From positions 1-64,000 of the forward strand of contig NZ_JABMCQ010000004.1 in assembly GCF_013179575.1 (NCBI RefSeq): a DNA stretch of 64,000 bases, written 5' to 3'. The position numbers and the translations under genes were made by a program. The notes under the pieces were generated by a model that saw only the letters and a program-made list of their open reading frames with translations, was not told where the DNA came from and ran no database searches. Source of the DNA: Sphingobacterium shayense (lineage in GTDB: Bacteria > Bacteroidota > Bacteroidia > Sphingobacteriales > Sphingobacteriaceae). This document shows positions 1-64,000 of the stretch, in pieces. Within the stretch, counting starts at the first letter, position 1; the number at the start of each line of letters is the position of its first letter.

Positions 1-169
1 AACTACTGATATTATCACCGATAAAACGAACACCTTCGCCTTTGATGAGATAATGAAGTTCAATCTCGGGGTGATAATGCCATACAGTACCAAAACTCGG
101 TAGAACATCGTGCCGTATACTAAAGGCGTTGTCTAGTGGTTTGGGTACATGGTGATATTTTGCTTTCAT
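1..169 (-). CDS. AraC-family transcriptional regulator, N-terminal cupin part (partial)
   Basis: Only the first 56 or so codons lie in the window; the gene runs off the left edge. Reading from the ATG at 169, the peptide begins MKAKYHHVPKPLDNAF and contains WHYHPEIELHYL followed by KGEGVRFIGDN, the cupin-type sugar-sensing domain typical of Bacteroidota AraC regulators. The helix-turn-helix part is not visible. It diverges from the sugar operon that begins at 322, so it is probably the local regulator; this is inferred from position only. Confidence 0.7.
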   Translation of the reverse strand, partial: MKAKYHHVPKPLDNAFSIRHDVLPSFGTVWHYHPEIELHYLIKGEGVRFIGDNISS

Positions 170-321
170 GGATGCGCTCGTTAATGGTCTCACTAATTTA
201 ATAAAAAGTTGCATTGGAAAGGGAAACTATGTCAATATGTTGGACTTTTTGGAAAAATTATGCAGCAAAACGCGTTTTTATCCTTTGCATATTTGTAGTA
301 CCGAATATAAATCAAACGACA

Positions 322-1938
322 ATGGAAGATAAAACAGCTTACTTGGTATGTAGCGGCGATTTAAGACCTTCAGCAAATATTAGCTGCTGGCCTGCGCAAC
401 AAGCTATGGAGGAAAAATTAACGTATGCTTTCGATCGGCAGGGATGGAAGATAGTACGTGCACATGGTGTAGATCCCAACAAAGGGCACGGCTTTATTGA
501 CTATCAGCGTTATGGTATTGAGGTTTTTAAGAATATTAATCCTGATGTTCCGTTAATTCTTGCGGAGAGCGTATGGCAATACAGTCACCATGTGCTTGCC
601 GGATTACTTAGTCATCGCGGGCCTATATTACTAGTCGCTAATTGGGACGGAACATACCCTGGTTTAGTCGGCGCGTTAAACTTGGCGGGCTCAATGACCA
701 AAGCTGGTATTGAATATAGCTTTCTATGGAGCGTAGACTTTGAAGATGATTTCTTTAGAAAGGGTCTTCACGAATGGTTGACAACGGGTCATGTTACGCA
801 TGATCACTCTCACGTTCGAAATTTCTTAAGGGAAGAAATGTCCGTTGAGGAAGCTAAAGTAGTGTCCGATTTTGTGCATAATATCGCCAGAAACAAGGTT
901 GTAATGGGTGTGTTTGATGAAGGCTGTATGGGAATGTTTAACGCCATTTTTCCAGACCATTTACTTCATCCATTATTCTTTTTTAAGGAACGTCTAAGTC
1001 AGTCTACCTTATATGCAAAAATGCTAACGGTTTCTACCGAGGAGGCCGAACAAGTTCTGCAGTGGCTACTCGACCAGGGAATGAAATTCCAATGGGGCGA
1101 GAAGGAGGATACAACGCTTACTCGAAGACAGACGTTAGAGCAGTGCAAGATGTATATTGCGGTACTTCGCCTGGCGGATGAATTCGGCTGCAATACTATA
1201 GGCATTCAATACCAACAAGGATTAAAAGAGTTGGTCCCAGCCAGTGACCTAGTGGAAGGCTTGTTGAATAATACACAGCGCCCACCGGTATTTGACGAAC
1301 AGGGAAAAGAACTTTACGCAGGTCAAGCTTTACCACATTTCAACGAAGTGGATGAATGTGCAGGTGTAGATGGATATATTACATACCATCTGTGGAAACA
1401 GCTCGGGTTGCAGGGAGATAACACCTTACATGATTTACGGTATGGCGAAGACTATATCGTTGACGGTGTCAAAGAGTTCGTTTGGGTATTTCTAATTTCG
1501 GGTGCGGCGCCGGCGTCACATTTTATAGACGGCTACAAGGGCGCTGATAGCTTACGACAGCCGCCAATGTTTTTTCGACAGGGTGGCGGGACCCTTCGGG
1601 GTGTGAGTAAACCCGGAAAGATCGTGTGGAGTCGGATATACATTCAGGACGATCAGGTCCACTGTGATTTAGGGACAGGAAAAGTGGTAGAGCTGCCAAG
1701 AGCGGAAACCGAGCGAAGATGGCAAATGACCAATCCGGAATGGCCGGTTATGCACGGCGTATTGGATGGCGTTTCTCGCGATCAGATGATGGCTCAACAT
1801 AAAGCAAATCACATACAGGTCGTGTATGTTGAAGATACATTTGATATTCAATCTGCTTTACGAATCAAAGCGGGCGTGATGTCTGACTTGGGAATCAATG
1901 TACACATATGTGGTGAACAAACTGGAAAAGGACGATGA
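322..1938 (+). CDS. L-fucose/L-arabinose isomerase-like protein
   Basis: The predicted product is a cytosolic aldose-ketose isomerase of the fucose-isomerase-like family, about 538 aa. The start MEDKTAYLV at 322 is preferred because the upstream in-frame residues (from a TTG at 214 or an ATG at 229) look non-conserved and hydrophobic. Recognisable segments include ANWDGTYPGLVG, VFDEGCMGMFNA, the NTIGIQYQQGLKE stretch, and FNEVDECAGVDG, where the acidic residues are likely metal ligands. The C-terminal part carries HKANHIQVVY. It overlaps the following kinase by four bases (ATGA), so the two are translationally coupled. The substrate cannot be read from sequence; the AraB-like partner suggests a pentose or 6-deoxyhexose. 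Confidence 0.75.
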   Translation: MEDKTAYLVCSGDLRPSANISCWPAQQAMEEKLTYAFDRQGWKIVRAHGVDPNKGHGFIDYQRYGIEVFKNINPDVPLILAESVWQYSHHVLAGLLSHRGPILLVANWDGTYPGLVGALNLAGSMTKAGIEYSFLWSVDFEDDFFRKGLHEWLTTGHVTHDHSHVRNFLREEMSVEEAKVVSDFVHNIARNKVVMGVFDEGCMGMFNAIFPDHLLHPLFFFKERLSQSTLYAKMLTVSTEEAEQVLQWLLDQGMKFQWGEKEDTTLTRRQTLEQCKMYIAVLRLADEFGCNTIGIQYQQGLKELVPASDLVEGLLNNTQRPPVFDEQGKELYAGQALPHFNEVDECAGVDGYITYHLWKQLGLQGDNTLHDLRYGEDYIVDGVKEFVWVFLISGAAPASHFIDGYKGADSLRQPPMFFRQGGGTLRGVSKPGKIVWSRIYIQDDQVHCDLGTGKVVELPRAETERRWQMTNPEWPVMHGVLDGVSRDQMMAQHKANHIQVVYVEDTFDIQSALRIKAGVMSDLGINVHICGEQTGKGR

Positions 1939-3566
1939 ATAAGCTGGTTATAGGAATGGATTTTGGGACCGATTCTGTTCGGGGGCTAGTGGTCGATCCA
2001 ATAGAAAATGTGGTGCTGGCCAAGAGCGTCGTGCCTTTTAAACGGTGGGCGGAAGGTCTGTACTGTGAGCCGGATAAGGATCAATATCGGCAACATCCTC
2101 GAGACTATGTGGAGGCAATTGATGATTTATTAACAGAACTTTTAGTTGATATTGCTGTTGAAGACAGGTCTCGTATAGTGGCTATTGGAACCAATACAAC
2201 GGGATCCAGTCCTGTAGCAATCGGGAAAGATTGCGTCCCTTTGTCGCTGCAGGAATCATTTCAGGATGATCCGGACGCTATGTTTATACTTTGGAAAGAC
2301 CATACTTCTGTTGGCGAAGCCGATCGTATAAACGAATTTTCAAAAAAATGGCGAATCAATTTTACAAAATATTGCGGAGAATCATATTCCTCAGAGTGGT
2401 TCTGGGCGAAAATATGGCACGTAAACAATCGGAATCGACGTGTTCTTCATGAGGCCTATACCTGGGTGGAACAGTCCGACTGGATTCCGATGTATTTGGC
2501 TGGAGTTAATAGTGTGGAGCAGATTAAACGAAACCGTTGTGCGGCGGGGCACAAGGCTATGTGGAACCAGGAACACGGAGGATTGCCCTCGCAGGAATTT
2601 CTCTGTTCGCTGGATCCGACATTTTATCATTTAGTTAACAAGATGTATCATGAAACCTATACCTCGGATAAGGTAATGGGACGGATATCGTCATATTTCG
2701 TGCAACGGTTCGGTTTGTCCGATGATGTGCTGGTTACCGTGGGAGGAATCGACGCACATCATGGTGCTGTAGGCGCAGGAATTACACCTTACACGTTGGT
2801 AAAGGTGATTGGAACGTCAACCTGCGATATGTTGGTACTGCCAAAAGAAAATCAACCACCGTTGGTTAAAGGAATCTGCGGGCAGGTTGATGGCTCCATA
2901 TTACCTGAAATGATAGGCTATGAAGCAGGGCAATCTGCATTTGGGGATATTTACCGGTGGTTCAGGAATATGATCGTCGATGCTGTGTTAGATGCCAGCC
3001 CCTCTATTTCGGAAAGCCAACGGGAGGAGCTGGAAAACAATTTGTTAGTGCACTTATCAGCCAAAGCGGCGAAGCTTCCTGTGTCGGAGGATGATCTTGT
3101 TTTTACCGATTATCATAACGGAAGGCGTACGCCAGACGTTGATTTCAGTACCAGGGGAGCAGCCTATGGTTTTAGTCTAGCTACCACGGCAGCCCATATG
3201 TTTAAGGCATTGGTCGAGGCAACTGCGTTTGGTTCTCGCGCAATATTAGAGCGTTTTAAAGAGAACGATATTTCTATACAGTCTATAGTTGCTACAGGTG
3301 GAATTACTTCTAAATCGTCTTTCGTATTACAGGTACTGGCTGACGTATTACAAGATGAGATTCACATCGTAGACAGCGATCAAACATGCGCGCTGGGAGC
3401 AGTGATATTTGCCGCTGTAGCTGCAGGGATATTCCCAGATGTTCTGACGGCGCAACAGCATATTAGCGCTAAGATTAGCCACAGGGTTAAACCTCGTGAA
3501 GGATACTTGGATGTATATAATCTGTTATATTTAAAATATCGTAACCTAACTTGTGTAAAACCTTAA
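1935..3566 (+). CDS. FGGY-family carbohydrate kinase, L-ribulokinase-like
   Basis: This 543 aa protein is an ATP-dependent ketose kinase of the FGGY family, closest in style to AraB. The N-terminal phosphate loop is GMDFGTDSVRGLVVD (residues 7-21), followed by RWAEGLYCEPDKDQYRQHP, which is very like ribulokinases. The second actin-fold domain shows VIGTSTCDM and, near the C-terminus, ATGGITSKSSFVLQ and CALGAVIFAA. It starts inside the stop region of the isomerase gene and ends one base before the transporter start. Isomerase plus kinase argues for phosphorylation of the ketose made by the upstream enzyme. No AraD-type epimerase or class II aldolase is present to finish a standard arabinose or fucose route. 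Confidence 0.82.
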   Translation: MNKLVIGMDFGTDSVRGLVVDPIENVVLAKSVVPFKRWAEGLYCEPDKDQYRQHPRDYVEAIDDLLTELLVDIAVEDRSRIVAIGTNTTGSSPVAIGKDCVPLSLQESFQDDPDAMFILWKDHTSVGEADRINEFSKKWRINFTKYCGESYSSEWFWAKIWHVNNRNRRVLHEAYTWVEQSDWIPMYLAGVNSVEQIKRNRCAAGHKAMWNQEHGGLPSQEFLCSLDPTFYHLVNKMYHETYTSDKVMGRISSYFVQRFGLSDDVLVTVGGIDAHHGAVGAGITPYTLVKVIGTSTCDMLVLPKENQPPLVKGICGQVDGSILPEMIGYEAGQSAFGDIYRWFRNMIVDAVLDASPSISESQREELENNLLVHLSAKAAKLPVSEDDLVFTDYHNGRRTPDVDFSTRGAAYGFSLATTAAHMFKALVEATAFGSRAILERFKENDISIQSIVATGGITSKSSFVLQVLADVLQDEIHIVDSDQTCALGAVIFAAVAAGIFPDVLTAQQHISAKISHRVKPREGYLDVYNLLYLKYRNLTCVKP

Positions 3567-5138
3567 ATGATGACGAACTTACCCATAATTGATTTAGTAA
3601 TTATTTTAGCTTATTTGGTAGGAATGGTCTTGGTCGGTGTTTATTTTTCGCGGCGTAATACGTCGGCAGATGAATATACAACGGCTGCCGGGCGCATTCC
3701 AGGCTGGGCGATAGGTGTTTCTATATACGCAACCTTTTTAAGTTCAAACACCTTCCTTGGGGTACCGGGGAAAGCGTATGGGGGGGATTGGAACGCTTTT
3801 GTGTTTAGTTTGTCAATGCCCTTTGCGGCCTGGATTGCTATAAAGTATTTTGTGCCTTTTTACCGGAGTACAGGTGAAGTGTCGGCTTATACTAATCTGG
3901 AAAGGCGGTTTGGAACATGGGCGAGGACTTACGCCGTGGTCTGCTTTCTTTTGACTCAATTGGCCAGGATAGGTTCTATTTTCTTCGGTATTTCACTCAC
4001 GCTACAGGCTCTGACGGGCTATGGTATGGAAGTCATCATGATTGTGATGGGTATATGTATTGTTATTTATACCGTAATGGGTGGGATAGAGGCTGTTATC
4101 TGGACTGAGGTGGTTCAAGGAGTGCTTAAAACATTGGGTGCTATAATCATAATATTTCTAGTTGTTCGAGAAATTCCAGGGGGAATTCCGGAGATTATTA
4201 CAAAAGCTAGCGAACATAACAAATTTAGCTTGGGAACTTTCAATCTGGATTTCGTTAACTCTAGTTTTTGGGTGGTATTGCTATATGGCTTTTTTATAAA
4301 CCTCAATAATTTCGGTATGGACCAAAATTATGTCCAACGTTACCACGCTGCAACTTCAGCTAAAGAAGCAAACAAGTCAGTATGGCTCTGTGTCTGGATC
4401 TATGTCCCCGTTTCCCTTTTGTTCTTTTTTATCGGGACTTGTCTTTTTGTGTATTATCAAGGGCATCCCGAAATTATAGAGAGTCTGAAAATTCAGGCCG
4501 CAGCGGAAAGATTGGGTTTATCGGAATCGAATCCGCAGGTTGTTAGCCTAGCAAGCAAAATGACAACGGCTGATTACGGGGATAAGGTAATGCCAAATTT
4601 TATGGTGAACATGATACCGACAGGCCTTTTAGGATTGATTGTTTCAGCAATATTATCCGCTGCAATGAGTACTATCAGTTCTGGAATGAATGCGTCTGCC
4701 ACGGTATTTACGGTGGATATCTATGAGCGTTATATCAATCCAAAAATAACGGCTAAAAATAGTTTAAAGGTGCTTTACAGTTCAACCGTGTTAGTTGGTA
4801 TTCTGGGGATGTGTTGCGGCATTGCAATGATCGGCGTGGGAAGCCTGTTGGATATCTGGTGGACCTTGTCGGGAATTTTTGCCGGTGGTATGTTGGGATT
4901 GTTTCTACTGGGAATTATATCTAAAAAAGTAACAAACAACGCTGCAGTTCTGGGTGTGATTATAGGGGTGTTTGTCATCTTGTGGATGTCTCTTTCGTCG
5001 TTAATACCCGCAGATCTAGCTTATCTCAAATATCCGCTACATGCTAACATGATTATTGTGATAGGAACGTTGACCATTTGCTTGGTTGGTCTAGCGGCAA
5101 CGCAATTTAGAACGTATAAAACAAAAAAAACTAATTAA
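3567..5138 (+). CDS. Sodium:solute symporter (SSS family)
   Basis: An integral inner-membrane sugar:sodium symporter of 523 aa with roughly 13 hydrophobic helices spread along the whole chain. Typical SSS features are the early YLVGMVLVGVYFSRRNTSADEYTTAAGRIPGW segment, YTVMGGIEAVIWTEVVQG in the middle, and the SAAMSTISSGMNASATVFTVD block, which matches the AxMSTxxSxxN sodium-site region. The gene begins directly at the end of the kinase stop codon, so it belongs to the same transcript. It presumably imports the sugar processed by the isomerase and kinase; specificity is not readable from sequence. Confidence 0.85.
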   Translation: MMTNLPIIDLVIILAYLVGMVLVGVYFSRRNTSADEYTTAAGRIPGWAIGVSIYATFLSSNTFLGVPGKAYGGDWNAFVFSLSMPFAAWIAIKYFVPFYRSTGEVSAYTNLERRFGTWARTYAVVCFLLTQLARIGSIFFGISLTLQALTGYGMEVIMIVMGICIVIYTVMGGIEAVIWTEVVQGVLKTLGAIIIIFLVVREIPGGIPEIITKASEHNKFSLGTFNLDFVNSSFWVVLLYGFFINLNNFGMDQNYVQRYHAATSAKEANKSVWLCVWIYVPVSLLFFFIGTCLFVYYQGHPEIIESLKIQAAAERLGLSESNPQVVSLASKMTTADYGDKVMPNFMVNMIPTGLLGLIVSAILSAAMSTISSGMNASATVFTVDIYERYINPKITAKNSLKVLYSSTVLVGILGMCCGIAMIGVGSLLDIWWTLSGIFAGGMLGLFLLGIISKKVTNNAAVLGVIIGVFVILWMSLSSLIPADLAYLKYPLHANMIIVIGTLTICLVGLAATQFRTYKTKKTN

Positions 5139-5153
5139 ATTTAAAATTATAAA

Positions 5154-6071
5154 ATGAAAAACAACAAGAAATTTATTCCAGTGATGCTCATGCCTTTCAG
5201 AGAGGATAAATCTATTGATTATGTGGCATTGGACAGTTTGGTTGATTTCTATTTGGAAAGTGGAGCAGGAGGACTTTTTGCAAATTGTTTATCGAGTGAA
5301 ATGTTCGATTTATCTATTGAGGAGATGCTGCAATCTGTCACGCATATTGTTAAAAGAGTGAATGGTCGGGTTCCGATTGTGGCAACGGGGTCATTTGGCG
5401 TGACTTTAGCGGAACAGGCATCGGCTGTACAAAAGATTTATAGCACCGGGGTGTCCGCCGTTATACTGATTACCGGTTTACTTGCAAAGGAGTCGGAAAG
5501 CGAAGAAGTTTTCAGAACGAACGTGTTGGAATTGTTAGCTTTGACAGGAGATGTCCCGGTCGGATTTTATGAATGTCCAGTACCGTATAAACGTGTTATT
5601 TCTGCGGAGATGCTCGGCGAATTTGTGAAAACAGGTCGCGTCAAGTATCATAAAGATACCTGTTTAGATATTGAGCTCGTGAGTGCTAAAATAGCTGCCA
5701 CAAGTGATGAACCATCCTTTGGCCTATATGACGCGTATATGGCACATGCTACAGAGTCTCTGAAAGCAGGCTCTGCTGGGCTTTCTTGTATTCAGGGGAA
5801 TTATTTCCCAGAGCTCGTGGTTTGGCTATGCAACCATTATGACGACGCGCAGTTGTCTTCGAAGATTACCACAGTACAATCGTTCTTTCAAAAGAACATG
5901 GATGTGATGCATGCGACGTACCCTGCGAGTGCCAAATATATTTTGCAACAACGGGGGTTAAAAATCGGCTCGACCTGTAGAAACGGAAGTGTTGTGCCGG
6001 ATCAAACTGCTTTCGCAGAGCTGAATATTTTGCTTGAGCAGGCGGAAAATCTTATTGCGGAATTGTCTTAA
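5154..6071 (+). CDS. Dihydrodipicolinate synthase / N-acetylneuraminate lyase family protein
   Basis: A 305 aa TIM-barrel class I aldolase-type enzyme. The family tyrosine is in GFYECPVPYKR (Tyr139), and the Schiff-base lysine is most likely Lys167 in YHKDTCLD, matching the family KDSS segment. The usual GTTGE motif appears as a diverged NCLSSEM (44-50). Members act on pyruvate- or 2-keto-acid-linked substrates. Because kinase and isomerase genes precede it, a sugar-acid or 2-keto-3-deoxy-acid substrate is possible, but the sequence does not tell. It sits 15 bp after the symporter and is likely co-transcribed. Confidence 0.78.
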   Translation: MKNNKKFIPVMLMPFREDKSIDYVALDSLVDFYLESGAGGLFANCLSSEMFDLSIEEMLQSVTHIVKRVNGRVPIVATGSFGVTLAEQASAVQKIYSTGVSAVILITGLLAKESESEEVFRTNVLELLALTGDVPVGFYECPVPYKRVISAEMLGEFVKTGRVKYHKDTCLDIELVSAKIAATSDEPSFGLYDAYMAHATESLKAGSAGLSCIQGNYFPELVVWLCNHYDDAQLSSKITTVQSFFQKNMDVMHATYPASAKYILQQRGLKIGSTCRNGSVVPDQTAFAELNILLEQAENLIAELS

Positions 6072-6132
6072 AACAATCCCAAAAGATCATAAGTCCTAGT
6101 ATTAACAGTTGACAAGTTATAAATCCAGAGCT

Positions 6133-7302
6133 ATGAACCTGAAGATCTTAATTTATTGTATGTGTATTTGTATACCTGTAAAGTTATTCTCTCAGGACGT
6201 ACCTGGCAGCGTGGTGACATATGAAGCGGCCACGAGTAAGAAATATATAGGATCTCCTAGCCTAGCAATTTTGCCCAATGGTGATTATGTGGCTTCGCAC
6301 GATTTCTTTGGTCCGGGAAGTTCAGAGTGGCAACAAGCGATAACTCGAGTTTTCGTTTCAACGGACAAGGGAAAAAAATGGAAGCTGGTGAGTACCCTCG
6401 AGGGGGCTTTTTGGAGTTCGCTGTTTGTGCATAGAGAAGAACTGTATCTATTGGGGCCTGATAGACATCATGGAACGGTCATGATCCGTAAATCAAAAGA
6501 TGGTGGCGAGACCTGGACACAGCCTACCAATAAAGACAATGGTGTTATCCTCACTGGAGAATTTCATTGTGCTCCTATGCCGGTTGTGGAATATAATGGT
6601 CGGTTGTGGCGTCCTATGGAAACCGCTCATGGACCTATTTTGCAATGGGGAAAGAGGTATGGTGCCATGGTAATGAGCGCTGATATTAACGCAAATTTGT
6701 TAAAATCGGACTCTTGGCAGGTATCTAGCTCTTTACCTTATGATTCGACCTATTTGAGCGGTAAGTTTGGAGGGTGGCTTGAAGGTAATTTTGTGGTCGA
6801 TCGAGATCAGCGAATGTGGGATATCTTGCGTGTGGACGATAAGTCGTCGCTGGACGAAAAGGTGGCTTTTGTTGAAATATCGGCCGATGGGAAAAATATG
6901 AGTTTTGATAAGGACGCAGGGTTTGTGGATTTTGATGGAGGTAGTAAGAAGTTTGTTATTAAGTATGATAAGACATCGGATTATTACTATTCGTTGGTGA
7001 ATTCGATTCCTGAGAAATATAGGTTAAAGCACCCTAAAAGAAATCCAGCTTCTTTCCGAAATGTCTTGACACTTCGAAGATCTAAGGATCTAAGACAGTG
7101 GGAAGATGTTAAGGTTATCCTGGAGCATGAAGATGTTCTGAACCATGGGTTTCAATATGTCGACTGGTTATTTGAAGGGAATGATATTATTGTCCTATCT
7201 CGCACCGCATACTTCGATGGAACTGCTAACGCTCATAATAACCATGATGCAAACTTTTTGACCTTTCATCGAATAGCCGATTTCCGCACGTTAAACAAAT
7301 AA
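6133..7302 (+). CDS. Exported sialidase-like (BNR/Asp-box) protein
   Basis: A secreted beta-propeller-type protein of about 389 aa. The ATG at 6133 gives a clear signal peptide (MNLKILIYCMCICIPVKLFSQ, cleavage near residue 20-21), so it is preferred over the longer reading from a TTG at 6109. Two Asp boxes of the form SxDxGxxW are visible: STDKGKKW (76-83) and SKDGGETW (121-128). Asp boxes occur in sialidases but also in other propeller hydrolases, so a sialidase activity is not proven. Its place after a NanA/DapA-family lyase and a sodium symporter makes sugar release at the cell surface plausible. Confidence 0.72.
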   Translation: MNLKILIYCMCICIPVKLFSQDVPGSVVTYEAATSKKYIGSPSLAILPNGDYVASHDFFGPGSSEWQQAITRVFVSTDKGKKWKLVSTLEGAFWSSLFVHREELYLLGPDRHHGTVMIRKSKDGGETWTQPTNKDNGVILTGEFHCAPMPVVEYNGRLWRPMETAHGPILQWGKRYGAMVMSADINANLLKSDSWQVSSSLPYDSTYLSGKFGGWLEGNFVVDRDQRMWDILRVDDKSSLDEKVAFVEISADGKNMSFDKDAGFVDFDGGSKKFVIKYDKTSDYYYSLVNSIPEKYRLKHPKRNPASFRNVLTLRRSKDLRQWEDVKVILEHEDVLNHGFQYVDWLFEGNDIIVLSRTAYFDGTANAHNNHDANFLTFHRIADFRTLNK

Positions 7303-7304
7303 TA

Positions 7305-8702
7305 ATGGCTTTTGCTAGCCAACATAGATTCTCGTTTAGAACACCGCTTAGTGTTGGATGTTCGATTTTATTTTATCTCGTAAGTTGTATGAATAGTAAA
7401 ACTAATACGTTAAGTGAAGAAACAGTAGTGACATTAACAACCTCCGCGCAGGGACATACTCTGCATCATAACGGTGTTTTTTCGAAAGACGGACGCTGGG
7501 TTGTCTTTGACGGACGTAACGACGAGACCAAGATTGGCGAAACCTCGTTAATAGGAATGGTCAACGTGGAAACAGGTGAGGAGCGCGTTTTATATGAAAC
7601 TTCTAACCCATCGATATATGGTCCGGGTGTAGGCGCCGCCTCATTTAACCCCGTAACGGATCGGGTGGTATTTATCCATGGTCTTTGCGATGCAGACGAA
7701 TCAAAACCGTATGCTATGACAAGAAGAACCGGTGTGGCGGTTGACCCCGTGAGACCGCAAGAGCCAATTTTTTTAGATGCAAGAGACGTCTCCGTCCCTT
7801 ATACTGCGGGATCATTGCGTGGAGGCACCCATGGCCATTGTTGGAGCGCCGATGGGCAGATGCTTAGTTATACATATAACGATGAAATGGTGGAACCGGA
7901 TTTGCGAACGGTCGGGGTGATGCTTCCAAGCAATTCTGTCGTCCGAGTCGGTGCTGGAGAAGGAAATAACGACGGACACATGTATGCTGCTATAATCGCC
8001 GAGGTAATGGCTCATCCTGAACCTGGGAGCGATGAAATTAATAAAGCATTTGACGAATGCTGGATTGGAAAAAATGGTTATGTTAACGCTTACGGGGACC
8101 GTGTTCCTTACGCAATCGCTTTTCAAGGAAATACGCTCGATGAGGAAGGAAACGTGGTTACCGAAATATTTGTTGTTGATATTGATGCCGGTAAAATAGC
8201 AGATGATACCAAGGCGATAGGTAAAGAAGGCGAGCGTCCTCAGGTTCCTACCGGCGTGAAGCCACGTAGATTAACAAAGGGGAAAGGTTTTTCGGATTTG
8301 CGATACTGGTTACGCTCTAGTTCGGATGGGAAATATATTTATGCGCTGGCCAAAGATGTGAATCAACGCAATCAAATTGTTCAATGCGATGTTTTAACAG
8401 GAGAAGTGACGTTCGTCACTGCTTATAGAATTTCGATTAATTCTCCCTTTAATTTGAATCCGGATGGTACGAAATTCATTTTTGTCGCGGAGAATGATGT
8501 GATTATGTACGATCGCGTGAAGAATGAATATCTAAAACTCACTGCCAACGGACCGGATAGTCTAAAGATTGTTGGTACACCATCTTTTTCACCGACAGAT
8601 GGTTATGTGGTCTTCACTCAATATGTCGAGCATACGAATGGAGGTCAGTATCTTCAGGTGCACAAGCAATCTCTAGATTTAGCATCGAACACCGTTTTTT
8701 AG
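7305..8702 (+). CDS. DUF3748 (YidR-like) beta-propeller lipoprotein
   Basis: A 465 aa predicted lipoprotein: the N-terminal hydrophobic stretch ends in YLVSC with Cys28 as the likely lipid-attachment residue. The body resembles the DUF3748/YidR and TolB-like propeller proteins (HHNGVFSKDGRWVVFDGRNDETKIGET, later GGTHGHCWSADGQMLSYTYND). Function is unknown; homologues sit beside carbohydrate catabolic genes. It begins two bases after the sialidase-like gene ends and closes the operon; a hairpin follows it. The outer-membrane or periplasmic location is inferred from the lipobox. Confidence 0.7.
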   Translation: MAFASQHRFSFRTPLSVGCSILFYLVSCMNSKTNTLSEETVVTLTTSAQGHTLHHNGVFSKDGRWVVFDGRNDETKIGETSLIGMVNVETGEERVLYETSNPSIYGPGVGAASFNPVTDRVVFIHGLCDADESKPYAMTRRTGVAVDPVRPQEPIFLDARDVSVPYTAGSLRGGTHGHCWSADGQMLSYTYNDEMVEPDLRTVGVMLPSNSVVRVGAGEGNNDGHMYAAIIAEVMAHPEPGSDEINKAFDECWIGKNGYVNAYGDRVPYAIAFQGNTLDEEGNVVTEIFVVDIDAGKIADDTKAIGKEGERPQVPTGVKPRRLTKGKGFSDLRYWLRSSSDGKYIYALAKDVNQRNQIVQCDVLTGEVTFVTAYRISINSPFNLNPDGTKFIFVAENDVIMYDRVKNEYLKLTANGPDSLKIVGTPSFSPTDGYVVFTQYVEHTNGGQYLQVHKQSLDLASNTVF

Positions 8703-8718
8703 TAATAGAAAACCAATG

Positions 8719-8760
8719 GGAAAACAACATGATTTATCGCAAAATTCACGTTGTTTTTCC
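8719..8760 (+). terminator. Hairpin terminator after sugar operon
   Basis: An imperfect 14-15 bp stem (arms 8719-8732 and 8746-8760, one mismatch and one bulge) begins 17 bases past the stop of the DUF3748 gene and ends in a T-rich arm. It is the expected position for the operon end. Confidence 0.55.
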
Positions 8761-8908
8761 TTAATTATTCCGTCCACGAGGAATGTAGAATACAATCACA
8801 GAAATTTTTTCGCTAAAAATTCAGAATCATGAAAGCACAATAATTCAGTTATTATTAACTGTTATGTCTTTGAAAGACTTCAAATGAATTTCTCTCCACC
8901 CAATTGTG

Positions 8909-9217
8909 CTAACTTACCATTCCTAATTTGCCATATAAATGAGAATTTTGCATCGAACTTAAAAAGAGGACAACCCACTTTTTAAATTCCGTTCGTCCAC
9001 GTAATAATTTCCCTGCGGTAGTTATTTCGAAATCTTCCACCATGAGTAGATCGATCAGATCAGTATTATATGGTGAACTCCATACGTTATCTTAACCATT
9101 TGCGATTATAATCCAAGACGATAATGAACACTTGCCATGCCCGATACTGGATTTTGAAGAAATGTTTGGTTTTTCTAGCGTTCTGCCGCCACCATGGTCG
9201 TAAAAGTAGTATAGCAT
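8909..9217 (-). pseudogene. Possible decayed ORF with one in-frame TAA
   Basis: In the 647-base gap 8703-9349, the minus strand has an ATG at 9217 followed by 102 codons interrupted once, by TAA at 9092-9094. The downstream half reads as plausible protein (VEDFEITTAGKLLRGRTEFK, then KWVVLFLSS). I do not recognise the family. A single C-to-T change (CAA to TAA) would explain the stop. It may equally be a chance open frame; no start signal supports expression. Confidence 0.25.
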
Positions 9218-9304
9218 TTCTTTTCTTATGGCAAGCCATATAATTTATTATTGTTCTAACTTGCTTATCATTAATAGCTGCCTAGGCGTAGCAAGTTGAC
9301 AACT

Positions 9305-9323
9305 ATTTTAGTTCAACTAAAAT
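9305..9323. promoter_or_regulatory. Operator-like perfect palindrome upstream of VOC gene
   Basis: ATTTTAGTT C AACTAAAAT is a perfect 9-1-9 inverted repeat ending 26 bases before the ATG of the VOC gene at 9350. Its TAGTTCAACTA core has the form of a MarR- or HxlR-type operator. The cognate regulator is not identifiable in the window. Confidence 0.5.
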
Positions 9324-9349
9324 TATATTACTAAATAAATTTAAATAAA

Positions 9350-9757
9350 ATGACAAAGCAAGTTTTTATCAATTTAGCAGTAAAAGACCTTCAAAAATCA
9401 ATGGATTTTTATACGGCATTAGGTTTTAGTAACAACCCTCAGTTCTCGGATGATACCGGGAAGTGTATGGTTTGGAGTGAAAATATTTTTGTAATGCTTT
9501 TGACACACGAAAAGTTTGCAAGCTTTGCTACCAAACCGATAGCGGACACTAAAGGTAGCCTTGCGGGACTGTTTGCATTGTCGTTCGATAATATTGATGA
9601 AGTTAATAGTACTGTGGAGAGTGGTCTGAAGGCGGGAGGAATTGAACCAGTCGAAATGAAAGACTATGGTTTTATGCAGCAACGAACGATTGAAGACTAT
9701 GATGGACATACTTGGGAGATTTTCTGTATGGATATGTCAAAAGTTCCTGCTGAGTAG
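9350..9757 (+). CDS. VOC-family (glyoxalase-like) protein
   Basis: A small soluble 135 aa protein with the vicinal-oxygen-chelate fold: KQVFINLAVKDLQKSMDFYTALGF at the N-terminus and YDGHTWEIFCMD at the C-terminus, the usual paired beta-alpha-beta-beta-beta units. This group resembles the extradiol-dioxygenase-like proteins widespread in Bacteroidota; the substrate is unknown. A palindromic operator immediately upstream suggests tight regulation. It is followed after 106 bases by a second, unrelated VOC gene. Confidence 0.8.
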   Translation: MTKQVFINLAVKDLQKSMDFYTALGFSNNPQFSDDTGKCMVWSENIFVMLLTHEKFASFATKPIADTKGSLAGLFALSFDNIDEVNSTVESGLKAGGIEPVEMKDYGFMQQRTIEDYDGHTWEIFCMDMSKVPAE

Positions 9758-9863
9758 TCACAATATGAGAATTGGGTAAAGTAAACAATGTGAATGAGCC
9801 TTCTGATATAATAAATCTATGTAAGGAGTTTTTTACGTTCAACGCCCGATAACATGAACAGCA

Positions 9864-10310
9864 ATGAAAAAAAATGAAAAATTGAAAATGCACAATGTCG
9901 GCATTGTAGTTGAATCCCTCGATGCAGTGATTCCTTTTTTTATAGAGATTGGGCTTAAATTAGAAGGAAGAGCCATTGTTGAAGGTGAATGGGCAGGCCG
10001 TGTCACAGGTTTGGGCACTCAACGTGTAGAAATAGCGATGATGGTTACACCAGATGGGCATAGTAGGATAGAACTATCACAGTTTCTCTCCCCTTCTATA
10101 AGCTCCGACCATAGAGATGCGCCTGTGAACGCGCTAGGGTATTTGCGTGTTATGTTTACTGTTGAAGACATCGATGAGCTATTAACAAGATTAGATAAAT
10201 ATGGAGCTCAGGTGGTTGGCGAAATCGTTCGGTATGAAGATTCGTACCGGCTTTGTTATGTCCGGGGAGCAGAAGGCATTCTAATTGGATTGGCAGAAGA
10301 GCTTGAATAA
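9864..10310 (+). CDS. VOC-family (glyoxalase/bleomycin-resistance-like) protein
   Basis: A 148 aa soluble protein. MHNVGIVVESLDAVIPFFIEIGLKLEGR opens the first VOC module, and the second begins at YLRVMFTVEDIDELLTRL and ends with LCYVRGAEGILIGLAEEL, in which the Glu is a likely metal ligand. The family includes epimerases, lyases and resistance proteins; nothing here decides between them. A strong intrinsic terminator lies just downstream, so it ends its transcript. Confidence 0.8.
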   Translation: MKKNEKLKMHNVGIVVESLDAVIPFFIEIGLKLEGRAIVEGEWAGRVTGLGTQRVEIAMMVTPDGHSRIELSQFLSPSISSDHRDAPVNALGYLRVMFTVEDIDELLTRLDKYGAQVVGEIVRYEDSYRLCYVRGAEGILIGLAEELE

Positions 10311-10338
10311 GAAATAGTGTATTTTGAGTTTAAAAATT

Positions 10339-10376
10339 GGCATAGGTTGATAAGTAGATACTGTGCCTTTTTTTTT
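10339..10376 (+). terminator. Intrinsic terminator with T9 tract
   Basis: Stem GGCATAG (10339-10345) pairs with CTGTGCC (10361-10367, one G-U pair) and is followed directly by nine T residues. It is 28 bases after the VOC gene stop and is the clearest rho-independent terminator in the window. Confidence 0.8.
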
Positions 10377-10478
10377 CATTCAAGATAATGACGTTTCGAT
10401 GTTTTTGCGTATACTAGTTTTTGTGAAAATACTATTGTGTGTTCCGCAGGGGATGCCTATTCAAAAATGAGTGTAACT

Positions 10479-10985
10479 ATGAACTATACGTTTAAACAGG
10501 CGAAAATTTCTGATCTGAACGCGATTTGGAAAATTCTTCAGCAGGCTATCATCCGCAGAAAAGAGGAAGGTAGTAGCCAGTGGCAAGATGGTTACCCCAA
10601 TCCCGATGTTATTGAAAAAGATATCGAGCGTGGCGCTGGGTTTGTGCTGATGGATCAAGATGTTATTGTCGGTTACGTTGCGATACACGTAAATGATGAA
10701 CCGGCTTATGAAAATATTGAAGGCCAGTGGTTAACTGACGGGGACTTTGTCGTCTTTCATCGCGTAGCTCTTTCACAAGACTATGTTGGAAAGGGCTTAG
10801 CACGGAGAATAATGGGCTTCGTGGAGGACTATGCGGTCAAAAACGCGATCAATAGCGTTAAAGCAGATACGAATTTTGACAATATAGCGATGATGAAAAC
10901 CTTCGAAAAATTAGGATACCTCTACTGTGGTGAGGTGTATTTCAGAGGGAGTCCAAGGCGGGCATATGAAAAAATATTGACGTAA
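10479..10985 (+). CDS. GNAT-family N-acetyltransferase
   Basis: A soluble acyl-CoA-dependent N-acetyltransferase of about 168 aa. The start MNYTFKQAKISDLNAIWKIL at 10479 fits the family better than upstream in-frame GTG (10437) or ATG (10467) codons. The acetyl-CoA loop is in VALSQDYVGKGLARRIMGF, the Q/RxxGxG/A motif, followed by the NIAMMKTFEKLGY signature of motif B. The substrate is unknown. It stands alone, converging on the membrane-protein gene at 10998. Confidence 0.8.
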   Translation: MNYTFKQAKISDLNAIWKILQQAIIRRKEEGSSQWQDGYPNPDVIEKDIERGAGFVLMDQDVIVGYVAIHVNDEPAYENIEGQWLTDGDFVVFHRVALSQDYVGKGLARRIMGFVEDYAVKNAINSVKADTNFDNIAMMKTFEKLGYLYCGEVYFRGSPRRAYEKILT

Positions 10986-10997
10986 GTACTCTCTTTT

Positions 10998-11732
10998 TTA
11001 TCCGGCTTGTCCGAACATGTACATAGCGGCGATCACTATAACTATAATGAAAAGCCATTGAATAGTGGTTTTAATTGTTGGAAGTGAGTCAGATCTCATC
11101 ATTTTGTTTCCAAGGGGTAAAAAAGCTATGCAAAGTCCGCTTGTAGCAATAATTGATGTGAATGTAGCCCCTTTTAACACACCGAGCATCAATATGGACA
11201 TTAAACCCAGCGCAATCGATCCTACCAGATTTAGGGTTCGTGAGCGATAAGCCCCAATGGCTAAAATGATCCATCCGAACATTATGGCGGCGGATAACGT
11301 TGAAACGATATGGAATGCACCATATGAATCACCGACAGCTTTAGTAGCGGACGCAACATTTTGAACCTTTGTTAATTGGAATGCTAAATGATTTATTCCA
11401 TAATGGAACGTTCGAGCAAATAGTCCGAGCATGACAAAAGTCCCACCCCAAAGTGCCCATGCTGGCTGACTCTTACCAATTAAATTGGACAAGGCGACAA
11501 TGGCTGGCCACAGTAAGATATTTCCTGCCAAAAAAAGACTGTACGATGCTGTCAATCGCGTGGGATGATCGATAAACGCCTGTAATTGTTCTGGATAAAA
11601 AAACTCGAATTCAATACGTAATATTTCGGATAATAACAGCAATAGGGGTGCTATTAACATGGATATTCCACTGATCCAACGTCCGGGAAACCAAAAGCTA
11701 ACAGGCTCTGGTGATTCGAGTTTTAACGGCAT
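10998..11732 (-). CDS. Multi-pass membrane protein, unknown function
   Basis: A 244 aa protein with about seven hydrophobic helices (for example ISGISMLIAPLLLLLSEIL, SLFLAGNILLWPAIVALS, ALWGGTFVMLGLFARTFHYG and the C-terminal WLFIIVIVIAAMYMFG). I do not recognise a named family and see no catalytic motif. It is encoded opposite to both neighbours and forms its own transcription unit. The length and regular helix spacing make it a credible gene rather than a shadow. Confidence 0.6.
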   Translation of the reverse strand: MPLKLESPEPVSFWFPGRWISGISMLIAPLLLLLSEILRIEFEFFYPEQLQAFIDHPTRLTASYSLFLAGNILLWPAIVALSNLIGKSQPAWALWGGTFVMLGLFARTFHYGINHLAFQLTKVQNVASATKAVGDSYGAFHIVSTLSAAIMFGWIILAIGAYRSRTLNLVGSIALGLMSILMLGVLKGATFTSIIATSGLCIAFLPLGNKMMRSDSLPTIKTTIQWLFIIVIVIAAMYMFGQAG

Positions 11733-11993
11733 GATTTACTGTGTTTATTTTGGTTTATTAAAATAAAGATAGCTAATTATGTATTAATTGGCTACCTTAA
11801 ATTCAAGATATAATTTATCAATAACGCATAGATTAGTGACGATTTAGGAAAAAGGTGAGTGTTGATTCAGTTAATTTAATGAAGAATTTCCGGCGGATGG
11901 TAGGTCATAGTAATAACCATTTGCTGTCAAAGTTAATTACAAAATGGACGCCACATTTGATAAGATAGATGTAACACCAAACGTAGTATTAAA

Positions 11994-12368
11994 ATGGAAA
12001 CTAAACCGAAGAAAGTAAATGACCACCTCGCAAATGAACGCACCTTTTTAGCCTGGATACGGACCAGTATAGCTATAATGGGATTTGGGTTTATCGTTTT
12101 TAAATTTTCGCTTTTCGTTAGGCAAATTTCATTGATGATTGGGGAACATACGTCGCTGCCTCCCACGGGATATTCCTCAGCCATCGGTATTGTGCTAGTG
12201 ATCTTGGGCATGATGGTCACGCTGTTGGCCTTTTTCACTTATCTAAAGACAAAAAAGCAAATAGAAACTGAAGAGTACGATGGCGACAGCACCTCGGTGT
12301 TGATCATTACCGTTTTCATCGTTTTAATCAGTGTCGTTTTGATCGGTTATCTTCTAAAAAGCGTATAG
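11994..12368 (+). CDS. YidH-type DUF202 membrane protein
   Basis: A 124 aa inner-membrane protein with three predicted helices. The hallmark DUF202 opening is present: NDHLANERTFLAWIRTSIAIMGFGF at residues 8-32. The later helices are AIGIVLVILGMMVTLLAFF and VLIITVFIVLISVVLIGYLL. The biochemical role of the family is unknown. It is preceded by a 260-base divergent region shared with the membrane-protein gene at 10998-11732. Confidence 0.8.
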   Translation: METKPKKVNDHLANERTFLAWIRTSIAIMGFGFIVFKFSLFVRQISLMIGEHTSLPPTGYSSAIGIVLVILGMMVTLLAFFTYLKTKKQIETEEYDGDSTSVLIITVFIVLISVVLIGYLLKSV

Positions 12369-12548
12369 TATATCGGCTGCTGCTACTAAAATAAAATTAT
12401 TGGCTGTGAAGTTTTTTTAATGAAGTATACGAAATGTATGCTTCTTGATTGTAACAGTTTTCTATCATTGTAATCTAGTCGAAACGACTTTCTTTTTTTT
12501 TCGTATTTTGGGTATGTTTATAAATCTAGTGTGCCCCAATGTACTCGT

Positions 12549-13433
12549 ATGACCAAAAAAGCAAGACAAAGGTTTGACGGTGAAATGTTCTTTATAGCGT
12601 CAAAAGAACCAGATAGTTACTTTGATCTTGTTTTTCACTACTATATCACCGATATAGGATATTTTCCCCGTGCTCGAAACCACTTTCGCAGTCGCAGCAG
12701 GGGTTGTGACCAGCATATTTGGATTCACTGTGTGGATGGGCAGGGAACCGTATGGCTAGGAGATACGGAATATAAATTGTGTCGGAACGAATATATCGTT
12801 ATCCCTATAAATATGCCACACGCCTACCAAGCGGATCCAAATGATCCATGGACGATTTATTGGATGCACTTCAAGGGTCTACAGGCAGATTATATTGTGC
12901 CAGATTTGGCGAAACTTGTAGAGCGTACCCAAAATAAAGTCGAATTTACGGAAGAAATGCGATTATTGTTTGAAAAAATGTACCAGGCAATGCAACAGAG
13001 TGATGGCTTGGAAACTTACAAAGCAATCGAGGTTATCCTTCCTTATTTTTTTAGCTTCTATCTCTATCGGCAATTTTGGAAAGAGGTCACTTTTTCCGAA
13101 GATGACCATGTCGTGGGTGGAACAATTGCGTATCTTCAAAAAAATTTGGAAGGGAAAGTCACGTTGCGGGATTTGGCCTATCGATGCCATCTATCAGTTT
13201 CGCATTTCTCTAAACTATTCAAAAGTAAAACGGGTTATTCACCGATTGACTACGCCAATCATATTAAAATTCAAAAAGCGTGTTATTTGTTGCGGTATTC
13301 GTCTAGACGGATTAGTGACATAGCCGTCGGATTAGGGTTCACCGACCCATTCTATTTCTCACGGGTGTTTAAAGATCAAATGGGGATGTCACCGACCGAA
13401 TTTCGGTCGAAAGATATTAGCGATGCAGAATGA
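12549..13433 (+). CDS. AraC-family transcriptional regulator
   Basis: A DNA-binding regulator of about 294 aa, read from the ATG at 12549 (a GTG at 12531 is possible). The N-terminal half is an arabinose-binding cupin: WIHCVDGQGTVWLGDTEYKL, VIPINMPHAYQADPNDPWTIYWMHFKG. The C-terminal half carries two helix-turn-helix units, LRDLAYRCHLSVSHFSKLFK and ISDIAVGLGFTDPFYFSRVFK, followed by MGMSPTEFR. Such proteins bind a sugar and activate a nearby operon. The adjacent genes are a DUF202 protein and the convergent phosphonate cluster, so its target is not clear from position. Confidence 0.88.
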   Translation: MTKKARQRFDGEMFFIASKEPDSYFDLVFHYYITDIGYFPRARNHFRSRSRGCDQHIWIHCVDGQGTVWLGDTEYKLCRNEYIVIPINMPHAYQADPNDPWTIYWMHFKGLQADYIVPDLAKLVERTQNKVEFTEEMRLLFEKMYQAMQQSDGLETYKAIEVILPYFFSFYLYRQFWKEVTFSEDDHVVGGTIAYLQKNLEGKVTLRDLAYRCHLSVSHFSKLFKSKTGYSPIDYANHIKIQKACYLLRYSSRRISDIAVGLGFTDPFYFSRVFKDQMGMSPTEFRSKDISDAE

Positions 13434-13471
13434 TCAAACCGATTATTAGTTTGATTGTGGCCGTTAATTTT

Positions 13472-13525
13472 GTTTATAACCGATAAATAGGAATCGCTAG
13501 CGACTCCTATTTATCGGTTATAAAC
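13472..13525. terminator. Long perfect hairpin between convergent genes
   Basis: Two 21-base arms (13472-13492 and 13505-13525) are perfectly complementary and enclose a 12-base loop that itself contains the palindrome CGCTAGCG. It lies between the stop codons of the AraC gene (13433) and the FAD oxidoreductase gene (13633). There is no T tract on either side, so bidirectional termination or a structural mRNA 3' end is the likely role. Confidence 0.6.
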
Positions 13526-13632
13526 GCCGCGTAGGCTAATAGCAAGTCTTTTTTAAATAGCGGCCTGCCAGACTCGGCGACGCCATTAGTATCGACAAAA
13601 AGAAATCATTCACATTCTCGGGGTATTTTCGT

Positions 13633-14790
13633 TTATGCATAGAGGGAGGCTACACTTTTTTCAGCGTATCCAGCGCTTGCAGTCATACCTTTACCACCGA
13701 TACCCGTTCGAATGTGAATGCGAGCATCTATATCGTGTTCCACTATATGATGTTTATGCTGCGAGTAGAATCCCGACCAAGTTGTTGCGATTGAATGGCT
13801 AGGCAAAGAAAGAATGCGATTGGCTTCTGCTAACATCAATTCGTTTATGAACTGTTGTGACGTAAATCCCAATTCTTCAAAACGATTTGCAGGCGCGTAC
13901 TCGTGGGAATCACCGATGATGATACTGCCATCCAGTGCCTGTTTAAATAATATATGAATTCCCCATTGTTTTAGTTCGCCGTAATGAGTAGGAGTAGGGA
14001 TATTGTGGAAAGAGGGACAATATGCCTCAAAGCTCTCGTATCTTCGTATCGTTAACCCGGTTAAGATATTTCCCGGTAAGTTAATTTCCTTCAACGGTAT
14101 GGTACGGAGCATTTGTAGCTTGCTGATCTCCAGATCGCTATCATTAAATAATTCTCGAAAAAGTATCTTAAACTCGTAGCCGTTACAGATAATTGCCTTT
14201 TCCCCCTCGAAGACTTGTTTGTCTGTGGCTGTAACCTTAACGCCTTGCGAAGGCGATTCGCACTCCAGAACAGTGGTATTGTAATGGAGGGTATAGCGCT
14301 CAAATTTTTGTTTAAGATAAATGTGCAGTCGATGAATCATCGTCTCCGGTTCCACACTAAGTTCCTGTTTAAATACAATCGATTCCCGTACATAATCGCT
14401 TTTTAAATGCGGAAACGCAGATAAAATCTGTTTTTTACCCCACATCTCATGCGAGTATCCTTTCGTGTTATAGTGCGCTGCTAGTTCGTGGATGATCTTA
14501 ACTTCATCGTCATCGGAGGCGATATAAAAGCTGCCATTGTTCCGTACCGAAATATCGAATTCGGACTGGATAGTATTGTAAATTTCTAATCCGCGTGCGC
14601 CATAATCAAACCAATCTCCAGCCATTCCGGAAGGAACAACCTGTCCGAAATTTCGAACGGTTGACCCTGTTGGAAAACAGTCTTTTTCCAACTGTAATAC
14701 GCTCAAACCTTTCTTTAAAGCATGATAAGCATGGAACGTTCCTAATATTCCACCACCAACAATTATCAGATCATATTTTTTTGTGTGCAT
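13633..14790 (-). CDS. TIGR03364-family FAD-dependent oxidoreductase (phosphonate-associated)
   Basis: A 385 aa flavoenzyme of the glycine-oxidase/DAO fold. The dinucleotide-binding motif GGGILG is at residues 12-17, in DLIIVGGGILGTFHAYHALKKG; STVRNFGQVVPSG follows, and the C-terminus has TTWSGFYSQHK and TGIGGKGMTASAGYAE. The TIGR03364 group is linked to phosphonate catabolism, and studied members oxidise aminophosphonates to phosphonoacetaldehyde; the exact substrate here is not known. It follows the DUF5690 transporter by 17 bases, the usual Bacteroidota pairing, and a phosphonatase-like hydrolase is nearby. Confidence 0.82.
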   Translation of the reverse strand: MHTKKYDLIIVGGGILGTFHAYHALKKGLSVLQLEKDCFPTGSTVRNFGQVVPSGMAGDWFDYGARGLEIYNTIQSEFDISVRNNGSFYIASDDDEVKIIHELAAHYNTKGYSHEMWGKKQILSAFPHLKSDYVRESIVFKQELSVEPETMIHRLHIYLKQKFERYTLHYNTTVLECESPSQGVKVTATDKQVFEGEKAIICNGYEFKILFRELFNDSDLEISKLQMLRTIPLKEINLPGNILTGLTIRRYESFEAYCPSFHNIPTPTHYGELKQWGIHILFKQALDGSIIIGDSHEYAPANRFEELGFTSQQFINELMLAEANRILSLPSHSIATTWSGFYSQHKHHIVEHDIDARIHIRTGIGGKGMTASAGYAEKSVASLYA

Positions 14791-14807
14791 GTGTTCGTAT
14801 GTGTTTT

Positions 14808-16157
14808 TTATAAAGATGTTTTAATTGAGCATTGTCTATCAGCCATTGCATTGTCAGTCGACCATTGCATTGTATCTGCTAAAGTAGCACGTTTCTTTTT
14901 CCAAGTAAAATAATAATAGGACAGTGCGCAGAGTATAGCGCCGATAAAAGATGTCCAGAATACCATTTGGATGAAGTAATCTCCCCAGCTTACCGAATCC
15001 GGCAATAGTTCTTTGTTAACTAGGACCATAAAACTTCCTAAATAACCGATAGAGTCTGCGATGTACATGACAAAGCCTATATTACCACGAATCTGAAAAG
15101 TCGCGATCATCCGTTCGAAAAAGATTGCATTATACGGAATGTATGCCATATAGAGTCCTAATCCTACCAAAAGCATCCAATTCGTTCCTTCAAGCTTTCC
15201 TTGATGGAAGAGGTAGGTCGAAAAACCCGCGATAAGAAAACCTACCATTATTTTCAGATGAATGATTTTAAATGCCTTTTGATTGTCTTTTACAAGGATA
15301 AGCAAACCCATACAGATCAAAACGACAACGGAAATTATTCCGTCTACTTTTGCGTAGATGCTAGGCCCGCTGAGGTTTAGCTTTTCCCAGATTTCAATTT
15401 CAAAGTTGTCACGAATATCGCGAACGATAGTCAGTAGGGTATAGATTGTTACTGTCAGGACGATGCCGGGAAAAAATTGTTTCAACAGCCTTCTGCGCAT
15501 TAGTTTGTTCATTGGGACGCGTTCTGTCCGTAATGATTTATCCTCAGAGGTTGGAGGCGGAATTTTTTCCAATATGGCTACGCAAGCGATAAATGGTAAA
15601 AAAAATAGAAGACCGGTGCAAAAAGGCATCCAGTATTCGTTTACAGGAAACGAATCCATCAACCAACGACCGACTGTCTTCACTAATCCGGAGGCGAAAA
15701 TCAGGCTTACAGCCATAACCGCTCCCATGAATTCTGTATATTTTCGGCCTTCTAGGTAGCTAAATACCAATCCCCATATCATGCCTAAAGGAAAGCCATT
15801 TATGAGAAGAAAGAAAGCGTTCCAAGGGTGTGGGCAAACAGCGAAGCCGAATAAACCAAGCCAAGAAATAAGAATGAGTGTAACGAGGGATTTGCCGCGT
15901 TTGGATTTTTTGATTTCAGCGATGAACCGGATACCATAAAATTTACTCACCATATAGCCTAACATTTGTATGATCACCAAACCGATTTTATAGTCCATGC
16001 CGAACAGAATCTGATCATCGAATGGTGCAGCAGTAAATGATTTTCGAAAGGCGTACATACTTGTATAACACATAAACGCCGCAAGAGCCGTTACCAGTAC
16101 GATCACTTTTTCGCTCCTTTTTGACGCTTTGCTAGTTAAGTTCTTTATATATGGCAT
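14808..16157 (-). CDS. DUF5690 / MFS-like transporter
   Basis: A 449 aa polytopic inner-membrane protein with about 12 helices. The N-terminal YTSMYAFRKSFTAAPFDDQ resembles the YxxRxxF signature of organophosphate:phosphate antiporters, and the protein matches the DUF5690 type found next to TIGR03364 oxidoreductases. It probably imports the phosphonate oxidised by the downstream enzyme; this is inferred from gene pairing. An operator-like palindrome lies 66 bases upstream of the start. The C-terminus (STDNAMADRQCSIKTSL) is hydrophilic. Confidence 0.8.
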   Translation of the reverse strand: MPYIKNLTSKASKRSEKVIVLVTALAAFMCYTSMYAFRKSFTAAPFDDQILFGMDYKIGLVIIQMLGYMVSKFYGIRFIAEIKKSKRGKSLVTLILISWLGLFGFAVCPHPWNAFFLLINGFPLGMIWGLVFSYLEGRKYTEFMGAVMAVSLIFASGLVKTVGRWLMDSFPVNEYWMPFCTGLLFFLPFIACVAILEKIPPPTSEDKSLRTERVPMNKLMRRRLLKQFFPGIVLTVTIYTLLTIVRDIRDNFEIEIWEKLNLSGPSIYAKVDGIISVVVLICMGLLILVKDNQKAFKIIHLKIMVGFLIAGFSTYLFHQGKLEGTNWMLLVGLGLYMAYIPYNAIFFERMIATFQIRGNIGFVMYIADSIGYLGSFMVLVNKELLPDSVSWGDYFIQMVFWTSFIGAILCALSYYYFTWKKKRATLADTMQWSTDNAMADRQCSIKTSL

Positions 16158-16222
16158 AGCTACTTATTGATTCGGGCTCTCACGAGCCACCAATCAAAAG
16201 TATAAATTCCATATTACCTATT

Positions 16223-16242
16223 TACTAAACAAATGTTAAGTA
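16223..16242 (-). promoter_or_regulatory. Predicted shared operator, site B
   Basis: TACTAAACAAATGTTAAGTA matches the perfect palindrome at 32085-32104 at 18 of 20 positions. It lies 66 bases upstream of the DUF5690 start codon. The same region also holds ACAAAT and ATTTGT arms, which extend its symmetry. Confidence 0.5.
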
Positions 16243-16301
16243 TTTGTAAACACACTACCATTATCTTTTGGTTTTGGCTACCTAAAGGTAAACGCAACTA
16301 C

Positions 16302-17012
16302 TTAAGGAGCAAGTAGGGGCAAAATCTCTAGTAAATTGTTAGCAATAAATTCGGGCTCTGCCGCTTTTAATTGTTCTCTTGTGTGTGCACCAGTGGTTAC
16401 ACCAATACTTAGGCTACATCCCGCATTTTTACCTTCTTGAATATCAATCGTGGAGTCACCTATTTTTGCAACCTGTGCACCGGACTTGATCCCAAATTGA
16501 TGCATAGCATGCAAGATCATGTCGGGGTGGGGCCGATTGTTTGGTACATCATCGGCGGTTACCAGTCCATCAATCGTGGTGCCGATTGTCCATCCTAATT
16601 TAGCTATTAAAGCCTCTGCGGTGGCACGGTTGTAGCCGGTGTTCAATACCACACGTATTCCTCGCTGTCTTAGATCGGAAAAAAAGTCTTCGGCATTCGG
16701 CTGGGCACTGATGTTTGCCGTCCGGTAGGTTTGGTCTAATGAGCCGAGGAAATCTTCAAAAATTGTATCTATTAGATTTTGGGGAGCAGGTTCACCATAT
16801 GCTGCAATGATCGATTCGATAGCCTGCCTCTTTTCCTTCCCCGCACCTTGCGCCAAAACTTCCTCCAAGCTAAAGTTGTATCCCGCTTTGTTTATTACGT
16901 TCTGAAGTGTCTTGTAAACCAGATTGTCCTCTTCAATTGTTGTTCCGGCCATATCACAGACCACCATCTCAATGGTAAATTTGTTTTTTAAGGTTTCCAT
17001 AAATGAATGCAT
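16302..17012 (-). CDS. Phosphonatase-like HAD hydrolase
   Basis: A 236 aa soluble HAD-superfamily enzyme of the phosphonatase-like (TIGR03351) group. Motif I is DMAGTT (20-25) with Asp20 as the nucleophile; motif II is in NTGYNRATAEAL; motif III and IV regions appear as RPHPDMILHAM and KIGDSTIDIQEGKNAG. True PhnX cleaves the C-P bond of phosphonoacetaldehyde using a cap-domain lysine; the cap here has GAGKEKRQAI, so chemistry cannot be fixed by eye. A start at Met5 (17000) is also possible. It is separated from the DUF5690 operon by 144 bases and has its own upstream operator-like site. Confidence 0.8.
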   Translation of the reverse strand: MHSFMETLKNKFTIEMVVCDMAGTTIEEDNLVYKTLQNVINKAGYNFSLEEVLAQGAGKEKRQAIESIIAAYGEPAPQNLIDTIFEDFLGSLDQTYRTANISAQPNAEDFFSDLRQRGIRVVLNTGYNRATAEALIAKLGWTIGTTIDGLVTADDVPNNRPHPDMILHAMHQFGIKSGAQVAKIGDSTIDIQEGKNAGCSLSIGVTTGAHTREQLKAAEPEFIANNLLEILPLLAP

Positions 17013-17034
17013 AAACGCTAAACTTGTCTCGCAA

Positions 17035-17054
17035 AAATAGACATTAGTTTAGTA
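17035..17054 (-). promoter_or_regulatory. Predicted shared operator, site C
   Basis: On the minus strand this reads TACTAAACTAATGTCTATTT. Its left half is identical to the operator at 32085-32104 and about 16 of 20 positions fit the two-site consensus. It begins 23 bases upstream of the phosphonatase-like start codon. Confidence 0.38.
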
Positions 17055-17075
17055 ATTATAAAACAATGTTCTTTA

Positions 17076-17127
17076 TATTTTTTAAAAAGTGATTTTAAAT
17101 TCATTTTAAATTACTTTTTAAAAAATA
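17076..17127. promoter_or_regulatory. AT-rich inverted repeat, 15-bp perfect arms
   Basis: Arms at 17076-17090 and 17113-17127 are perfectly complementary, and the 22 bases between them are also nearly symmetric. It lies in the 318-base divergent space between the phosphonatase-like gene and the cytochrome c operon. It may be an operator or a cruciform-prone promoter element; AT richness limits certainty. Confidence 0.45.
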
Positions 17128-17276
17128 TTTGTTTATTTTAGCTAAACATTAAGTAGGCTGTGCAACAGGAACAATGGCGCTAGATCGCAGGGTTTCAGGT
17201 AGAGATTTAAAAGACAAATAACAAGAAAATACAGTTTTTTAATCAAATAGTGCATGTAGCTGGGCCGCCTACTGCT

Positions 17277-17284
17277 TAACTTTG
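17277..17284 (+). promoter_or_regulatory. Bacteroidota-type -7 element
   Basis: TAACTTTG matches the Bacteroidota -7 consensus TAnnTTTG and lies 46 bases before the start of the cytochrome c/DUF1549 gene. No good -33 TTTG is visible at the expected 19-21 base spacing, so the call is tentative. Confidence 0.35.
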
Positions 17285-17330
17285 TATAGTAGACCTGCTA
17301 GCTGAGATATTTTTAGACCATTATCAAACT

Positions 17331-20087
17331 ATGAAAAGAAAAATATTGGTAATTGTCGTGCTAAGTGTTGTCATCGTTGTTCTAAGTCTATTTCTATTTA
17401 GAAAAAGTGAACCGGTAGACTTTAGCGCAGACGTCAAGCCCATCTTAAATAAACATTGTATTACATGCCATGGTGGCGTGAAAAAGAATGGCGGATTTAG
17501 TCTTCTTTTTGAAGATGAAGCTTTCGCGAAAACCGAGTCGGGTAAGCCTGCTATTGTGCGAGGTGTTGCAGACCACAGTGAATTTATCCGTAGGTTGACA
17601 TCGGAAGATCCAGAATTACGGATGCCTTATAATGCACCTATGCTAACCGACTCTGAAATCGAGATCCTGAAGCGTTGGGTCAATGAAGGAGCGAAATGGG
17701 GCGAGCATTGGGCGTATACTTTACCGACTGATGTTCAAGTTCCAAAACCATTCTCCTTTTCTCGGTTTTTCGGATTGACTGAGGGAGATTTAAGGAGTGA
17801 TATTGACTATTTTGTGCAAGATAAACTAACGGAAAAAGGATTATCCTTTTCGGCTGAGGCCGATAAGGAAACATTGTTACGTCGAGTTTATCTCGATCTG
17901 CTCGGAGTGCCTCCAACTCTAGCCGATGTGCGTTCTTTTTTAAACGATGATCGGGATGATGCTTATGAACGCCGCGTCGATAGCTTGTTATTGCAACCTC
18001 AATACGGTGAAAAATGGGCATCGTGGTGGTTGGATATGGCGCGCTATGCAGATACAAAGGGCTATGAAAAAGATGGATCTCGCCAGATTTGGGCTTATCG
18101 AGATTGGGTGATTAAAGCGTTTAACAACGACATGCCTTTCGATCAATTCACGATCGAACAATTGGCCGGCGATCTACTTCCAGATCCCACTAAAGATCAG
18201 TTGATTGCAACAGCGTTTCATCGAAATACAATGAACAACGATGAAGGTGGGACAGATAGTGAAGAATTTCGCGTGGCAGCAGTTTTAGACCGGGTTAACA
18301 CTACTTATCAGGTTTGGTTAAGCACGACCTTTGAATGTGTGCAGTGTCACAGCCACACGTATGATCCATTTAAATTCGAGGAATACTATCAATCAGTAGC
18401 TTTCTTTAATAATACGCGCGACGAAGACACGCAGGGTGATCATCCTAAACTGCGGTTTTACACCGCTCAAGATGAGCTGCGCATCGACAGTATTAAACAT
18501 TGGCTCGCCAGTCGCGGGGGGGCAGGCTTGGTAAAATCAGCCGATCTCTTTTTGCACACCTTGGAGCCAAAGATTCATGCACATTATAGCGACCGGTTGG
18601 TAAACGGAGCGTTATACGATACGAAATGGTTAGGAGTACGGAATGGTGGGAGTGCCCGGTTGCGCGCCGTAAACTTGTCTGATAAAAAACAATTTTACAT
18701 GAACTTTTGGACTGGTTCAAGTGGAGGGGAGCTGGAAATACGGAAGGATAAAATTGATGGTGAATTATTGGCCGCTATAGCTATACCGGCGACCAGCGGC
18801 CGACAGGTCATGGTCTCGACTTTAGCCGAGCAGTCGGGCGTACATGATTTATACCTTGTTTTTAACAACTCATCCATTCCTGCTGACCAACCGGTTTGCA
18901 TGATTGAGTGGTTTGCATTCCGAGAAGGATTTGCTATACCTAGCGAAGACCCGATCAAAGAGAAGATACAAAACGAATTTCTGCAGCTTGTCAATTCCCA
19001 GCCACAGACTGTTCCTATTATGATTGAAAATCCAAAAGAGATGCATCGGAAGACCTTCGTGTTTGAACGTGGAAATAGGTTGACACCAGGTGTTGAAGTT
19101 CAGCCGATGGTGCCGGAATCTCTGAACGACTTTCCAGAGAATGCACAAAAAAATCGGCTGGGATTTGCGCAGTGGATTGTCAGTAAAGACAACCCTCTGA
19201 CGGCACGTACATTGGTAAACCGTGTATGGGCACAATTATTTGGTCGTGGATTGGTAGAACCTTTAGGTGATATGGGAACCCAAAGCACCCCGCCAATTCA
19301 CAAGGAATTATTGGACTATCTGTCTCTTAAGATGATGGACGAGAACTGGAGTATAAAGAGCCTGATACGTGAAATCGTTGCATCGTCCACCTACAGGCAG
19401 TCGTCTAGCTTAAATAACCAGGACGCTGGCAAAGATCCGGAGAATTTTTATTTGGCACGCGGTCCGCGATTTCGCTTATCGGCGGAACAGATTCGAGATC
19501 AGGCACTGACGGTTAGCGGATTGTTAAGCAAAAAGATGTACGGCCCGAGTGTGATGCCTTATCAACCCGATGGCGTGTGGATGACCGTATATAGCGGCGA
19601 ATCTTGGGCAACAAGTACGGGTGAAGATCAGTATAGACGCGGGGTGTATACATTTCTTAAACGTACAAGCCCCTATCCGTCGTTCATCTCGTTTGATGCT
19701 TCCAGTCGTGAAGTTTGTTTGGTCGATCGTATACGGACAAACACGCCGTTACAGGCGTTGACCACGTTGAACGACCCGGTCTACTTGGAAGCGGCTAAAA
19801 ATTTGGCGGGTATGATGGAAAAAGACGGAAAAGGCGACGTAGAATCCTGTATAAAGGTAGGATATAGAAGAATTATGTTAAAGGAACCAATTCCGGAAAA
19901 AACAGTGGCATTACAAAAGCTGTATGTCGAGGCATTTGACAATTTCTCGAAGAAACCGGCTGAAGCGGCAAAGTTCATGGGTGTGGATCCGAGAACATTC
20001 AAAGGAGAAGAATTAGCGTCGAAGGCTGCCTTTATGGTTGTCGCTAATGCATTATTGAACTTAGATGAGTTTTTAACGAAATCGTAA
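17331..20087 (+). CDS. Cytochrome c / DUF1549 / DUF1553 protein (PSD1 type)
   Basis: A 918 aa membrane-anchored periplasmic protein. A single N-terminal helix (residues 5-23) is followed by a planctomycete-type cytochrome c domain with the haem motif CITCH (43-47) and distal LRMPYNAPML. DUF1549 follows (DKETLLRRVYLDLLGVPPT) and contains a second CVQCH motif in a TTFECVQCHSHTYDPF context. DUF1553 fills the C-terminal third (ARTLVNRVWAQLFGRGLVEPLGDMG, then RTNTPLQALTTLNDPVY). The family is abundant in planctomycetes and polysaccharide-degrading bacteria and is thought to act in redox-linked sugar turnover; its reaction is not established. It starts a four-gene operon with the DUF1501 gene four bases downstream. 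Confidence 0.88.
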   Translation: MKRKILVIVVLSVVIVVLSLFLFRKSEPVDFSADVKPILNKHCITCHGGVKKNGGFSLLFEDEAFAKTESGKPAIVRGVADHSEFIRRLTSEDPELRMPYNAPMLTDSEIEILKRWVNEGAKWGEHWAYTLPTDVQVPKPFSFSRFFGLTEGDLRSDIDYFVQDKLTEKGLSFSAEADKETLLRRVYLDLLGVPPTLADVRSFLNDDRDDAYERRVDSLLLQPQYGEKWASWWLDMARYADTKGYEKDGSRQIWAYRDWVIKAFNNDMPFDQFTIEQLAGDLLPDPTKDQLIATAFHRNTMNNDEGGTDSEEFRVAAVLDRVNTTYQVWLSTTFECVQCHSHTYDPFKFEEYYQSVAFFNNTRDEDTQGDHPKLRFYTAQDELRIDSIKHWLASRGGAGLVKSADLFLHTLEPKIHAHYSDRLVNGALYDTKWLGVRNGGSARLRAVNLSDKKQFYMNFWTGSSGGELEIRKDKIDGELLAAIAIPATSGRQVMVSTLAEQSGVHDLYLVFNNSSIPADQPVCMIEWFAFREGFAIPSEDPIKEKIQNEFLQLVNSQPQTVPIMIENPKEMHRKTFVFERGNRLTPGVEVQPMVPESLNDFPENAQKNRLGFAQWIVSKDNPLTARTLVNRVWAQLFGRGLVEPLGDMGTQSTPPIHKELLDYLSLKMMDENWSIKSLIREIVASSTYRQSSSLNNQDAGKDPENFYLARGPRFRLSAEQIRDQALTVSGLLSKKMYGPSVMPYQPDGVWMTVYSGESWATSTGEDQYRRGVYTFLKRTSPYPSFISFDASSREVCLVDRIRTNTPLQALTTLNDPVYLEAAKNLAGMMEKDGKGDVESCIKVGYRRIMLKEPIPEKTVALQKLYVEAFDNFSKKPAEAAKFMGVDPRTFKGEELASKAAFMVVANALLNLDEFLTKS

Positions 20088-20091
20088 CCTC

Positions 20092-21588
20092 ATGAAAGAT
20101 TTAAATAAATTGATAAAAGAGGTACAGCAGCAACAACTGCAGGCTGTCACCAGACGCCATTTCTTGAAAGAGTGTGTAGCTGGGATAGGAGGGATCGCAT
20201 TGGGCGGTTTACTAGCTAATTGCGCAGGGGGTATGAAAGGAGGAGATGGCGCGTTTGATTTAAACGCTTTAAATCCTCTCGTCCCTAAGTCACCACATTT
20301 TCCAGGTAAGGCAAAGAGCGTAATCTATTTACACATGGCTGGGGCCCCTTCTCAACTCGAACTATTTGATTACAAACCGGCCTTGCACAAATTGCATAAT
20401 CAACCATGCCCGCAGTCGCTTTTAGAGGGGAAGAAATTTGCGTTTATACGCGGTGTTCCTAAGATGTTGGGTCCTCAAGCTACCTTTGCACAATATGGCC
20501 AAAGCGGTGCCTGGGTTTCCGATCATCTACCACATTTTAGTAAAGTTGTAGATGAGGTGAGCTTTTTAAAGGCGGTGCATACTGACCAGTTTAATCATGG
20601 ACCTGCACAGCTTTTTATGCAGACAGGAAGCGCCCGGTTAGGACGGCCCAGCATCGGCGCATGGGTAACCTATGGTCTAGGTTCTGAGAACAGTAATCTA
20701 CCTGGATTTGTCGTGCTCACATCAGGGGGAAAAACCCCGGACGCGGGTAAAAGTGTTTGGGGAAGCGGATTTCTTCCGTCGGTCTATCAAGGGGTACAGT
20801 GCCGGTCCAAAGGAGATCCAGTTCTGTATATTGCAGACCCAGAAGGAATGAGCCGTGATCTGAAAAGAAATGCTATTGATGCTATTAATAATGTCAACAA
20901 AGAAGAGTACAATACGTTTAAAGATCCTGAAACATTATCGCGAATTGCCCAGTATGAAATGGCGTATAAAATGCAAGTTGCTGTTCCTGAAGTGATGGAT
21001 ATCTCTAAAGAACCAGAGTATATTCATGAATTATATGGTACTCAACCGGGCAAAGAGTCTTTTGCAAACAATTGCTTGCTTGCGCGGAAGTTGGTCGAAC
21101 AAGGGGTTCGTTTTGTTCAGCTTTTTGATTGGGGCTGGGATAGCCACGGTACGAATCCTGCAGACTCTATTGATCTTGGATTCCGGAACAAGTGTCGAGA
21201 AATAGACCGGCCGATGTCAGCCTTGATTATGGATTTAAAGCAACGTGGCTTGTTAGAAGAAACGTTGGTTGTATGGGGGGGAGAATTCGGTCGTACGCCG
21301 ATGCAAGAGAACCGAGATAATAGCGATATGCCTTTTTTGGGACGCGATCACCACACCGATGCATACACGATATGGATGGCTGGAGGCGGAATTCGAAATG
21401 GCATTAGCTATGGAGAGACTGATGAAATAGGCTTTAGTGGCATCAGTGGACGTACATCAGTGCATGATGTCCATGCCACCATGCTCCACCTTCTTGGTTT
21501 TGACCATGAAAAATTTACCTATGAATTCCAAGGACGTCCTTTTCGTTTAACCGATGTAGAAGGTAGTCTTATCCAAGCAATTGTTTAA
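20092..21588 (+). CDS. DUF1501 (sulfatase-fold) exported protein
   Basis: A 498 aa protein with a twin-arginine-like N-terminus, TRRHFLKECVAGIGGIALGGLLANC, that may also be lipidated at the cysteine. The body is a DUF1501 domain of the alkaline-phosphatase superfamily: SVIYLHMAGAPSQLELFDYKP, FNHGPAQLFMQTGSARLGRPSIGAWVTYGLG, LFDWGWDSHG and WGGEFGRTPMQ. DUF1501 genes almost always follow DUF1549/DUF1553 genes, as here. No biochemical role is firmly known. It overlaps the preferred reading of the next gene only marginally and is clearly co-transcribed. Confidence 0.85.
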   Translation: MKDLNKLIKEVQQQQLQAVTRRHFLKECVAGIGGIALGGLLANCAGGMKGGDGAFDLNALNPLVPKSPHFPGKAKSVIYLHMAGAPSQLELFDYKPALHKLHNQPCPQSLLEGKKFAFIRGVPKMLGPQATFAQYGQSGAWVSDHLPHFSKVVDEVSFLKAVHTDQFNHGPAQLFMQTGSARLGRPSIGAWVTYGLGSENSNLPGFVVLTSGGKTPDAGKSVWGSGFLPSVYQGVQCRSKGDPVLYIADPEGMSRDLKRNAIDAINNVNKEEYNTFKDPETLSRIAQYEMAYKMQVAVPEVMDISKEPEYIHELYGTQPGKESFANNCLLARKLVEQGVRFVQLFDWGWDSHGTNPADSIDLGFRNKCREIDRPMSALIMDLKQRGLLEETLVVWGGEFGRTPMQENRDNSDMPFLGRDHHTDAYTIWMAGGGIRNGISYGETDEIGFSGISGRTSVHDVHATMLHLLGFDHEKFTYEFQGRPFRLTDVEGSLIQAIV

Positions 21589-21598
21589 TGATTATTTA

Positions 21599-22483
21599 AT
21601 GAAATATATCTATTTGTTACTGTGTTGTGTTTTGGCCCATACAACACTTTTAAATGCACAAACGACCAAAACAGAGCCAATCAAATATTATTGTACCAAT
21701 TGGGGCATGCAGGGATCTTGGGATGACTTTTGTTCAAAAGTGAAAAAAGTGGGATATGATGGAGTAGAAACTTGGCTGCCGGCGACCACTAATGAACAGA
21801 ATGATATGACAGCGGCATTAAAAAAGTATGGATTGTCCTTGGGACTCCTCGCCGGGGGAAATGGTGCTGATTTTAAGCAGTACCTCCAGAGTTTTTCCTC
21901 GAATCTGGAAGCCGCTGCAAGTTTTTCGCCCGATTATATTAACTGTCACACGGGCAAAGATTATTATACGTTCGAAGAAAATAAACAGTTAATAGACATC
22001 GGTGAGCGTGTCAGCGAGCTTCATCGTATTCCCGTGTATCATGAAACACATCGAGGGCGTTTCAGCTTCGCCGCGCACGTCACAAAAAGCTACTTGGAAA
22101 AAATTCCGTACCTGACATTGGCTCTGGATATCTCACATTGGTGTAACGTCCATGAATCGCTGCTCGCAGACCAAAAAGAGACGGTAGGACTTGCTTTGAA
22201 CCGCACCGGACATATCCATGCGCGGATAGGACATGCTGAGGGGCCTCAGGTAAATGACCCGGCAGCACCGGAGTGGAAGAACACCGTTGAGCAACATCTG
22301 GTTTGGTGGGATGAAGTCGTTCGCCGTTTTAAGTCGCAGGACCGCCAACTAACTATCACCACAGAATTCGGTCCTGCTGGTTATTTGCCTACGCTGCCTT
22401 ATACACAACAACCTGTAGCAGACCAGTGGACGATTAACGTTTACATGTTAAACCTTTTAAAATCCCGCTATAACGACCAATGA
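21599..22483 (+). CDS. Exported sugar-phosphate isomerase/epimerase-like TIM barrel
   Basis: A 294 aa xylose-isomerase-like TIM barrel with a signal peptide (MKYIYLLLCCVLAHTTLLNAQ); the ATG at 21599 is chosen for that reason over the one at 21581. Candidate metal ligands lie in VYHETHRGRFSF, LALDISHWCNVHESLL, GHIHARIGHAEG and TTEFGPAGYLP. A periplasmic member is notable because most such isomerases are cytosolic. It is sandwiched in the DUF1549/DUF1501 operon and may process a sugar handled by those proteins. Its stop overlaps the next start by four bases. Confidence 0.78.
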   Translation: MKYIYLLLCCVLAHTTLLNAQTTKTEPIKYYCTNWGMQGSWDDFCSKVKKVGYDGVETWLPATTNEQNDMTAALKKYGLSLGLLAGGNGADFKQYLQSFSSNLEAAASFSPDYINCHTGKDYYTFEENKQLIDIGERVSELHRIPVYHETHRGRFSFAAHVTKSYLEKIPYLTLALDISHWCNVHESLLADQKETVGLALNRTGHIHARIGHAEGPQVNDPAAPEWKNTVEQHLVWWDEVVRRFKSQDRQLTITTEFGPAGYLPTLPYTQQPVADQWTINVYMLNLLKSRYNDQ

Positions 22484-23907
22484 TGTTTTTAGAAGAGTTA
22501 TCAACGTTTATCGGGCGATGGCATCCGTTGCTGGTACATTTACCTATTGGGATGTTGGTTTTGGCTTTTGCAATGGCAATAGTTGATCGGTTTGGTAGGA
22601 AGCAGCTCTATCCTAATGCGATTCGTTTTTCGCTACTGTTAGGAGCTGTTGCGGCGATAGTAGCCGCAATTACCGGTTACTTGTTATCTCGTAACGGTGG
22701 GTATCAGACCGAGGTTCTTCAGTTTCATCAATGGCTAGGGGTTGGGGTCGCTGTAGTAAGTGTTGGTGCTTTTTTGTTGTATTTAGATCGACCAACCTCC
22801 TCCAAGTGGGTGCATATACTCCGACAACAACGATTTATGTTCATACTGACAGCCGTTGCACTTTTAGCATTCACAGGGCATTTTGGTGGGACCTTAACCC
22901 ACGGCGAAGGGTATATGAAAGATGCGCTGCCCACTGCGATAAAAAGCACGTTGGGGATCGCTCCGGAAAAAGAAGAGTTGTTAACTTTGACAAACGCGCA
23001 GGAGGCCGTGGTTTACAAAGAAATCGTACAACCCATTCTTAAGCAGCGTTGTCAGAGCTGTCATGGAGAAAAGAAACGTGAGGGTGGACTAGCACTACAT
23101 AATCCAGAAAGTCTGCTTCAGGGAGGAGAGGGAGGCTTTGTTTTGGTAAATGGAGATACTGCGAAAAGCGAGTTGTACAGCCGTTTGGTATTACCTCCAG
23201 GGCATGAAAAACGAATGCCACCAAAAGGACGCACCCCAATTACGTCGGATCAGATAAAACTAATCTCCTGGTGGATCGGATCGGGAGCCGATTTCGAAAA
23301 GAAAGCCAAGGAGATTAAACAGCCAAAGGAAATTTTGGCCATTCTGACGAAATTGGAAAGCGGGCAACAAGAAGAAGCGTCTTTATATGCAAGTCTACCA
23401 GCGGCGCCGACATTACCTGAAGAAAAGATCCAAGCTTGGCAAGCGAAGGGTATTAAGGTGATGCCAATAGCTGCGGATAACAATATGGTCGTGATCAGTG
23501 CTGTAAATTATCCACAGTTCAATGATAAAGATTTAGAAGATCTCTTACAAATAAAGGATAACGTCGTTCAACTTAAGATAGGGCATACAGCTATAACAGA
23601 CGAAGGAATGAAAACAGCTGCGCAGTTTCCTATTTTGCACCGTTTACATCTCGAATATACGTCAGTAACGGATGAGGGACTATCTTATTTACATAGCTTA
23701 GCCCACTTAAGCTACATTAATCTTGTGGGAACAAAAGTTACCACGAGCGCTTCGACTCATCTGGAAAAAATTCCTCAGTTAAAACATGTCTACGCATTTA
23801 AAACGGAGTTGCGAGAAGCTAACGGAGGCGGCGAAAAGTTTAAAACGTTCGTGGATACCGGTAATTATGTTTTACCAATTTTAGCCACTGACACAATTAT
23901 GTATTAA
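22480..23907 (+). CDS. DUF2231 membrane / cytochrome c / leucine-rich-repeat fusion
   Basis: A 475 aa three-part protein. Residues 1-150 carry about four transmembrane helices of the DUF2231 type (GRWHPLLVHLPIGMLVLAFAMAIVDRFGR). A planctomycete-type cytochrome c domain follows with haem motif CQSCH and the distal RMPPKGRTPITSDQIKLISWWIGSGA. The C-terminal 150 residues form a short leucine-rich repeat (LQIKDNVVQLKIGHTAITDEG, LHRLHLEYTSVTDEGLSYL). It is translationally coupled to the isomerase (ATGA). It may pass electrons between the periplasmic DUF1549 protein and the membrane; that is inference. Confidence 0.82.
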   Translation: MMFLEELSTFIGRWHPLLVHLPIGMLVLAFAMAIVDRFGRKQLYPNAIRFSLLLGAVAAIVAAITGYLLSRNGGYQTEVLQFHQWLGVGVAVVSVGAFLLYLDRPTSSKWVHILRQQRFMFILTAVALLAFTGHFGGTLTHGEGYMKDALPTAIKSTLGIAPEKEELLTLTNAQEAVVYKEIVQPILKQRCQSCHGEKKREGGLALHNPESLLQGGEGGFVLVNGDTAKSELYSRLVLPPGHEKRMPPKGRTPITSDQIKLISWWIGSGADFEKKAKEIKQPKEILAILTKLESGQQEEASLYASLPAAPTLPEEKIQAWQAKGIKVMPIAADNNMVVISAVNYPQFNDKDLEDLLQIKDNVVQLKIGHTAITDEGMKTAAQFPILHRLHLEYTSVTDEGLSYLHSLAHLSYINLVGTKVTTSASTHLEKIPQLKHVYAFKTELREANGGGEKFKTFVDTGNYVLPILATDTIMY

Positions 23908-24144
23908 ATGTATTTGATCGATCCAATTTTTGGTGCACTTTAATCACGAAGAATATCCGTTTCTCCATCGTGTTTTTAACGTAGTCTTACGTTTTATTAG
24001 CGACTCTCATTGCGCAGAAACCGTATGATCTGCGTAAAACAAAGACTTTCGCTCTCAACAATACTTGGTAGCGCTTTTTTCGTTTGTTGTGGAATTTTGT
24101 GGTTCTAATGTGTATTTTTATCGGAAAGAAAGATACTGACTTAG

Positions 24145-24642
24145 TTGTTCAGATTATATTTGATTGAGATAGGTGGGCAGTCGGGAAATGTAAAGTCAAT
24201 TGGGTTTCGTAGCAGTACAATTTCCACAGCAGACGGGGCGGATTTGATAATGCCAAATGGCGATCTGTTAAATTCTCATGTGATTAATTGGACATTAGGT
24301 GGATACCGGAAAAGATTATATCTACGATTGGATATTCAATACGGCACTGATTTAAAGAGAATGAAAGAGCTGCTATTGCAAATTGTTGAGGAAAACGACC
24401 AGATTTTAGGTTCGCCAATTCCAGTGGTACAATTTGCAGAAGTTACAGCACAAGCGGTGTCGGTCGACCTGTATTTTTGGGTACGGACGTTGAAAGACAC
24501 GGGACAGGTAAAGAGCGATGTTGTTTATGGAATTCATGAGGTTTTTCAGCGAGAAAATATACCTTTCTCTATACCGATGCAAAAAGTTTGCGTGGATAGT
24601 GAAACAAAGCCGGATATACCCGGTAGCACATCAAGCGAGTAA
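24145..24642 (+). pseudogene. MscS-type mechanosensitive channel, C-terminal remnant
   Basis: The readable 165 codons match only the beta domain and C-terminal domain of MscS channels: IEIGGQSGNVKSIGFRSSTI, DLIMPNGDLLNSHVINWTLGG and the following YGTDLKRMKELLLQIVEEN. The N-terminal and pore-lining helices are missing, an in-frame TAG sits immediately before the only usable TTG, and nothing in 23908-24144 supplies them. A soluble product of this part is unlikely to function. A recombination or deletion event that removed the 5' part is the simplest explanation. Confidence 0.72.
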
Positions 24643-24662
24643 ATAAAAACATGATACAAATT

Positions 24663-25727
24663 ATGAAAAGGACTGTGCGAAATATCAGCCTATGGATACT
24701 GGTGGTCTTTCTGTTAACCGGATGCATCAAAGAAGCGCCATTAAATCCCGAAGCGGATATTGAAACATTTGTGGTGGATCGGAGCGATTTGACCGGTAAT
24801 GTATTTATCGACCAGATCAACAGAACCATTACGCTTAATTTGACAACGGATGCGTTCGATAATGGCGTTACGCCAACGTTGTCCTTATCTACAGGAGCTA
24901 CGGTGAAGCCAGAGTCAGGTACCTTAATTACTTTCGATGGCGATGACGTTGTCTATGAGGTTATATCTGCATCCGGCGAAAATAAAAAGCAATATACTGT
25001 AAAAATAGTCAATGTGGGTAAATGGGATTTTAACTTTGAAACCTGGTTAGCTCATGCATCGGATAAGTATGAATATCCCGTCGAAGATGGCAATGTGCAG
25101 CTATGGTCTTCGGGAAATCCCGGTGTAGCATTATCCGGTGTGCCCAAGCGTCGGGACGCCTATCCTACGCGTGCTGGAGAAGGCTATGAAGGTACGGTTG
25201 GAGCGGAGCTAGTCACTATAAAAGGCACATTTTTGTCAGAGTTGATAGGTATTCGCCTTTTTGCAGGTTCGTTTTTTCTCGGGGTCTTCGATCCTTCGCA
25301 GGCTCTTTTGAATCCATTAGCTGCCACTGAATTTGGACAGCCGTATGTTGGGTTGCCAGACCGATTCACAGGATACTATAAATACGCCGCGGGTCCGAAA
25401 TTTATCAATAGCGAAGGGCAGGTGCAGGAAGGGGTCAAGGATAAATGTGATATTTATGCTGTTTTATTTAATGGGCCCGACCGCTTGAATGCGACCAACA
25501 TACTGACATCCGATAAGGTTATTGCTCGCGCCCAACTACCGGACGGAAGCGACCGTGCAGATTTTACGAAATTTGACATCCCTTTTGTTTATGACCAAGA
25601 GGCGGTTATAAGTGACAATTTGATGATGGCCATTGTCGCGTCTTCTAGTAAAGAAGGCAATCTGTATAAAGGAGCAATTGGATCAAAATTAATTGTTGAT
25701 AGTTTACAAATTGTTCCGAAGTTATGA
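24663..25727 (+). CDS. PCMD-domain lipoprotein
   Basis: A predicted outer-membrane lipoprotein of about 354 aa. The signal MKRTVRNISLWILVVFLLTGC ends in an LTGC lipobox (Cys21); an ATG four codons earlier at 24651 is possible. An N-terminal immunoglobulin-like region (ADIETFVVDRSDLTGNVFIDQINRTITLNL) precedes the PCMD (putative carbohydrate metabolism) domain, seen in WDFNFETWLAH, TIKGTFLSELIGIRLFAGSFFLG and GYYKYAAGPKFINSEG. Its stop overlaps the next start by four bases, so it pairs with the beta-barrel protein downstream. Confidence 0.78.
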   Translation: MKRTVRNISLWILVVFLLTGCIKEAPLNPEADIETFVVDRSDLTGNVFIDQINRTITLNLTTDAFDNGVTPTLSLSTGATVKPESGTLITFDGDDVVYEVISASGENKKQYTVKIVNVGKWDFNFETWLAHASDKYEYPVEDGNVQLWSSGNPGVALSGVPKRRDAYPTRAGEGYEGTVGAELVTIKGTFLSELIGIRLFAGSFFLGVFDPSQALLNPLAATEFGQPYVGLPDRFTGYYKYAAGPKFINSEGQVQEGVKDKCDIYAVLFNGPDRLNATNILTSDKVIARAQLPDGSDRADFTKFDIPFVYDQEAVISDNLMMAIVASSSKEGNLYKGAIGSKLIVDSLQIVPKL

Positions 25728-26497
25728 GAGATTTTTTAATTCAAGTTTTGATATTAGCCAGCGTTTTAGTTGATTCGACCTCCTTGTTTGGGCAGTCATC
25801 AAACAGCGGCTTTAGATGGCAAAACATACAGCATGAAGTTTCAGTAGGCTATAATATTGGTGCTACAGCCCCTTTCTCTCTTCCGAATACTATCCGAGAA
25901 ATCAATAGCTATTCTCCGCTTTTTACGCCATCGATCGGTTACGGCGTAAGCTATGCGTTAAATGAGAAATGGCGTGTCGGGACAGGGGTGCGTTTTGAAA
26001 GTAAGGGAATGCGCGTGAAGGATAGTGTCCAATATTTCCATACGATAATAACGGTCAACAATGGTGAGGGTGAGGATGGAGGTTCCTTTGAAGGCGATTT
26101 CACAGGGACAAATGAAACAAAATCGCAACAGACTTACGTTACTATGCCGTTATTCGCGGAATATCGCCTGGACAAGTGGAGTATCAAAACTGGCGCGTAT
26201 GTGTCTCGACTGCTGTCATCAACATTTGAAGGTTCCGTTTCGGATGGCTATATACGAAATGGTAACTCCTTAGGTGAAAAAGTATTTATCGATAGAGCGA
26301 CATTTGATTTCGCGGATCAGGTTCGAAAGTGGGACTGGGGCGTATTACTGGGCGGATCCCGCATTGTTGATAAGCATTGGAAAGTCACTGCTTTGGGGCA
26401 ATTGGGATTGCAACCGCTGTTCCCGAGTGACTTCCGTGGAGTAGGCTACAAGCTCCGTCATATGTACATTAATGTCGGGGGAGCCTATCGGTTTTAA
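25724..26497 (+). CDS. PorT-like outer-membrane beta-barrel protein
   Basis: A 257 aa secreted protein: MRDFLIQVLILASVLVDSTSLFGQ is a signal peptide, and the remainder alternates polar and aromatic residues as in an eight- to ten-strand barrel (VSVGYNIGATAPF, SIGYGVSYALNEKWRVGTGVRFESKGM, YVTMPLFAEYRLDKWSIKTGAYVS, ending MYINVGGAYRF with a terminal aromatic). It is coupled by ATGA to the PCMD lipoprotein. Such pairs are common beside glycan-use loci in Bacteroidota. No ligand is indicated. Confidence 0.75.
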   Translation: MRDFLIQVLILASVLVDSTSLFGQSSNSGFRWQNIQHEVSVGYNIGATAPFSLPNTIREINSYSPLFTPSIGYGVSYALNEKWRVGTGVRFESKGMRVKDSVQYFHTIITVNNGEGEDGGSFEGDFTGTNETKSQQTYVTMPLFAEYRLDKWSIKTGAYVSRLLSSTFEGSVSDGYIRNGNSLGEKVFIDRATFDFADQVRKWDWGVLLGGSRIVDKHWKVTALGQLGLQPLFPSDFRGVGYKLRHMYINVGGAYRF

Positions 26498-26558
26498 TGT
26501 CCTCACCTTACGATACGAAATCAAGACGGTGTCAAGAATTTATACTAGGGCTTGATTT

Positions 26559-27066
26559 CTACAAACCTACCAATTGCGTTGAATTTAATGGTTGTGTAAG
26601 TTTATCGTAGGTGCCAGCTATTGTGGCTCCGCCTGAGCAATAATACGAGAGGCTTTGCTCCGTTTTCGCATTAGTGCCTTGGATACGAACGTATTGGTTC
26701 TGAAAAATGAAGGCAATTTCTCCTTGGTCGTTCCGACTAACATAAGTACTATCATTTTCTTGTCCGGCCGAAATAGAAAGGGAGCAGCTCGACCTCTTCT
26801 TATCCGCGCGTGACCGAATTGTTACGGCGATAGTATCGATGGACACTTGCTTCACCTGTACGGTGATCCAATCGTATCCTTGATCGCGATTCGCGTAATC
26901 AGCTGTCACATAATCTCTCGCAACCGACCGGCTAAATTGCTTATCCATGGTTTGCGTCGTGTCTGCATTGTCGTTTTGCTGCTGATTACGATTAGGGGGT
27001 TTGGCAACTAAGTAAGCTAAAAATCAATCTGCCATATAAACTAATTCTAATAAGTGAGATACGCAT
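26559..27066 (-). pseudogene. Frameshifted small lipoprotein gene
   Basis: A minus-strand gene in two frames. From ATG 27066 the first frame gives MRISLIRISLYGRLIFSLLSC, a lipoprotein signal with an SLLSC lipobox, then QTP and a stop. The second frame gives a polar linker NRNQQQNDNADTTQT and a 129 aa domain (MDKQFSRSVARDYVTADYAN to NSTQLVGL) whose own ATG at 26948 lacks any export signal. The frames meet at a run of five C on the coding strand (26995-26999); removing one C joins them cleanly as CQTPNRN. Either a recent one-base insertion or a sequencing error explains it. The family is not recognised. Confidence 0.65.
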
Positions 27067-27305
27067 TTTTTCGTGTTTTTAATATAACAGTCTTTACATC
27101 GATAAGTTTGACCCTCTTTTTACCATTTCGAATTTATGTATTTTATTAGTTAAACTAAACATTTTAACCTTATTATTCGTTTTTGAATATTAAAGTTTAT
27201 ATATAGTAAATTTTTAATAGTATATTTACATGGAATTATAAGCTATCTGTGCCAAAATTGGTAGCTAATAAATGGTACTCTAATCAATAATAAATAAAGA
27301 CAACA

Positions 27306-28202
27306 ATGAAAAAATCAAGTATCGTCCTATGTGTTTTATTCTTTTGCATACAGACGGTTTGGGCAAAGAACTCTAAAAGAGTAATTATGATTGCATTAGA
27401 CGGTATTTCCGTCGCAGGTTTTGAACAGGCCCATACCCCGCATTTAGACGCTTTGTTTGCCGAGGGAGCATTGTCTAAAACTACGCGTGTAGTGATGCCA
27501 TCTGTTACATTACCCAACTGGACAAGTCATCTAACGGGCAGCGGTCCCGAACAACATGGCGTGGTTAATAATGCCTGGGAAATAAACAAGTTTGTATTGC
27601 CTGCTGTTATGACCGATTCCGAAGGCTATTACCCGTCCGTGTTTACAGTACTGAAAGAGGCGGATTCTAATATCAAAACCGCTTTTTACTATAATTGGAT
27701 AAACCTTTTTTATCCTCATAATAAAAAATACTTTGACGAAGTAAGTTATCTGAAAAATGATGCTTATGTAGAAAATTATGACAAAGCTTTTCAATTTATA
27801 CAGCAATATCGAAATGATCCGACACTTGTGTTTTTATATTCCGTTCATACCGACCACGCTGGACACAGCCATAAATGGATGTCTCCTGAATATATACGGT
27901 CGATTGAAGAGGCCGACGTGCAAATCGGAATTTTCTTACAGAAGCTGAGAGATGCACACTTGTATGAGGAAACTACATTTATGTTCCTGTCGGACCATGG
28001 TGGTATTGAGTATGGACATGGTGGTGTGACCGTTGATGAGATGGTGGTGCCCTGGGCAATTACCGGTCCGGGGATAAAAAAGGGATATCGTATTTCTAAC
28101 CCCAATAACTCTGTCAATACAGCTGCGACAATTCTTAAAATCTTTGATGTAAAGCAACCAAATGCGTGGACAGGGAAGCCGATGCTGGACGTGTTTAGAT
28201 AG
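27306..28202 (+). CDS. Exported alkaline-phosphatase-superfamily phosphodiesterase
   Basis: A 298 aa secreted metallo-hydrolase of the nucleotide pyrophosphatase/phosphodiesterase type. A signal peptide (MKKSSIVLCVLFFCIQTVWA) precedes the zinc site ALDGIS (Asp32) and the nucleophile Thr68 in PSVTLPNWTSHLTG. Further ligands are in HTDHAGHSH and FLSDHGG, with YGHGG near the end. It could release phosphate or nucleotides from phosphodiesters outside the cell. A half-match to the shared operator (ACTAAACA at 27154-27161) lies in the upstream region, too weak to call on its own. Confidence 0.85.
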   Translation: MKKSSIVLCVLFFCIQTVWAKNSKRVIMIALDGISVAGFEQAHTPHLDALFAEGALSKTTRVVMPSVTLPNWTSHLTGSGPEQHGVVNNAWEINKFVLPAVMTDSEGYYPSVFTVLKEADSNIKTAFYYNWINLFYPHNKKYFDEVSYLKNDAYVENYDKAFQFIQQYRNDPTLVFLYSVHTDHAGHSHKWMSPEYIRSIEEADVQIGIFLQKLRDAHLYEETTFMFLSDHGGIEYGHGGVTVDEMVVPWAITGPGIKKGYRISNPNNSVNTAATILKIFDVKQPNAWTGKPMLDVFR

Positions 28203-28290
28203 CTTGTTTTAGCATGGGATGAATTGATTAATATCGTATTTAAAGGGGTGCGATAACTGGAGACGATTCAAATTAGTAACTTAAAAATTC

Positions 28291-28554
28291 ATGCTCGTTG
28301 GTTACTGTGAATTTATTTTGAATGGGCGGTATATGAGCTTGACGGAGAATAAATGCTGGCTCGATTTAAAGCGACTCGATAAACTGGAGTAATGGGGAAA
28401 AGCGTTTAATAACGATATTAAAACGAACATAAAATTTTGTCACCTGTTGGCTCACCTTCCGCTCGTTCAGTTGGGAGCAGTGATAAAACAAGGAGGAACT
28501 TACGAAATTAAACTACCAGTGGAGGCTAATGCTGAATTTGTAATGTTTTATTGA
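28291..28554 (+). pseudogene. Possible gene remnant with one in-frame TAA
   Basis: This lies in the 491-base gap 28203-28693. A frame from ATG 28291 to TGA 28554 encodes 87 residues, broken once by TAA at 28390-28392. The distal part reads like protein (FCHLLAHLPLVQLGAV, then GGTYEIKLPVEANAEFVMFY). A CAA-to-TAA change would account for the stop. I do not recognise the family, and chance is a real alternative. Confidence 0.3.
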
Positions 28555-28693
28555 GATTCCATTCTAGCCGGAAAAGCAACATAGGGAACTTGTTTTTGCG
28601 GCAAAATTCCGCTGGTAATTTTTATAATTTAGACTTTTTAAGAGGTTGACCCTTAAATGCGCGACCGAGGATTCCCTTAAGTTCTTTGCTGTT

Positions 28694-29686
28694 TTAATAG
28701 CGTAGCTTTCTCGAATCTATTTTTGTGGAAATAGGGTAGACGTCTTTATGCAAATCTATTCCACTATTTTTTAAGTTATTACTTTCTAAAGAACTTTCGG
28801 ATCCGTTTATGATGATATTTTCTACGCTATCAATGGTCACGACGGCCCAGATTGGATCCTCGTACACCAAGGTGTGCCTGAGAATTGGGTGCGCGTTATA
28901 TATTGGGTCGGGCAGATCTTCTGCTCTATATTCCTCGCCAACCCAGTAGTAAGAAGCACTATTGATCTGGACATAGTGTATCCCATTTATTTCATTGTGA
29001 TAATTCAGATGATGATGACCGCTAAAGACTAATAACACTTTCTTGAATCCAGCTTCGTGATTTATTTGTTCTAACAGATATCGGATTTCCATGCCGTTAT
29101 CTAGGCCGTTATTCGAATTATCTAATCCTTGATGACAGAATATAACACAAGGCAGACTGGTTTTTCGTAAGTCTGTTTTCAACCATTCCTGTTGTTCAGA
29201 CGCGATTGTTCGGGGATAACCATTTATGGTTTTCGTTTCGGATTTTTCATTTCCATCTAGGACGACGAAATGAAATCCATTTTTTTCGAAGGAATAGAAA
29301 CGGGCGGGCATTCGCCAATAGGAGAGAGTTTGTTCTTTGTTGTACCCTCCATCCGTATCGTGATTTCCCAAAACGTGATAAGATTCCCCGCGAAATTGGT
29401 CCCATATTTCTAATAAGCGATCATTTTCTGGTTTAGGTACACAAAAGTCTCCGAGTTGGATGATAAAATCCGGCGACTCATCGTTCATGGTATCGATAAA
29501 TTGCTGCGCGCGCCTCTCTCCATCATGCATCAGGTCATAATGAAGATCGCTAATAATGCCAAACCGTATTTTATTTCTTCTTTGGGAAGCGCCTTTGGGT
29601 GTTATCGGGTGGCTTAGGCCTGTATTAATGAAAAGGCCGGAAGCGCCCCAAGCCGCTAATTTTATGAATTTTTTTCTGTCTACCAT
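28694..29686 (-). CDS. Exported metallophosphoesterase
   Basis: A 330 aa calcineurin-like phosphoesterase with an export signal (MVDRKKFIKLAAWGASGLF, Tat-like without a twin arginine). All metal motifs are present in order: ISDLHYD, QLGDF, LGNHD, CHQGLD and FSGHHHLNYH. It is the last gene of a three-gene operon (24 bases after the MFS transporter) with an alcohol dehydrogenase at its head. It may dephosphorylate an organophosphate outside the cytoplasm before uptake; the substrate is unknown. Confidence 0.85.
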   Translation of the reverse strand: MVDRKKFIKLAAWGASGLFINTGLSHPITPKGASQRRNKIRFGIISDLHYDLMHDGERRAQQFIDTMNDESPDFIIQLGDFCVPKPENDRLLEIWDQFRGESYHVLGNHDTDGGYNKEQTLSYWRMPARFYSFEKNGFHFVVLDGNEKSETKTINGYPRTIASEQQEWLKTDLRKTSLPCVIFCHQGLDNSNNGLDNGMEIRYLLEQINHEAGFKKVLLVFSGHHHLNYHNEINGIHYVQINSASYYWVGEEYRAEDLPDPIYNAHPILRHTLVYEDPIWAVVTIDSVENIIINGSESSLESNNLKNSGIDLHKDVYPISTKIDSRKLRY

Positions 29687-29710
29687 TGAATAAAAATTTG
29701 TAAAAATGAA

Positions 29711-30973
29711 CTAAGAATGATCTACAATTTTCGGTTGCTTGACAAATGAAATGACGACGGCACACAGTCCGCAAATAATAGCAACTAGAATAAAAATGTT
29801 AGCAGTATTATGTGTGAAATCGATAATTTTTCCAAATATGGGTTCCCCTAAGGCGGCGAACACATATGCAAACATGTTCATGATACCGATGCCTGTTCCA
29901 ACGAGCTTGGTGCCGAGGATGTCAGGGCTAAGTGTCCAGAAATTTGCTTGGGGTCCGTAAACAAAGAAGCCTGCCGCGAACATTAGTGGGGCAGCAATAA
30001 AATGATTTGGAACGGGCATAAAGTAGATAAGAAGTGCGACTGCAGAACTACATAACATACCCGCCCGTATAGACTGGCTTCGATTCTTCTTGAACAACCC
30101 GTCAGAAATATAACCGAACGATACCGCGCCGATAGCCATGCCAACGGGAATAAGAAGTGTAAGCCAGATATTTCCACTGGAATCTTTATAATTATCTCCT
30201 AAAAAGTGAATGGGGACCCAAAAAATTAAACCATAACGTGCCATACTCTGAAAACCAATTGCTAATGAGGCAATCATGAAGTTTTTGTTGCTGAAAACCT
30301 GTACATAAGCTTGCTTCCAGTTTAGTTTTTTCTCGGATTTGTCTGCTTCCACTGCTGGGTGCTGTGATGATGTTTGATAACCTTTTAAAGCGGGATGACT
30401 ATACGCGAACGATAGAAATAAAATTAGAGCAACAATTAAGAAAAGAATTGGATATCGAAATAGTGTCCGCCAGCTCTGATCCTGTTGTACCAAGATGAGC
30501 GCCATTAAAAAAGTGAGTACCGATGAACTTCCTGCTGCCATAGTGTAGAAACCAAAAGCTTTACCGCGTTCGTTGCTACTCCACCAATTGGAAATTAGTT
30601 TGCTTCCTGACCCCCAAGCCATTGATTGAAAATAACCATTCAACGTCCATAAAATCAAAATGGCGGCGTACGATTGAGAGAAACTTATAGAAAGATTGCA
30701 TATGACGGAAAGAAAACCTCCCGTTAGGATCATCATTTTGGGGCTCCAACGGTCGGCAAGGTTTCCGTTGACTAGCTGTCCAATAGCGTATCCCATGAGC
30801 ATCGCAAAACTGATCCAGCCAATTTGTGTAAAGCTGATTTGTAATTCGTTAGCCATACCATGGGCGGCCCAACCAAAATTATGACGACCAGTATAAAAAA
30901 ATAAGTAGCAAAACATTGTAACCAAGAGCATGCGCCATTGGTCGCGCCTAAACTTTTTAGTAGTCGACATCAT
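29711..30973 (-). CDS. MFS transporter, GlpT/organophosphate antiporter-like
   Basis: A 420 aa inner-membrane transporter with 12 predicted helices. The early YLFFYTGRHNFGWAAHGMANEL resembles the YxxRxNxxxA signature of organophosphate:phosphate antiporters, and the loop NGNLADRWSPKMMILTGG is the standard MFS motif between helices 2 and 3. It starts four bases after the dehydrogenase stop and precedes the phosphoesterase, so import of a phosphate or phosphonate ester is a reasonable inference. Met2 is an equally possible start. Confidence 0.82.
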   Translation of the reverse strand: MMSTTKKFRRDQWRMLLVTMFCYLFFYTGRHNFGWAAHGMANELQISFTQIGWISFAMLMGYAIGQLVNGNLADRWSPKMMILTGGFLSVICNLSISFSQSYAAILILWTLNGYFQSMAWGSGSKLISNWWSSNERGKAFGFYTMAAGSSSVLTFLMALILVQQDQSWRTLFRYPILFLIVALILFLSFAYSHPALKGYQTSSQHPAVEADKSEKKLNWKQAYVQVFSNKNFMIASLAIGFQSMARYGLIFWVPIHFLGDNYKDSSGNIWLTLLIPVGMAIGAVSFGYISDGLFKKNRSQSIRAGMLCSSAVALLIYFMPVPNHFIAAPLMFAAGFFVYGPQANFWTLSPDILGTKLVGTGIGIMNMFAYVFAALGEPIFGKIIDFTHNTANIFILVAIICGLCAVVISFVKQPKIVDHS

Positions 30974-30977
30974 AGGG

Positions 30978-32057
30978 TTAATCGTTATTAATTTTAATGC
31001 CGGCTCGAATGGGCTTATTCGTTAATGCGAATGAAAAGGCTTCGTTGATACGATCTAGTGTAAATTCGTTCTCAATGAGTTTGGCAAAAGGATATTTGTT
31101 CCCATGGGCAATAATAAAATCGACTGCAAACGAAAAATCTGTATAATTATAATTGTGCAGGCCTTTTATCGTGAGTAGCTTTCGAATAATCTGCTCGGCA
31201 TCAATTTGCGTTTTTCGCTGTTTAAACACAGCTCCTACAAAAACTGCACATCCATTGACATTCAGTTGTTCGACACCTTGCTCCATGGCATCCGGCGATC
31301 CGCTCATGTCGATAAAACGGTCCGGGTTGATATTGCTGTCTGTCAGTATGCTGGTCGTGCTGTTTATTACGGTAGAAGCTCCAAAATCTTTGGCTAAGGC
31401 TAATCTTTGCTCGTTTATATCCATCACCACAATATGCGATGCACCTAACTCTTTACACATCGCAACGGTCGCCAACCCCAAAAGCCCCATCCCAGACACG
31501 AGCACTGTTTTTCCTGTTATTTCTCCGGCCAGACGGATCGCCCCCGCTGCTGTTGCGATAGCGCAATTGATCGTGGCTGCCACAGCCATCGAGACGTGAC
31601 TGGGAAGAACGCGGATACAAGTGTGTTCGCGTAAGATAATGTGTGTGGCCAACCCTCCGTGAAATTTATCGGTGCCAGTTAGCTGGCGGTGGCCATATTT
31701 ATACAAGTTGATGTTTTTTTGCGGTGTATCCGCTGAATAGCTCGCAGTTGTGGGATCGCTAGCAAATACGGTCCACGTAATGATATCGCCAGGGACGATA
31801 GGTGCTCCAGCAGCATCTAGGTGAGGGTGTGCTGCCTCGATCTCTTCGACAATCCCGACTATCTCGTGCCCTAATATTGTGGGACAAGGTTCTTGCCTTA
31901 ACCCCGTAAATGTGTGTAGATCGCTGCCACACAGTGTTGCGTAGGTAATTCTAACGAGTAGTTCACCGCGTTGTAACACCGGTATCGTTGCTGCATGTTT
32001 TGTCAGTGGACTATTCGGTTTGTCGAAGATATAATAGGTCCCTTTGCGTTTTTCCAT
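30978..32057 (-). CDS. Zinc-type alcohol dehydrogenase, TIGR03366-like (phosphonate-associated)
   Basis: A 359 aa medium-chain dehydrogenase; MEKRKGTYYIF at 32057 is preferred over an upstream ATG at 32108. Catalytic zinc ligands are visible as Cys43 (TLCGSDLH) and His64-Glu65 (GHEIVG); the NAD fold is in VLVSGMGLLGLATVAMCKELGA. It resembles the TIGR03366 group tied to phosphonate catabolism. The structural-zinc lobe (about 97-123, VFASDPTTASYSADTPQKN then INLYKYGH) keeps the family PQK and KYGH landmarks but has none of the four usual cysteines. It heads an operon with transporter and phosphoesterase, divergent from the XRE-cupin regulator. Confidence 0.78.
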   Translation of the reverse strand: MEKRKGTYYIFDKPNSPLTKHAATIPVLQRGELLVRITYATLCGSDLHTFTGLRQEPCPTILGHEIVGIVEEIEAAHPHLDAAGAPIVPGDIITWTVFASDPTTASYSADTPQKNINLYKYGHRQLTGTDKFHGGLATHIILREHTCIRVLPSHVSMAVAATINCAIATAAGAIRLAGEITGKTVLVSGMGLLGLATVAMCKELGASHIVVMDINEQRLALAKDFGASTVINSTTSILTDSNINPDRFIDMSGSPDAMEQGVEQLNVNGCAVFVGAVFKQRKTQIDAEQIIRKLLTIKGLHNYNYTDFSFAVDFIIAHGNKYPFAKLIENEFTLDRINEAFSFALTNKPIRAGIKINND

Positions 32058-32084
32058 GATTATAAATATACGAATGTTTTGCAA

Positions 32085-32104
32085 TACTAAACAAAAGTTT
32101 AGTA
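32085..32104. promoter_or_regulatory. Predicted shared operator, site A (perfect palindrome)
   Basis: TACTAAACAAAAGTTTAGTA has perfect 8-base arms around AAAA. It lies 28 bases upstream of the dehydrogenase start, in the divergent space before the XRE-cupin regulator gene. Related sites occur at 16223-16242 and 17035-17054. Confidence 0.6.
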
Positions 32105-32236
32105 ACAAAACACAGCTTGAGGTTAATTAATTGTTATTTTTTTCGTTTTTAACGATGAACACAACATTGAGCGCGAATGGGTGCTTAATGAATTAAAACT
32201 AAGATTATTTTTAGTACTTTTAAGGCACCAAAAACT

Positions 32237-32812
32237 ATGGAAAATAACACGATATTCAAAATAAGTGCGAAGATCAAAGAGATTCGTAAAGAAAAGGGAA
32301 TAACTATTCAAGAATTAGCCGATAAAGCCGGGGTTAGTAAAGGACTTATTTCTCAAATCGAGAATAATCGGACGGTACCCTCGCTGCTCGTGCTGATAAA
32401 CATTGTCAGCGCGTTAGAGGTTGACCTGAATGAATTCTTTCAGGATTTTAAGTCGAACGAGGAGGCGGGGCCTATTATTGTACGAAGGAAAAGTGATTAC
32501 GAGGCGTTCGAAAAAGAGAAGGCTATAGGCTTTTTATATAAACGGATTCTTGCTAGTTCTATGGATAGTTCGACATTGGATATCGTACTGCTAGAGCTTG
32601 CTGTAGACGCTGTTAGACCCATGGTGGAGACAGAGGCTTATGAATACAAGTATATCGTTTCGGGAAAGGTCCAATATGTTTTTTCGGATAAAACAATCGA
32701 TTTGGAAGCTGGAGATTCAATTTTTTTCGATGGCCGGATTTCTCATACGCCAAGAAACATTGGGTCGGAACCTGCCATCATGCTGATCGTATATTTTTTT
32801 GAGGCCAAATAG
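32237..32812 (+). CDS. XRE-family regulator with C-terminal cupin sensor
   Basis: A 191 aa DNA-binding protein. An XRE helix-turn-helix spans about residues 8-62 (IKEIRKEKGITIQELADKAG, VSKGLISQIENNRTVPSL), and a cupin domain occupies the C-terminal half (EYKYIVSGKVQYVFSDKTIDLEAGDSIFFDGRISHTPRNIG). Such regulators usually sense a small metabolite and control adjacent catabolic genes. It is divergent from the dehydrogenase-transporter-phosphoesterase operon, with the operator-like palindrome in the shared 179-base region. This makes it the likely regulator of that operon and perhaps of the phosphonate genes at 13.6-17 kb. Confidence 0.88.
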   Translation: MENNTIFKISAKIKEIRKEKGITIQELADKAGVSKGLISQIENNRTVPSLLVLINIVSALEVDLNEFFQDFKSNEEAGPIIVRRKSDYEAFEKEKAIGFLYKRILASSMDSSTLDIVLLELAVDAVRPMVETEAYEYKYIVSGKVQYVFSDKTIDLEAGDSIFFDGRISHTPRNIGSEPAIMLIVYFFEAK

Positions 32813-33210
32813 AATATCCGTCGCCTCTGTTAGTTGAAAATAAGATTGCACCTTAATACCGTCGCTAAATCTCGCGTTTAAGTTTCCATTTTTTTCGTGC
32901 GAAAAACGGAGTTACCTTTATACGTCTAGCGCGAGTAGCTTTTGCCTGTCTTTTTCCGCTGGGCGGCTATTAGATGTTGCGATTTTAAACATCATTGCAA
33001 CCAGTAATAAATACTAGACAAAAATGCGTGCTATATTCTACCGGTTAGTTTCTTAAACTGTTTAATTGAACGAACTTGGAAGCCAGAAGGCTTTGTTTAT
33101 AATGACTTAAGTTTTTAAACAATCGATTGTCTTTCTCAAAAATTTGCAGCATTTTATTGAATACGGTACTTTAGATAATTAAGTTGAACAAATTTATAGA
33201 CCGTTTTAGA
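32813..33210. other. Gene-free region before DUF4091 gene
   Basis: I see no credible open frame here. A short symmetric element, TTTTTCG TG CGAAAAA near 32890-32905, might act as a terminator for the XRE-cupin gene, but its two-base loop makes that doubtful. The rest probably holds the promoter of the gene at 33211. Confidence 0.35.
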
Positions 33211-34995
33211 ATGAAATTCAATAAAAAAATAGTTCCGTATATCATTACTTTGGGGGTGATGTTGCGCCTTGATTCTATTCAGGCACAGACACCGGCCTTC
33301 GAACTCGTTAACTTTAAAGAAATGGCTGACCCTACGAGCGACACCCTTGCCGATTGGTCTCCCGTTAAAAAAGGGCTCCATAGCTCTTTTGTTACTATAG
33401 ACAAAAGGTACGCAAAGTCGCTTGTTCCCGATATTGCGATCCAAAAACAACACTCGGTTACCGGATGGAGAGGCGAGCGTGTTTCTGCCCAAATCTTACT
33501 ATGGACTACGGAAGATAGACCGGACGTAACCGTCCAGGTATCTGATTTTAAAAACAGTAACGGGAGTGCACTTCCTCATGAGGTAGCGACTGCGCGATTT
33601 GTACGCTACGTCATGACCGATGAGTTTGGCCCCGGCTGCGGACATCGTAAGCCCGAGGATTTTGCATCGTCCTTGTCACCGGATATGCTCGATAATCTTC
33701 AGTCGTTCGACTTGGAAGCAAAGAAGGTAAGACCTGTGTGGGTCACTGTAAATATACCCGCTAATGCCGATGCGGGAGACTATCTGGCCAAAATTCGGAT
33801 TGAGTCTGGCGGCGTTAAATCTGATGAATTAGATTTGAGGCTTACGGTCATCAATACCGTTTTGCCACGATCTAAAGAATGGACCTATCACTTAGACCAG
33901 TGGCAACATCCCTCCGCGGTAGCACGTGTCCATGGTCTTGAAATGTGGAGTGATGCTCACTTTGAGGCTATGAAGCCGGTAATGCAAATGCTCGTGGATG
34001 CGGGACAGAAAGTAATTACAGCTACGCTTAATAAGGATCCTTGGAATGTGCAGACTTACGACCCCTATGCAGATATGATCAAATGGTCGAAGGGTTCGGA
34101 TGGAACATGGAAGTATGATTACAGTGTATTTGACAAGTGGGTACAATTCATGATGGATTTGGGCGTAACCAAGATGATCAATTGTTATTCTATTATCCCA
34201 TGGAATAACGAGATCCATTATTTAGATGTCGATAAAAATGAAGTGGTTAATGTTGTTGCCAAACCCGGTACACCCGAATTTGAAAAACACTGGACTCCAT
34301 TTTTAGAAGATTTTGTGCTCCATCTGAAATCAAAAGGATGGTTAGATATTACCAATATCGCTATCGATGAGCGTACAAAAGAGGAGGTTGACGGTGCATT
34401 GCAGCTATTGCAGAAAGTTTCACCTGAACTAGGGGTGTCTTATGCCGACAACCAGAATACATATCAACGATATCCGAATAGCGACGATATTAGTATTGCG
34501 GTGTCGCATCGATTCTCTGCGGACGATCTACGGGATCGGCAGGCAAGAGGACTGACAACTAGTTTTTATATTTGCTGTAGTGACAGTTTTCCAAACCAAT
34601 TCACATTTTCGGATCCCGCAGAGTCTACTTATTTAGCGTGGTATGCAGAAGCAGCCAATTTCGATGGAATGTTACGCTGGGCCTTCAATTCTTGGGTAGA
34701 GAACCCTTTACTTGATTCCCGGTTTCGGACCTGGCCCGCTGGGGATACATACATTGTATATCCAAATGCACGTAGCTCGATCCGCTATGAAAGAATGTTA
34801 GAGGGGCTTCAAGATTATGCAAAAATACAGGTAGTTAAAAAAGTATTAAAAGATAAGGGAGATAAAACGAATTTGAATAGACTGGAGGAAGCGATACAAA
34901 AGCTGAAAATAGTAGAACGAACTTCTACATGGAATCAGTACTTGAATGAAGCCAAAGCTCTTTTAAATGAACTTTCCCTCAAAATCGGTAATTAA
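33211..34995 (+). CDS. Exported DUF4091 (glycoside hydrolase-like) protein
   Basis: A secreted protein of about 594 aa. The ATG at 33211 gives the signal MKFNKKIVPYIITLGVMLRLDSIQAQ; the in-frame TTG at 33184 is less likely. The region RGERVSAQILLWT with the following beta-rich segment looks like an N-terminal carbohydrate-binding fold, followed by a TIM-barrel-like section (HLDQWQHPSAVARVHGLEMWSDAHF, NIAIDERTKEEV) and a C-terminal DUF4091 block (LRWAFNSWVENPLLDSRFRTWPAGDTYIVYPN, SIRYERMLEGLQDYAKI). The acidic residues in AIDERT are candidate catalytic groups. The exact glycan is unknown; it stands at the head of a sulfatase and fucosidase cluster. Confidence 0.78.
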   Translation: MKFNKKIVPYIITLGVMLRLDSIQAQTPAFELVNFKEMADPTSDTLADWSPVKKGLHSSFVTIDKRYAKSLVPDIAIQKQHSVTGWRGERVSAQILLWTTEDRPDVTVQVSDFKNSNGSALPHEVATARFVRYVMTDEFGPGCGHRKPEDFASSLSPDMLDNLQSFDLEAKKVRPVWVTVNIPANADAGDYLAKIRIESGGVKSDELDLRLTVINTVLPRSKEWTYHLDQWQHPSAVARVHGLEMWSDAHFEAMKPVMQMLVDAGQKVITATLNKDPWNVQTYDPYADMIKWSKGSDGTWKYDYSVFDKWVQFMMDLGVTKMINCYSIIPWNNEIHYLDVDKNEVVNVVAKPGTPEFEKHWTPFLEDFVLHLKSKGWLDITNIAIDERTKEEVDGALQLLQKVSPELGVSYADNQNTYQRYPNSDDISIAVSHRFSADDLRDRQARGLTTSFYICCSDSFPNQFTFSDPAESTYLAWYAEAANFDGMLRWAFNSWVENPLLDSRFRTWPAGDTYIVYPNARSSIRYERMLEGLQDYAKIQVVKKVLKDKGDKTNLNRLEEAIQKLKIVERTSTWNQYLNEAKALLNELSLKIGN

Positions 34996-35035
34996 CATCT
35001 CAAACGTTTTGGTAACAGAAAAGAGTAAGATATAT

Positions 35036-35077
35036 ACACCGGTTGAGAAGCATTTTTCGATCGGTGTGTTGTTTTTT
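35036..35077 (+). terminator. Hairpin and T tract after DUF4091 gene
   Basis: ACACCG (35036-35041) pairs with CGGTGT (35062-35067), followed by a T-rich run (35069-35077). It begins 41 bases after the DUF4091 stop. The large 20-base loop weakens the call. Confidence 0.45.
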
Positions 35078-35338
35078 CATAATATTCTTAAACTTTCTTT
35101 CTGTTGACACTCGTTTATTGGTTTAAGCGAAGAATTCAACAAAACGCTATGCTGTTTTTTATGTTTAGTGTAGCTAAATTTTTGATCGATATTTTGGATG
35201 TTTATTAACTAAATACTATAAAAGTGTATAAATATTAAAAATTATATATTAATTTTATACTGCGCGAACGGCTGGGACATTTACTGATTTGTTAATAGAC
35301 CAAGGCACGCAAAGAATGATTATTTGTAAACCAATGAT

Positions 35339-35366
35339 GGATCTGAATTGATGTTTAAACAGATCC
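35339..35366. promoter_or_regulatory. Inverted repeat upstream of GH29 gene
   Basis: GGATCTG (35339-35345) and CAGATCC (35360-35366) are perfect 7-base arms around 14 bases, ending 24 bases before the GH29 ATG. It is in position for an operator or 5'-UTR hairpin. The rest of 34996-35390 is AT-rich and shows no gene. Confidence 0.35.
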
Positions 35367-35390
35367 TTACTTCTTATGTAACAGTGTAAT

Positions 35391-37628
35391 ATGCGTAAAC
35401 CAATTTTATTGATGTTTTTACTGGGGATTTCAGCTAGTTATAGTTTTTCCCAGGAAGGACAGGAATTGCCAGTAAAGAATACTTATCCAATCCAGGAATC
35501 AGACAGTAACGAAGAGATACTCTTAAAGGCTGCACACGTGGTACCTACCGCTAACCAATATCAAGCATTAAAAAATGAGTTTATCGCCTTTATTCATTTT
35601 GGGCCGAATACATTTACAAAAATGGAGTGGGGCAGTGGCATGGAGGATCCAGCTATCTTCGATCTAAAAACGTTAGATACTGATCAATGGTGTGAAGCTA
35701 TGAAAGCCGCAGGAATGAAGATGGTGATCTTGACAGTAAAACATCATGACGGTTTTATCCTTTGGCAAAGTCGCTATACTAAACATGGGATTATGTCTAC
35801 AGGATTTAGCGAAGGTAAGGGTGATATACTCGGTGAGTTGTCAGCATCTTGCCAAAAATATGGCTTGAAGCTGGGTGTATATCTTTCTCCGGCGGATTTA
35901 TTTCAAATAGAAAACGCGGAAGGTTTATACGGAAATTTAAGTGAATACACTGAACGTACTATTCCGACGCCGGTAAAAGGAAGACCATTTAGAAATAAAA
36001 CCAAATTTCGATTTAAAGTAGATGACTACAATGCGTATTTCCTGAATCAATTGTTTGAGCTACTTACAGAATACGGACCAATTCACGAGGTTTGGTTTGA
36101 CGGTGCACATCCCAAAACGAAAGGTGGGCAGAAATACAATTACGCCGCATGGAAAGAGTTGATTCAGACGCTTGCACCAGAGGCTGTGATATTTGGAAAA
36201 GGTGATATTAGGTGGTGTGGAAATGAAGCCGGTGATACTCGTGATACTGAATGGAACATTATCCCATTTAATGAAGATCCTGCCAAACTAAACAATTTCG
36301 GTGACCTTACGGGAGAAGATTTGGGAAGTCGTGAGAAACTGTGGGGTGCGGAGTACCTCCATTATCAACAAGCAGAAACCAATACATCGATTAGAGAAGG
36401 ATGGTTTTACAGGGACGACACGCACCAGAGAGTTAGAAGTACAGATGATGTGTTTGACATTTACGAACGGTCTGTTGGGGGAAATTCGACATTTCTATTG
36501 AATATTCCGCCCAACAGAGAAGGTAAATTCTCTCCTGAAGATGTGAAGGTCCTCCATGAAGTTGGAGAACGTATAAAAGCAACTTATGAGAAAAATCTAT
36601 TAAAAGGAGCAACAGGTCCTAAAGAGACATTGGATAATAATCCTGATTCATATTCCATAATAAAAGATGGTCAAAATGAACTATCATTTTCAACGGCTCG
36701 ACCAATCAAAATCAACCGATTTGTAATCCAGGAAGCGATCAAGACGCACGGAGAGCGTATCGAAAATCATGCATTTGATGTGTGGGTAAACGGGCAGTGG
36801 CAAGAAGTCGCAAGAGCAACAAATATAGGCTATAAGCGTATTCTTCGTTTCCCGGAAGTGATATCTGATCGTTTTAGACTGCGAATTTTGAGTTCTAGAG
36901 CAACACCAGTAATTAGTAACGTGAGTGCTCATTATGCACCGAGCCGGCCGCCGCAATTGGTGTTTAAACGAGATATCGATGGATTAATTTCCATTGAACC
37001 GTTGAAGAATGAATTTGGTTGGAAACCTCATGGACAGGATATTATTAAAAACCTTAACATCGGTTATCAAATTCATTATACCCTGGATGGGAGCCGCCCA
37101 ACGGAAGAATCTTCGGTATACGAAAAGCCGATATTGTTAGAAGCGGGTTCCATCAATGCGGTTGCGATTGGATCAGACCATACGGTTGGATCAGAGGCAA
37201 ACCAAACCTTTGGTATTGTGAAAAAAAATTGGAACATCATAGAGTCAAGTAGCGAAACGGAAAATTATCGTGAAAAGGGAGCGATCGATGCGGATGAGAA
37301 AAGTTATTGGAAATCAAAAGAGACAGGTCCCATACAATATATCTCCGTAGATCTTGGACAAACATATCACCTACAATCTTTTGCGTATACGCCTCAACTG
37401 AAGGATGGGAAAGGAATGATGGAAAAGGGTGTAATAAAAGTAAGCGATGACGGGAAAAATTGGAAGGAAGTGGAAATGTTTGAATTTGGAAATCTAATCA
37501 ATGATCCTACGACTCGTACACATCGTTTCGCAGAGAAGGTAGCTACACGTTTTATACGTGTCGAATCCAAGGTTATAGCGGGAGGGGGCACATCGCTGGC
37601 GATTGCTGAATTAGATTTTTTTGAATAA
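35391..37628 (+). CDS. Alpha-L-fucosidase (GH29) with C-terminal F5/8 discoidin-type domain
   Basis: A 745 aa exported fucosidase (signal MRKPILLMFLLGISASYSFSQ). The GH29 barrel shows FIAFIHFGPNTFTKMEWG, VILTVKHHDGFILWQSRYT and the nucleophile motif EVWFDGAH with Asp237. After the barrel come a beta domain, a chitobiase-like segment (YQIHYTLDGSRPTEESSVYEKPI) and a C-terminal F5/8 type C carbohydrate-binding domain (SYWKSKETGPIQYISVDLGQTYHLQSF). It likely removes L-fucose from sulfated glycans. Two sulfatase genes follow after 103 bases. Confidence 0.9.
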   Translation: MRKPILLMFLLGISASYSFSQEGQELPVKNTYPIQESDSNEEILLKAAHVVPTANQYQALKNEFIAFIHFGPNTFTKMEWGSGMEDPAIFDLKTLDTDQWCEAMKAAGMKMVILTVKHHDGFILWQSRYTKHGIMSTGFSEGKGDILGELSASCQKYGLKLGVYLSPADLFQIENAEGLYGNLSEYTERTIPTPVKGRPFRNKTKFRFKVDDYNAYFLNQLFELLTEYGPIHEVWFDGAHPKTKGGQKYNYAAWKELIQTLAPEAVIFGKGDIRWCGNEAGDTRDTEWNIIPFNEDPAKLNNFGDLTGEDLGSREKLWGAEYLHYQQAETNTSIREGWFYRDDTHQRVRSTDDVFDIYERSVGGNSTFLLNIPPNREGKFSPEDVKVLHEVGERIKATYEKNLLKGATGPKETLDNNPDSYSIIKDGQNELSFSTARPIKINRFVIQEAIKTHGERIENHAFDVWVNGQWQEVARATNIGYKRILRFPEVISDRFRLRILSSRATPVISNVSAHYAPSRPPQLVFKRDIDGLISIEPLKNEFGWKPHGQDIIKNLNIGYQIHYTLDGSRPTEESSVYEKPILLEAGSINAVAIGSDHTVGSEANQTFGIVKKNWNIIESSSETENYREKGAIDADEKSYWKSKETGPIQYISVDLGQTYHLQSFAYTPQLKDGKGMMEKGVIKVSDDGKNWKEVEMFEFGNLINDPTTRTHRFAEKVATRFIRVESKVIAGGGTSLAIAELDFFE

Positions 37629-37731
37629 ATTTAATATGCGGCTCGTTGTTTTAGGAAGTTTATTTATGAATTCCGAAAAATGCGATAATATTAAATTGCG
37701 ACAATTGAAGATTTCAAACTGATAAATTATT

Positions 37732-39204
37732 ATGAACAAATTATTTATTGTGTCAATATTGTGTTTTTTCTGTATTGCAAGCTCTGCACAGAAGAAACAA
37801 AACAAGCCTAACGTAATCATTATTTTTATGGATGACTTGGGTTACGGAGATTTAGGAAGTTACGGAGCAACTGGGTATAGTACGCCCAGCTTGAATCAGC
37901 TAGCGATGAATGGGATTCGATTTACAAACTTTTATACTCCTCAGGCGGTATGTACCGCATCGCGTGCCGCATTGTTGACAGGCACCTATCCAAATCGCAT
38001 GAATATATCTGGGGCGCTTGGTCCCAATGAGGGGGTGGGGTTGCATCTTGAGGAAACTACTATTGCTGAAATGTTAAAAACGGTTGGTTACGCTACAGCA
38101 ATGGTCGGAAAATGGCATCTAGGAAATGAACCCGAGTTTTTACCGACTAATCAGGGATTCGATGAATATTTAGGGCTCCCATATTCGAACGATATGTGGC
38201 CAATAGATTATGACGGAAAGCCCGTATCCGAAAGTCATTTTAAATATAAAATCTATCCTACTCTTCCCCTGTTACAGATCAAGACAGGGCAAAGTGTGCC
38301 CGATACCGTAATGAAATTAAAAACGCTGGATGATCAGGCCCGACTTACTACACTTTATACGGAGAAAGCTATCTCTTTTATTAAATCAAATAAGAAAAAT
38401 CCGTTCTTTCTTTATTTAGCACATAGCATGACCCACGTTCCAATTGCTGTATCTTCGAAATTTAAGAATAGGAGCGAGCAGGGTCTATTTGGTGACGTAA
38501 TGATGGAGATTGACTGGAGTGTTCAACAAATTCTACAGACTCTTGAAGAGCAAGGAATAGATAAAAATACGCTAATTGTTTTTACGAGTGATAACGGACC
38601 ATGGCTAAATTATGGAAACCACAATGGGTCTACTGCTGGATTACGAGAAGGAAAGGGTACGAGTTGGGAAGGCGGTACCCGTGTTCCCGGTATTATGTCG
38701 TGGCCTAATGTGATTCCTAAAGGAAAAGTAATTAACAAATTGAGTAGCACGATTGATATTCTACCCACTTTAGCGGAAATCACAGGCGCTAGGCTACCTG
38801 TTCATAGGATTGATGGAACCAGTATCCTTTCTTTGCTTGAGGGAAAGGATACCACCCCTCGAACCACCTTCTACTATTATTACAATAAGAACGATCTTGA
38901 AGCTGTCAGGAGCGGGAATTGGAAGCTAGTTTTTCCACATAATTACAGAACATACGAAGGCGTACTACCGGGTAATGACGGTTATCCCGGCCCTTATGGA
39001 AAAGGCGTACAGGATTCTATTGCTTTATACGACCTTCGACGAGATCCAGGCGAACGATATAATGTTATTAAGCAAAATCCAGAGGTCGCAAATGTTTTAC
39101 AAAAACTTGCTGGGGAAGCTAGACGTGATTTAGGAGATAACCTCACGGAGTCGTCTGGAGAAAATCGACGACCTATTGGGAAATTACCAAAGAACGAAAA
39201 ATGA
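37732..39204 (+). CDS. Exported sulfatase (arylsulfatase family)
   Basis: A 490 aa type I sulfatase with signal MNKLFIVSILCFFCIASSAQ. The metal site opens with FMDDLGYGDLGSYG, and the formylglycine sequence is CTASR (Cys74) in QAVCTASRAALLTG, so it depends on a formylglycine-generating enzyme not encoded here. Further landmarks are AMVGKWHLG, FVFTSDNGPWLNYGNH (Asp and Asn metal ligands, here starting IVFTSDNG) and GKGTSWEGGTRVPGIMSWP. It follows the fucosidase and overlaps the next sulfatase by four bases, so the pair is co-translated. Confidence 0.9.
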   Translation: MNKLFIVSILCFFCIASSAQKKQNKPNVIIIFMDDLGYGDLGSYGATGYSTPSLNQLAMNGIRFTNFYTPQAVCTASRAALLTGTYPNRMNISGALGPNEGVGLHLEETTIAEMLKTVGYATAMVGKWHLGNEPEFLPTNQGFDEYLGLPYSNDMWPIDYDGKPVSESHFKYKIYPTLPLLQIKTGQSVPDTVMKLKTLDDQARLTTLYTEKAISFIKSNKKNPFFLYLAHSMTHVPIAVSSKFKNRSEQGLFGDVMMEIDWSVQQILQTLEEQGIDKNTLIVFTSDNGPWLNYGNHNGSTAGLREGKGTSWEGGTRVPGIMSWPNVIPKGKVINKLSSTIDILPTLAEITGARLPVHRIDGTSILSLLEGKDTTPRTTFYYYYNKNDLEAVRSGNWKLVFPHNYRTYEGVLPGNDGYPGPYGKGVQDSIALYDLRRDPGERYNVIKQNPEVANVLQKLAGEARRDLGDNLTESSGENRRPIGKLPKNEK

Positions 39205-40703
39205 AACATTCTATCTTCTTAATTACATTGCTTATTGCGGCGTTGGGAGCTCGCGCGCAGGGTGAAACAAAAGTTTCTAAACCGAATATTATTTATATCT
39301 ATGCGGATGACTTAGGATACGCTGAAATAGAGGCATACGGACAAACGAAAATTAAGACGCCGAATCTCAATAAGCTGCGTGAAGAGGGAATGAAGTTCAC
39401 CAACCATTACACAAGTGCGCCTGTCTGTGCGCCGGCACGGTGTATGTTGTTGACTGGAAAAAATAGCGGACATAGCTATATACGGGGCAACTATGAACTC
39501 GGAGGTTTCCCAGATAGCCTGGAGGGTGGACAGATGCCGCTTCCTGAAGGGACTTATACGGTTCCAAAAATGTTGCAGAAGGCCGGTTATATTACAGGAA
39601 TGGTAGGGAAATGGGGCTTGGGGATGCATAATACCACTGGGTCTCCTTTAAAGCAGGGATTTGATTTTTACATGGGTATATTGGATCAAAAACAAGCGCA
39701 TAACTTTTATCCAACACATCTGTGGTTAAACGATAAACCCTTGACACTAAACAATCCGGTAATCAACGTGCATCGGGCGCTGAACCCTTCCACTGCGACG
39801 GATGCGGATTTCGAGTATTTTATAGGGAATGAATATTCAGGCGACGTAATGACTAAATTCGCTCTGGAATTTATTGATAAAAACAAGGATCAGTCTTTCT
39901 TTTTATACCTTCCGCTTCCCCAGCCACATGTATCTTTGCAGGCTCCTGGGGAATATGTAAACCAATATATTGGTAAATTTAAGGATGAACGGCCTTATCA
40001 CGGTCAAAACGGTTATGCGTCATCAAAGTATCCACTTTCTACATATGCAGCGATGATCAGCTATTTGGATTCACAGATAGGGGACGTGATGGACAAGGTG
40101 AAGGAATTGGGTTTGGACGAAAATACGATAATCATGTTTTCAAGTGATAATGGGACTACGTTTAATGGTGGGGTGAAAGCAGAGTTTTTTAAGAGTGTCG
40201 ATGGGTTAAGGGGACTAAAAATGGATCTTTTCGAGGGTGGCATTCGTGAACCATTTTTAGTTAGATGGCCTGGTAAAATAAAGCAAGGAAGCACCACTGA
40301 TCTTGTATCAGCGCAATTCGATCTAATGGCGACGTTGGCGGAGCTTACACACCAGGATGCTGGTAATACAGATGGACTCTCTTTTCTTCCTACGCTGCTA
40401 GGAATTGACTCCAAGCAAAAGGTACATAACTATTTATACTGGGAGTATCCTGAAAACGGTGGACAGATCGCGATTCGAATGGGGAAATGGAAAGGCGTGA
40501 AAACTGCAGTTCGTAAAAAAGGTTATTCCCATTCTTCGTGGATGGTATTTGATCTGGAAAGCGATGTCAGTGAAAAAATAGATATCGCTAATCAGCATCC
40601 CGATTTGGTTAGTCGATTTGATGAAATTGTACAAAAAGAGCATCAACCCTCACACATTAAAGAATGGGAATTCATTAATCCCAAGTTTGAGAAAATGAAC
40701 TAG
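39201..40703 (+). CDS. Exported sulfatase (arylsulfatase family)
   Basis: A 500 aa paralogue of the upstream enzyme, exported by MKHSIFLITLLIAALGARAQ. The formylglycine motif is CAPAR (Cys76) in APVCAPARCMLLTG, differing in the second and third residues from its neighbour, which suggests another subfamily and substrate position. YADDLGYAEIEAYG, MVGKWGLG (with Gly where the usual His sits in KWHLG) and IIMFSSDNGTTFNGG are visible. The loss of that histidine is unusual; it is a substrate or leaving-group contact in many sulfatases. A perfect-arm hairpin follows the gene. Confidence 0.88.
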   Translation: MKHSIFLITLLIAALGARAQGETKVSKPNIIYIYADDLGYAEIEAYGQTKIKTPNLNKLREEGMKFTNHYTSAPVCAPARCMLLTGKNSGHSYIRGNYELGGFPDSLEGGQMPLPEGTYTVPKMLQKAGYITGMVGKWGLGMHNTTGSPLKQGFDFYMGILDQKQAHNFYPTHLWLNDKPLTLNNPVINVHRALNPSTATDADFEYFIGNEYSGDVMTKFALEFIDKNKDQSFFLYLPLPQPHVSLQAPGEYVNQYIGKFKDERPYHGQNGYASSKYPLSTYAAMISYLDSQIGDVMDKVKELGLDENTIIMFSSDNGTTFNGGVKAEFFKSVDGLRGLKMDLFEGGIREPFLVRWPGKIKQGSTTDLVSAQFDLMATLAELTHQDAGNTDGLSFLPTLLGIDSKQKVHNYLYWEYPENGGQIAIRMGKWKGVKTAVRKKGYSHSSWMVFDLESDVSEKIDIANQHPDLVSRFDEIVQKEHQPSHIKEWEFINPKFEKMN

Positions 40704-40798
40704 AGGAAATGAAAGGCCTTGGTTCGTTCTTGTTCTTGCAAGTTGATGCTCCTATACCATTACTTTCTGAAGCTTGGTTTCTTTGATTAGATATCTTT

Positions 40799-40829
40799 TT
40801 TGGTGATTTCAAAATCTTTAATCACCAAA
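40799..40829 (+). terminator. Hairpin terminator after sulfatase pair
   Basis: TTTGGTGATT (40799-40808) and AATCACCAAA (40820-40829) form a perfect 10-bp stem with an 11-base loop, about 95 bases after the sulfatase stop. The remaining gene-free stretch to 41181 shows no convincing reading frame. Confidence 0.55.
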
Positions 40830-41181
40830 GACCTCCTACGATTAATGTTCGTTTAAGGGACTTCAATATACTTCTAGAGAACTGTTGACCCGGGCTGAGG
40901 GGCACAGGTTCGTACGCCAGGAGAATCTGTACAGCTCGAAAAAGCATACCCAGCTCTCTCGGTCTAGAAATGAATGTGTTTAAGCCACGTTTAAAGAAAT
41001 GAAAGTATTATGATATTTCTGCGCCAAATAAAGTTTATTATGTCGTAGATTTAAAACATGAAGCTATCCTAATTTTTCAGCGAAAGGAATCATCCCTTGT
41101 TTTCCTTTTTATAACACTGGAGAGGGTTATTCCAAAGCAGTGCAGGACATGCATTCATCAAAAGCGAAACAGATGAAAAAT

Positions 41182-42294
41182 ATGGAACGAAATAAAGGGT
41201 TTGTTTTTAAACGATATGAAAAGCCTTATCAGACACCTTTTGATAAACTGTTTGAAGTTTTCATGGAGCTTATTACTCATACTTCTGGAGATTTCGATGA
41301 GGCGATTGATTGGTTGAGGCAGATCGATAGAGAGTATAATTTGACTACTCCGGAATATACCATCGAAGACTTTATAGAGGATCTAAAAAATAAAGGTTAT
41401 ATCGTCGAACGTTTGGATTTTAGTGGTACTGGGAATGTGGAGATCAGTTCTAAGATGGAGAAGGCGTTGAGACAAAACGCGCTAGAGCAGATCTTTGGGA
41501 GCATGCGTAAAGGTAAAACCGGAAACCATACGACGAAGTACAACGGGAGAAGTGACGAGAATACAGGCGATTTTCGAAGTTATCAATATGGGGATGCTTT
41601 GGATAAAATTTCAGTTACCGAAAGCTTGAAAAATGCTCAAGTTAATCATGGGATAGGGGATTTTAGTTTATCAGAGGATGATTTGGTTGTTGAAGATACC
41701 CAATTTAAATCGCAGATGAGCACGGTGTTGATGATTGATATCAGTCACAGCATGATTTTGTACGGAGAAGACCGTATTACTCCCGCCAAGAAAGTGGCCA
41801 TGGCATTATCAGAGCTAATACTTACGCGTTATCCAAAAGACTCACTCGACGTAATCGTATTTGGAAATGATGCCTGGCCGATAGCCGTAAAGGATCTGCC
41901 GTATCTCCAAGTTGGTCCGTTTCATACGAATACGGTCGCGGGTGTACAGCTCGCTCTGGATATACTAAGGCGCAAACGTCACGCAAATAAGCAAATATTC
42001 ATGATTACCGATGGGAAACCGAGCTGCCTGAATATGCCCGATGGTACATATTATAAGAATCCGATGGGGCTAGACCCTTTGATTACGGGTAAATGCTACA
42101 GTATGGCTGCTCAGGCTAGAAAGCTGGGTATCCCGATAACGACTTTTATGATCACCTCGGATCCCTATCTTCAAGAGTTTGTAGATGAATTTACTGCGTC
42201 TAATCGGGGTAAGGCATATTATACTGGCCTAGGTGAATTGGGCGAAATGATCTTTACCGATTATGAGAACAACCGGAAGAAGAGGATAGGATAA
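41182..42294 (+). CDS. vWA-domain protein (CoxE-like partner of MoxR ATPase)
   Basis: A cytosolic protein of about 370 aa; starts at 41173 and 41140 (GTG) are alternatives. The C-terminal half is a von Willebrand A domain with an intact MIDAS motif DISHS (Asp186, Ser188, Ser190) in TVLMIDISHSMILYGEDRITPAKK, then FGNDAWPI and QIFMITDGKPSC. The N-terminal half is a charged helical region. With the AAA+ ATPase 31 bases downstream it forms a MoxR-vWA module, generally a chaperone pair for metal or cofactor insertion or complex remodelling. No client gene is adjacent apart from the downstream sigma/anti-sigma operon. Confidence 0.82.
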   Translation: MERNKGFVFKRYEKPYQTPFDKLFEVFMELITHTSGDFDEAIDWLRQIDREYNLTTPEYTIEDFIEDLKNKGYIVERLDFSGTGNVEISSKMEKALRQNALEQIFGSMRKGKTGNHTTKYNGRSDENTGDFRSYQYGDALDKISVTESLKNAQVNHGIGDFSLSEDDLVVEDTQFKSQMSTVLMIDISHSMILYGEDRITPAKKVAMALSELILTRYPKDSLDVIVFGNDAWPIAVKDLPYLQVGPFHTNTVAGVQLALDILRRKRHANKQIFMITDGKPSCLNMPDGTYYKNPMGLDPLITGKCYSMAAQARKLGIPITTFMITSDPYLQEFVDEFTASNRGKAYYTGLGELGEMIFTDYENNRKKRIG

Positions 42295-42325
42295 AATATA
42301 TTTAATTTAATAATAGTAATACTAG

Positions 42326-43792
42326 ATGGATTATAGGACAATCAAGACTTTTGGAGAACTCAAACTGACGGGCTATGCGCCGAAAGGTATCAAGGAAGAA
42401 TTACGTCAGAATCTCATTGAGAAAATAAAAAAAGGCGAAACGATATTTCACGGAGTACATGGCTATGAAGAGACCGTTATCCCCGAACTGGAACGCGCCA
42501 TTCTCTCCAAACATAATATTAATTTATTGGGACTTCGCGGTCAGGCTAAAACGCGATTGGCTAGGCTGATGGTGACGCTGCTGGATGAATATATACCGGT
42601 CGTAGAGGGTTCTGAAATTAACGACGACCCGTACGCTCCAATTTCGCGTTTTGCGGTGGAGCTGATAAAGGAAAAAGGGGACAGCACACCTATTAGCTGG
42701 CTTCACAGGGACGAGCGCTTTTCTGAAAAACTGGCGACACCAGACGTGACGGTTGCAGATTTGATTGGCGATGTGGATCCAATTAAAGCTGCGAATTTGA
42801 GACTCAGTTATGCGGATGATCGGGTAATTCATTTTGGCATGATCCCGCGAGCCAATCGTTCAATATTTGTGATCAACGAATTACCCGATTTGCAAGCTAG
42901 AATACAAGTCGCTCTTTTTAATATACTACAGGAAGGTGATATACAGATTCGTGGATTTAAGCTCCGGTTGCCTTTAGATATACAGTTTATCTTCACAGCA
43001 AATCCAGAAGACTATACTAACCGGGGAAGTATTGTGACCCCTTTGAAAGATCGTATCGGCTCACAGATTCTAACACATTATCCCAGAAACGTGGCGATAG
43101 CGAAAGCGATTACTGAACAGGAAGCTGGCTTGGAATCAGGACAAAAAGAAGGGATTTACGTACCAGAACTCGCCCGTGATATATTGGAACAGATTAGTTT
43201 TGAAGCTCGAGAAAGTGAATACATTGACGCAAAAAGTGGCGTTAGTGCAAGAATGGGTATTACGGCGTTTCAAAACCTACTCAGTACGGCCGAATTGCGG
43301 ATGCTAAAAAACGGGGATACCTCGACCGTAGTGCGACTTAGCGATTTTATGGGGATAGTTCCTGCCATAACGGGAAAAGTAGAATTGGTGTATGAAGGAG
43401 AGCAGGAAGGTGCTTCCATTGTCGCGCTTCAGTTAATAGAAGGTGCTATAAAAACGTTGTTTCCAACTCTGTTTCCTAAAATTGAGAAGCTGGAGAAGGA
43501 AAATGAGCAGCAGCCTTACGATGGAATTCTAGATTGGTTTTTGGACTCTGACGGAATTCAATTGCCCGATGACATTAAAGATGTAGAATATCAACAAATA
43601 CTGGACCGGGTCGACCCTATTCGACAGTTGGTTCTGAAACATCAGCCTGAAACTAAAAAGGAAGATATTTATTTTCTAAGCGAATTTGTTTTATGGGGTC
43701 TAACTTTACATAATAAACTGAGTAAATACGACATGGGAGCGGGTACGCAATTTCAGGATAACTTTCAGGGATATCTGCGGAATAATATCTGA
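42326..43792 (+). CDS. MoxR/ChlI-like AAA+ ATPase
   Basis: A 488 aa cytosolic ATPase. Walker A is GLRGQAKT (69-76); the Walker B and sensor region appears as SIFVINELPDLQARIQVALFNILQEG, and FIFTANPEDYTNRGSIVTPLKDRIG is the sensor 1 and arginine-finger region as in magnesium-chelatase I subunits. It pairs with the vWA gene upstream in one operon, the arrangement of many MoxR-vWA systems. The molecular client is unknown. A hairpin follows at 43873. Confidence 0.85.
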   Translation: MDYRTIKTFGELKLTGYAPKGIKEELRQNLIEKIKKGETIFHGVHGYEETVIPELERAILSKHNINLLGLRGQAKTRLARLMVTLLDEYIPVVEGSEINDDPYAPISRFAVELIKEKGDSTPISWLHRDERFSEKLATPDVTVADLIGDVDPIKAANLRLSYADDRVIHFGMIPRANRSIFVINELPDLQARIQVALFNILQEGDIQIRGFKLRLPLDIQFIFTANPEDYTNRGSIVTPLKDRIGSQILTHYPRNVAIAKAITEQEAGLESGQKEGIYVPELARDILEQISFEARESEYIDAKSGVSARMGITAFQNLLSTAELRMLKNGDTSTVVRLSDFMGIVPAITGKVELVYEGEQEGASIVALQLIEGAIKTLFPTLFPKIEKLEKENEQQPYDGILDWFLDSDGIQLPDDIKDVEYQQILDRVDPIRQLVLKHQPETKKEDIYFLSEFVLWGLTLHNKLSKYDMGAGTQFQDNFQGYLRNNI

Positions 43793-43872
43793 CAGGTACG
43801 GCGGCAACCCAGTTCGCTTATTATTTAAGACGAAACAGCACCGGTGGCGTAATTTTATTAATGAACGAACAG

Positions 43873-43905
43873 CGCTACTACCTATAACAGGAGTAGCGTT
43901 AATTA
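43873..43905 (+). terminator. Terminator after AAA+ gene
   Basis: CGCTACT (43873-43879) pairs with AGTAGCG (43892-43898), the arms partly extended inward by CCT and AGG, followed by the T-rich TTAATTATTTT. It separates the vWA-AAA pair from the sigma-factor operon. Confidence 0.6.
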
Positions 43906-44007
43906 TTTTCGAATAGTATATTGATTCGGTTGAAAATTTAGTTTGCCTATTGTGTATATAGATTTTTATTGTCATATTTATAGCAGATAAAATTATATAT
44001 ATAGACC

Positions 44008-44574
44008 TTGAGTCCTCTATACAATCTTCCAGAAGAAACATTGATTGCCCTGCTGAAAGGAAAGGACCAACGTGCGTTCAATTATCTCTATGACAATTAT
44101 TCCGGAGCGTTATATGGTGTTATCTTACGTATCGTAATATCTCCGAAATTTGCTGAAGAAGTTATCCAAGATGTTTTTGTTAAAATATGGACTAATTTCT
44201 CTTCGTTTGACGCTGAAAAAGCGAGAATTTATACATGGATGCTTAGCATAGCTCGTAATGCAGCGTTAGATTACCGCAAATTGAAGAGTGTAAAAACAGA
44301 ATTACAAAACCAACCACTTCCAGATTCCGTAAGTACTATAGAAGAACAATATTATACACAGTCCGATCAAGTCGAAAGAATGGATCTTATTGGTGTAAAA
44401 AATGTGCTAAACATTTTGAAGCCTGAGTTGCGTATCTTGATCGATATGGCCTATTATGAAGGTCACACGCAGCAAGAGATTTCGGAGATTCTTAACATTC
44501 CCTTAGGTACTGTTAAGACACGGACTCGCACTGCGTTTTTACAATTAAAAAGTCAATTAAAGGATCATCGTTAG
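44008..44574 (+). CDS. ECF RNA polymerase sigma factor (TTG start)
   Basis: A 188 aa sigma-70 family protein of the ECF type. Region 2 is FNYLYDNYSGALYGVILRIV to EEVIQDVFVKIWTNFSSFD, and region 4 carries the helix-turn-helix GHTQQEISEILNIPLGTVKTRTRTAFLQLK. No ATG occurs before the conserved sequence, so TTG at 44008 (MSPLYNLPEE) is the likely start. It is followed two bases later by its probable anti-sigma gene, also with a TTG start. Confidence 0.85.
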   Translation: MSPLYNLPEETLIALLKGKDQRAFNYLYDNYSGALYGVILRIVISPKFAEEVIQDVFVKIWTNFSSFDAEKARIYTWMLSIARNAALDYRKLKSVKTELQNQPLPDSVSTIEEQYYTQSDQVERMDLIGVKNVLNILKPELRILIDMAYYEGHTQQEISEILNIPLGTVKTRTRTAFLQLKSQLKDHR

Positions 44575-44576
44575 TT

Positions 44577-45389
44577 TTGGATATTAAAGCGTACATATCG
44601 TCAGGGATTATCGAATCATACGTCTTGGGGCTCGCCTCCGAAGAGGAAGTGAGTATATTGAATTGTATCCGCCAAAATAATACGGAAGTGGAGCAAGCAA
44701 TTACCGAGGCCTATGAAGTGATGGAAACTTTAGCCCACGCTCAAGCCGTTCCCGCTCCACCGTCACTCAAAGAGTCGATATGGGATAAACTTGCTGCGAT
44801 CGAAGATATGCAAGAGAAGGAATCGATAAGCTTGCCTGTGGAAAATAAACCACAGGTCGATCCTATTCGTCCGATAGCCAAACGTAACAATGTAAATTGG
44901 GCAATTGCGGCAAGCCTTTTGTTGACCGCAAGTGTTGCTGCCAATGTCATCCTCTATAAAAATAGCCAAAAAGAAAAAGCTGAGCTTAACCAAGTTGTTA
45001 GCGAGAGTAATATTCACCAAGAATCGCTCGCTGGTCTAGAAGAAAAATGGCGGTTGTTGCTCGACCCTCAAATTAAGGCTGTAAAACTGGCGGGAGCGGA
45101 AGATAAAAGTGAGTTTAAAGCTATGGTTTTTTGGAATCAGAAAACCTCAGCAGTATATTTGAGCCTTGAAAATATGCCAGAAGCACCTCGCGGAAAGCAA
45201 TATCAATTATGGGCAATGGAGGATGGAACTCCTGTTGATGCAGGCGTTTTTCCTTTGAACGCTGACCATATCGATGTGAGTACGATGGCTAAGATCTCCA
45301 AAGCGCAGGCCTTTGCTATAACACTCGAAGATGAGGGGGGAAGCGCAGTTCCTACTTTGAGCGAGCTCTACGTTATCGGGAACATCTGA
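44577..45389 (+). CDS. Anti-sigma factor, RskA-like (TTG start)
   Basis: A 270 aa single-pass membrane protein. The cytosolic N-terminal domain (MDIKAYISSGIIESYVLGLASEEEVSIL) is the typical opening of Bacteroidota anti-sigma proteins, which supports the TTG at 44577. A transmembrane helix NWAIAASLLLTASVAANVIL follows near residue 102-121. The periplasmic part is an RskA domain (KAMVFWNQKTSAVYLSLENMPEAPRGKQYQLWAMEDGTPVDAGVF). It likely sequesters the sigma factor encoded just upstream. Confidence 0.85.
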   Translation: MDIKAYISSGIIESYVLGLASEEEVSILNCIRQNNTEVEQAITEAYEVMETLAHAQAVPAPPSLKESIWDKLAAIEDMQEKESISLPVENKPQVDPIRPIAKRNNVNWAIAASLLLTASVAANVILYKNSQKEKAELNQVVSESNIHQESLAGLEEKWRLLLDPQIKAVKLAGAEDKSEFKAMVFWNQKTSAVYLSLENMPEAPRGKQYQLWAMEDGTPVDAGVFPLNADHIDVSTMAKISKAQAFAITLEDEGGSAVPTLSELYVIGNI

Positions 45390-45409
45390 TTTATTGGATG
45401 TACGAAAAA

Positions 45410-45433
45410 TGCCTCGACTTAAAAGCCGAGGCA
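45410..45433. terminator. Bidirectional terminator between convergent operons
   Basis: TGCCTCG (45410-45416) pairs with CGAGGCA (45427-45433), with further CTT/AAG pairing after one mismatch; an A5 run precedes it at 45405-45409. It lies between the anti-sigma gene and the convergent ferritin-like gene. Confidence 0.7.
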
Positions 45434-45460
45434 CCTAAACTATAGAAAATTAAACTTATA

Positions 45461-46291
45461 TTAAGCCTTTATAAATAGTTTTGCAATATTTAACACTGCA
45501 TCCGCTGTTAATGGTTCATCAAATGATTCTGTTGCTGCATTTGCTGAAATTTTCCCCATCTGTCCGCTTAGTGTGGTAATATCGACACCAGCCTGGGATT
45601 TGTTGTCTTCACCGGCATAAATCGGATCTACAACTGCACCTATTCCACTGTCATTCGCACCGGTTATCCATGGCTTTTGGTCTGCCGCACCACCGCCACG
45701 CGCTCTGCGCATTTGACGAATATGTGCCGCATGCCGAGCTTCAACGGAATGGATTTGCAGGGCCGCTGTTAAAACAACCTTATTTCCTACAAGGATACCC
45801 GCTTGTCCTTTATACGCCCTCACACCGGTATCCTCAAATGCCTGCGCTAGTGCTAAGAAGGTGTCATAATCACTGAAAACATTGGCAAATGTACCTCCTG
45901 CAGTGAAATCAAAAGTCGGTTTTGATACCGCTTTAGAACCCAAAACAGTTTTTAAGAATGCAACGTGAGCGACTTCATGGTCACGGATCGTCTGAATAGC
46001 GCCTTGAGGTTTTCCTGAAGGCACAAGTCCCGATTTTGCAGCTCCCATTGTATAGTACTCAGCCTCGAGGTACTCCAATGTTAGCGCATAGTTCAAAACG
46101 CCATTGACATCTGTTGGCGTTGCGCCATACGCCTTTTTAAAAAGGGCACTAATAAAAAAGGGCGCTGCTGCTAATGAAACTTTCTTTCCAAATGAAGCCA
46201 TATTTCGGATGGCCTCTCTGCGGGGACTAATGCGATCGTTAAATTCAGGATCGACTTTATTAATTTCTTCAAATATCGTTAATATATTCAT
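45461..46291 (-). CDS. Ferritin-like domain protein
   Basis: A 276 aa four-helix-bundle protein of the ferritin-like (Ferritin_2) type. Probable metal ligands occur in LTLEYLEAEYYTMGA, IRDHEVAHVAFLK, FEDTGVRAYKG and HSVEARHAAHIRQMR, the usual E, ExxH, E, ExxH layout. Residues 27-49 (IRNMASFGKKVSLAAAPFFISALFKKAYG) look like an internal export signal after a basic stretch. It follows a paralogue by 18 bases in the same operon. A role in metal storage or oxidative stress is inferred from the fold only. Confidence 0.78.
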   Translation of the reverse strand: MNILTIFEEINKVDPEFNDRISPRREAIRNMASFGKKVSLAAAPFFISALFKKAYGATPTDVNGVLNYALTLEYLEAEYYTMGAAKSGLVPSGKPQGAIQTIRDHEVAHVAFLKTVLGSKAVSKPTFDFTAGGTFANVFSDYDTFLALAQAFEDTGVRAYKGQAGILVGNKVVLTAALQIHSVEARHAAHIRQMRRARGGGAADQKPWITGANDSGIGAVVDPIYAGEDNKSQAGVDITTLSGQMGKISANAATESFDEPLTADAVLNIAKLFIKA

Positions 46292-46309
46292 GATAGTAAT
46301 TTTTAAAAG

Positions 46310-47017
46310 TTAGTAAGTTGGAAGGTCTGACACATCGATTTTTGACTTAATAAATGGGGCTGCAGCTTGAATCACGACTGTAGGACTGTTTGCTACGTCT
46401 AGTCCGTTCGCGTCAACCACTTCTGCATTAGCGAAGCTTCCATTATCAATCAAATCCCTGATTAGCGCAGCATGGCGTGCCTCTACAGAAACAATTTTGC
46501 CCGCTAATAGTAGATAATTAGGTTCTTTAATAAGCCAGCCGGCGCCGTTATAGGCTGAAACACCGAGATCTTCAAAGGTTTTGGCAGTAGCCAGTACGTT
46601 GCTGCGGTCAGAAAACTTAATAGCGGAGAGGTTAAACTCGAGGCTAGCTATTGCGTTGTTACCAAGTGCTTTTTTGAAAAACTCACGGTGTGCAATTTCG
46701 TGGTCACGTATATCTGTGAAATAAGACTTCTCCAGAGCAGTAATTCCCGAATATGGGTTATTAACTACTTCGATATAGAAAGCCGCTTCTAGCTGCTCTA
46801 ATGCATAAGCATAATTTAGAATGGCAATGTCACCACTCCCAAAATAAAACTCGTTGCCGCCCATATCTGGTCCTCTGTCATCATCTTTATCACACCCAAA
46901 GGTGCTTAATAAAGCGACAGAACCGAGGCCAGCACCGGCATATTTTAAAAACTCTCTTCTTTTGAGGTCTTGATGACCGTTTACCAACGAGTCATTGTCC
47001 AATGTCTTTCTTTTCAT
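46310..47017 (-). CDS. Ferritin-like domain protein with Tat-like/lipoprotein signal
   Basis: A 235 aa paralogue of the neighbouring gene. The N-terminus LKRREFLKYAGAGLGSVALLSTFGC carries a twin arginine and a possible lipid-attachment cysteine, so the protein is exported. Ligand-type residues recur in ALEQLEAAFYIEVV, IRDHEIAHREFFKKALG, FEDLGVSAYNGAG and VSVEARHAALIRDL. It is the first gene of the two-gene unit converging on the sigma/anti-sigma operon; this sigma, anti-sigma and ferritin-like grouping suggests envelope stress control of the pair. Confidence 0.8.
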   Translation of the reverse strand: MKRKTLDNDSLVNGHQDLKRREFLKYAGAGLGSVALLSTFGCDKDDDRGPDMGGNEFYFGSGDIAILNYAYALEQLEAAFYIEVVNNPYSGITALEKSYFTDIRDHEIAHREFFKKALGNNAIASLEFNLSAIKFSDRSNVLATAKTFEDLGVSAYNGAGWLIKEPNYLLLAGKIVSVEARHAALIRDLIDNGSFANAEVVDANGLDVANSPTVVIQAAAPFIKSKIDVSDLPTY

Positions 47018-47340
47018 GATAGTTTTATTAGTTTAAAATTCTTTATCTATATCTAGATATACGGCAAATGTTGAGGCTTGGATTTCTCTTTAGACAAATT
47101 TTTGTCGGATTTTCTAAGAATAGACGTGAAATTGCCTCTGCGTTACATACGCATAGTTTTATCGTTGATTTTATTTCCGGCTTGACGAAGAAAATGTATT
47201 TAGCTTTGTATAAACTATACCCAAAAAATCGCAGCTAGTTGAGAAATTGCATATATGCAGTTTTAGTTATGATTATCAATGCTGACACACTGTTGTCAGT
47301 GATCGTGTTTTCTTTGTAAGTAAACATAAATTGATATCTA
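47018..47340. other. Divergent intergenic region, ferritin-like / DinB
   Basis: No gene is seen. GACAAA TT TTTGTC (47093-47106) is a perfect 6-2-6 palindrome upstream of the ferritin-like pair. On the plus strand TAGCTTTG (47201-47208) matches the TAnnTTTG -7 consensus, with TTGACG at 47182-47187 but a short spacer; it could serve the DinB gene 130 bases downstream. Confidence 0.35.
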
Positions 47341-47859
47341 ATGAAAAATCTACAGCATTCAACAACGCTTCCGGCACAGAAACTTATTTCCTCGATTGAG
47401 CTTTTTAACCATTGGCAAGGCCATCGGCGCGTAACCAGACGTGTTATCGACTCCTTCCCTGAAGATCAATTGTTTGGCTATTCCATTGGAGGAATGCGTC
47501 CCTTTGCAGACATGGTTAAGGAAATTATGGGGATGTCTGCCACGGGAGTGAGAGGTATCGCGACCAATAATTGGATACCAATGAAGGAACTAGACTATCA
47601 TTCGGGAACATCGAATGCCAGTTCTAAGGCAGAACTACTGGCTGCTTGGGACAATGTATCTGATATGATTTTCACAGATTGGCAACGAATTACTGAGCAA
47701 CGGCTCCAGGAAACTGTACTTGCATTTGGGCAGTACGAGGGAGAATCCTATGGGATCATTTTTTATTTTATTGACAACGAAATTCACCACCGCGCCCAAG
47801 GCACAGTCTATCTTCGTAGTCTAGGTATAGAACCTCCAGCGTTTTGGAACAGAGGGTAG
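47341..47859 (+). CDS. DinB-family protein
   Basis: A 172 aa four-helix metal-binding protein. The opening SIELFNHWQGHRRVTRRVIDSFPEDQLFGY and the closing FIDNEIHHRAQGTVYLRSLGIEPPAFWNR are standard DinB-like segments, with histidines in the second (EIHHRAQ) as metal ligands. Many relatives are thiol transferases or damage-inducible proteins; no activity is implied here. Followed at 112 bases by a truncated chromate transporter. Confidence 0.8.
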   Translation: MKNLQHSTTLPAQKLISSIELFNHWQGHRRVTRRVIDSFPEDQLFGYSIGGMRPFADMVKEIMGMSATGVRGIATNNWIPMKELDYHSGTSNASSKAELLAAWDNVSDMIFTDWQRITEQRLQETVLAFGQYEGESYGIIFYFIDNEIHHRAQGTVYLRSLGIEPPAFWNRG

Positions 47860-47970
47860 AAATTTTCTTTTTGCGCATGTGTAGTCTTCAACATGCTCTG
47901 GGTGTCAAATTTTGAACGTCGAAATCGCTAGTGTAGATGGGCTCCAGTTAAAAATACCATAACCGGGGTA

Positions 47971-48381
47971 TTGACAAGGCAGCAGCTCATGGACGTAATT
48001 GCAGCGGGGCAGCTCATGCCGGGTCTCGTATTTTCATCCGTTACTTTTATTGGCTATCAGATAGGAGGATGGGTTGGGGCCGTAGTATCGACGATTGCTA
48101 TCTTCATTCCGTCATTTATTTTTGTGGCATTGCTTAATCCTTTGATAAAAGAGATACGACGCTCTAAAGGATTGTCTGTTTTTTTGGATGCGGCAAATGT
48201 AGCATCTATTTCTATCATCGCAGCGGTACGTTTTACAATGGGGAAAGAGGTTTTAGTGAATTGGCGATCAGTGGTTATTATGGTGCTCAGTATGATTATC
48301 TTGTTCGCGTTCAAAAACATTAATAGTGAATTCCTTGTGATAGGTGGAACATTTTTTGGCTTCTTGCTATTAAAAATTTAA
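47971..48381 (+). pseudogene. Chromate transporter (ChrA) C-terminal remnant
   Basis: The 136 readable codons correspond to one late portion of a ChrA protein: LTRQQLMDVIAAGQLMPGLVFSSVTFIGYQIGGWVGA, then IFIPSFIFVALLNPLIKEIR. The family PGPVF motif has become PGLVF. Intact ChrA proteins are about 390-400 aa or a pair of about 200 aa halves; the upstream part is missing, an in-frame TAG sits 66 bases before the only available TTG, and no complementary half is nearby. It is best read as a decayed gene. Confidence 0.7.
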
Positions 48382-48603
48382 GATGGTAGTTGATAGATAT
48401 TATTGAAGATATCTATTTATTTAATAACCTAGGTTGATAACTTAAAAAACATAGAAGGGTTATATCTTCGTCCGCTTGACTAGCTCAAGTTAGGAACTAT
48501 GTAGAAATTGATCTGAAACTGCTATGTTCTGCAACAAGCAAAGCCTTTTGGAAGTTTACTTGGTGATTAAGGGGATTATATGAAAGAAATTCCTGTTTGG
48601 GAA

Positions 48604-48635
48604 TTGGGGATATAGCATACTATCATTTATCTTTG
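48604..48635 (+). promoter_or_regulatory. Bacteroidota promoter (-33/-7) for PD40 lipoprotein
   Basis: TTGG (48604-48607), a 20-base spacer and TATCTTTG (48628-48635) match the Bacteroidota -33/-7 arrangement (TTG and TAnnTTTG). The ATG is 41 bases downstream at 48676. This is the best-spaced promoter I found by eye. Confidence 0.5.
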
Positions 48636-48675
48636 ATGTAAGTACACCAAACAGCGATACCTAGTTCGGATCAAA

Positions 48676-49854
48676 ATGAAAAAAATACTCCTGCTATTTC
48701 TTTCGGTTATTTTTATATCTAGCTGTGTCTCGTCAGCGGGATCAGTCGATTATTTCGGGCAGGCCTATCCGGATACTATTCCCGTGGTTTTTGCGCCAGA
48801 TATCATTTCACAGAAGGGAAGACTAGAGCACGGAGTTTCATTTGCACCTGACGGTCAAGAATTAGCTTTTGGGATATTAAGAAAAGGTGATTTGCGTGGA
48901 GAAATATTTTATTCCCAGAAGGCCAATGAAAAATGGAGCAACCCGCTGGTTTTTGAGCCTTTGAAGAACAAATCTGTATATCTGCCCTATTTTTCTCCAA
49001 ACGGCAGATTTTTACTTTACGCACAAAGTAAAACCGACACAGACCATGCCGACACCGATATCTGGATGATTGAAAAGACTAATGATGCTTGGAGTCTTCC
49101 AAAATTGTTGCACGGTCCAATACTTTCGGAAGGTAGGGAAGCGAACGCAAGTATGAGCTATGACGGTACTATCTATTTTTCTTCCAATAGAAATTGTGAT
49201 GGGAGGGAAAATTGCCACACCGCTGATTTATTCTATTCCGAATTAAAAAATAATCGATATCAAGCCGTGAATATTATCCCCGAATTGGCCTCATCGAATG
49301 ACGAAGAGAGCGTTTTTATATCTCCAAAGGAAGAATATCTAATTTTTTGTAGATATACAGACGAACAAGCAACGGTCGATTTATACATTAGTTATCGCGA
49401 TACCCATAATAATTGGCTCGAACCTCAGCGCGTTAATTCACCCATAAACTCTAAAGATTGGGAAAGAAGACCGTTCGTAACTCTCGATAATAACTTCCTG
49501 TTTTTTACAAGGTTGCAAATAGGTGAAAATCAAGTTATCGAATCGGATATTTTTTGGGTCAATACGTCGAAATTGTTCAAACCCTTTATTTTCCATCCAA
49601 TTTCTAACAACACTGCTCATGTTGGAACAGCATTCGAAATATCGCTACCGCAAGATTATTTTAGAGACATAGATGACGAAAAATTGACGTACACGATTAA
49701 CCAAAACCAACCAGATTGGTTGAATTTTGATGCCGAGCAGATGAAACTATCGGGGATACCTACGGTCGAAGGAGAATTTGAATTGATTTTAACCGCTACT
49801 GACAATTCATCGAACAGGACAGATAGTAAAATTAGAATTACGGTCAAAGAGTAA
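48676..49854 (+). CDS. PD40/TolB-like lipoprotein with C-terminal Ig-like domain
   Basis: A 392 aa exported lipoprotein: MKKILLLFLSVIFISSC gives a lipobox ISSC with Cys17. The central part contains WD40-like PD40 repeats (HGVSFAPDGQELAFGI, YLPYFSPNGRFLLYAQS, ASMSYDGTIYFSSNR, VFISPKEEYLIFCRY). The last 90 residues resemble a putative-Ig or cadherin-like domain (GTAFEISLPQDYFRDIDDEKLTYTI, LNFDAEQMKLSGIPTVEGEFELILTATDNS). No activity can be assigned. It stands alone, before the permease genes transcribed in the opposite direction. Confidence 0.75.
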   Translation: MKKILLLFLSVIFISSCVSSAGSVDYFGQAYPDTIPVVFAPDIISQKGRLEHGVSFAPDGQELAFGILRKGDLRGEIFYSQKANEKWSNPLVFEPLKNKSVYLPYFSPNGRFLLYAQSKTDTDHADTDIWMIEKTNDAWSLPKLLHGPILSEGREANASMSYDGTIYFSSNRNCDGRENCHTADLFYSELKNNRYQAVNIIPELASSNDEESVFISPKEEYLIFCRYTDEQATVDLYISYRDTHNNWLEPQRVNSPINSKDWERRPFVTLDNNFLFFTRLQIGENQVIESDIFWVNTSKLFKPFIFHPISNNTAHVGTAFEISLPQDYFRDIDDEKLTYTINQNQPDWLNFDAEQMKLSGIPTVEGEFELILTATDNSSNRTDSKIRITVKE

Positions 49855-50008
49855 ACGTTGACAATGCACATCCTGTATTTTCTAGCAGATAACCATCGGA
49901 TGAAACGCATAATACTTGGATTACGCTATCGATTGATAGAACTGGCCGGACGATTCAGTCTTCTTAAATATACCCTAGAGATAGTTTAACCTTTATCCTA
50001 ATCTAGCA

Positions 50009-52459
50009 CTATTCATCTCTTAAGCTGGTTACCGGGTTCATTCTAGCTGTTTTAAAGGCATGATAGCAAATAGTGCCTGCGGCAATAAAAAGGCTTATGG
50101 CACCTGCCAGAATAAACACCCAATATTTTATTTCAATCCTATTGTTAAAGTCTTCAAGCCAAGCGTGCATTACCCACCAAGCAAATGGCACGGCAATAAG
50201 AATAGCCACTAAAACGAGTTTTAGAAAATCGATAGAAAGTAATTTGATTATTTTAGTGACAGTAGCCCCTAAGACTTTTCGAACGCCAATTTCTTTTGTC
50301 CTTTGTGCTGTGATAAATGCAGCGAGTCCGAACAAACCTAAACATGCGATAAAAATGGCTACAAAGGCAAACGAAGTAAAAATAGTTTGCGTCTGTTTTA
50401 CATCGGAGTACAAGGCGGAAAAATTATCATCTAGGAAGCTAAACTGAATTTTTTGATTGGGAGAGAATTCATCCCAGATATCCGTTACTTGCGAAATGGT
50501 TCCTGCCATATCCAGTGAGCTAACTTTAATAGATATTAAAGAGGGACTATTACCTAATACGAGACTAACTGGACGTACTGCTTCTGCTTCGCTTCGCATA
50601 TTATCAAAAATAAAGTCTTCAACAACTCCAACAACCGTTCTTGTTTCGCCATTGAATATCTTCGATCCAATCGGATTTTTGAGACCAAGTTCTTTAACCA
50701 TTTTCTGGTTGATAATGGTTCCACTAGAATCCGTTGGCATATCAAAACTCAAATTCCGTCCTGCGACTAAATTCAATCCATAGGTTGAAATGTAGTCTTG
50801 ATCAATTATCCAAAATTGGCCAGGTTTACCATCGTCTTCAGATTGTTTTCCATCTTGCCAGAAGGGATTGCCGTTCCTACGGCTTCCTACCATATCTACC
50901 GGGACATAATCTCCTATAGACACGCTGTGGACATTCGATATTGTCTTTAATTGTTCTTTGAAAGATTTAATCTGTTTACCGAGCGTGTGAGTACCATGAA
51001 GCATCAAAACCTGATCTTTATTGTATCCTAGGTCTTTGTTCATTAGAAAATTCATTTGTTGATGAATGATTATTGTTCCGATTATCAGCGTAATCGAGGT
51101 GACAAATTGAAAAATGACTAGGCTGTTTCTGAAGCCGCCGGAACTTTTCGAATGTAAGACCTTGCCTTTTAAGATTGATATAGGTTTAAATCTTGATAGG
51201 AAAAGCGCAGGGTAAATTCCGGATAACGCACCCAAGATAATAGCCCCTAGGAGCATAATGCCAATAAATTGTAAATTGAATAAGGGGATAGAAAGCGACT
51301 TACCCGCTATTTGGTTAAACAAAGGCAGTAAAATAATGGTGATGAGAAGCCCTAAAAAGACCGAAATGGCACAATAGAGAAATGATTCTGTGAAAAATTG
51401 ATAAATTAAGGACTTACGGCTGGATCCGATTGTTTTCCTTATACCAACTTCTTTCGCTCTAACTGCAACATTAGCCGTTGTTAAGTTAATAAAGTTGATG
51501 CTAGCAATGAGTAAAATGAATATTGCTATTCCAGCAAAAATCCATACTATTCGAATATCTCCACGATTTTGTACTGAGACTTTATCATCGTGAACGTCCT
51601 TCGAATGTAGATGAATTTGATTTACAGGCTGGAGGGAAATAAATGATTCTTTAACCATTGGATTGACGGTCCTTCCTGCCATCTTTATCGAAGGAATGTA
51701 ATGGTCTTCAATATATGTTTTCGTTAACTGGCCTTCTAGTTGATGTATATCGGTGCCCGATTTTATTTTAAAATATGTGGTATAATTACTGGAAATCCAA
51801 TTTTGCTGTTCGCCATCATAGAAGTTTATTCCGGATAGGGTTAAGAATATATCGTACCCAAATAAATGGGAGTTATGCGGTATATCGGCTAAGACCGCTG
51901 TGATCTCATATGGATTCTGTTTATCGTTATTTAAATAAACTACTTTACCAACAGGGTTTCCTTTAAATAGCAATGCAGCTTTACTTTTGCTAAGGACCAC
52001 TGTGTTAGGCTTATCTAATGCGTTTTTTAAAGAACCGTAAACAGCAGGTATTGGAAACATATCCAAAATAGATTGATCCGCATACACGAAACCTGACAAT
52101 GATTGGTTTACAGGATTTTCGTCAGTTGTTACTTGATTATTCCCAGCTCCGAAAAGCGAACTCGGCAAAATTCTTCCCGACTCCAAAATCGTGGGGTAGG
52201 TCTCCTTCATAGTCGGGCCTGCAGGAGCCGGAAAGGAAGTGCCACGCTCAATACCAGACTCTTTTTTGAAATTCCCCAGCATCCTAAAGATCTGTTCTTC
52301 TTCTGGGTAAAATTTGTCATAGCTTAATTCATGCTGAACAAATAAAACGATCATAATACAGACAGCAATACTAAAAGCAAATCCTCCAATTTTAATGGTC
52401 GAAAAGAGTTTTTGTCCCTTGAGGTTGCGCCACGCTAGTTTTATGTAATTTTTGAGCAT
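50009..52459 (-). CDS. FtsX/MacB-type ABC transporter permease
   Basis: An 816 aa inner-membrane permease. The layout is N-terminal helix (IKIGGFAFSIAVCIMIVLFVQHELSYDKF), MacB periplasmic domain, first FtsX block (IVWIFAGIAIFILLIASINFINLTTANVAVRAKEVGIRKTIGSSRKSLIYQF), a second periplasmic domain, and a second FtsX block near the C-terminus (FVAIFIACLGLFGLAAFITAQRTKEIGVRKVLGATV). No ATPase gene adjoins. A sigma-54-type promoter and two palindromic upstream sites precede it. Homologues export peptides or lipoproteins, or respond to envelope stress; the cargo here is unknown. Confidence 0.88.
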   Translation of the reverse strand: MLKNYIKLAWRNLKGQKLFSTIKIGGFAFSIAVCIMIVLFVQHELSYDKFYPEEEQIFRMLGNFKKESGIERGTSFPAPAGPTMKETYPTILESGRILPSSLFGAGNNQVTTDENPVNQSLSGFVYADQSILDMFPIPAVYGSLKNALDKPNTVVLSKSKAALLFKGNPVGKVVYLNNDKQNPYEITAVLADIPHNSHLFGYDIFLTLSGINFYDGEQQNWISSNYTTYFKIKSGTDIHQLEGQLTKTYIEDHYIPSIKMAGRTVNPMVKESFISLQPVNQIHLHSKDVHDDKVSVQNRGDIRIVWIFAGIAIFILLIASINFINLTTANVAVRAKEVGIRKTIGSSRKSLIYQFFTESFLYCAISVFLGLLITIILLPLFNQIAGKSLSIPLFNLQFIGIMLLGAIILGALSGIYPALFLSRFKPISILKGKVLHSKSSGGFRNSLVIFQFVTSITLIIGTIIIHQQMNFLMNKDLGYNKDQVLMLHGTHTLGKQIKSFKEQLKTISNVHSVSIGDYVPVDMVGSRRNGNPFWQDGKQSEDDGKPGQFWIIDQDYISTYGLNLVAGRNLSFDMPTDSSGTIINQKMVKELGLKNPIGSKIFNGETRTVVGVVEDFIFDNMRSEAEAVRPVSLVLGNSPSLISIKVSSLDMAGTISQVTDIWDEFSPNQKIQFSFLDDNFSALYSDVKQTQTIFTSFAFVAIFIACLGLFGLAAFITAQRTKEIGVRKVLGATVTKIIKLLSIDFLKLVLVAILIAVPFAWWVMHAWLEDFNNRIEIKYWVFILAGAISLFIAAGTICYHAFKTARMNPVTSLRDE

Positions 52460-52485
52460 AAATATTAACTAATTTAAACAAAAAA

Positions 52486-52501
52486 TGCAATCCGTCTGCC
52501 A
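52486..52501 (-). promoter_or_regulatory. Sigma-54-type promoter (-24/-12)
   Basis: On the minus strand TGGCAG ACGGA TTGCA matches the sigma-54 consensus TGGCAC-N5-TTGCA at all but one fixed base, with the GG to GC spacing correct. It lies 27 bases upstream of the permease start, leaving a 5' UTR of about 17 nt. Confidence 0.62.
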
Positions 52502-52554
52502 TTTTTATAAACACTTGTGTATGAGTCTGTTTTAGTTTATATCAAGCCAAAGTA

Positions 52555-52591
52555 TGTTCATTATTGAACAGTTCTCGTTCATTAATGAACG
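52555..52591. promoter_or_regulatory. Paired enhancer-like palindromes, 21-bp phased
   Basis: TGTTCATTATTGAACA (52555-52570) and the perfect palindrome CGTTCATTAATGAACG (52576-52591) have centres exactly 21 bp apart, two helical turns. They lie 55-90 bases upstream of the -24 element, the normal place for sigma-54 enhancer-binding-protein sites. Confidence 0.58.
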
Positions 52592-52729
52592 GTTGTTTTG
52601 TATGCCCTAAAGATTATAATCGTCGGGGTAAGCATTTGATCCTATTGCCGAAGTTTGACTTCGCAAATTGTTCATTAATTGTTACGCGAGTTTCGTTTTT
52701 TATTCTACTAACCGCGCTGTCTAGCTAGC

Positions 52730-55138
52730 CTAAGTTTCTCGTAATGATTTGACAGGATTAACTCCCGCGGTCCGGATAGCTTGCCAACCAACCGTAACTA
52801 TCGCTATTAATAAAGCGGACGATCCTGCGATGGCAAATATCCACCATTGGATACTGATATGATAAGCAAAATCTGCTAACCATTTATTCATTGCTAACCA
52901 TGCAACCGGTGTTGCTATTACTATGGCGAGAATAACTAATTTGATAAAATCCAACGTCAGTAAATGTACGATACTCAAAGTTGTTGCTCCTAGAACTTTT
53001 CTTACTCCAATTTCTTTGGTTCGCTGTTGGGCCGTGTAGGTTGCTAGTCCTAAAAGCCCTAAACAGGCGATGAAAAGAGCTAATCCAGAAAACGCTGTGA
53101 ATAATCGTTGGAAACGGAAATCCTCTTCATATTGGCGATTAAAACTATCATTTAAAAAACTGTAAGTAAATGGCCTATTGGGTGCAATTTGACTCCACGA
53201 CTTCTTGATATTAGATACAGTCTCCCCGATATTTTCCGTTTTTACCTTTAAGGTGAAATATCTGCTACTATACGGATCTACCATTAAAGTTAAAGGCTCA
53301 ACCTGTTGGTGTAGGGAGCGATAGTTGAAGTCTTTGACTACCCCAATAACTTGTCCTTCACGTCCCCATTGTCTATATCGTTTACCTATAATATTTTTCG
53401 GGTCCACAAATCCATATGCTTTTGCTGCTGCTTCATTAACAATTAATGAACTTATTGTGTCGACGGGGAAATCCCTTGAGAAAGCCCTTCCGGCTGCTAA
53501 TTCAATACCAAAATGGTTTATAAAATCAATATCCACCTGGAATATGGATTGTGTTAAATTAAGAAAAGCACCTTCCGAGGTTTCGATATCTGTTCCTGCA
53601 TCGGGGTAGTAGGCACCAGGCACACTCCGAGAAGCTGAGATCGAGGTCACATTGGGATTACTTAGGAAAAGCTGCTTAATGGTTTCGGTTTTACTATTGA
53701 TGTTATTATCATAATTAAAATCAAGAACTAGCATTTCTTCTTTGGTAAATCCTAAGTTTTGGTGCTGTAAATGCTTTAATTGTTTAAACACAATCAATGT
53801 CCCGGCAATAAGGGTAATAGATAGAAAAAATTGGAATACTACCATTACTCTTCGAATGGTAATTCCTGAAGGGGCTCCCTTAAACGAACCTTTCAATACA
53901 GCTGTAGGTTTGAAACTAGATAAGACAAATGCTGGATAGATGCTTGCGAGCAGTGCAGTAGTTGAGATGATCGACAAAAATAAAATAAAAGTTTTCCAGT
54001 TAAGGATAGCAGACAGAGAGAACGTTTTACCTGTAAAGTTTTCTGTGATTGGGAGTAATAAAAGTAACATGAGCAGGGCTACCATGGTTGCTAAAAGGAC
54101 CAGCAGGAGGGATTCCTGGATAAATTGAAATATCAAACTTTTTTTATTTGCTCCCACGACTTTCCTGACCCCGACTTCCTTCGCACGTTCCATAGACCTA
54201 GACGTTGCTAAATTCATAAAATTGGCACAAGCTATGCAAAGAATAAATAGGCCAATGATAGCGAAAATATATAGGTTTTGTAAATTTCCCGTCGTGCCGG
54301 GTTGTCTTTCAGCTTTGGAATATAAGTATATGTCCTGTAAAGGTTCAAATCGAAATGAATACTGGCCATTTGTTGATGCTTTATGCCGCTCTAGAAAAGC
54401 TGGTATTTTAATCTCTAAATCAGCAATATTAGCGTTTTTTGCTAATACGAAGTACGTATAAAAGTCTACATAACCCCATTGATAAAAAGGGTCTTGCCAA
54501 GATTGTCTGAAGGAACTCATCGACATTAGGGCATCAAAGGTAAAGTGTGAGTTTGCAGGGACATCCTTTATTATCCCCGTAACTTTATATATCCCCTTTG
54601 CAGCACGACCTCCGGTTTCACCTCCCTCGATAGCTTTTCCCATCGGATCTTTCTCACCAAAATACCTTCTCGCAGTTGTTTCTGTCAACACGACAGAAAA
54701 GGGAGCTATCAAAGCTGTTTTAGGATCACCCTTAATCATTTCCCAGCTAAAGACATCGAAAGCGGTTGAGTCGATGAAAAAGATTTTGTCTTCTTGAAAA
54801 GACTTTTCACCATGTTTTAATAAAACAGAGGATTGGCCAGAGAACTGGACTATTTTTTCGATTTCTGGAAACTCAGTTTTAAGGGCGTTGCCTACAGGAG
54901 CGTTCCCCCAAACTTGATCAGGACCAGCTCTTCCTGCCTGATCTTTCCAAGTATGAACCACTCTGTATATTCTCTCCTTACTCGAATGATATTGATCAAA
55001 AGATAACTCATCAATGATATAGAGACTGATAATGAAACTACATGCTAAGCCTATAGCTAACCCTACGATATTTACTAGCGTATATCCTTTGTTTTTTGCT
55101 AGGTTTCGCCAAGCGATTTTAAAGTTATTTCGAATCAT
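52730..55138 (-). CDS. FtsX/MacB-type ABC transporter permease
   Basis: An 802 aa paralogue of the downstream permease, with the same order: N-terminal helix (LVNIVGLAIGLACSFIISLYIIDELSFDQYH), periplasmic MacB domain, first FtsX block (IFAIIGLFILCIACANFMNLATSRSMERAKEVGVRKVVGANKKSLIFQF), second periplasmic domain and a second FtsX block (LALFIACLGLLGLATYTAQQRTKEIGVRKVLGATTLSIVHLL). The 270-base gap and separate promoter elements suggest the two genes are transcribed independently. The cognate ATPase is not in the window. Confidence 0.88.
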   Translation of the reverse strand: MIRNNFKIAWRNLAKNKGYTLVNIVGLAIGLACSFIISLYIIDELSFDQYHSSKERIYRVVHTWKDQAGRAGPDQVWGNAPVGNALKTEFPEIEKIVQFSGQSSVLLKHGEKSFQEDKIFFIDSTAFDVFSWEMIKGDPKTALIAPFSVVLTETTARRYFGEKDPMGKAIEGGETGGRAAKGIYKVTGIIKDVPANSHFTFDALMSMSSFRQSWQDPFYQWGYVDFYTYFVLAKNANIADLEIKIPAFLERHKASTNGQYSFRFEPLQDIYLYSKAERQPGTTGNLQNLYIFAIIGLFILCIACANFMNLATSRSMERAKEVGVRKVVGANKKSLIFQFIQESLLLVLLATMVALLMLLLLLPITENFTGKTFSLSAILNWKTFILFLSIISTTALLASIYPAFVLSSFKPTAVLKGSFKGAPSGITIRRVMVVFQFFLSITLIAGTLIVFKQLKHLQHQNLGFTKEEMLVLDFNYDNNINSKTETIKQLFLSNPNVTSISASRSVPGAYYPDAGTDIETSEGAFLNLTQSIFQVDIDFINHFGIELAAGRAFSRDFPVDTISSLIVNEAAAKAYGFVDPKNIIGKRYRQWGREGQVIGVVKDFNYRSLHQQVEPLTLMVDPYSSRYFTLKVKTENIGETVSNIKKSWSQIAPNRPFTYSFLNDSFNRQYEEDFRFQRLFTAFSGLALFIACLGLLGLATYTAQQRTKEIGVRKVLGATTLSIVHLLTLDFIKLVILAIVIATPVAWLAMNKWLADFAYHISIQWWIFAIAGSSALLIAIVTVGWQAIRTAGVNPVKSLRET

Positions 55139-55228
55139 GGTCTCACAGTTAATTTTGCTGATAAAAGCATTAGAGTTCGTTATACACTTGTAGTATTCTG
55201 AACTATTCGGCTCTCGCTATTTCGGCGT

Positions 55229-55244
55229 TCCAATTACATTGCCA
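55229..55244 (-). promoter_or_regulatory. Sigma-54-like promoter, imperfect
   Basis: On the minus strand TGGCAATGTAATTGGA has the -24 TGGCA and a -12 TTGGA in place of TTGCA, with correct spacing. The -12 mismatch is at an important base, so by itself this is weak; the upstream phased sites raise its credibility. Confidence 0.4.
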
Positions 55245-55297
55245 GATGCGTAAATAGCTGATTTGTAATTTTTTACTTGGTGCAGGTGTCGATGAGG

Positions 55298-55334
55298 TGT
55301 TCATAATCGAACAAATTTCGTACGAAACCGAACA
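55298..55334. promoter_or_regulatory. Paired enhancer-like sites, 21-bp phased
   Basis: TGTTCATAATCGAACA (55298-55313) has TGTTC/GAACA arms like the site at 52555-52570. A degenerate copy, CGTACGAAACCGAACA (55319-55334), begins exactly 21 bp later and keeps the right half. Both lie upstream of the sigma-54-like element for the second permease. Confidence 0.48.
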
Positions 55335-55497
55335 TTGAACCGCCCGTTAGTTTATAAAAATGCTGCCCCGTCCGTAATTAACTATGCAACTTGCCAAAGA
55401 TTTATCAATAGCTATATGGTGAGTCGCGTTTGAGATAAAAAGCCTTTGATTAAAAGTTGGTTTTAAATTAGTAAGCATCAAAAAGAATAATCAACTT

Positions 55498-55516
55498 TAC
55501 ACTATTAAAGTGTAAT
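55498..55516. promoter_or_regulatory. HxlR-like palindromic operator
   Basis: TTACACT ATTAA AGTGTAA is a perfect 7-5-7 inverted repeat, 70 bases upstream of the oxidoreductase start. Its TACAC/GTGTA form resembles operators of HxlR regulators; no such regulator gene is in the window. Confidence 0.5.
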
Positions 55517-55586
55517 CGGCACGAAGAAAATAATCGACATGCAAATAATGAAACGGAAATCGAGCTAACAACTAAAAAATCAGTAA

Positions 55587-56585
55587 ATGAAAGCATTTGT
55601 CATGAATAAGTATGGGACAGGCGATCTCCAATTTGTAGATATCCCGATTCCCAAACTTGGTAATAACGACGTGTTAGTAGAAGTCTACGCTGCAAGCATT
55701 AATCAGCTGGATTTAAAAATTAAGGTAGGCGAGTTTAAACTCATCCTGCCGTATAAGTTTCCCCTTATCTTGGGGCATGATGTGACAGGGATAGTGATCG
55801 AGGTAGGAGCGAAGGTTTCTAAATTCAAAGCAGGTGATGAAATATATGCACGTCCGGCTGATTTTCGTATCGGTACATTTGCTGAGTATATCGCAATTGA
55901 TGAAAGCGATGTTGCCTTAAAGCCCAAGAACATCACCTTTGAAGAGGCTGCATCTATTCCATTAGTAGGACTGACTGCGTGGCAGGCATTTGTAGAAAGA
56001 GGTTTTCTCAAAAAGGGGCAGAAGGTATTTATACAGGCCGGATCGGGAGGTGCCGGAACAATTGCAATTCAGTTAGCGAAACATTTGGGAGCAATCGTAG
56101 CAACGACAACGAGTGCAAAAAACTCGGATCTGGTAAAGACACTTGGAGCCGATGTTGTGATAGATTATCGGAACGAGGATTTTGAGCTGATTTTGAAAGA
56201 TTACGACTTCGTACTGAACAGTCAGGATAGCAAAACCCTCGAAAAGTCATTGAATATATTGAAATCCGGAGGGAAATTAATTTCCATATCGGGACCGCCG
56301 ACTCCGTTATTTGCTAAAGAATTTGATCTTCCTTGGTACGTTAGATTGGCGACAAAGCTTCTAAGCGGTAAGGTCAGGGCGAAGACCAAAAAATTGGGTG
56401 TTGAGTATGAATTTTTATTTATGAAATCGAATGGAACCCAACTGGGCGAAATTGCAAAGCTCATAGAATCGGAAGCGATTCGTCCGGTAATAGACAGGGT
56501 GTTTCCTTTTGAGCAGACAAACGAGGCACTTCAGTACATCGAGCGTGGAAGATCTAAGGGAAAAGTGGTAGTTAAACTGAAATAA
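55587..56585 (+). CDS. Zinc-independent NADP-dependent oxidoreductase (quinone-oxidoreductase-like MDR)
   Basis: A 332 aa medium-chain reductase lacking the catalytic zinc ligands. MKAFVMNKYGTGDLQFVDIPIPKLGNNDVLVEVYAASINQLDLKIK is the typical N-terminus, LILGHDVTGIVIEVG follows (the family GHD), and the nucleotide fold is seen in VFIQAGSGGAGTIAIQLAKHLGA. It probably reduces a quinone or enal with NADPH. A palindromic operator lies upstream; it converges on the MoeA-like gene. Confidence 0.83.
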   Translation: MKAFVMNKYGTGDLQFVDIPIPKLGNNDVLVEVYAASINQLDLKIKVGEFKLILPYKFPLILGHDVTGIVIEVGAKVSKFKAGDEIYARPADFRIGTFAEYIAIDESDVALKPKNITFEEAASIPLVGLTAWQAFVERGFLKKGQKVFIQAGSGGAGTIAIQLAKHLGAIVATTTSAKNSDLVKTLGADVVIDYRNEDFELILKDYDFVLNSQDSKTLEKSLNILKSGGKLISISGPPTPLFAKEFDLPWYVRLATKLLSGKVRAKTKKLGVEYEFLFMKSNGTQLGEIAKLIESEAIRPVIDRVFPFEQTNEALQYIERGRSKGKVVVKLK

Positions 56586-56643
56586 AATTTTACTGATGGG
56601 GTGAGCTGATTAATAGATTTAGTCATCCAAGACAGGAGTTACG

Positions 56644-58407
56644 TTATAACAAATAAGCTTCGACGTTGGTGCCGGATAGAACTGTTACCGCTTGCTCAGG
56701 GATAATAATAAGACAGTTTGCCTGTGCGTAGGATTGTAAGCGGTAAGAGTCTTGAGCATGTAATTGTATTAACTCCTCGCCGTTATAGCTGCCTTTCAAA
56801 AAGTGAGTGAGTCCCTCTTTTTTATGGTAATTGCCCCTAATGGGCGCTATAATTTTTTTTATACGGGGTGGCACCCGCATTAACTTTTCCAGCGCTGGCG
56901 CTGCATATAGGTAAAAACAGGTTAAAGTTGACGATGGATTTCCCGGAAGCCCGATAACCAGTTTTTCCCCCTTATTACCAAAAAACAAAGGCTTACCCGG
57001 CTTTTGACGGATCTTATGAAACTGTTGCTCAATACCACATTTTTTTGTCGCTGTGGCCACGAAATCATAATCTCCGACACTCACGCCGCCTACCAATAGC
57101 AGCATATCAACGCGTGCTAGAGATCTTTCTATTGCAGTTTCTAAGTGCTCTAAATTATCGGGAATATGCAAAACCTCAACGTCATTAATGCCCAATTGGG
57201 TTAAAGCGGCACTTAACTGATATGAATTTGACTCGTAGACTTCTCCAAATCCCAATTGTTCGCCTGGCGGTATGAGTTCGTCACCGGTAAGGATAATAGC
57301 GACTCGGGGCGTGCTGTATGTATCTACATGAGTGCATCCGATCCCCGCTAGATAGCCAATCGCAGCAGGAGTTAGGAAGGTGCCGTCTTGTAAAGCCAAC
57401 GCACCCTTTTTGACCTCAGAACCTCTAGCACGAATGTTATCGCCTTGCCGCAGGTTTTGATCTTTTACCCAAACAGATCTATTTTTAGTTACCTGCACCT
57501 TTTCTTGCATGACCACGGTGTCAGCTCCGATGGGTAAAGGAGCGCCGGTAAAGATTCTCATGGCGTTACCGCGTGATAAAGTTTTTTGCATGGTCATCCC
57601 AGCCGGTATGGTGCCGACAACTTGTAACTCTAGTTCTCGATCTTCGTAATGGATTGCGTAGCCGTCCATGGATGATTGTTCAAAATTAGGAATCGAAAAT
57701 TGAGCGTAGACATCTGATGCTAGCGTGGAACCAAGCGCGTCCTGTATTCGTACACCCCTAGCTTTTTGCGGTTTTGGTAACAGGGAATCTATGATTTCTT
57801 TTGCTGTATCCACGCTTACCATTGTCCGTGGTGCATGCTGATGACGTAGATTGTGTTCAGATTCCGTTTCTCCCAGAGGGAGTATAGCAATATCGTCTGG
57901 TTGTTTCGCAATGATGTCGTTTATTCTTTGATGACCATCATCGGAAAGAAGCTCATCGAAAAACCTTTTTGAGAAAAGGACCGGAAGATCCCATATTTCT
58001 GCAATCTTTGTCGCGATTATTCCTTTGCCAGTCTTATCGGCTAGGGACTTAAGCTCGTTAAACAAATTGATATTTATAAAATGTCGATCACTAGCACATA
58101 TGATACACTGTTCCAGATCCGGAGTTGCGTTAAGTAAAGATTGAAGTCCCATTTTGATCGAACTCGAGATGCCGTTTTTCCAATTTGTATTAATAATTGT
58201 TTCGGTCGAGTTACCGGCTAATTTCGCTTGGAGTGTTTTCTGCAAGGGGTTCAGGACAACTACGACACAATGTCCTGAATGAACAGAAGGTTCCACTGTT
58301 AGATGTTTAACCAAGCTTTTTTTATCGGAAGCCACTGCGTACTTCGGTCTATCTCTCCCCGTATATTCTTCTACGGCCAATATAACTATACCTGTCTTTT
58401 TTGTCAT
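56644..58407 (-). CDS. MobA-like / MoeA molybdenum-cofactor fusion with degenerate NTP-transferase motif
   Basis: A 587 aa cytosolic fusion. Residues 1-190 have the fold of MobA/MocA nucleotidyltransferases, but the signature GxxxRMGxxK loop is degenerate (VILAVEEYTGRDRPKYAV, 8-25) and the later AxxxDQP becomes CASDRHFI. From about residue 196 a complete MoeA follows: SMDGYAIHYED, GDELIPPGEQLGFGEVYESNSYQL, LVGGVSVGDYDF, QKPGKPLFFG and GLPGNPSS. MoeA inserts molybdate into adenylylated molybdopterin. The N-terminal part may have lost catalysis and serve a regulatory or structural role. No other cofactor gene is adjacent. Confidence 0.82.
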   Translation of the reverse strand: MTKKTGIVILAVEEYTGRDRPKYAVASDKKSLVKHLTVEPSVHSGHCVVVVLNPLQKTLQAKLAGNSTETIINTNWKNGISSSIKMGLQSLLNATPDLEQCIICASDRHFININLFNELKSLADKTGKGIIATKIAEIWDLPVLFSKRFFDELLSDDGHQRINDIIAKQPDDIAILPLGETESEHNLRHQHAPRTMVSVDTAKEIIDSLLPKPQKARGVRIQDALGSTLASDVYAQFSIPNFEQSSMDGYAIHYEDRELELQVVGTIPAGMTMQKTLSRGNAMRIFTGAPLPIGADTVVMQEKVQVTKNRSVWVKDQNLRQGDNIRARGSEVKKGALALQDGTFLTPAAIGYLAGIGCTHVDTYSTPRVAIILTGDELIPPGEQLGFGEVYESNSYQLSAALTQLGINDVEVLHIPDNLEHLETAIERSLARVDMLLLVGGVSVGDYDFVATATKKCGIEQQFHKIRQKPGKPLFFGNKGEKLVIGLPGNPSSTLTCFYLYAAPALEKLMRVPPRIKKIIAPIRGNYHKKEGLTHFLKGSYNGEELIQLHAQDSYRLQSYAQANCLIIIPEQAVTVLSGTNVEAYLL

Positions 58408-58519
58408 ACTCCGATAGGTTTTATATACTAGTTCTTATAAGGGATAGGTCGTTGCGATCTCGTTTATTTTTAGCTTGCTCTTGTTCGGGTCTAAAATCAC
58501 ATGGTCGATACCCTTGCGA

Positions 58520-59038
58520 TTAATTGATAACAACAAAGGACACGCTGTCTTTAACAAGAAGCCCGCTCATATTGCGGCCTAGATATGTAATCGTATATTT
58601 TTCGGGTTCAGCGATATCGTAGCCTTCTAAAAGGTTGACGCTTGTCGATATACTATCATTAGAATCGACAGCAATATAACTATCGGCGGGTGGTGGCATT
58701 ATCCGTTTTGCCATCGCGCCTTTATAGTTGACCTGGTCACCGCTTTCTGATTTTATATCCAGGTATTTACTAATGAAAGGCTCAAATGGGGTATGCCATT
58801 TACAAAATGTTTGTGCTGTGTCGCCATCGTTGTACACTGTAAATTTTAATTCCACAGCCTGTCCAACTTTGATAGTGTCTTCAACAGACATTATTGCATA
58901 GAAATCTTTCTCCTTGTTATTATCGACAGCTGAAGTAGCCGTTGTGTCAAGATTGTTTTTAGCGCCATCGTTCGTCATCCCACAAGAAGAAAGTACCAGT
59001 ATGGCAGCGGCTAATAAGAATATTTGATAATTACCCAT
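58520..59038 (-). CDS. Small exported lipoprotein, BsuPI-like / protease-associated beta domain
   Basis: A 172 aa protein with a lipoprotein signal MGNYQIFLLAAAILVLSSC (Cys19). The mature part (KVGQAVELKFTVYNDGDTAQTFCKWHTPFEP, then NLLEGYDIAEPEKYTITYLGR) resembles the beta-sandwich found in front of deuterolysin-type proteases and in BsuPI-like inhibitors. Function is unknown. It is encoded 112 bases after the 5' end of the MoeA-like gene on the same strand and may be transcribed separately. Confidence 0.65.
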   Translation of the reverse strand: MGNYQIFLLAAAILVLSSCGMTNDGAKNNLDTTATSAVDNNKEKDFYAIMSVEDTIKVGQAVELKFTVYNDGDTAQTFCKWHTPFEPFISKYLDIKSESGDQVNYKGAMAKRIMPPPADSYIAVDSNDSISTSVNLLEGYDIAEPEKYTITYLGRNMSGLLVKDSVSFVVIN

Positions 59039-59172
59039 GTAGCAAAAATATAGTTTTTACCTCGCTTCTTCATGTTTTTTGAACATAAAGTATGATAAAC
59101 AGAAAACGAGGTAGCATAACCTTTTGTTTTTATAGTTTATCCTGTGCAGGAGCGGAGGAATCAAGATTTGAG

Positions 59173-59451
59173 CTATTTTTCAGCACAGCGCTTTGCTTCT
59201 TCAATCCAGTCTTGCTCAAGTGTTAGTTTTTTATCTGGCGCAATACCAATATTGTCTATGGCCGACCCACTGTCGATTCTTCGGCTTCTATATGTCTCCC
59301 CTTAAAGCAGGTGAAGCATACGGCTGAAAGCTGCTCCTTTCATATTATTATAATCTCGAACACGCGCTGTATGCCCACTTAGGGATGAAAACGTCATTCT
59401 ATAGGATGAGGGTTGATAAGCATGGTAATAGATCGGTGAGTGGAGAGGTGT
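59173..59451 (-). pseudogene. S41-type peptidase C-terminal remnant
   Basis: This lies in the 563-base gap 59039-59602. On the minus strand an open frame interrupted by one TAA (59302-59304) reads SGHTARVRDYNNMKGAAFSR before the stop and GETYRSRRIDSGSAIDNIGI, then APDKKLTLEQDWIEEAK after it. The second part matches the C-terminal SIDNIGIxPD...DWIEEA segment of tail-specific (S41) proteases. The catalytic Ser/Lys region is absent. It is a decayed gene end. Confidence 0.6.
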
Positions 59452-59602
59452 TTAGGTTTTTAGTCCGTTTAGGAATCGGGAGAAAGACATTTCGAATGTG
59501 TTCGACATTCGTTCTTTACCCGCTAGGTGTTCGTAGTGCAGAACTCCAGTTTTCAAACAAAAACAAATTAGAGCGGTTCCTTATCTATATAGCTTATACG
59601 AT

Positions 59603-59923
59603 ATGAATTTTGACATTATTAAATTAGAAGATCTTAAAAAAGCCGATCACATCCCCAAGATTGTCGATGATCAAGTTGAAGAACCTTATTTCGTAAACTA
59701 TGGTGAACGAACAGTTGGGGTAGGTTTATATCTTCCAAACTCGGATCACTGTGTATTGGCTTTAGTCGGAGATAGCCTCGATAGTAAGAAAATCATTGGT
59801 TATTATGGTAGCAGTGACGAACACTATGAGTTGGTACTCCATGGCTTAAGAATCGCATTTGAAGGCTATTTAAGATCGTTTAAGGGCGATACGGTAATCG
59901 GTGATATGGAGGTCGATGATTAG
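59603..59923 (+). CDS. Small hypothetical protein
   Basis: A 106 aa soluble, acidic protein (MNFDIIKLEDLKKADHIPKI to GDTVIGDMEVDD) with no signal or membrane segment. Mixed hydrophobic and charged residues and the ATG start make it a credible gene, but I recognise no family. It stands alone after a decayed protease gene. Confidence 0.5.
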   Translation: MNFDIIKLEDLKKADHIPKIVDDQVEEPYFVNYGERTVGVGLYLPNSDHCVLALVGDSLDSKKIIGYYGSSDEHYELVLHGLRIAFEGYLRSFKGDTVIGDMEVDD

Positions 59924-60230
59924 TCGAAGAATTTTAATTATTTTACCTTTGGTGAGGCAGCAAAGTATGCCTGAGATTACGGATCAGACTTGCATTGCGC
60001 ATTCTATTCTACTTTAATAATTAGTTTATATACTAATGTTTATAGTTAAGTTTATTAGGTATTTATTATTTGTTAAAAGTGGTTTTTATACCTTTAGCCA
60101 TAAAAAGGGAAAATGGCTTTGTATAGGCCGAACCGGCGTACTGACCGAACAGTCTGGGCCTGGCTTACGTATAAAGTAAAGGAATTTAGATCTATAGTAA
60201 AAGAATAATTTTTCTAATTTTATCCATCAT
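59924..60230. other. Gene-free interval
   Basis: No coding frame or known RNA is seen. AGCCAT and ATGGCT arms near 60098-60120 could fold as a weak hairpin, and short GGCC-rich repeats follow; the role is unknown. Confidence 0.3.
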
Positions 60231-60800
60231 ATGGAAGAAACTTTTACACACGTACGTACGATGATCAGCATGATCCTTGGATTAGGTATCGCGCAGCTAC
60301 TAAAAAATGCCGTAAAACTGATTGATCACAACAAGTTGGTCAAGCCGTATCTTCTGCATTTGCTGTGGGTGTTTTATGTCTTCCTTCTGATGATTCATTT
60401 CTGGTGGTGGGAAGCACATCTGAAAAATATTATCCACTGGAATTTTATCGAATATTTTTTTCTGATACTGTATACGATGATGTATTTTGCGCTGTGTGTC
60501 CTAATTTTTCCAGATAATATAAGCGACTATAAGGGGTTTAAAGATTATTTTTTTTCAAAGAAGCGATGGTTCTTTACGTTTTTAATTGTGCTTTTTGTTG
60601 CTGATTTTGGTGATACACTCTTAAAAGGGCCTGCTTATATGGACGCACTACACTGGGAGTATCCGGTGCGAAATGTCAGCCATATCGTGTTATGTGTATT
60701 AGCGATCAAGTTCGCTAATATTCGTTTTCATTATGTTCTGGTAACTCTGTTGATTGTGTATGAAATTTCCTATATCTTGAGACATTATTTTATAGGCTAG
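60231..60800 (+). CDS. Multi-pass membrane protein, unknown function
   Basis: A 189 aa protein with about five or six hydrophobic helices (MISMILGLGIAQLLKNAV, YLLHLLWVFYVFLLMIHFWWW, FIEYFFLILYTMMYFALCVLIF, WFFTFLIVLFVADFGD and FHYVLVTLLIVYEISYIL). Helix content and an ATG start support a real gene. I do not recognise the family. It precedes the sulfatase by about 125 bases. Confidence 0.6.
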   Translation: MEETFTHVRTMISMILGLGIAQLLKNAVKLIDHNKLVKPYLLHLLWVFYVFLLMIHFWWWEAHLKNIIHWNFIEYFFLILYTMMYFALCVLIFPDNISDYKGFKDYFFSKKRWFFTFLIVLFVADFGDTLLKGPAYMDALHWEYPVRNVSHIVLCVLAIKFANIRFHYVLVTLLIVYEISYILRHYFIG

Positions 60801-60840
60801 TGTGACATATTGCGGACTCGCAAAATACCATCGGAAAAAA

Positions 60841-60848
60841 TATTTTTG
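60841..60848 (+). promoter_or_regulatory. Bacteroidota-type -7 element
   Basis: TATTTTTG matches the TAnnTTTG consensus, 78 bases before the sulfatase ATG at 60926. No well-spaced -33 element is visible. Confidence 0.33.
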
Positions 60849-60925
60849 TACATTTATCGGTAGCCGGAGATTGATTATTTTAAATATGAAAAGTAGTAGG
60901 TATGTCTTTGAATAAGTTGAAAGAA

Positions 60926-62473
60926 ATGAAAGCAACATTTGTTGCCGTTTTGCTGATGACAATAACGGTTTGCGCATTTGGCCAAACTGAACAGAAAAAG
61001 CCCAACATCATCTTTATAATGAGTGATGATCACGCCGAGCAGGCAATTAGCGCGTACGGTCATCCGATTTCAAAAATAGCGCCCACGCCCCATATTGATA
61101 GAATAGCAAAGGGGGGAGCATTGTTTACGAATAACTATTGCAGCAATTCATTATGCGGTCCTAGCCGTGCAGCAATATTGACGGGTAAACATAGCCATAA
61201 GAATGGCTTTATGAAAAATGAAAATAAAGCTTTTGACGGCACGCAACAAACTCTCCCCAAAATTCTTAAAGCTAACGGCTATCAAACTGCGGTGATTGGA
61301 AAGTGGCATCTGCTTTCCCGGCCAACAGGTTTTGATCATTGGACCATTCTAAATGATCAAGGTGATTATTATAATCCTTATTTCATAACATCAAAAGACA
61401 CAACCCGGTATAGTGGTTACGTTACGGACCTCATTACTGATTTCACAAAACAATGGCTGGAAGATAGGGATGAGTCCAAACCATTCTTTTTGATGATGCA
61501 TCATAAGGCACCCCATCGCAATTGGGTGCCCGCAGAGCGCCATTATAGATTGTATGAGCATGTCAAATTTCCTGTCCCGGACAATTATTGGGATGATTAT
61601 CAGGGAAGAATTGCGGCCAGCAAGCAGGAGATGAACGTCTATAGAGATATGTATGAAGGCCACGATCTGAAAATGGTGACCGGTATAGGTTCAGATAGTT
61701 TATTGTATGATCCGTGGCCTCAGGCATTTATGGGAACTATGACTCAGCAGGAAAGAAACCGTTTTTTTGAAGCTTACAGGGAGCGGAACGATGATTTTTA
61801 TCGCACATCACGTTCGGAGAAAGAGGTCGCAGAGTGGAAATATCAGCGTTATTTACAGGACTATATGGCTACCGTGAAGTCCGTCGATGAAAGTGTAGGG
61901 GAGATACTAGATTATCTTAAAGCTAATGGATTGGAGGAGAACACGATTGTCATATATACGACAGATCAAGGGTTTTATTTGGGAGAACATGGATGGTTTG
62001 ATAAGCGTTTTATGTATGAAGAGTCATTCGCAATGCCGTTAATGATGTCGTACCCGGGACATATCGAACCGGGAACCAAGGTAACAGAGCTAACGCAGAA
62101 CATAGACTTTGCTCCCACGTTTTTAGACATGTGTGGGATCGATATTCCCACGGATATGCAAGGTTTGTCCTTTAAGCCGTTAGTGGAGGAGCGTGAAAAG
62201 CCTACGAAGTGGCGGGAGTCACTTTACTATCATTATTATGAGTTTCCGGGCATCCATAGTGTGCGAGCACATTATGGGGTAAAGATGGAACGGTACAAGT
62301 TGATGTACTTTTATAAAGACGACCAGTGGGAGCTTTATGATCTAAAAAAGGATCCCTCTGAAATGCACAATATATATGCTAAACCCGGTACCGACAAAAT
62401 TACGCGGAAACTGAAAAATGAATTAGCACGTTTACAGGATGAATATGATGTAGATGAAGAATATAGAAAATAA
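60926..62473 (+). CDS. Exported sulfatase
   Basis: A type I sulfatase of about 515 aa; the ATG at 60926 gives the signal MKATFVAVLLMTITVCAFGQ and is preferred over 60902. The formylglycine site is CGPSR (Cys77) in NSLCGPSRAAILTGKHSHKN, the layout typical of iduronate- and N-sulfoglucosamine-type sulfatases. Other landmarks are IMSDDHAEQAISAYG, AVIGKWHLLSRPTGFD, MMHHKAPH and YTTDQGFYLGEHGWFDKRFMYEE. It precedes a GH43 gene by one base and likely acts on the same polysaccharide. Confidence 0.9.
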   Translation: MKATFVAVLLMTITVCAFGQTEQKKPNIIFIMSDDHAEQAISAYGHPISKIAPTPHIDRIAKGGALFTNNYCSNSLCGPSRAAILTGKHSHKNGFMKNENKAFDGTQQTLPKILKANGYQTAVIGKWHLLSRPTGFDHWTILNDQGDYYNPYFITSKDTTRYSGYVTDLITDFTKQWLEDRDESKPFFLMMHHKAPHRNWVPAERHYRLYEHVKFPVPDNYWDDYQGRIAASKQEMNVYRDMYEGHDLKMVTGIGSDSLLYDPWPQAFMGTMTQQERNRFFEAYRERNDDFYRTSRSEKEVAEWKYQRYLQDYMATVKSVDESVGEILDYLKANGLEENTIVIYTTDQGFYLGEHGWFDKRFMYEESFAMPLMMSYPGHIEPGTKVTELTQNIDFAPTFLDMCGIDIPTDMQGLSFKPLVEEREKPTKWRESLYYHYYEFPGIHSVRAHYGVKMERYKLMYFYKDDQWELYDLKKDPSEMHNIYAKPGTDKITRKLKNELARLQDEYDVDEEYRK

Positions 62474-62474
62474 C

Positions 62475-64000
62475 ATGAGAAGCGCTGCGACTTTTCTGTT
62501 TATGGTGTTGAGTACGCTGTCTTTGTCCGGGCAGACTATGCGGATGGACACTTATTGTAATCCGCTGAATTTGGATTATACCTACATGATCTATAATGCT
62601 CACAAAGATATTTCTTACCGCTCGGGTGCCGATCCTGCGGTTGTTGAATTTAGAGGCGAATATTATATGTTTGTTACCCGTAGTCATGGATACTGGCACT
62701 CTGCGGACTTGCAAAATTGGAATTTTATAAAACCCGAAATTTGGTATTTTGAAGGTTCCAATGCACCCGCTGCCCATAATTACAAAGATTCAGTGCTTTA
62801 TGTTGCTGGCAATCCGTCAGGAAGCATGAGCATTCTTTATACAGACAATCCAAAGAAGGGCGACTGGAAATCGACACCGTCAATTCTCAATGATTTGCAA
62901 GACCCGGATTTGTTTATCGATGACGACGGACAGGCTTATATGTTTTGGGGATCATCAAACAAATTTCCCGTTCGGGGAAGGAAGCTAAATAAAAATAAAC
63001 GTTTCATCGCTTCCGAGGAGATTGTAGAGCTGTTCAATCTTGATGCGCAGAAACACGGATGGGAACGCTTTGGAGAGAACCATTCGGATACGGTGCTCAC
63101 CGGATATATCGAGGGCCCATGGCTGACTAAACATAATGGTAAGTATTATATGCAATACGCCGCTCCTGGCACAGAATTCAATGTGTATGGAGATGGTGTA
63201 TATACGGCCGATCACCCTCTTGGACCGTATAGTTATCAACAGCATAATCCTATTTCGTATAAGCCAGGCGGATATATGAATGGGGCAGGCCATGGAAGTA
63301 CTACTCGAGGGCCCGGGGGTAGCTATTGGCATTTTGCGACGATGGACTATTCGGTAAACATGAATTGGGAGCGACGGTTGTGCATGTTCCCGACCTTCTT
63401 CGATCGCGATGGTATCATGTATACGGATACTTATTTTGGAGACTATCCGCGGTATGCTCCATCGGTTCCTGAGAAGAATGGACGGTTTAGGGGATGGATG
63501 TTGCTGTCGTACAACAAACCGGTAACAGTTTCATCGGCGCAACCTGGTTTTAGCAAGGAAAATCTTACAGATGAAATCGCTAAGACCGCCTGGCTGGCAG
63601 AAAATAACGGCAATAAGCAATGGGTAATGATAGATTTGCAGCGTAACTCTGAGATGTATGCTATTCAGATTAACTACGCGGACTATAAGTCTGGAATATA
63701 CGGACGAATGCCTGGTTTGAAGCACCGCTACACCCTACAGGGATCGCTCGATGGCCAGGAGTGGTTTACGGTAATTGATAAGCGAAATAGTTTTAAAGAT
63801 ACCCCAAACGATTATGTAGAACTGGAACGTCCGGTAACAGTTCGCTACATAAGATATAACAATATTGAGGTGCCAACTCCACATTTGGCTATGTCGGAAA
63901 TCCGTGTATTTGGCAAAGGCTCTGGAAAAAAACCTGTTAAGGTGAAGGGTTTAGATATACGAAGATATACCGATCGGAGAGATGTGCGTATTCATTGGAA
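62475..64000 (+). CDS. Family 43-like glycoside hydrolase with F5/8 domain (partial)
   Basis: About 508 residues are visible; the gene runs off the right edge. The ATG at 62475, one base after the sulfatase stop, gives the signal MRSAATFLFMVLSTLSLSGQ. The five-bladed propeller carries the expected acids: Asp53 in GADPAVVEF, Asp143/Asp145 in LQDPDLFIDDDG and Glu213 in GYIEGPWLTKHNGKYYMQY. From about residue 352 (YNKPVTVSSAQPGFSKENLTDEI) an F5/8-type carbohydrate-binding domain follows, ending in LAMSEIRVFG. Substrate class (xylan, arabinan or other) is not readable. Confidence 0.85.
   Translation, partial: MRSAATFLFMVLSTLSLSGQTMRMDTYCNPLNLDYTYMIYNAHKDISYRSGADPAVVEFRGEYYMFVTRSHGYWHSADLQNWNFIKPEIWYFEGSNAPAAHNYKDSVLYVAGNPSGSMSILYTDNPKKGDWKSTPSILNDLQDPDLFIDDDGQAYMFWGSSNKFPVRGRKLNKNKRFIASEEIVELFNLDAQKHGWERFGENHSDTVLTGYIEGPWLTKHNGKYYMQYAAPGTEFNVYGDGVYTADHPLGPYSYQQHNPISYKPGGYMNGAGHGSTTRGPGGSYWHFATMDYSVNMNWERRLCMFPTFFDRDGIMYTDTYFGDYPRYAPSVPEKNGRFRGWMLLSYNKPVTVSSAQPGFSKENLTDEIAKTAWLAENNGNKQWVMIDLQRNSEMYAIQINYADYKSGIYGRMPGLKHRYTLQGSLDGQEWFTVIDKRNSFKDTPNDYVELERPVTVRYIRYNNIEVPTPHLAMSEIRVFGKGSGKKPVKVKGLDIRRYTDRRDVRIHW

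Follow-up and report, generated by a model that had tools for sequence, protein, structure and literature searches.

Related systems

In MacAB-TolC exporters, MacB carries its ATPase and its permease fused in one chain, and in the Bce-type modules of Firmicutes an FtsX permease is combined with an intramembrane-sensing kinase. Together with DarBCD, the ADOP permeases (TIGR03434) and the sigma-54 activators of the NtrC/AtoC/ZraR type, these are the closest described systems to two permease genes that we analysed in a 64,000-nt stretch of DNA from Sphingobacterium shayense (the window, on contig C295 of a 4.46-Mb draft genome), and to a locus on contig C292 of the same genome, hereafter the hub, in which a MacA-permease-ATPase-permeases gene set is divergent from a group of genes that encode TolC, a kinase and a response regulator (RR) of the NtrC type.

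The window permeases resemble ADOP in aligning over most of the model, in having two FtsX stretches and in having no adjoining ATPase, but all four permeases scored against this model, the two of the window (270 and 297 bits) and two others (206 and 296 bits), fall below its cut-off of 622. The hub has an adaptor, a permease, an ATPase and a TolC, as do DarBCD and MacAB-TolC; however, its ATPase reaches 306 bits to DarD (cut-off 375) and its adaptor 179 bits to DarC (cut-off 450), the best of the four permeases scanned reaches 144 bits to DarB (cut-off 700), and, unlike in MacAB-TolC, the ATPase and the permease are separate, with several duplicated permeases per hub. A likeness to the Bce-type modules may be seen in the kinase, for which simple hydropathy suggests, in most cases, an N-terminal hydrophobic hairpin with little or no loop and which is encoded beside FtsX permeases, but the permeases are of another build and the RR here is of the NtrC type. 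The RR shares with NtrC/AtoC/ZraR-type activators its receiver, sigma-54 AAA+ and Fis-type helix-turn-helix (HTH) domains, as well as paired palindromic upstream sites. In contrast to these activators, it falls below the NCBIfam cut-offs for AtoC, ZraR, NtrC and the PEP-CTERM response regulator, and the present system has a GAFTDA loop, a degenerate -12 element and a pair mostly locked at 53-54 or 63-64 bp from the -24 element, whereas typical sigma-54 enhancers are more distance-tolerant.

To our knowledge, no role is on record for the duplicated FtsX permeases of Sphingobacterium, which 49 of the 60 genus genomes carry, each with 4-18 matches or more, and little is on record about sigma-54 function in Bacteroidota. 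A statistical link between sigma-54 and FtsX-like permeases is already known: the sections of PMC12316311 (PLoS One 2025) drawn on here describe an enrichment of sigma-54 promoters at COG0577 permeases, the class Bacteroidia included, and call it the first evidence of its kind, and these sections are silent on any activator, paired enhancer, phasing or hub-and-satellite arrangement. Nor did we find an account of any of these four in the open-access literature, so that what is apparently new is a predicted NtrC/sigma-54 regulon with close enhancers of fixed phase, a relaxed -12 element and hub-and-satellite permeases.

Permease genes and promoter elements of the window

Both window genes lie on the minus strand and encode orphan duplicated FtsX-type permeases with MacB_PCD and FtsX matches, permease 1 at 50009..52459 (816 aa) and permease 2 at 52730..55138 (802 aa; 49 of the 60 genus genomes contain homologues). 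A domain search yielded no ABC domain in either protein, and no ABC ATPase match was obtained in the window or at the loci of the permeases on contigs C68 and C317 that are described below. Upstream of permease 1 is a candidate -24/-12 element (52486..52501, minus strand, TGGCAGACGGATTGCA) in which the GC ten bases after the GG is present, and the corresponding candidate of permease 2 (55229..55244, minus strand, TGGCAATGTAATTGGA) has a non-canonical -12 with GG in place of GC. Each promoter is accompanied by a pair of TGTnC-N6-GnACA palindromes whose centres are separated by 21 bp, which we treat as candidate enhancer sites without a strand: for permease 1, the promoter-proximal site A at 52555..52570 (TGTTCATTATTGAACA) and site B at 52576..52591 (CGTTCATTAATGAACG), and for permease 2, site A at 55298..55313 (TGTTCATAATCGAACA) and site B at 55319..55334 (CGTACGAAACCGAACA). 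The ORFs, the -24/-12 candidates and both pairs lie where the original prediction had placed them; it had put the pairs 55-100 bp upstream, and they agree more closely than that, the edge of site A and the T of TGGCA being 54 bp apart at both promoters.

The motif TGTTCN6GAACA occurs without mismatch at two sites only in the window, both of them within the two pairs. A single palindrome is weak evidence on its own, since 47 with up to two mismatches were found in the window against 31.3 expected, and a -24/-12 element alone is uninformative in this genome, since an exact canonical scan returned 13 matches, fewer than the 29 of a reversed control.

Paired sites across the genome

The 21-bp pair was found with up to three mismatches at 22 distinct places in the genome, against 12 for a reversed-pattern control. 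The only pairs with zero or one mismatch genome-wide are the two of the window and one at C68:21360, which precedes a third orphan permease (800 aa). In line with the original prediction, the matching spacing at the two window genes is not a product of chance. One of the three two-mismatch places, C292:9561, precedes the MacA operon of the hub. Among the 15 of 22 places inspected, these four pairs all lie outside ORFs of at least 100 aa; 10 of the other 11 are inside an open frame, and one three-mismatch place (L017) is outside.

The distance to TGGCA is 44 bp at the C68 pair, one turn shorter than at the window promoters. Additionally, a second C292 pair with spacing 22 faces TolC and has TGGCACG at 53 bp, a C317 pair with spacing 22 and TGGCA at 52 bp lies upstream of the C317 permease, and a pair with spacing 20 and no TGGC after it lies upstream of the fourth permease of the hub. 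Genes with a single FtsX domain were considered as extra targets and rejected, the best pair score being at most 13.5 in all six loci checked.

The regulator at the hub

An AtoC-like regulator had been expected near paired sites, and one of the best pair matches does stand at the locus of an NtrC/AtoC-type RR (C292:6660-8015). Its receiver (PF00072), sigma-54 AAA+ (PF00158) and Fis-type HTH (PF02954) matches are all above cut-off, and its closest named relatives, at 84-85% identity, are from Sphingobacterium; homologues of 50-85% identity were found in at least 80 named Bacteroidota loci. The genome has an rpoN gene and four strong sigma-54 activators (five more matches are weak), whose loops read GAFTGA (C14), GSFTSA (C168), GSFTGA (C63) and, in the hub RR, GAFTDA.

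Spacing and helical phasing

All collected loci were scanned for pairs scoring at least 16 with promoter features unused, 13 of the loci having been fetched by promoter pattern and many others by the pair itself. Distinct pairs with centres 20, 21 and 22 bp apart numbered 6, 110 and 16, and a single pair was seen at each of seven further spacings from 12 to 45, a distribution in which spacing 21 is favoured by the fixed 21-bp search patterns behind many loci. At the named RR loci and three loci of the own genome, spacings of 20, 21 and 22 bp occurred 5, 17 and 11 times, with four pairs at 10 and no more than one at any other spacing. Thus, the spacing of exactly 21 bp in the original prediction is true of both window pairs, but the family ranges from 20 to 22 bp.

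A TGGC stood at a phased distance in 121 of the 132 distinct pairs with 20-22-bp spacing and did not in 11, against about 18 of 132 expected arithmetically at 1/256 per position; the bins used (42-45, 52-56, 62-66 and 73-77 bp, or about 43, 54, 64 and 75) were set after seeing the data and then widened on overlapping data, and the counts include orthologous promoters, which are not independent. Between 30 and 90 bp, 115 of 120 TGGCA fell in the four bins, with 4 of 12 for TGCCA, and the phasing of TGGCA had a vector strength of 0.84 at a period of 10.5, any TGGCA within 12 bp after another having been dropped from this count. The later loci of the phylum sample gave 17 of 29 in the narrow bins and 20 of 29 in the wider ones, these 20 not being independent because five share one pair sequence; the remaining nine comprise seven inside ORFs and two without a phased TGGC. 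The TGGC positions lie on one helical face relative to the pairs. The permease promoters occupy different whole turns, given that the FtsX promoters are at 43-44 bp (2), 52-56 bp (26), 63-65 bp (5) and 74 bp (3).

As a separate observation, some TGGCA at 74 bp in the first data set are overlaps with a -12 element (TTGGCA).

Predicted target genes and orthologues

Read from the phased TGGC, the genes downstream were MacA (40), FtsX (36), TolC (26), RR (7), ABC (2) and others (11), with none in three cases. The original prediction expected pairs before other FtsX-type permeases, and they recur there and before exporter genes in many genomes. It also named the absence of paired sites upstream of orthologues as evidence that would count against it. 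With loci L253-L264, which had been picked by the pair, left out, a pair was present upstream of 7 of 8 permeases that are first in their unit (gap >250 bp) and of 4 of 71 that are internal to an operon (Fisher 8.7e-7); excluding the two window genes and the C68 permease, all of them pair-guided, the first-in-unit count is 4 of 5. In the permease 2 homologue set, the pair was found at the own copy and at L274, L275 and L300, and the other 26 are without it; those listed among the latter start at most 217 bp from an upstream exporter gene.

Occurrence in other genomes and half-site variants

The pair occurs with at most one mismatch in 77 of 151 genomes of the order (reversed control: four genomes, one match each); a phylum sample has it in 34 of 296 genomes (control matches in four), and the RR was found at E<=1e-80 in 130 of the 151 genomes of the order. 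In genus g1, every one of the 19 RR-bearing genomes has pairs, as against none of the eight RR-less ones (Fisher 4.5e-7). Those eight g1 genomes gave no match to the window permease query that matched in 49 of 60 genus genomes, so that this co-occurrence speaks to linkage of the module and not to which protein binds. There are counterexamples in both directions: of the 20 genomes listed as lacking the RR at E<=1e-80, two, G016 and G046, have pairs, and in many g3 genomes the RR is not accompanied by a pair at one mismatch or fewer.

A strict TGTnC score of at least 13 gave no gain at the MacA promoters of named loci (19 of 52 against 17 of 52 for the control). This failure appears to be due to a longer half-site: the loci of Mucilaginibacter, Chitinophagaceae and Flavobacteriaceae have right half-sites phased to TGGCA and a longer left half-site, TGTATC or TGTAAC. 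Anchoring on TGGCA recovered a phased pair at 36 of 53 MacA upstreams from the own genome, Sphingobacterium and named Bacteroidota loci (17 of 53 without), and six control anchors on the same upstreams gave 1, 0, 0, 0, 0 and 0 of 53. The layout of pair and TGGCA recurs in many other Bacteroidota.

We also considered whether the recognition helix sets the half-site type. Sequences with TRAALYR go with short/short half-sites in 7 of 11 cases, and those with TRTALYR go with long/long half-sites in 15 of 21 and with short/short in 0 of 21. This is suggestive only, as it is confounded by ancestry; the g12 RRs (TRT), which go with short sites, are a counterexample, and the g2 RRs, which have TRAALYR and short sites, come from loci chosen by the short-site pattern.

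Proposed regulon and alternatives

From these comparisons we put at roughly 88% the probability that the window permeases are satellites of a sigma-54 regulon in which the RR acts on the paired sites and the hub and scattered permeases are controlled together. The shared enhancer-binding protein of the original prediction is supported by this and, as an interpretation, largely holds. The neighbouring membrane kinase would phosphorylate the RR, which, as paired dimers, would occupy two TGTnC-N6-GnACA sites separated by two helical turns, the pair lying 53-54 bp from TGGCA, or nearer or farther by about one turn. Such an arrangement would hold the activator on one particular face of the helix, from which it would remodel the sigma-54 polymerase. 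One RR would in this way control TolC-RR-HK, MacA-permease-ATPase-permeases and the scattered permeases that have no adjoining ATPase gene. The genes, sites, spacings, phasing, co-occurrence and synteny are established from sequence, and from them we infer RR binding at the paired sites and sigma-54 dependence; the satellite permeases presumably use the ATPase, adaptor and outer-membrane channel of the hub, and the module may serve to export envelope-active compounds or to defend the cell against them. An enhancer code that can be read from pair, phasing and TGGCA would link orphan permeases with a single machine and a single regulator and allow the regulon to be drawn in other genomes, and it would offer a natural set of promoters on which to study how sigma-54 activation depends on helical phasing and how far it tolerates changes in the -12.

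It is unlikely that the pairs are instead operators of another dimeric repressor or activator, with TGGCA belonging to a promoter that is not of the sigma-54 type. The degenerate -12 would fit such an arrangement, and the joint absence of RR and permeases from the eight g1 genomes means that binding might be due to some third protein of the module; nevertheless, the RR is the only protein with a DNA-binding domain among the ten hub-locus proteins scanned, distantly related taxa also have the pair at the locus of the RR itself, and an enhancer-binding AAA+ protein would require just such helical phasing to TGGCA.

Less probable still is that the RR binds the pairs but acts through the main sigma factor, with TGGCA belonging to the operator. 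Across 102 distinct promoters, for which TGGCA was required, we counted T at position 11 in 73, T at position 12 in 73, G at position 14 in 72 and C at position 15 in 23; a TTG starts at position 11 in 28 of 102 and at position 12 in 18 of 102, and TTGC stands in register in 1 of 102. Thus, a regular -24 element at a regular distance is combined with a relaxed -12. The -12 of the family is usually degenerate and the C of its GC is not conserved, so that the element at 52486-52501, which had been called good and is canonical there, is exceptional and atypical of the promoter family. The unconserved C would suit action through the main sigma factor, as would a loop that reads GAFTDA and not GAFTGA in 14 of 14 aligned RR sequences. 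In contrast, the sigma-54 interaction domain of the RR is intact, and TGGCA followed by T-rich bases and G14 resembles a relaxed -24/-12 element. Bacteroidota promoters differ from the E. coli-type sigma-70 consensus, and the chance-level count of E. coli-type sigma-70 matches near the window promoters (11 against 9.9 expected) is for this reason weak evidence against such action. GAFTDA is, moreover, among the loop variants listed as ones that would keep activity in the part of PMC4641369 that bears on the loop.

Chance palindromes in AT-rich intergenic DNA, to which the mild enrichment of single sites in the window might point, have a negligible probability and are refuted for the family of sites by the reversed-pattern controls in the own genome, the order and the phylum sample, by 132 pairs at 20-22 bp against one each at seven other spacings, by the phasing to TGGCA and by the gene specificity of the targets.

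Kinase architecture and a possible wider circuit

With the sigma-54 regulon under the RR as the preferred reading, we would tentatively extend it, with considerable doubt, to an envelope-defence circuit common to the Bacteroidota. In such a circuit, duplicated FtsX permeases of the hub and the satellites would export and perhaps sense envelope-active compounds, a loop-less membrane kinase would signal to the RR, the RR would activate sigma-54 promoters with a relaxed -12 and a pair locked to one helix face, and the satellites would plug into one machine of ATPase, adaptor and TolC. By simple hydropathy, the hub kinase has an N-terminal hydrophobic hairpin with almost no periplasmic loop, as do most, not all, of the kinases. 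The same measure gave two N-terminal hydrophobic segments in 50 of 82 kinase ORFs, three in 7 and one in 25, with a gap of at most 11 residues between the first two segments in 55 of 57.

Predicted sigma-54 promoters and paired sites at other genes

Across the whole draft genome to which the window belongs, exact matches to TGGCAN6TTGCW were rarer than those to its reversed control (13 vs 29), which hints that canonical sigma-54 promoters are scarce in this genome.

In genus g3 of the comparison set, an ECF-type sigma factor gene was found 63-99 bp from a paired site (two TGTnC-N6-GnACA palindromes, the predicted enhancer of the response regulator) at loci L072, L074, L075, and L076. The gene products at L072 and L074 contain Sigma70_r2/r4 domains, and the proteins at L075 and L076 resemble these two when judged by eye. 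The position of the paired site ahead of such a gene suggests a putative cascade from sigma-54 to ECF in this genus. In genus g2, a gene for a small DUF2807 (head-GIN) protein lies downstream of a paired site with a phased TGGC element at L081, L082, and L237, the loci covered by the domain assignment; L093, L244, and L269 carry ORFs of like length.

Among the regions upstream of MacA at L158-L212, a longer half-site, TGTATC/TGTAAC, occurs, shifted by lineage. This form is loosely associated with the response regulator recognition helix TRTALYR, not TRAALYR.

Within the window, the reverse strand encodes a single 587-aa fusion of a MobA-like nucleotidyltransferase domain and MoeA (56644-58407), as well as two side-by-side Ferritin_2-domain genes (45461-47017).
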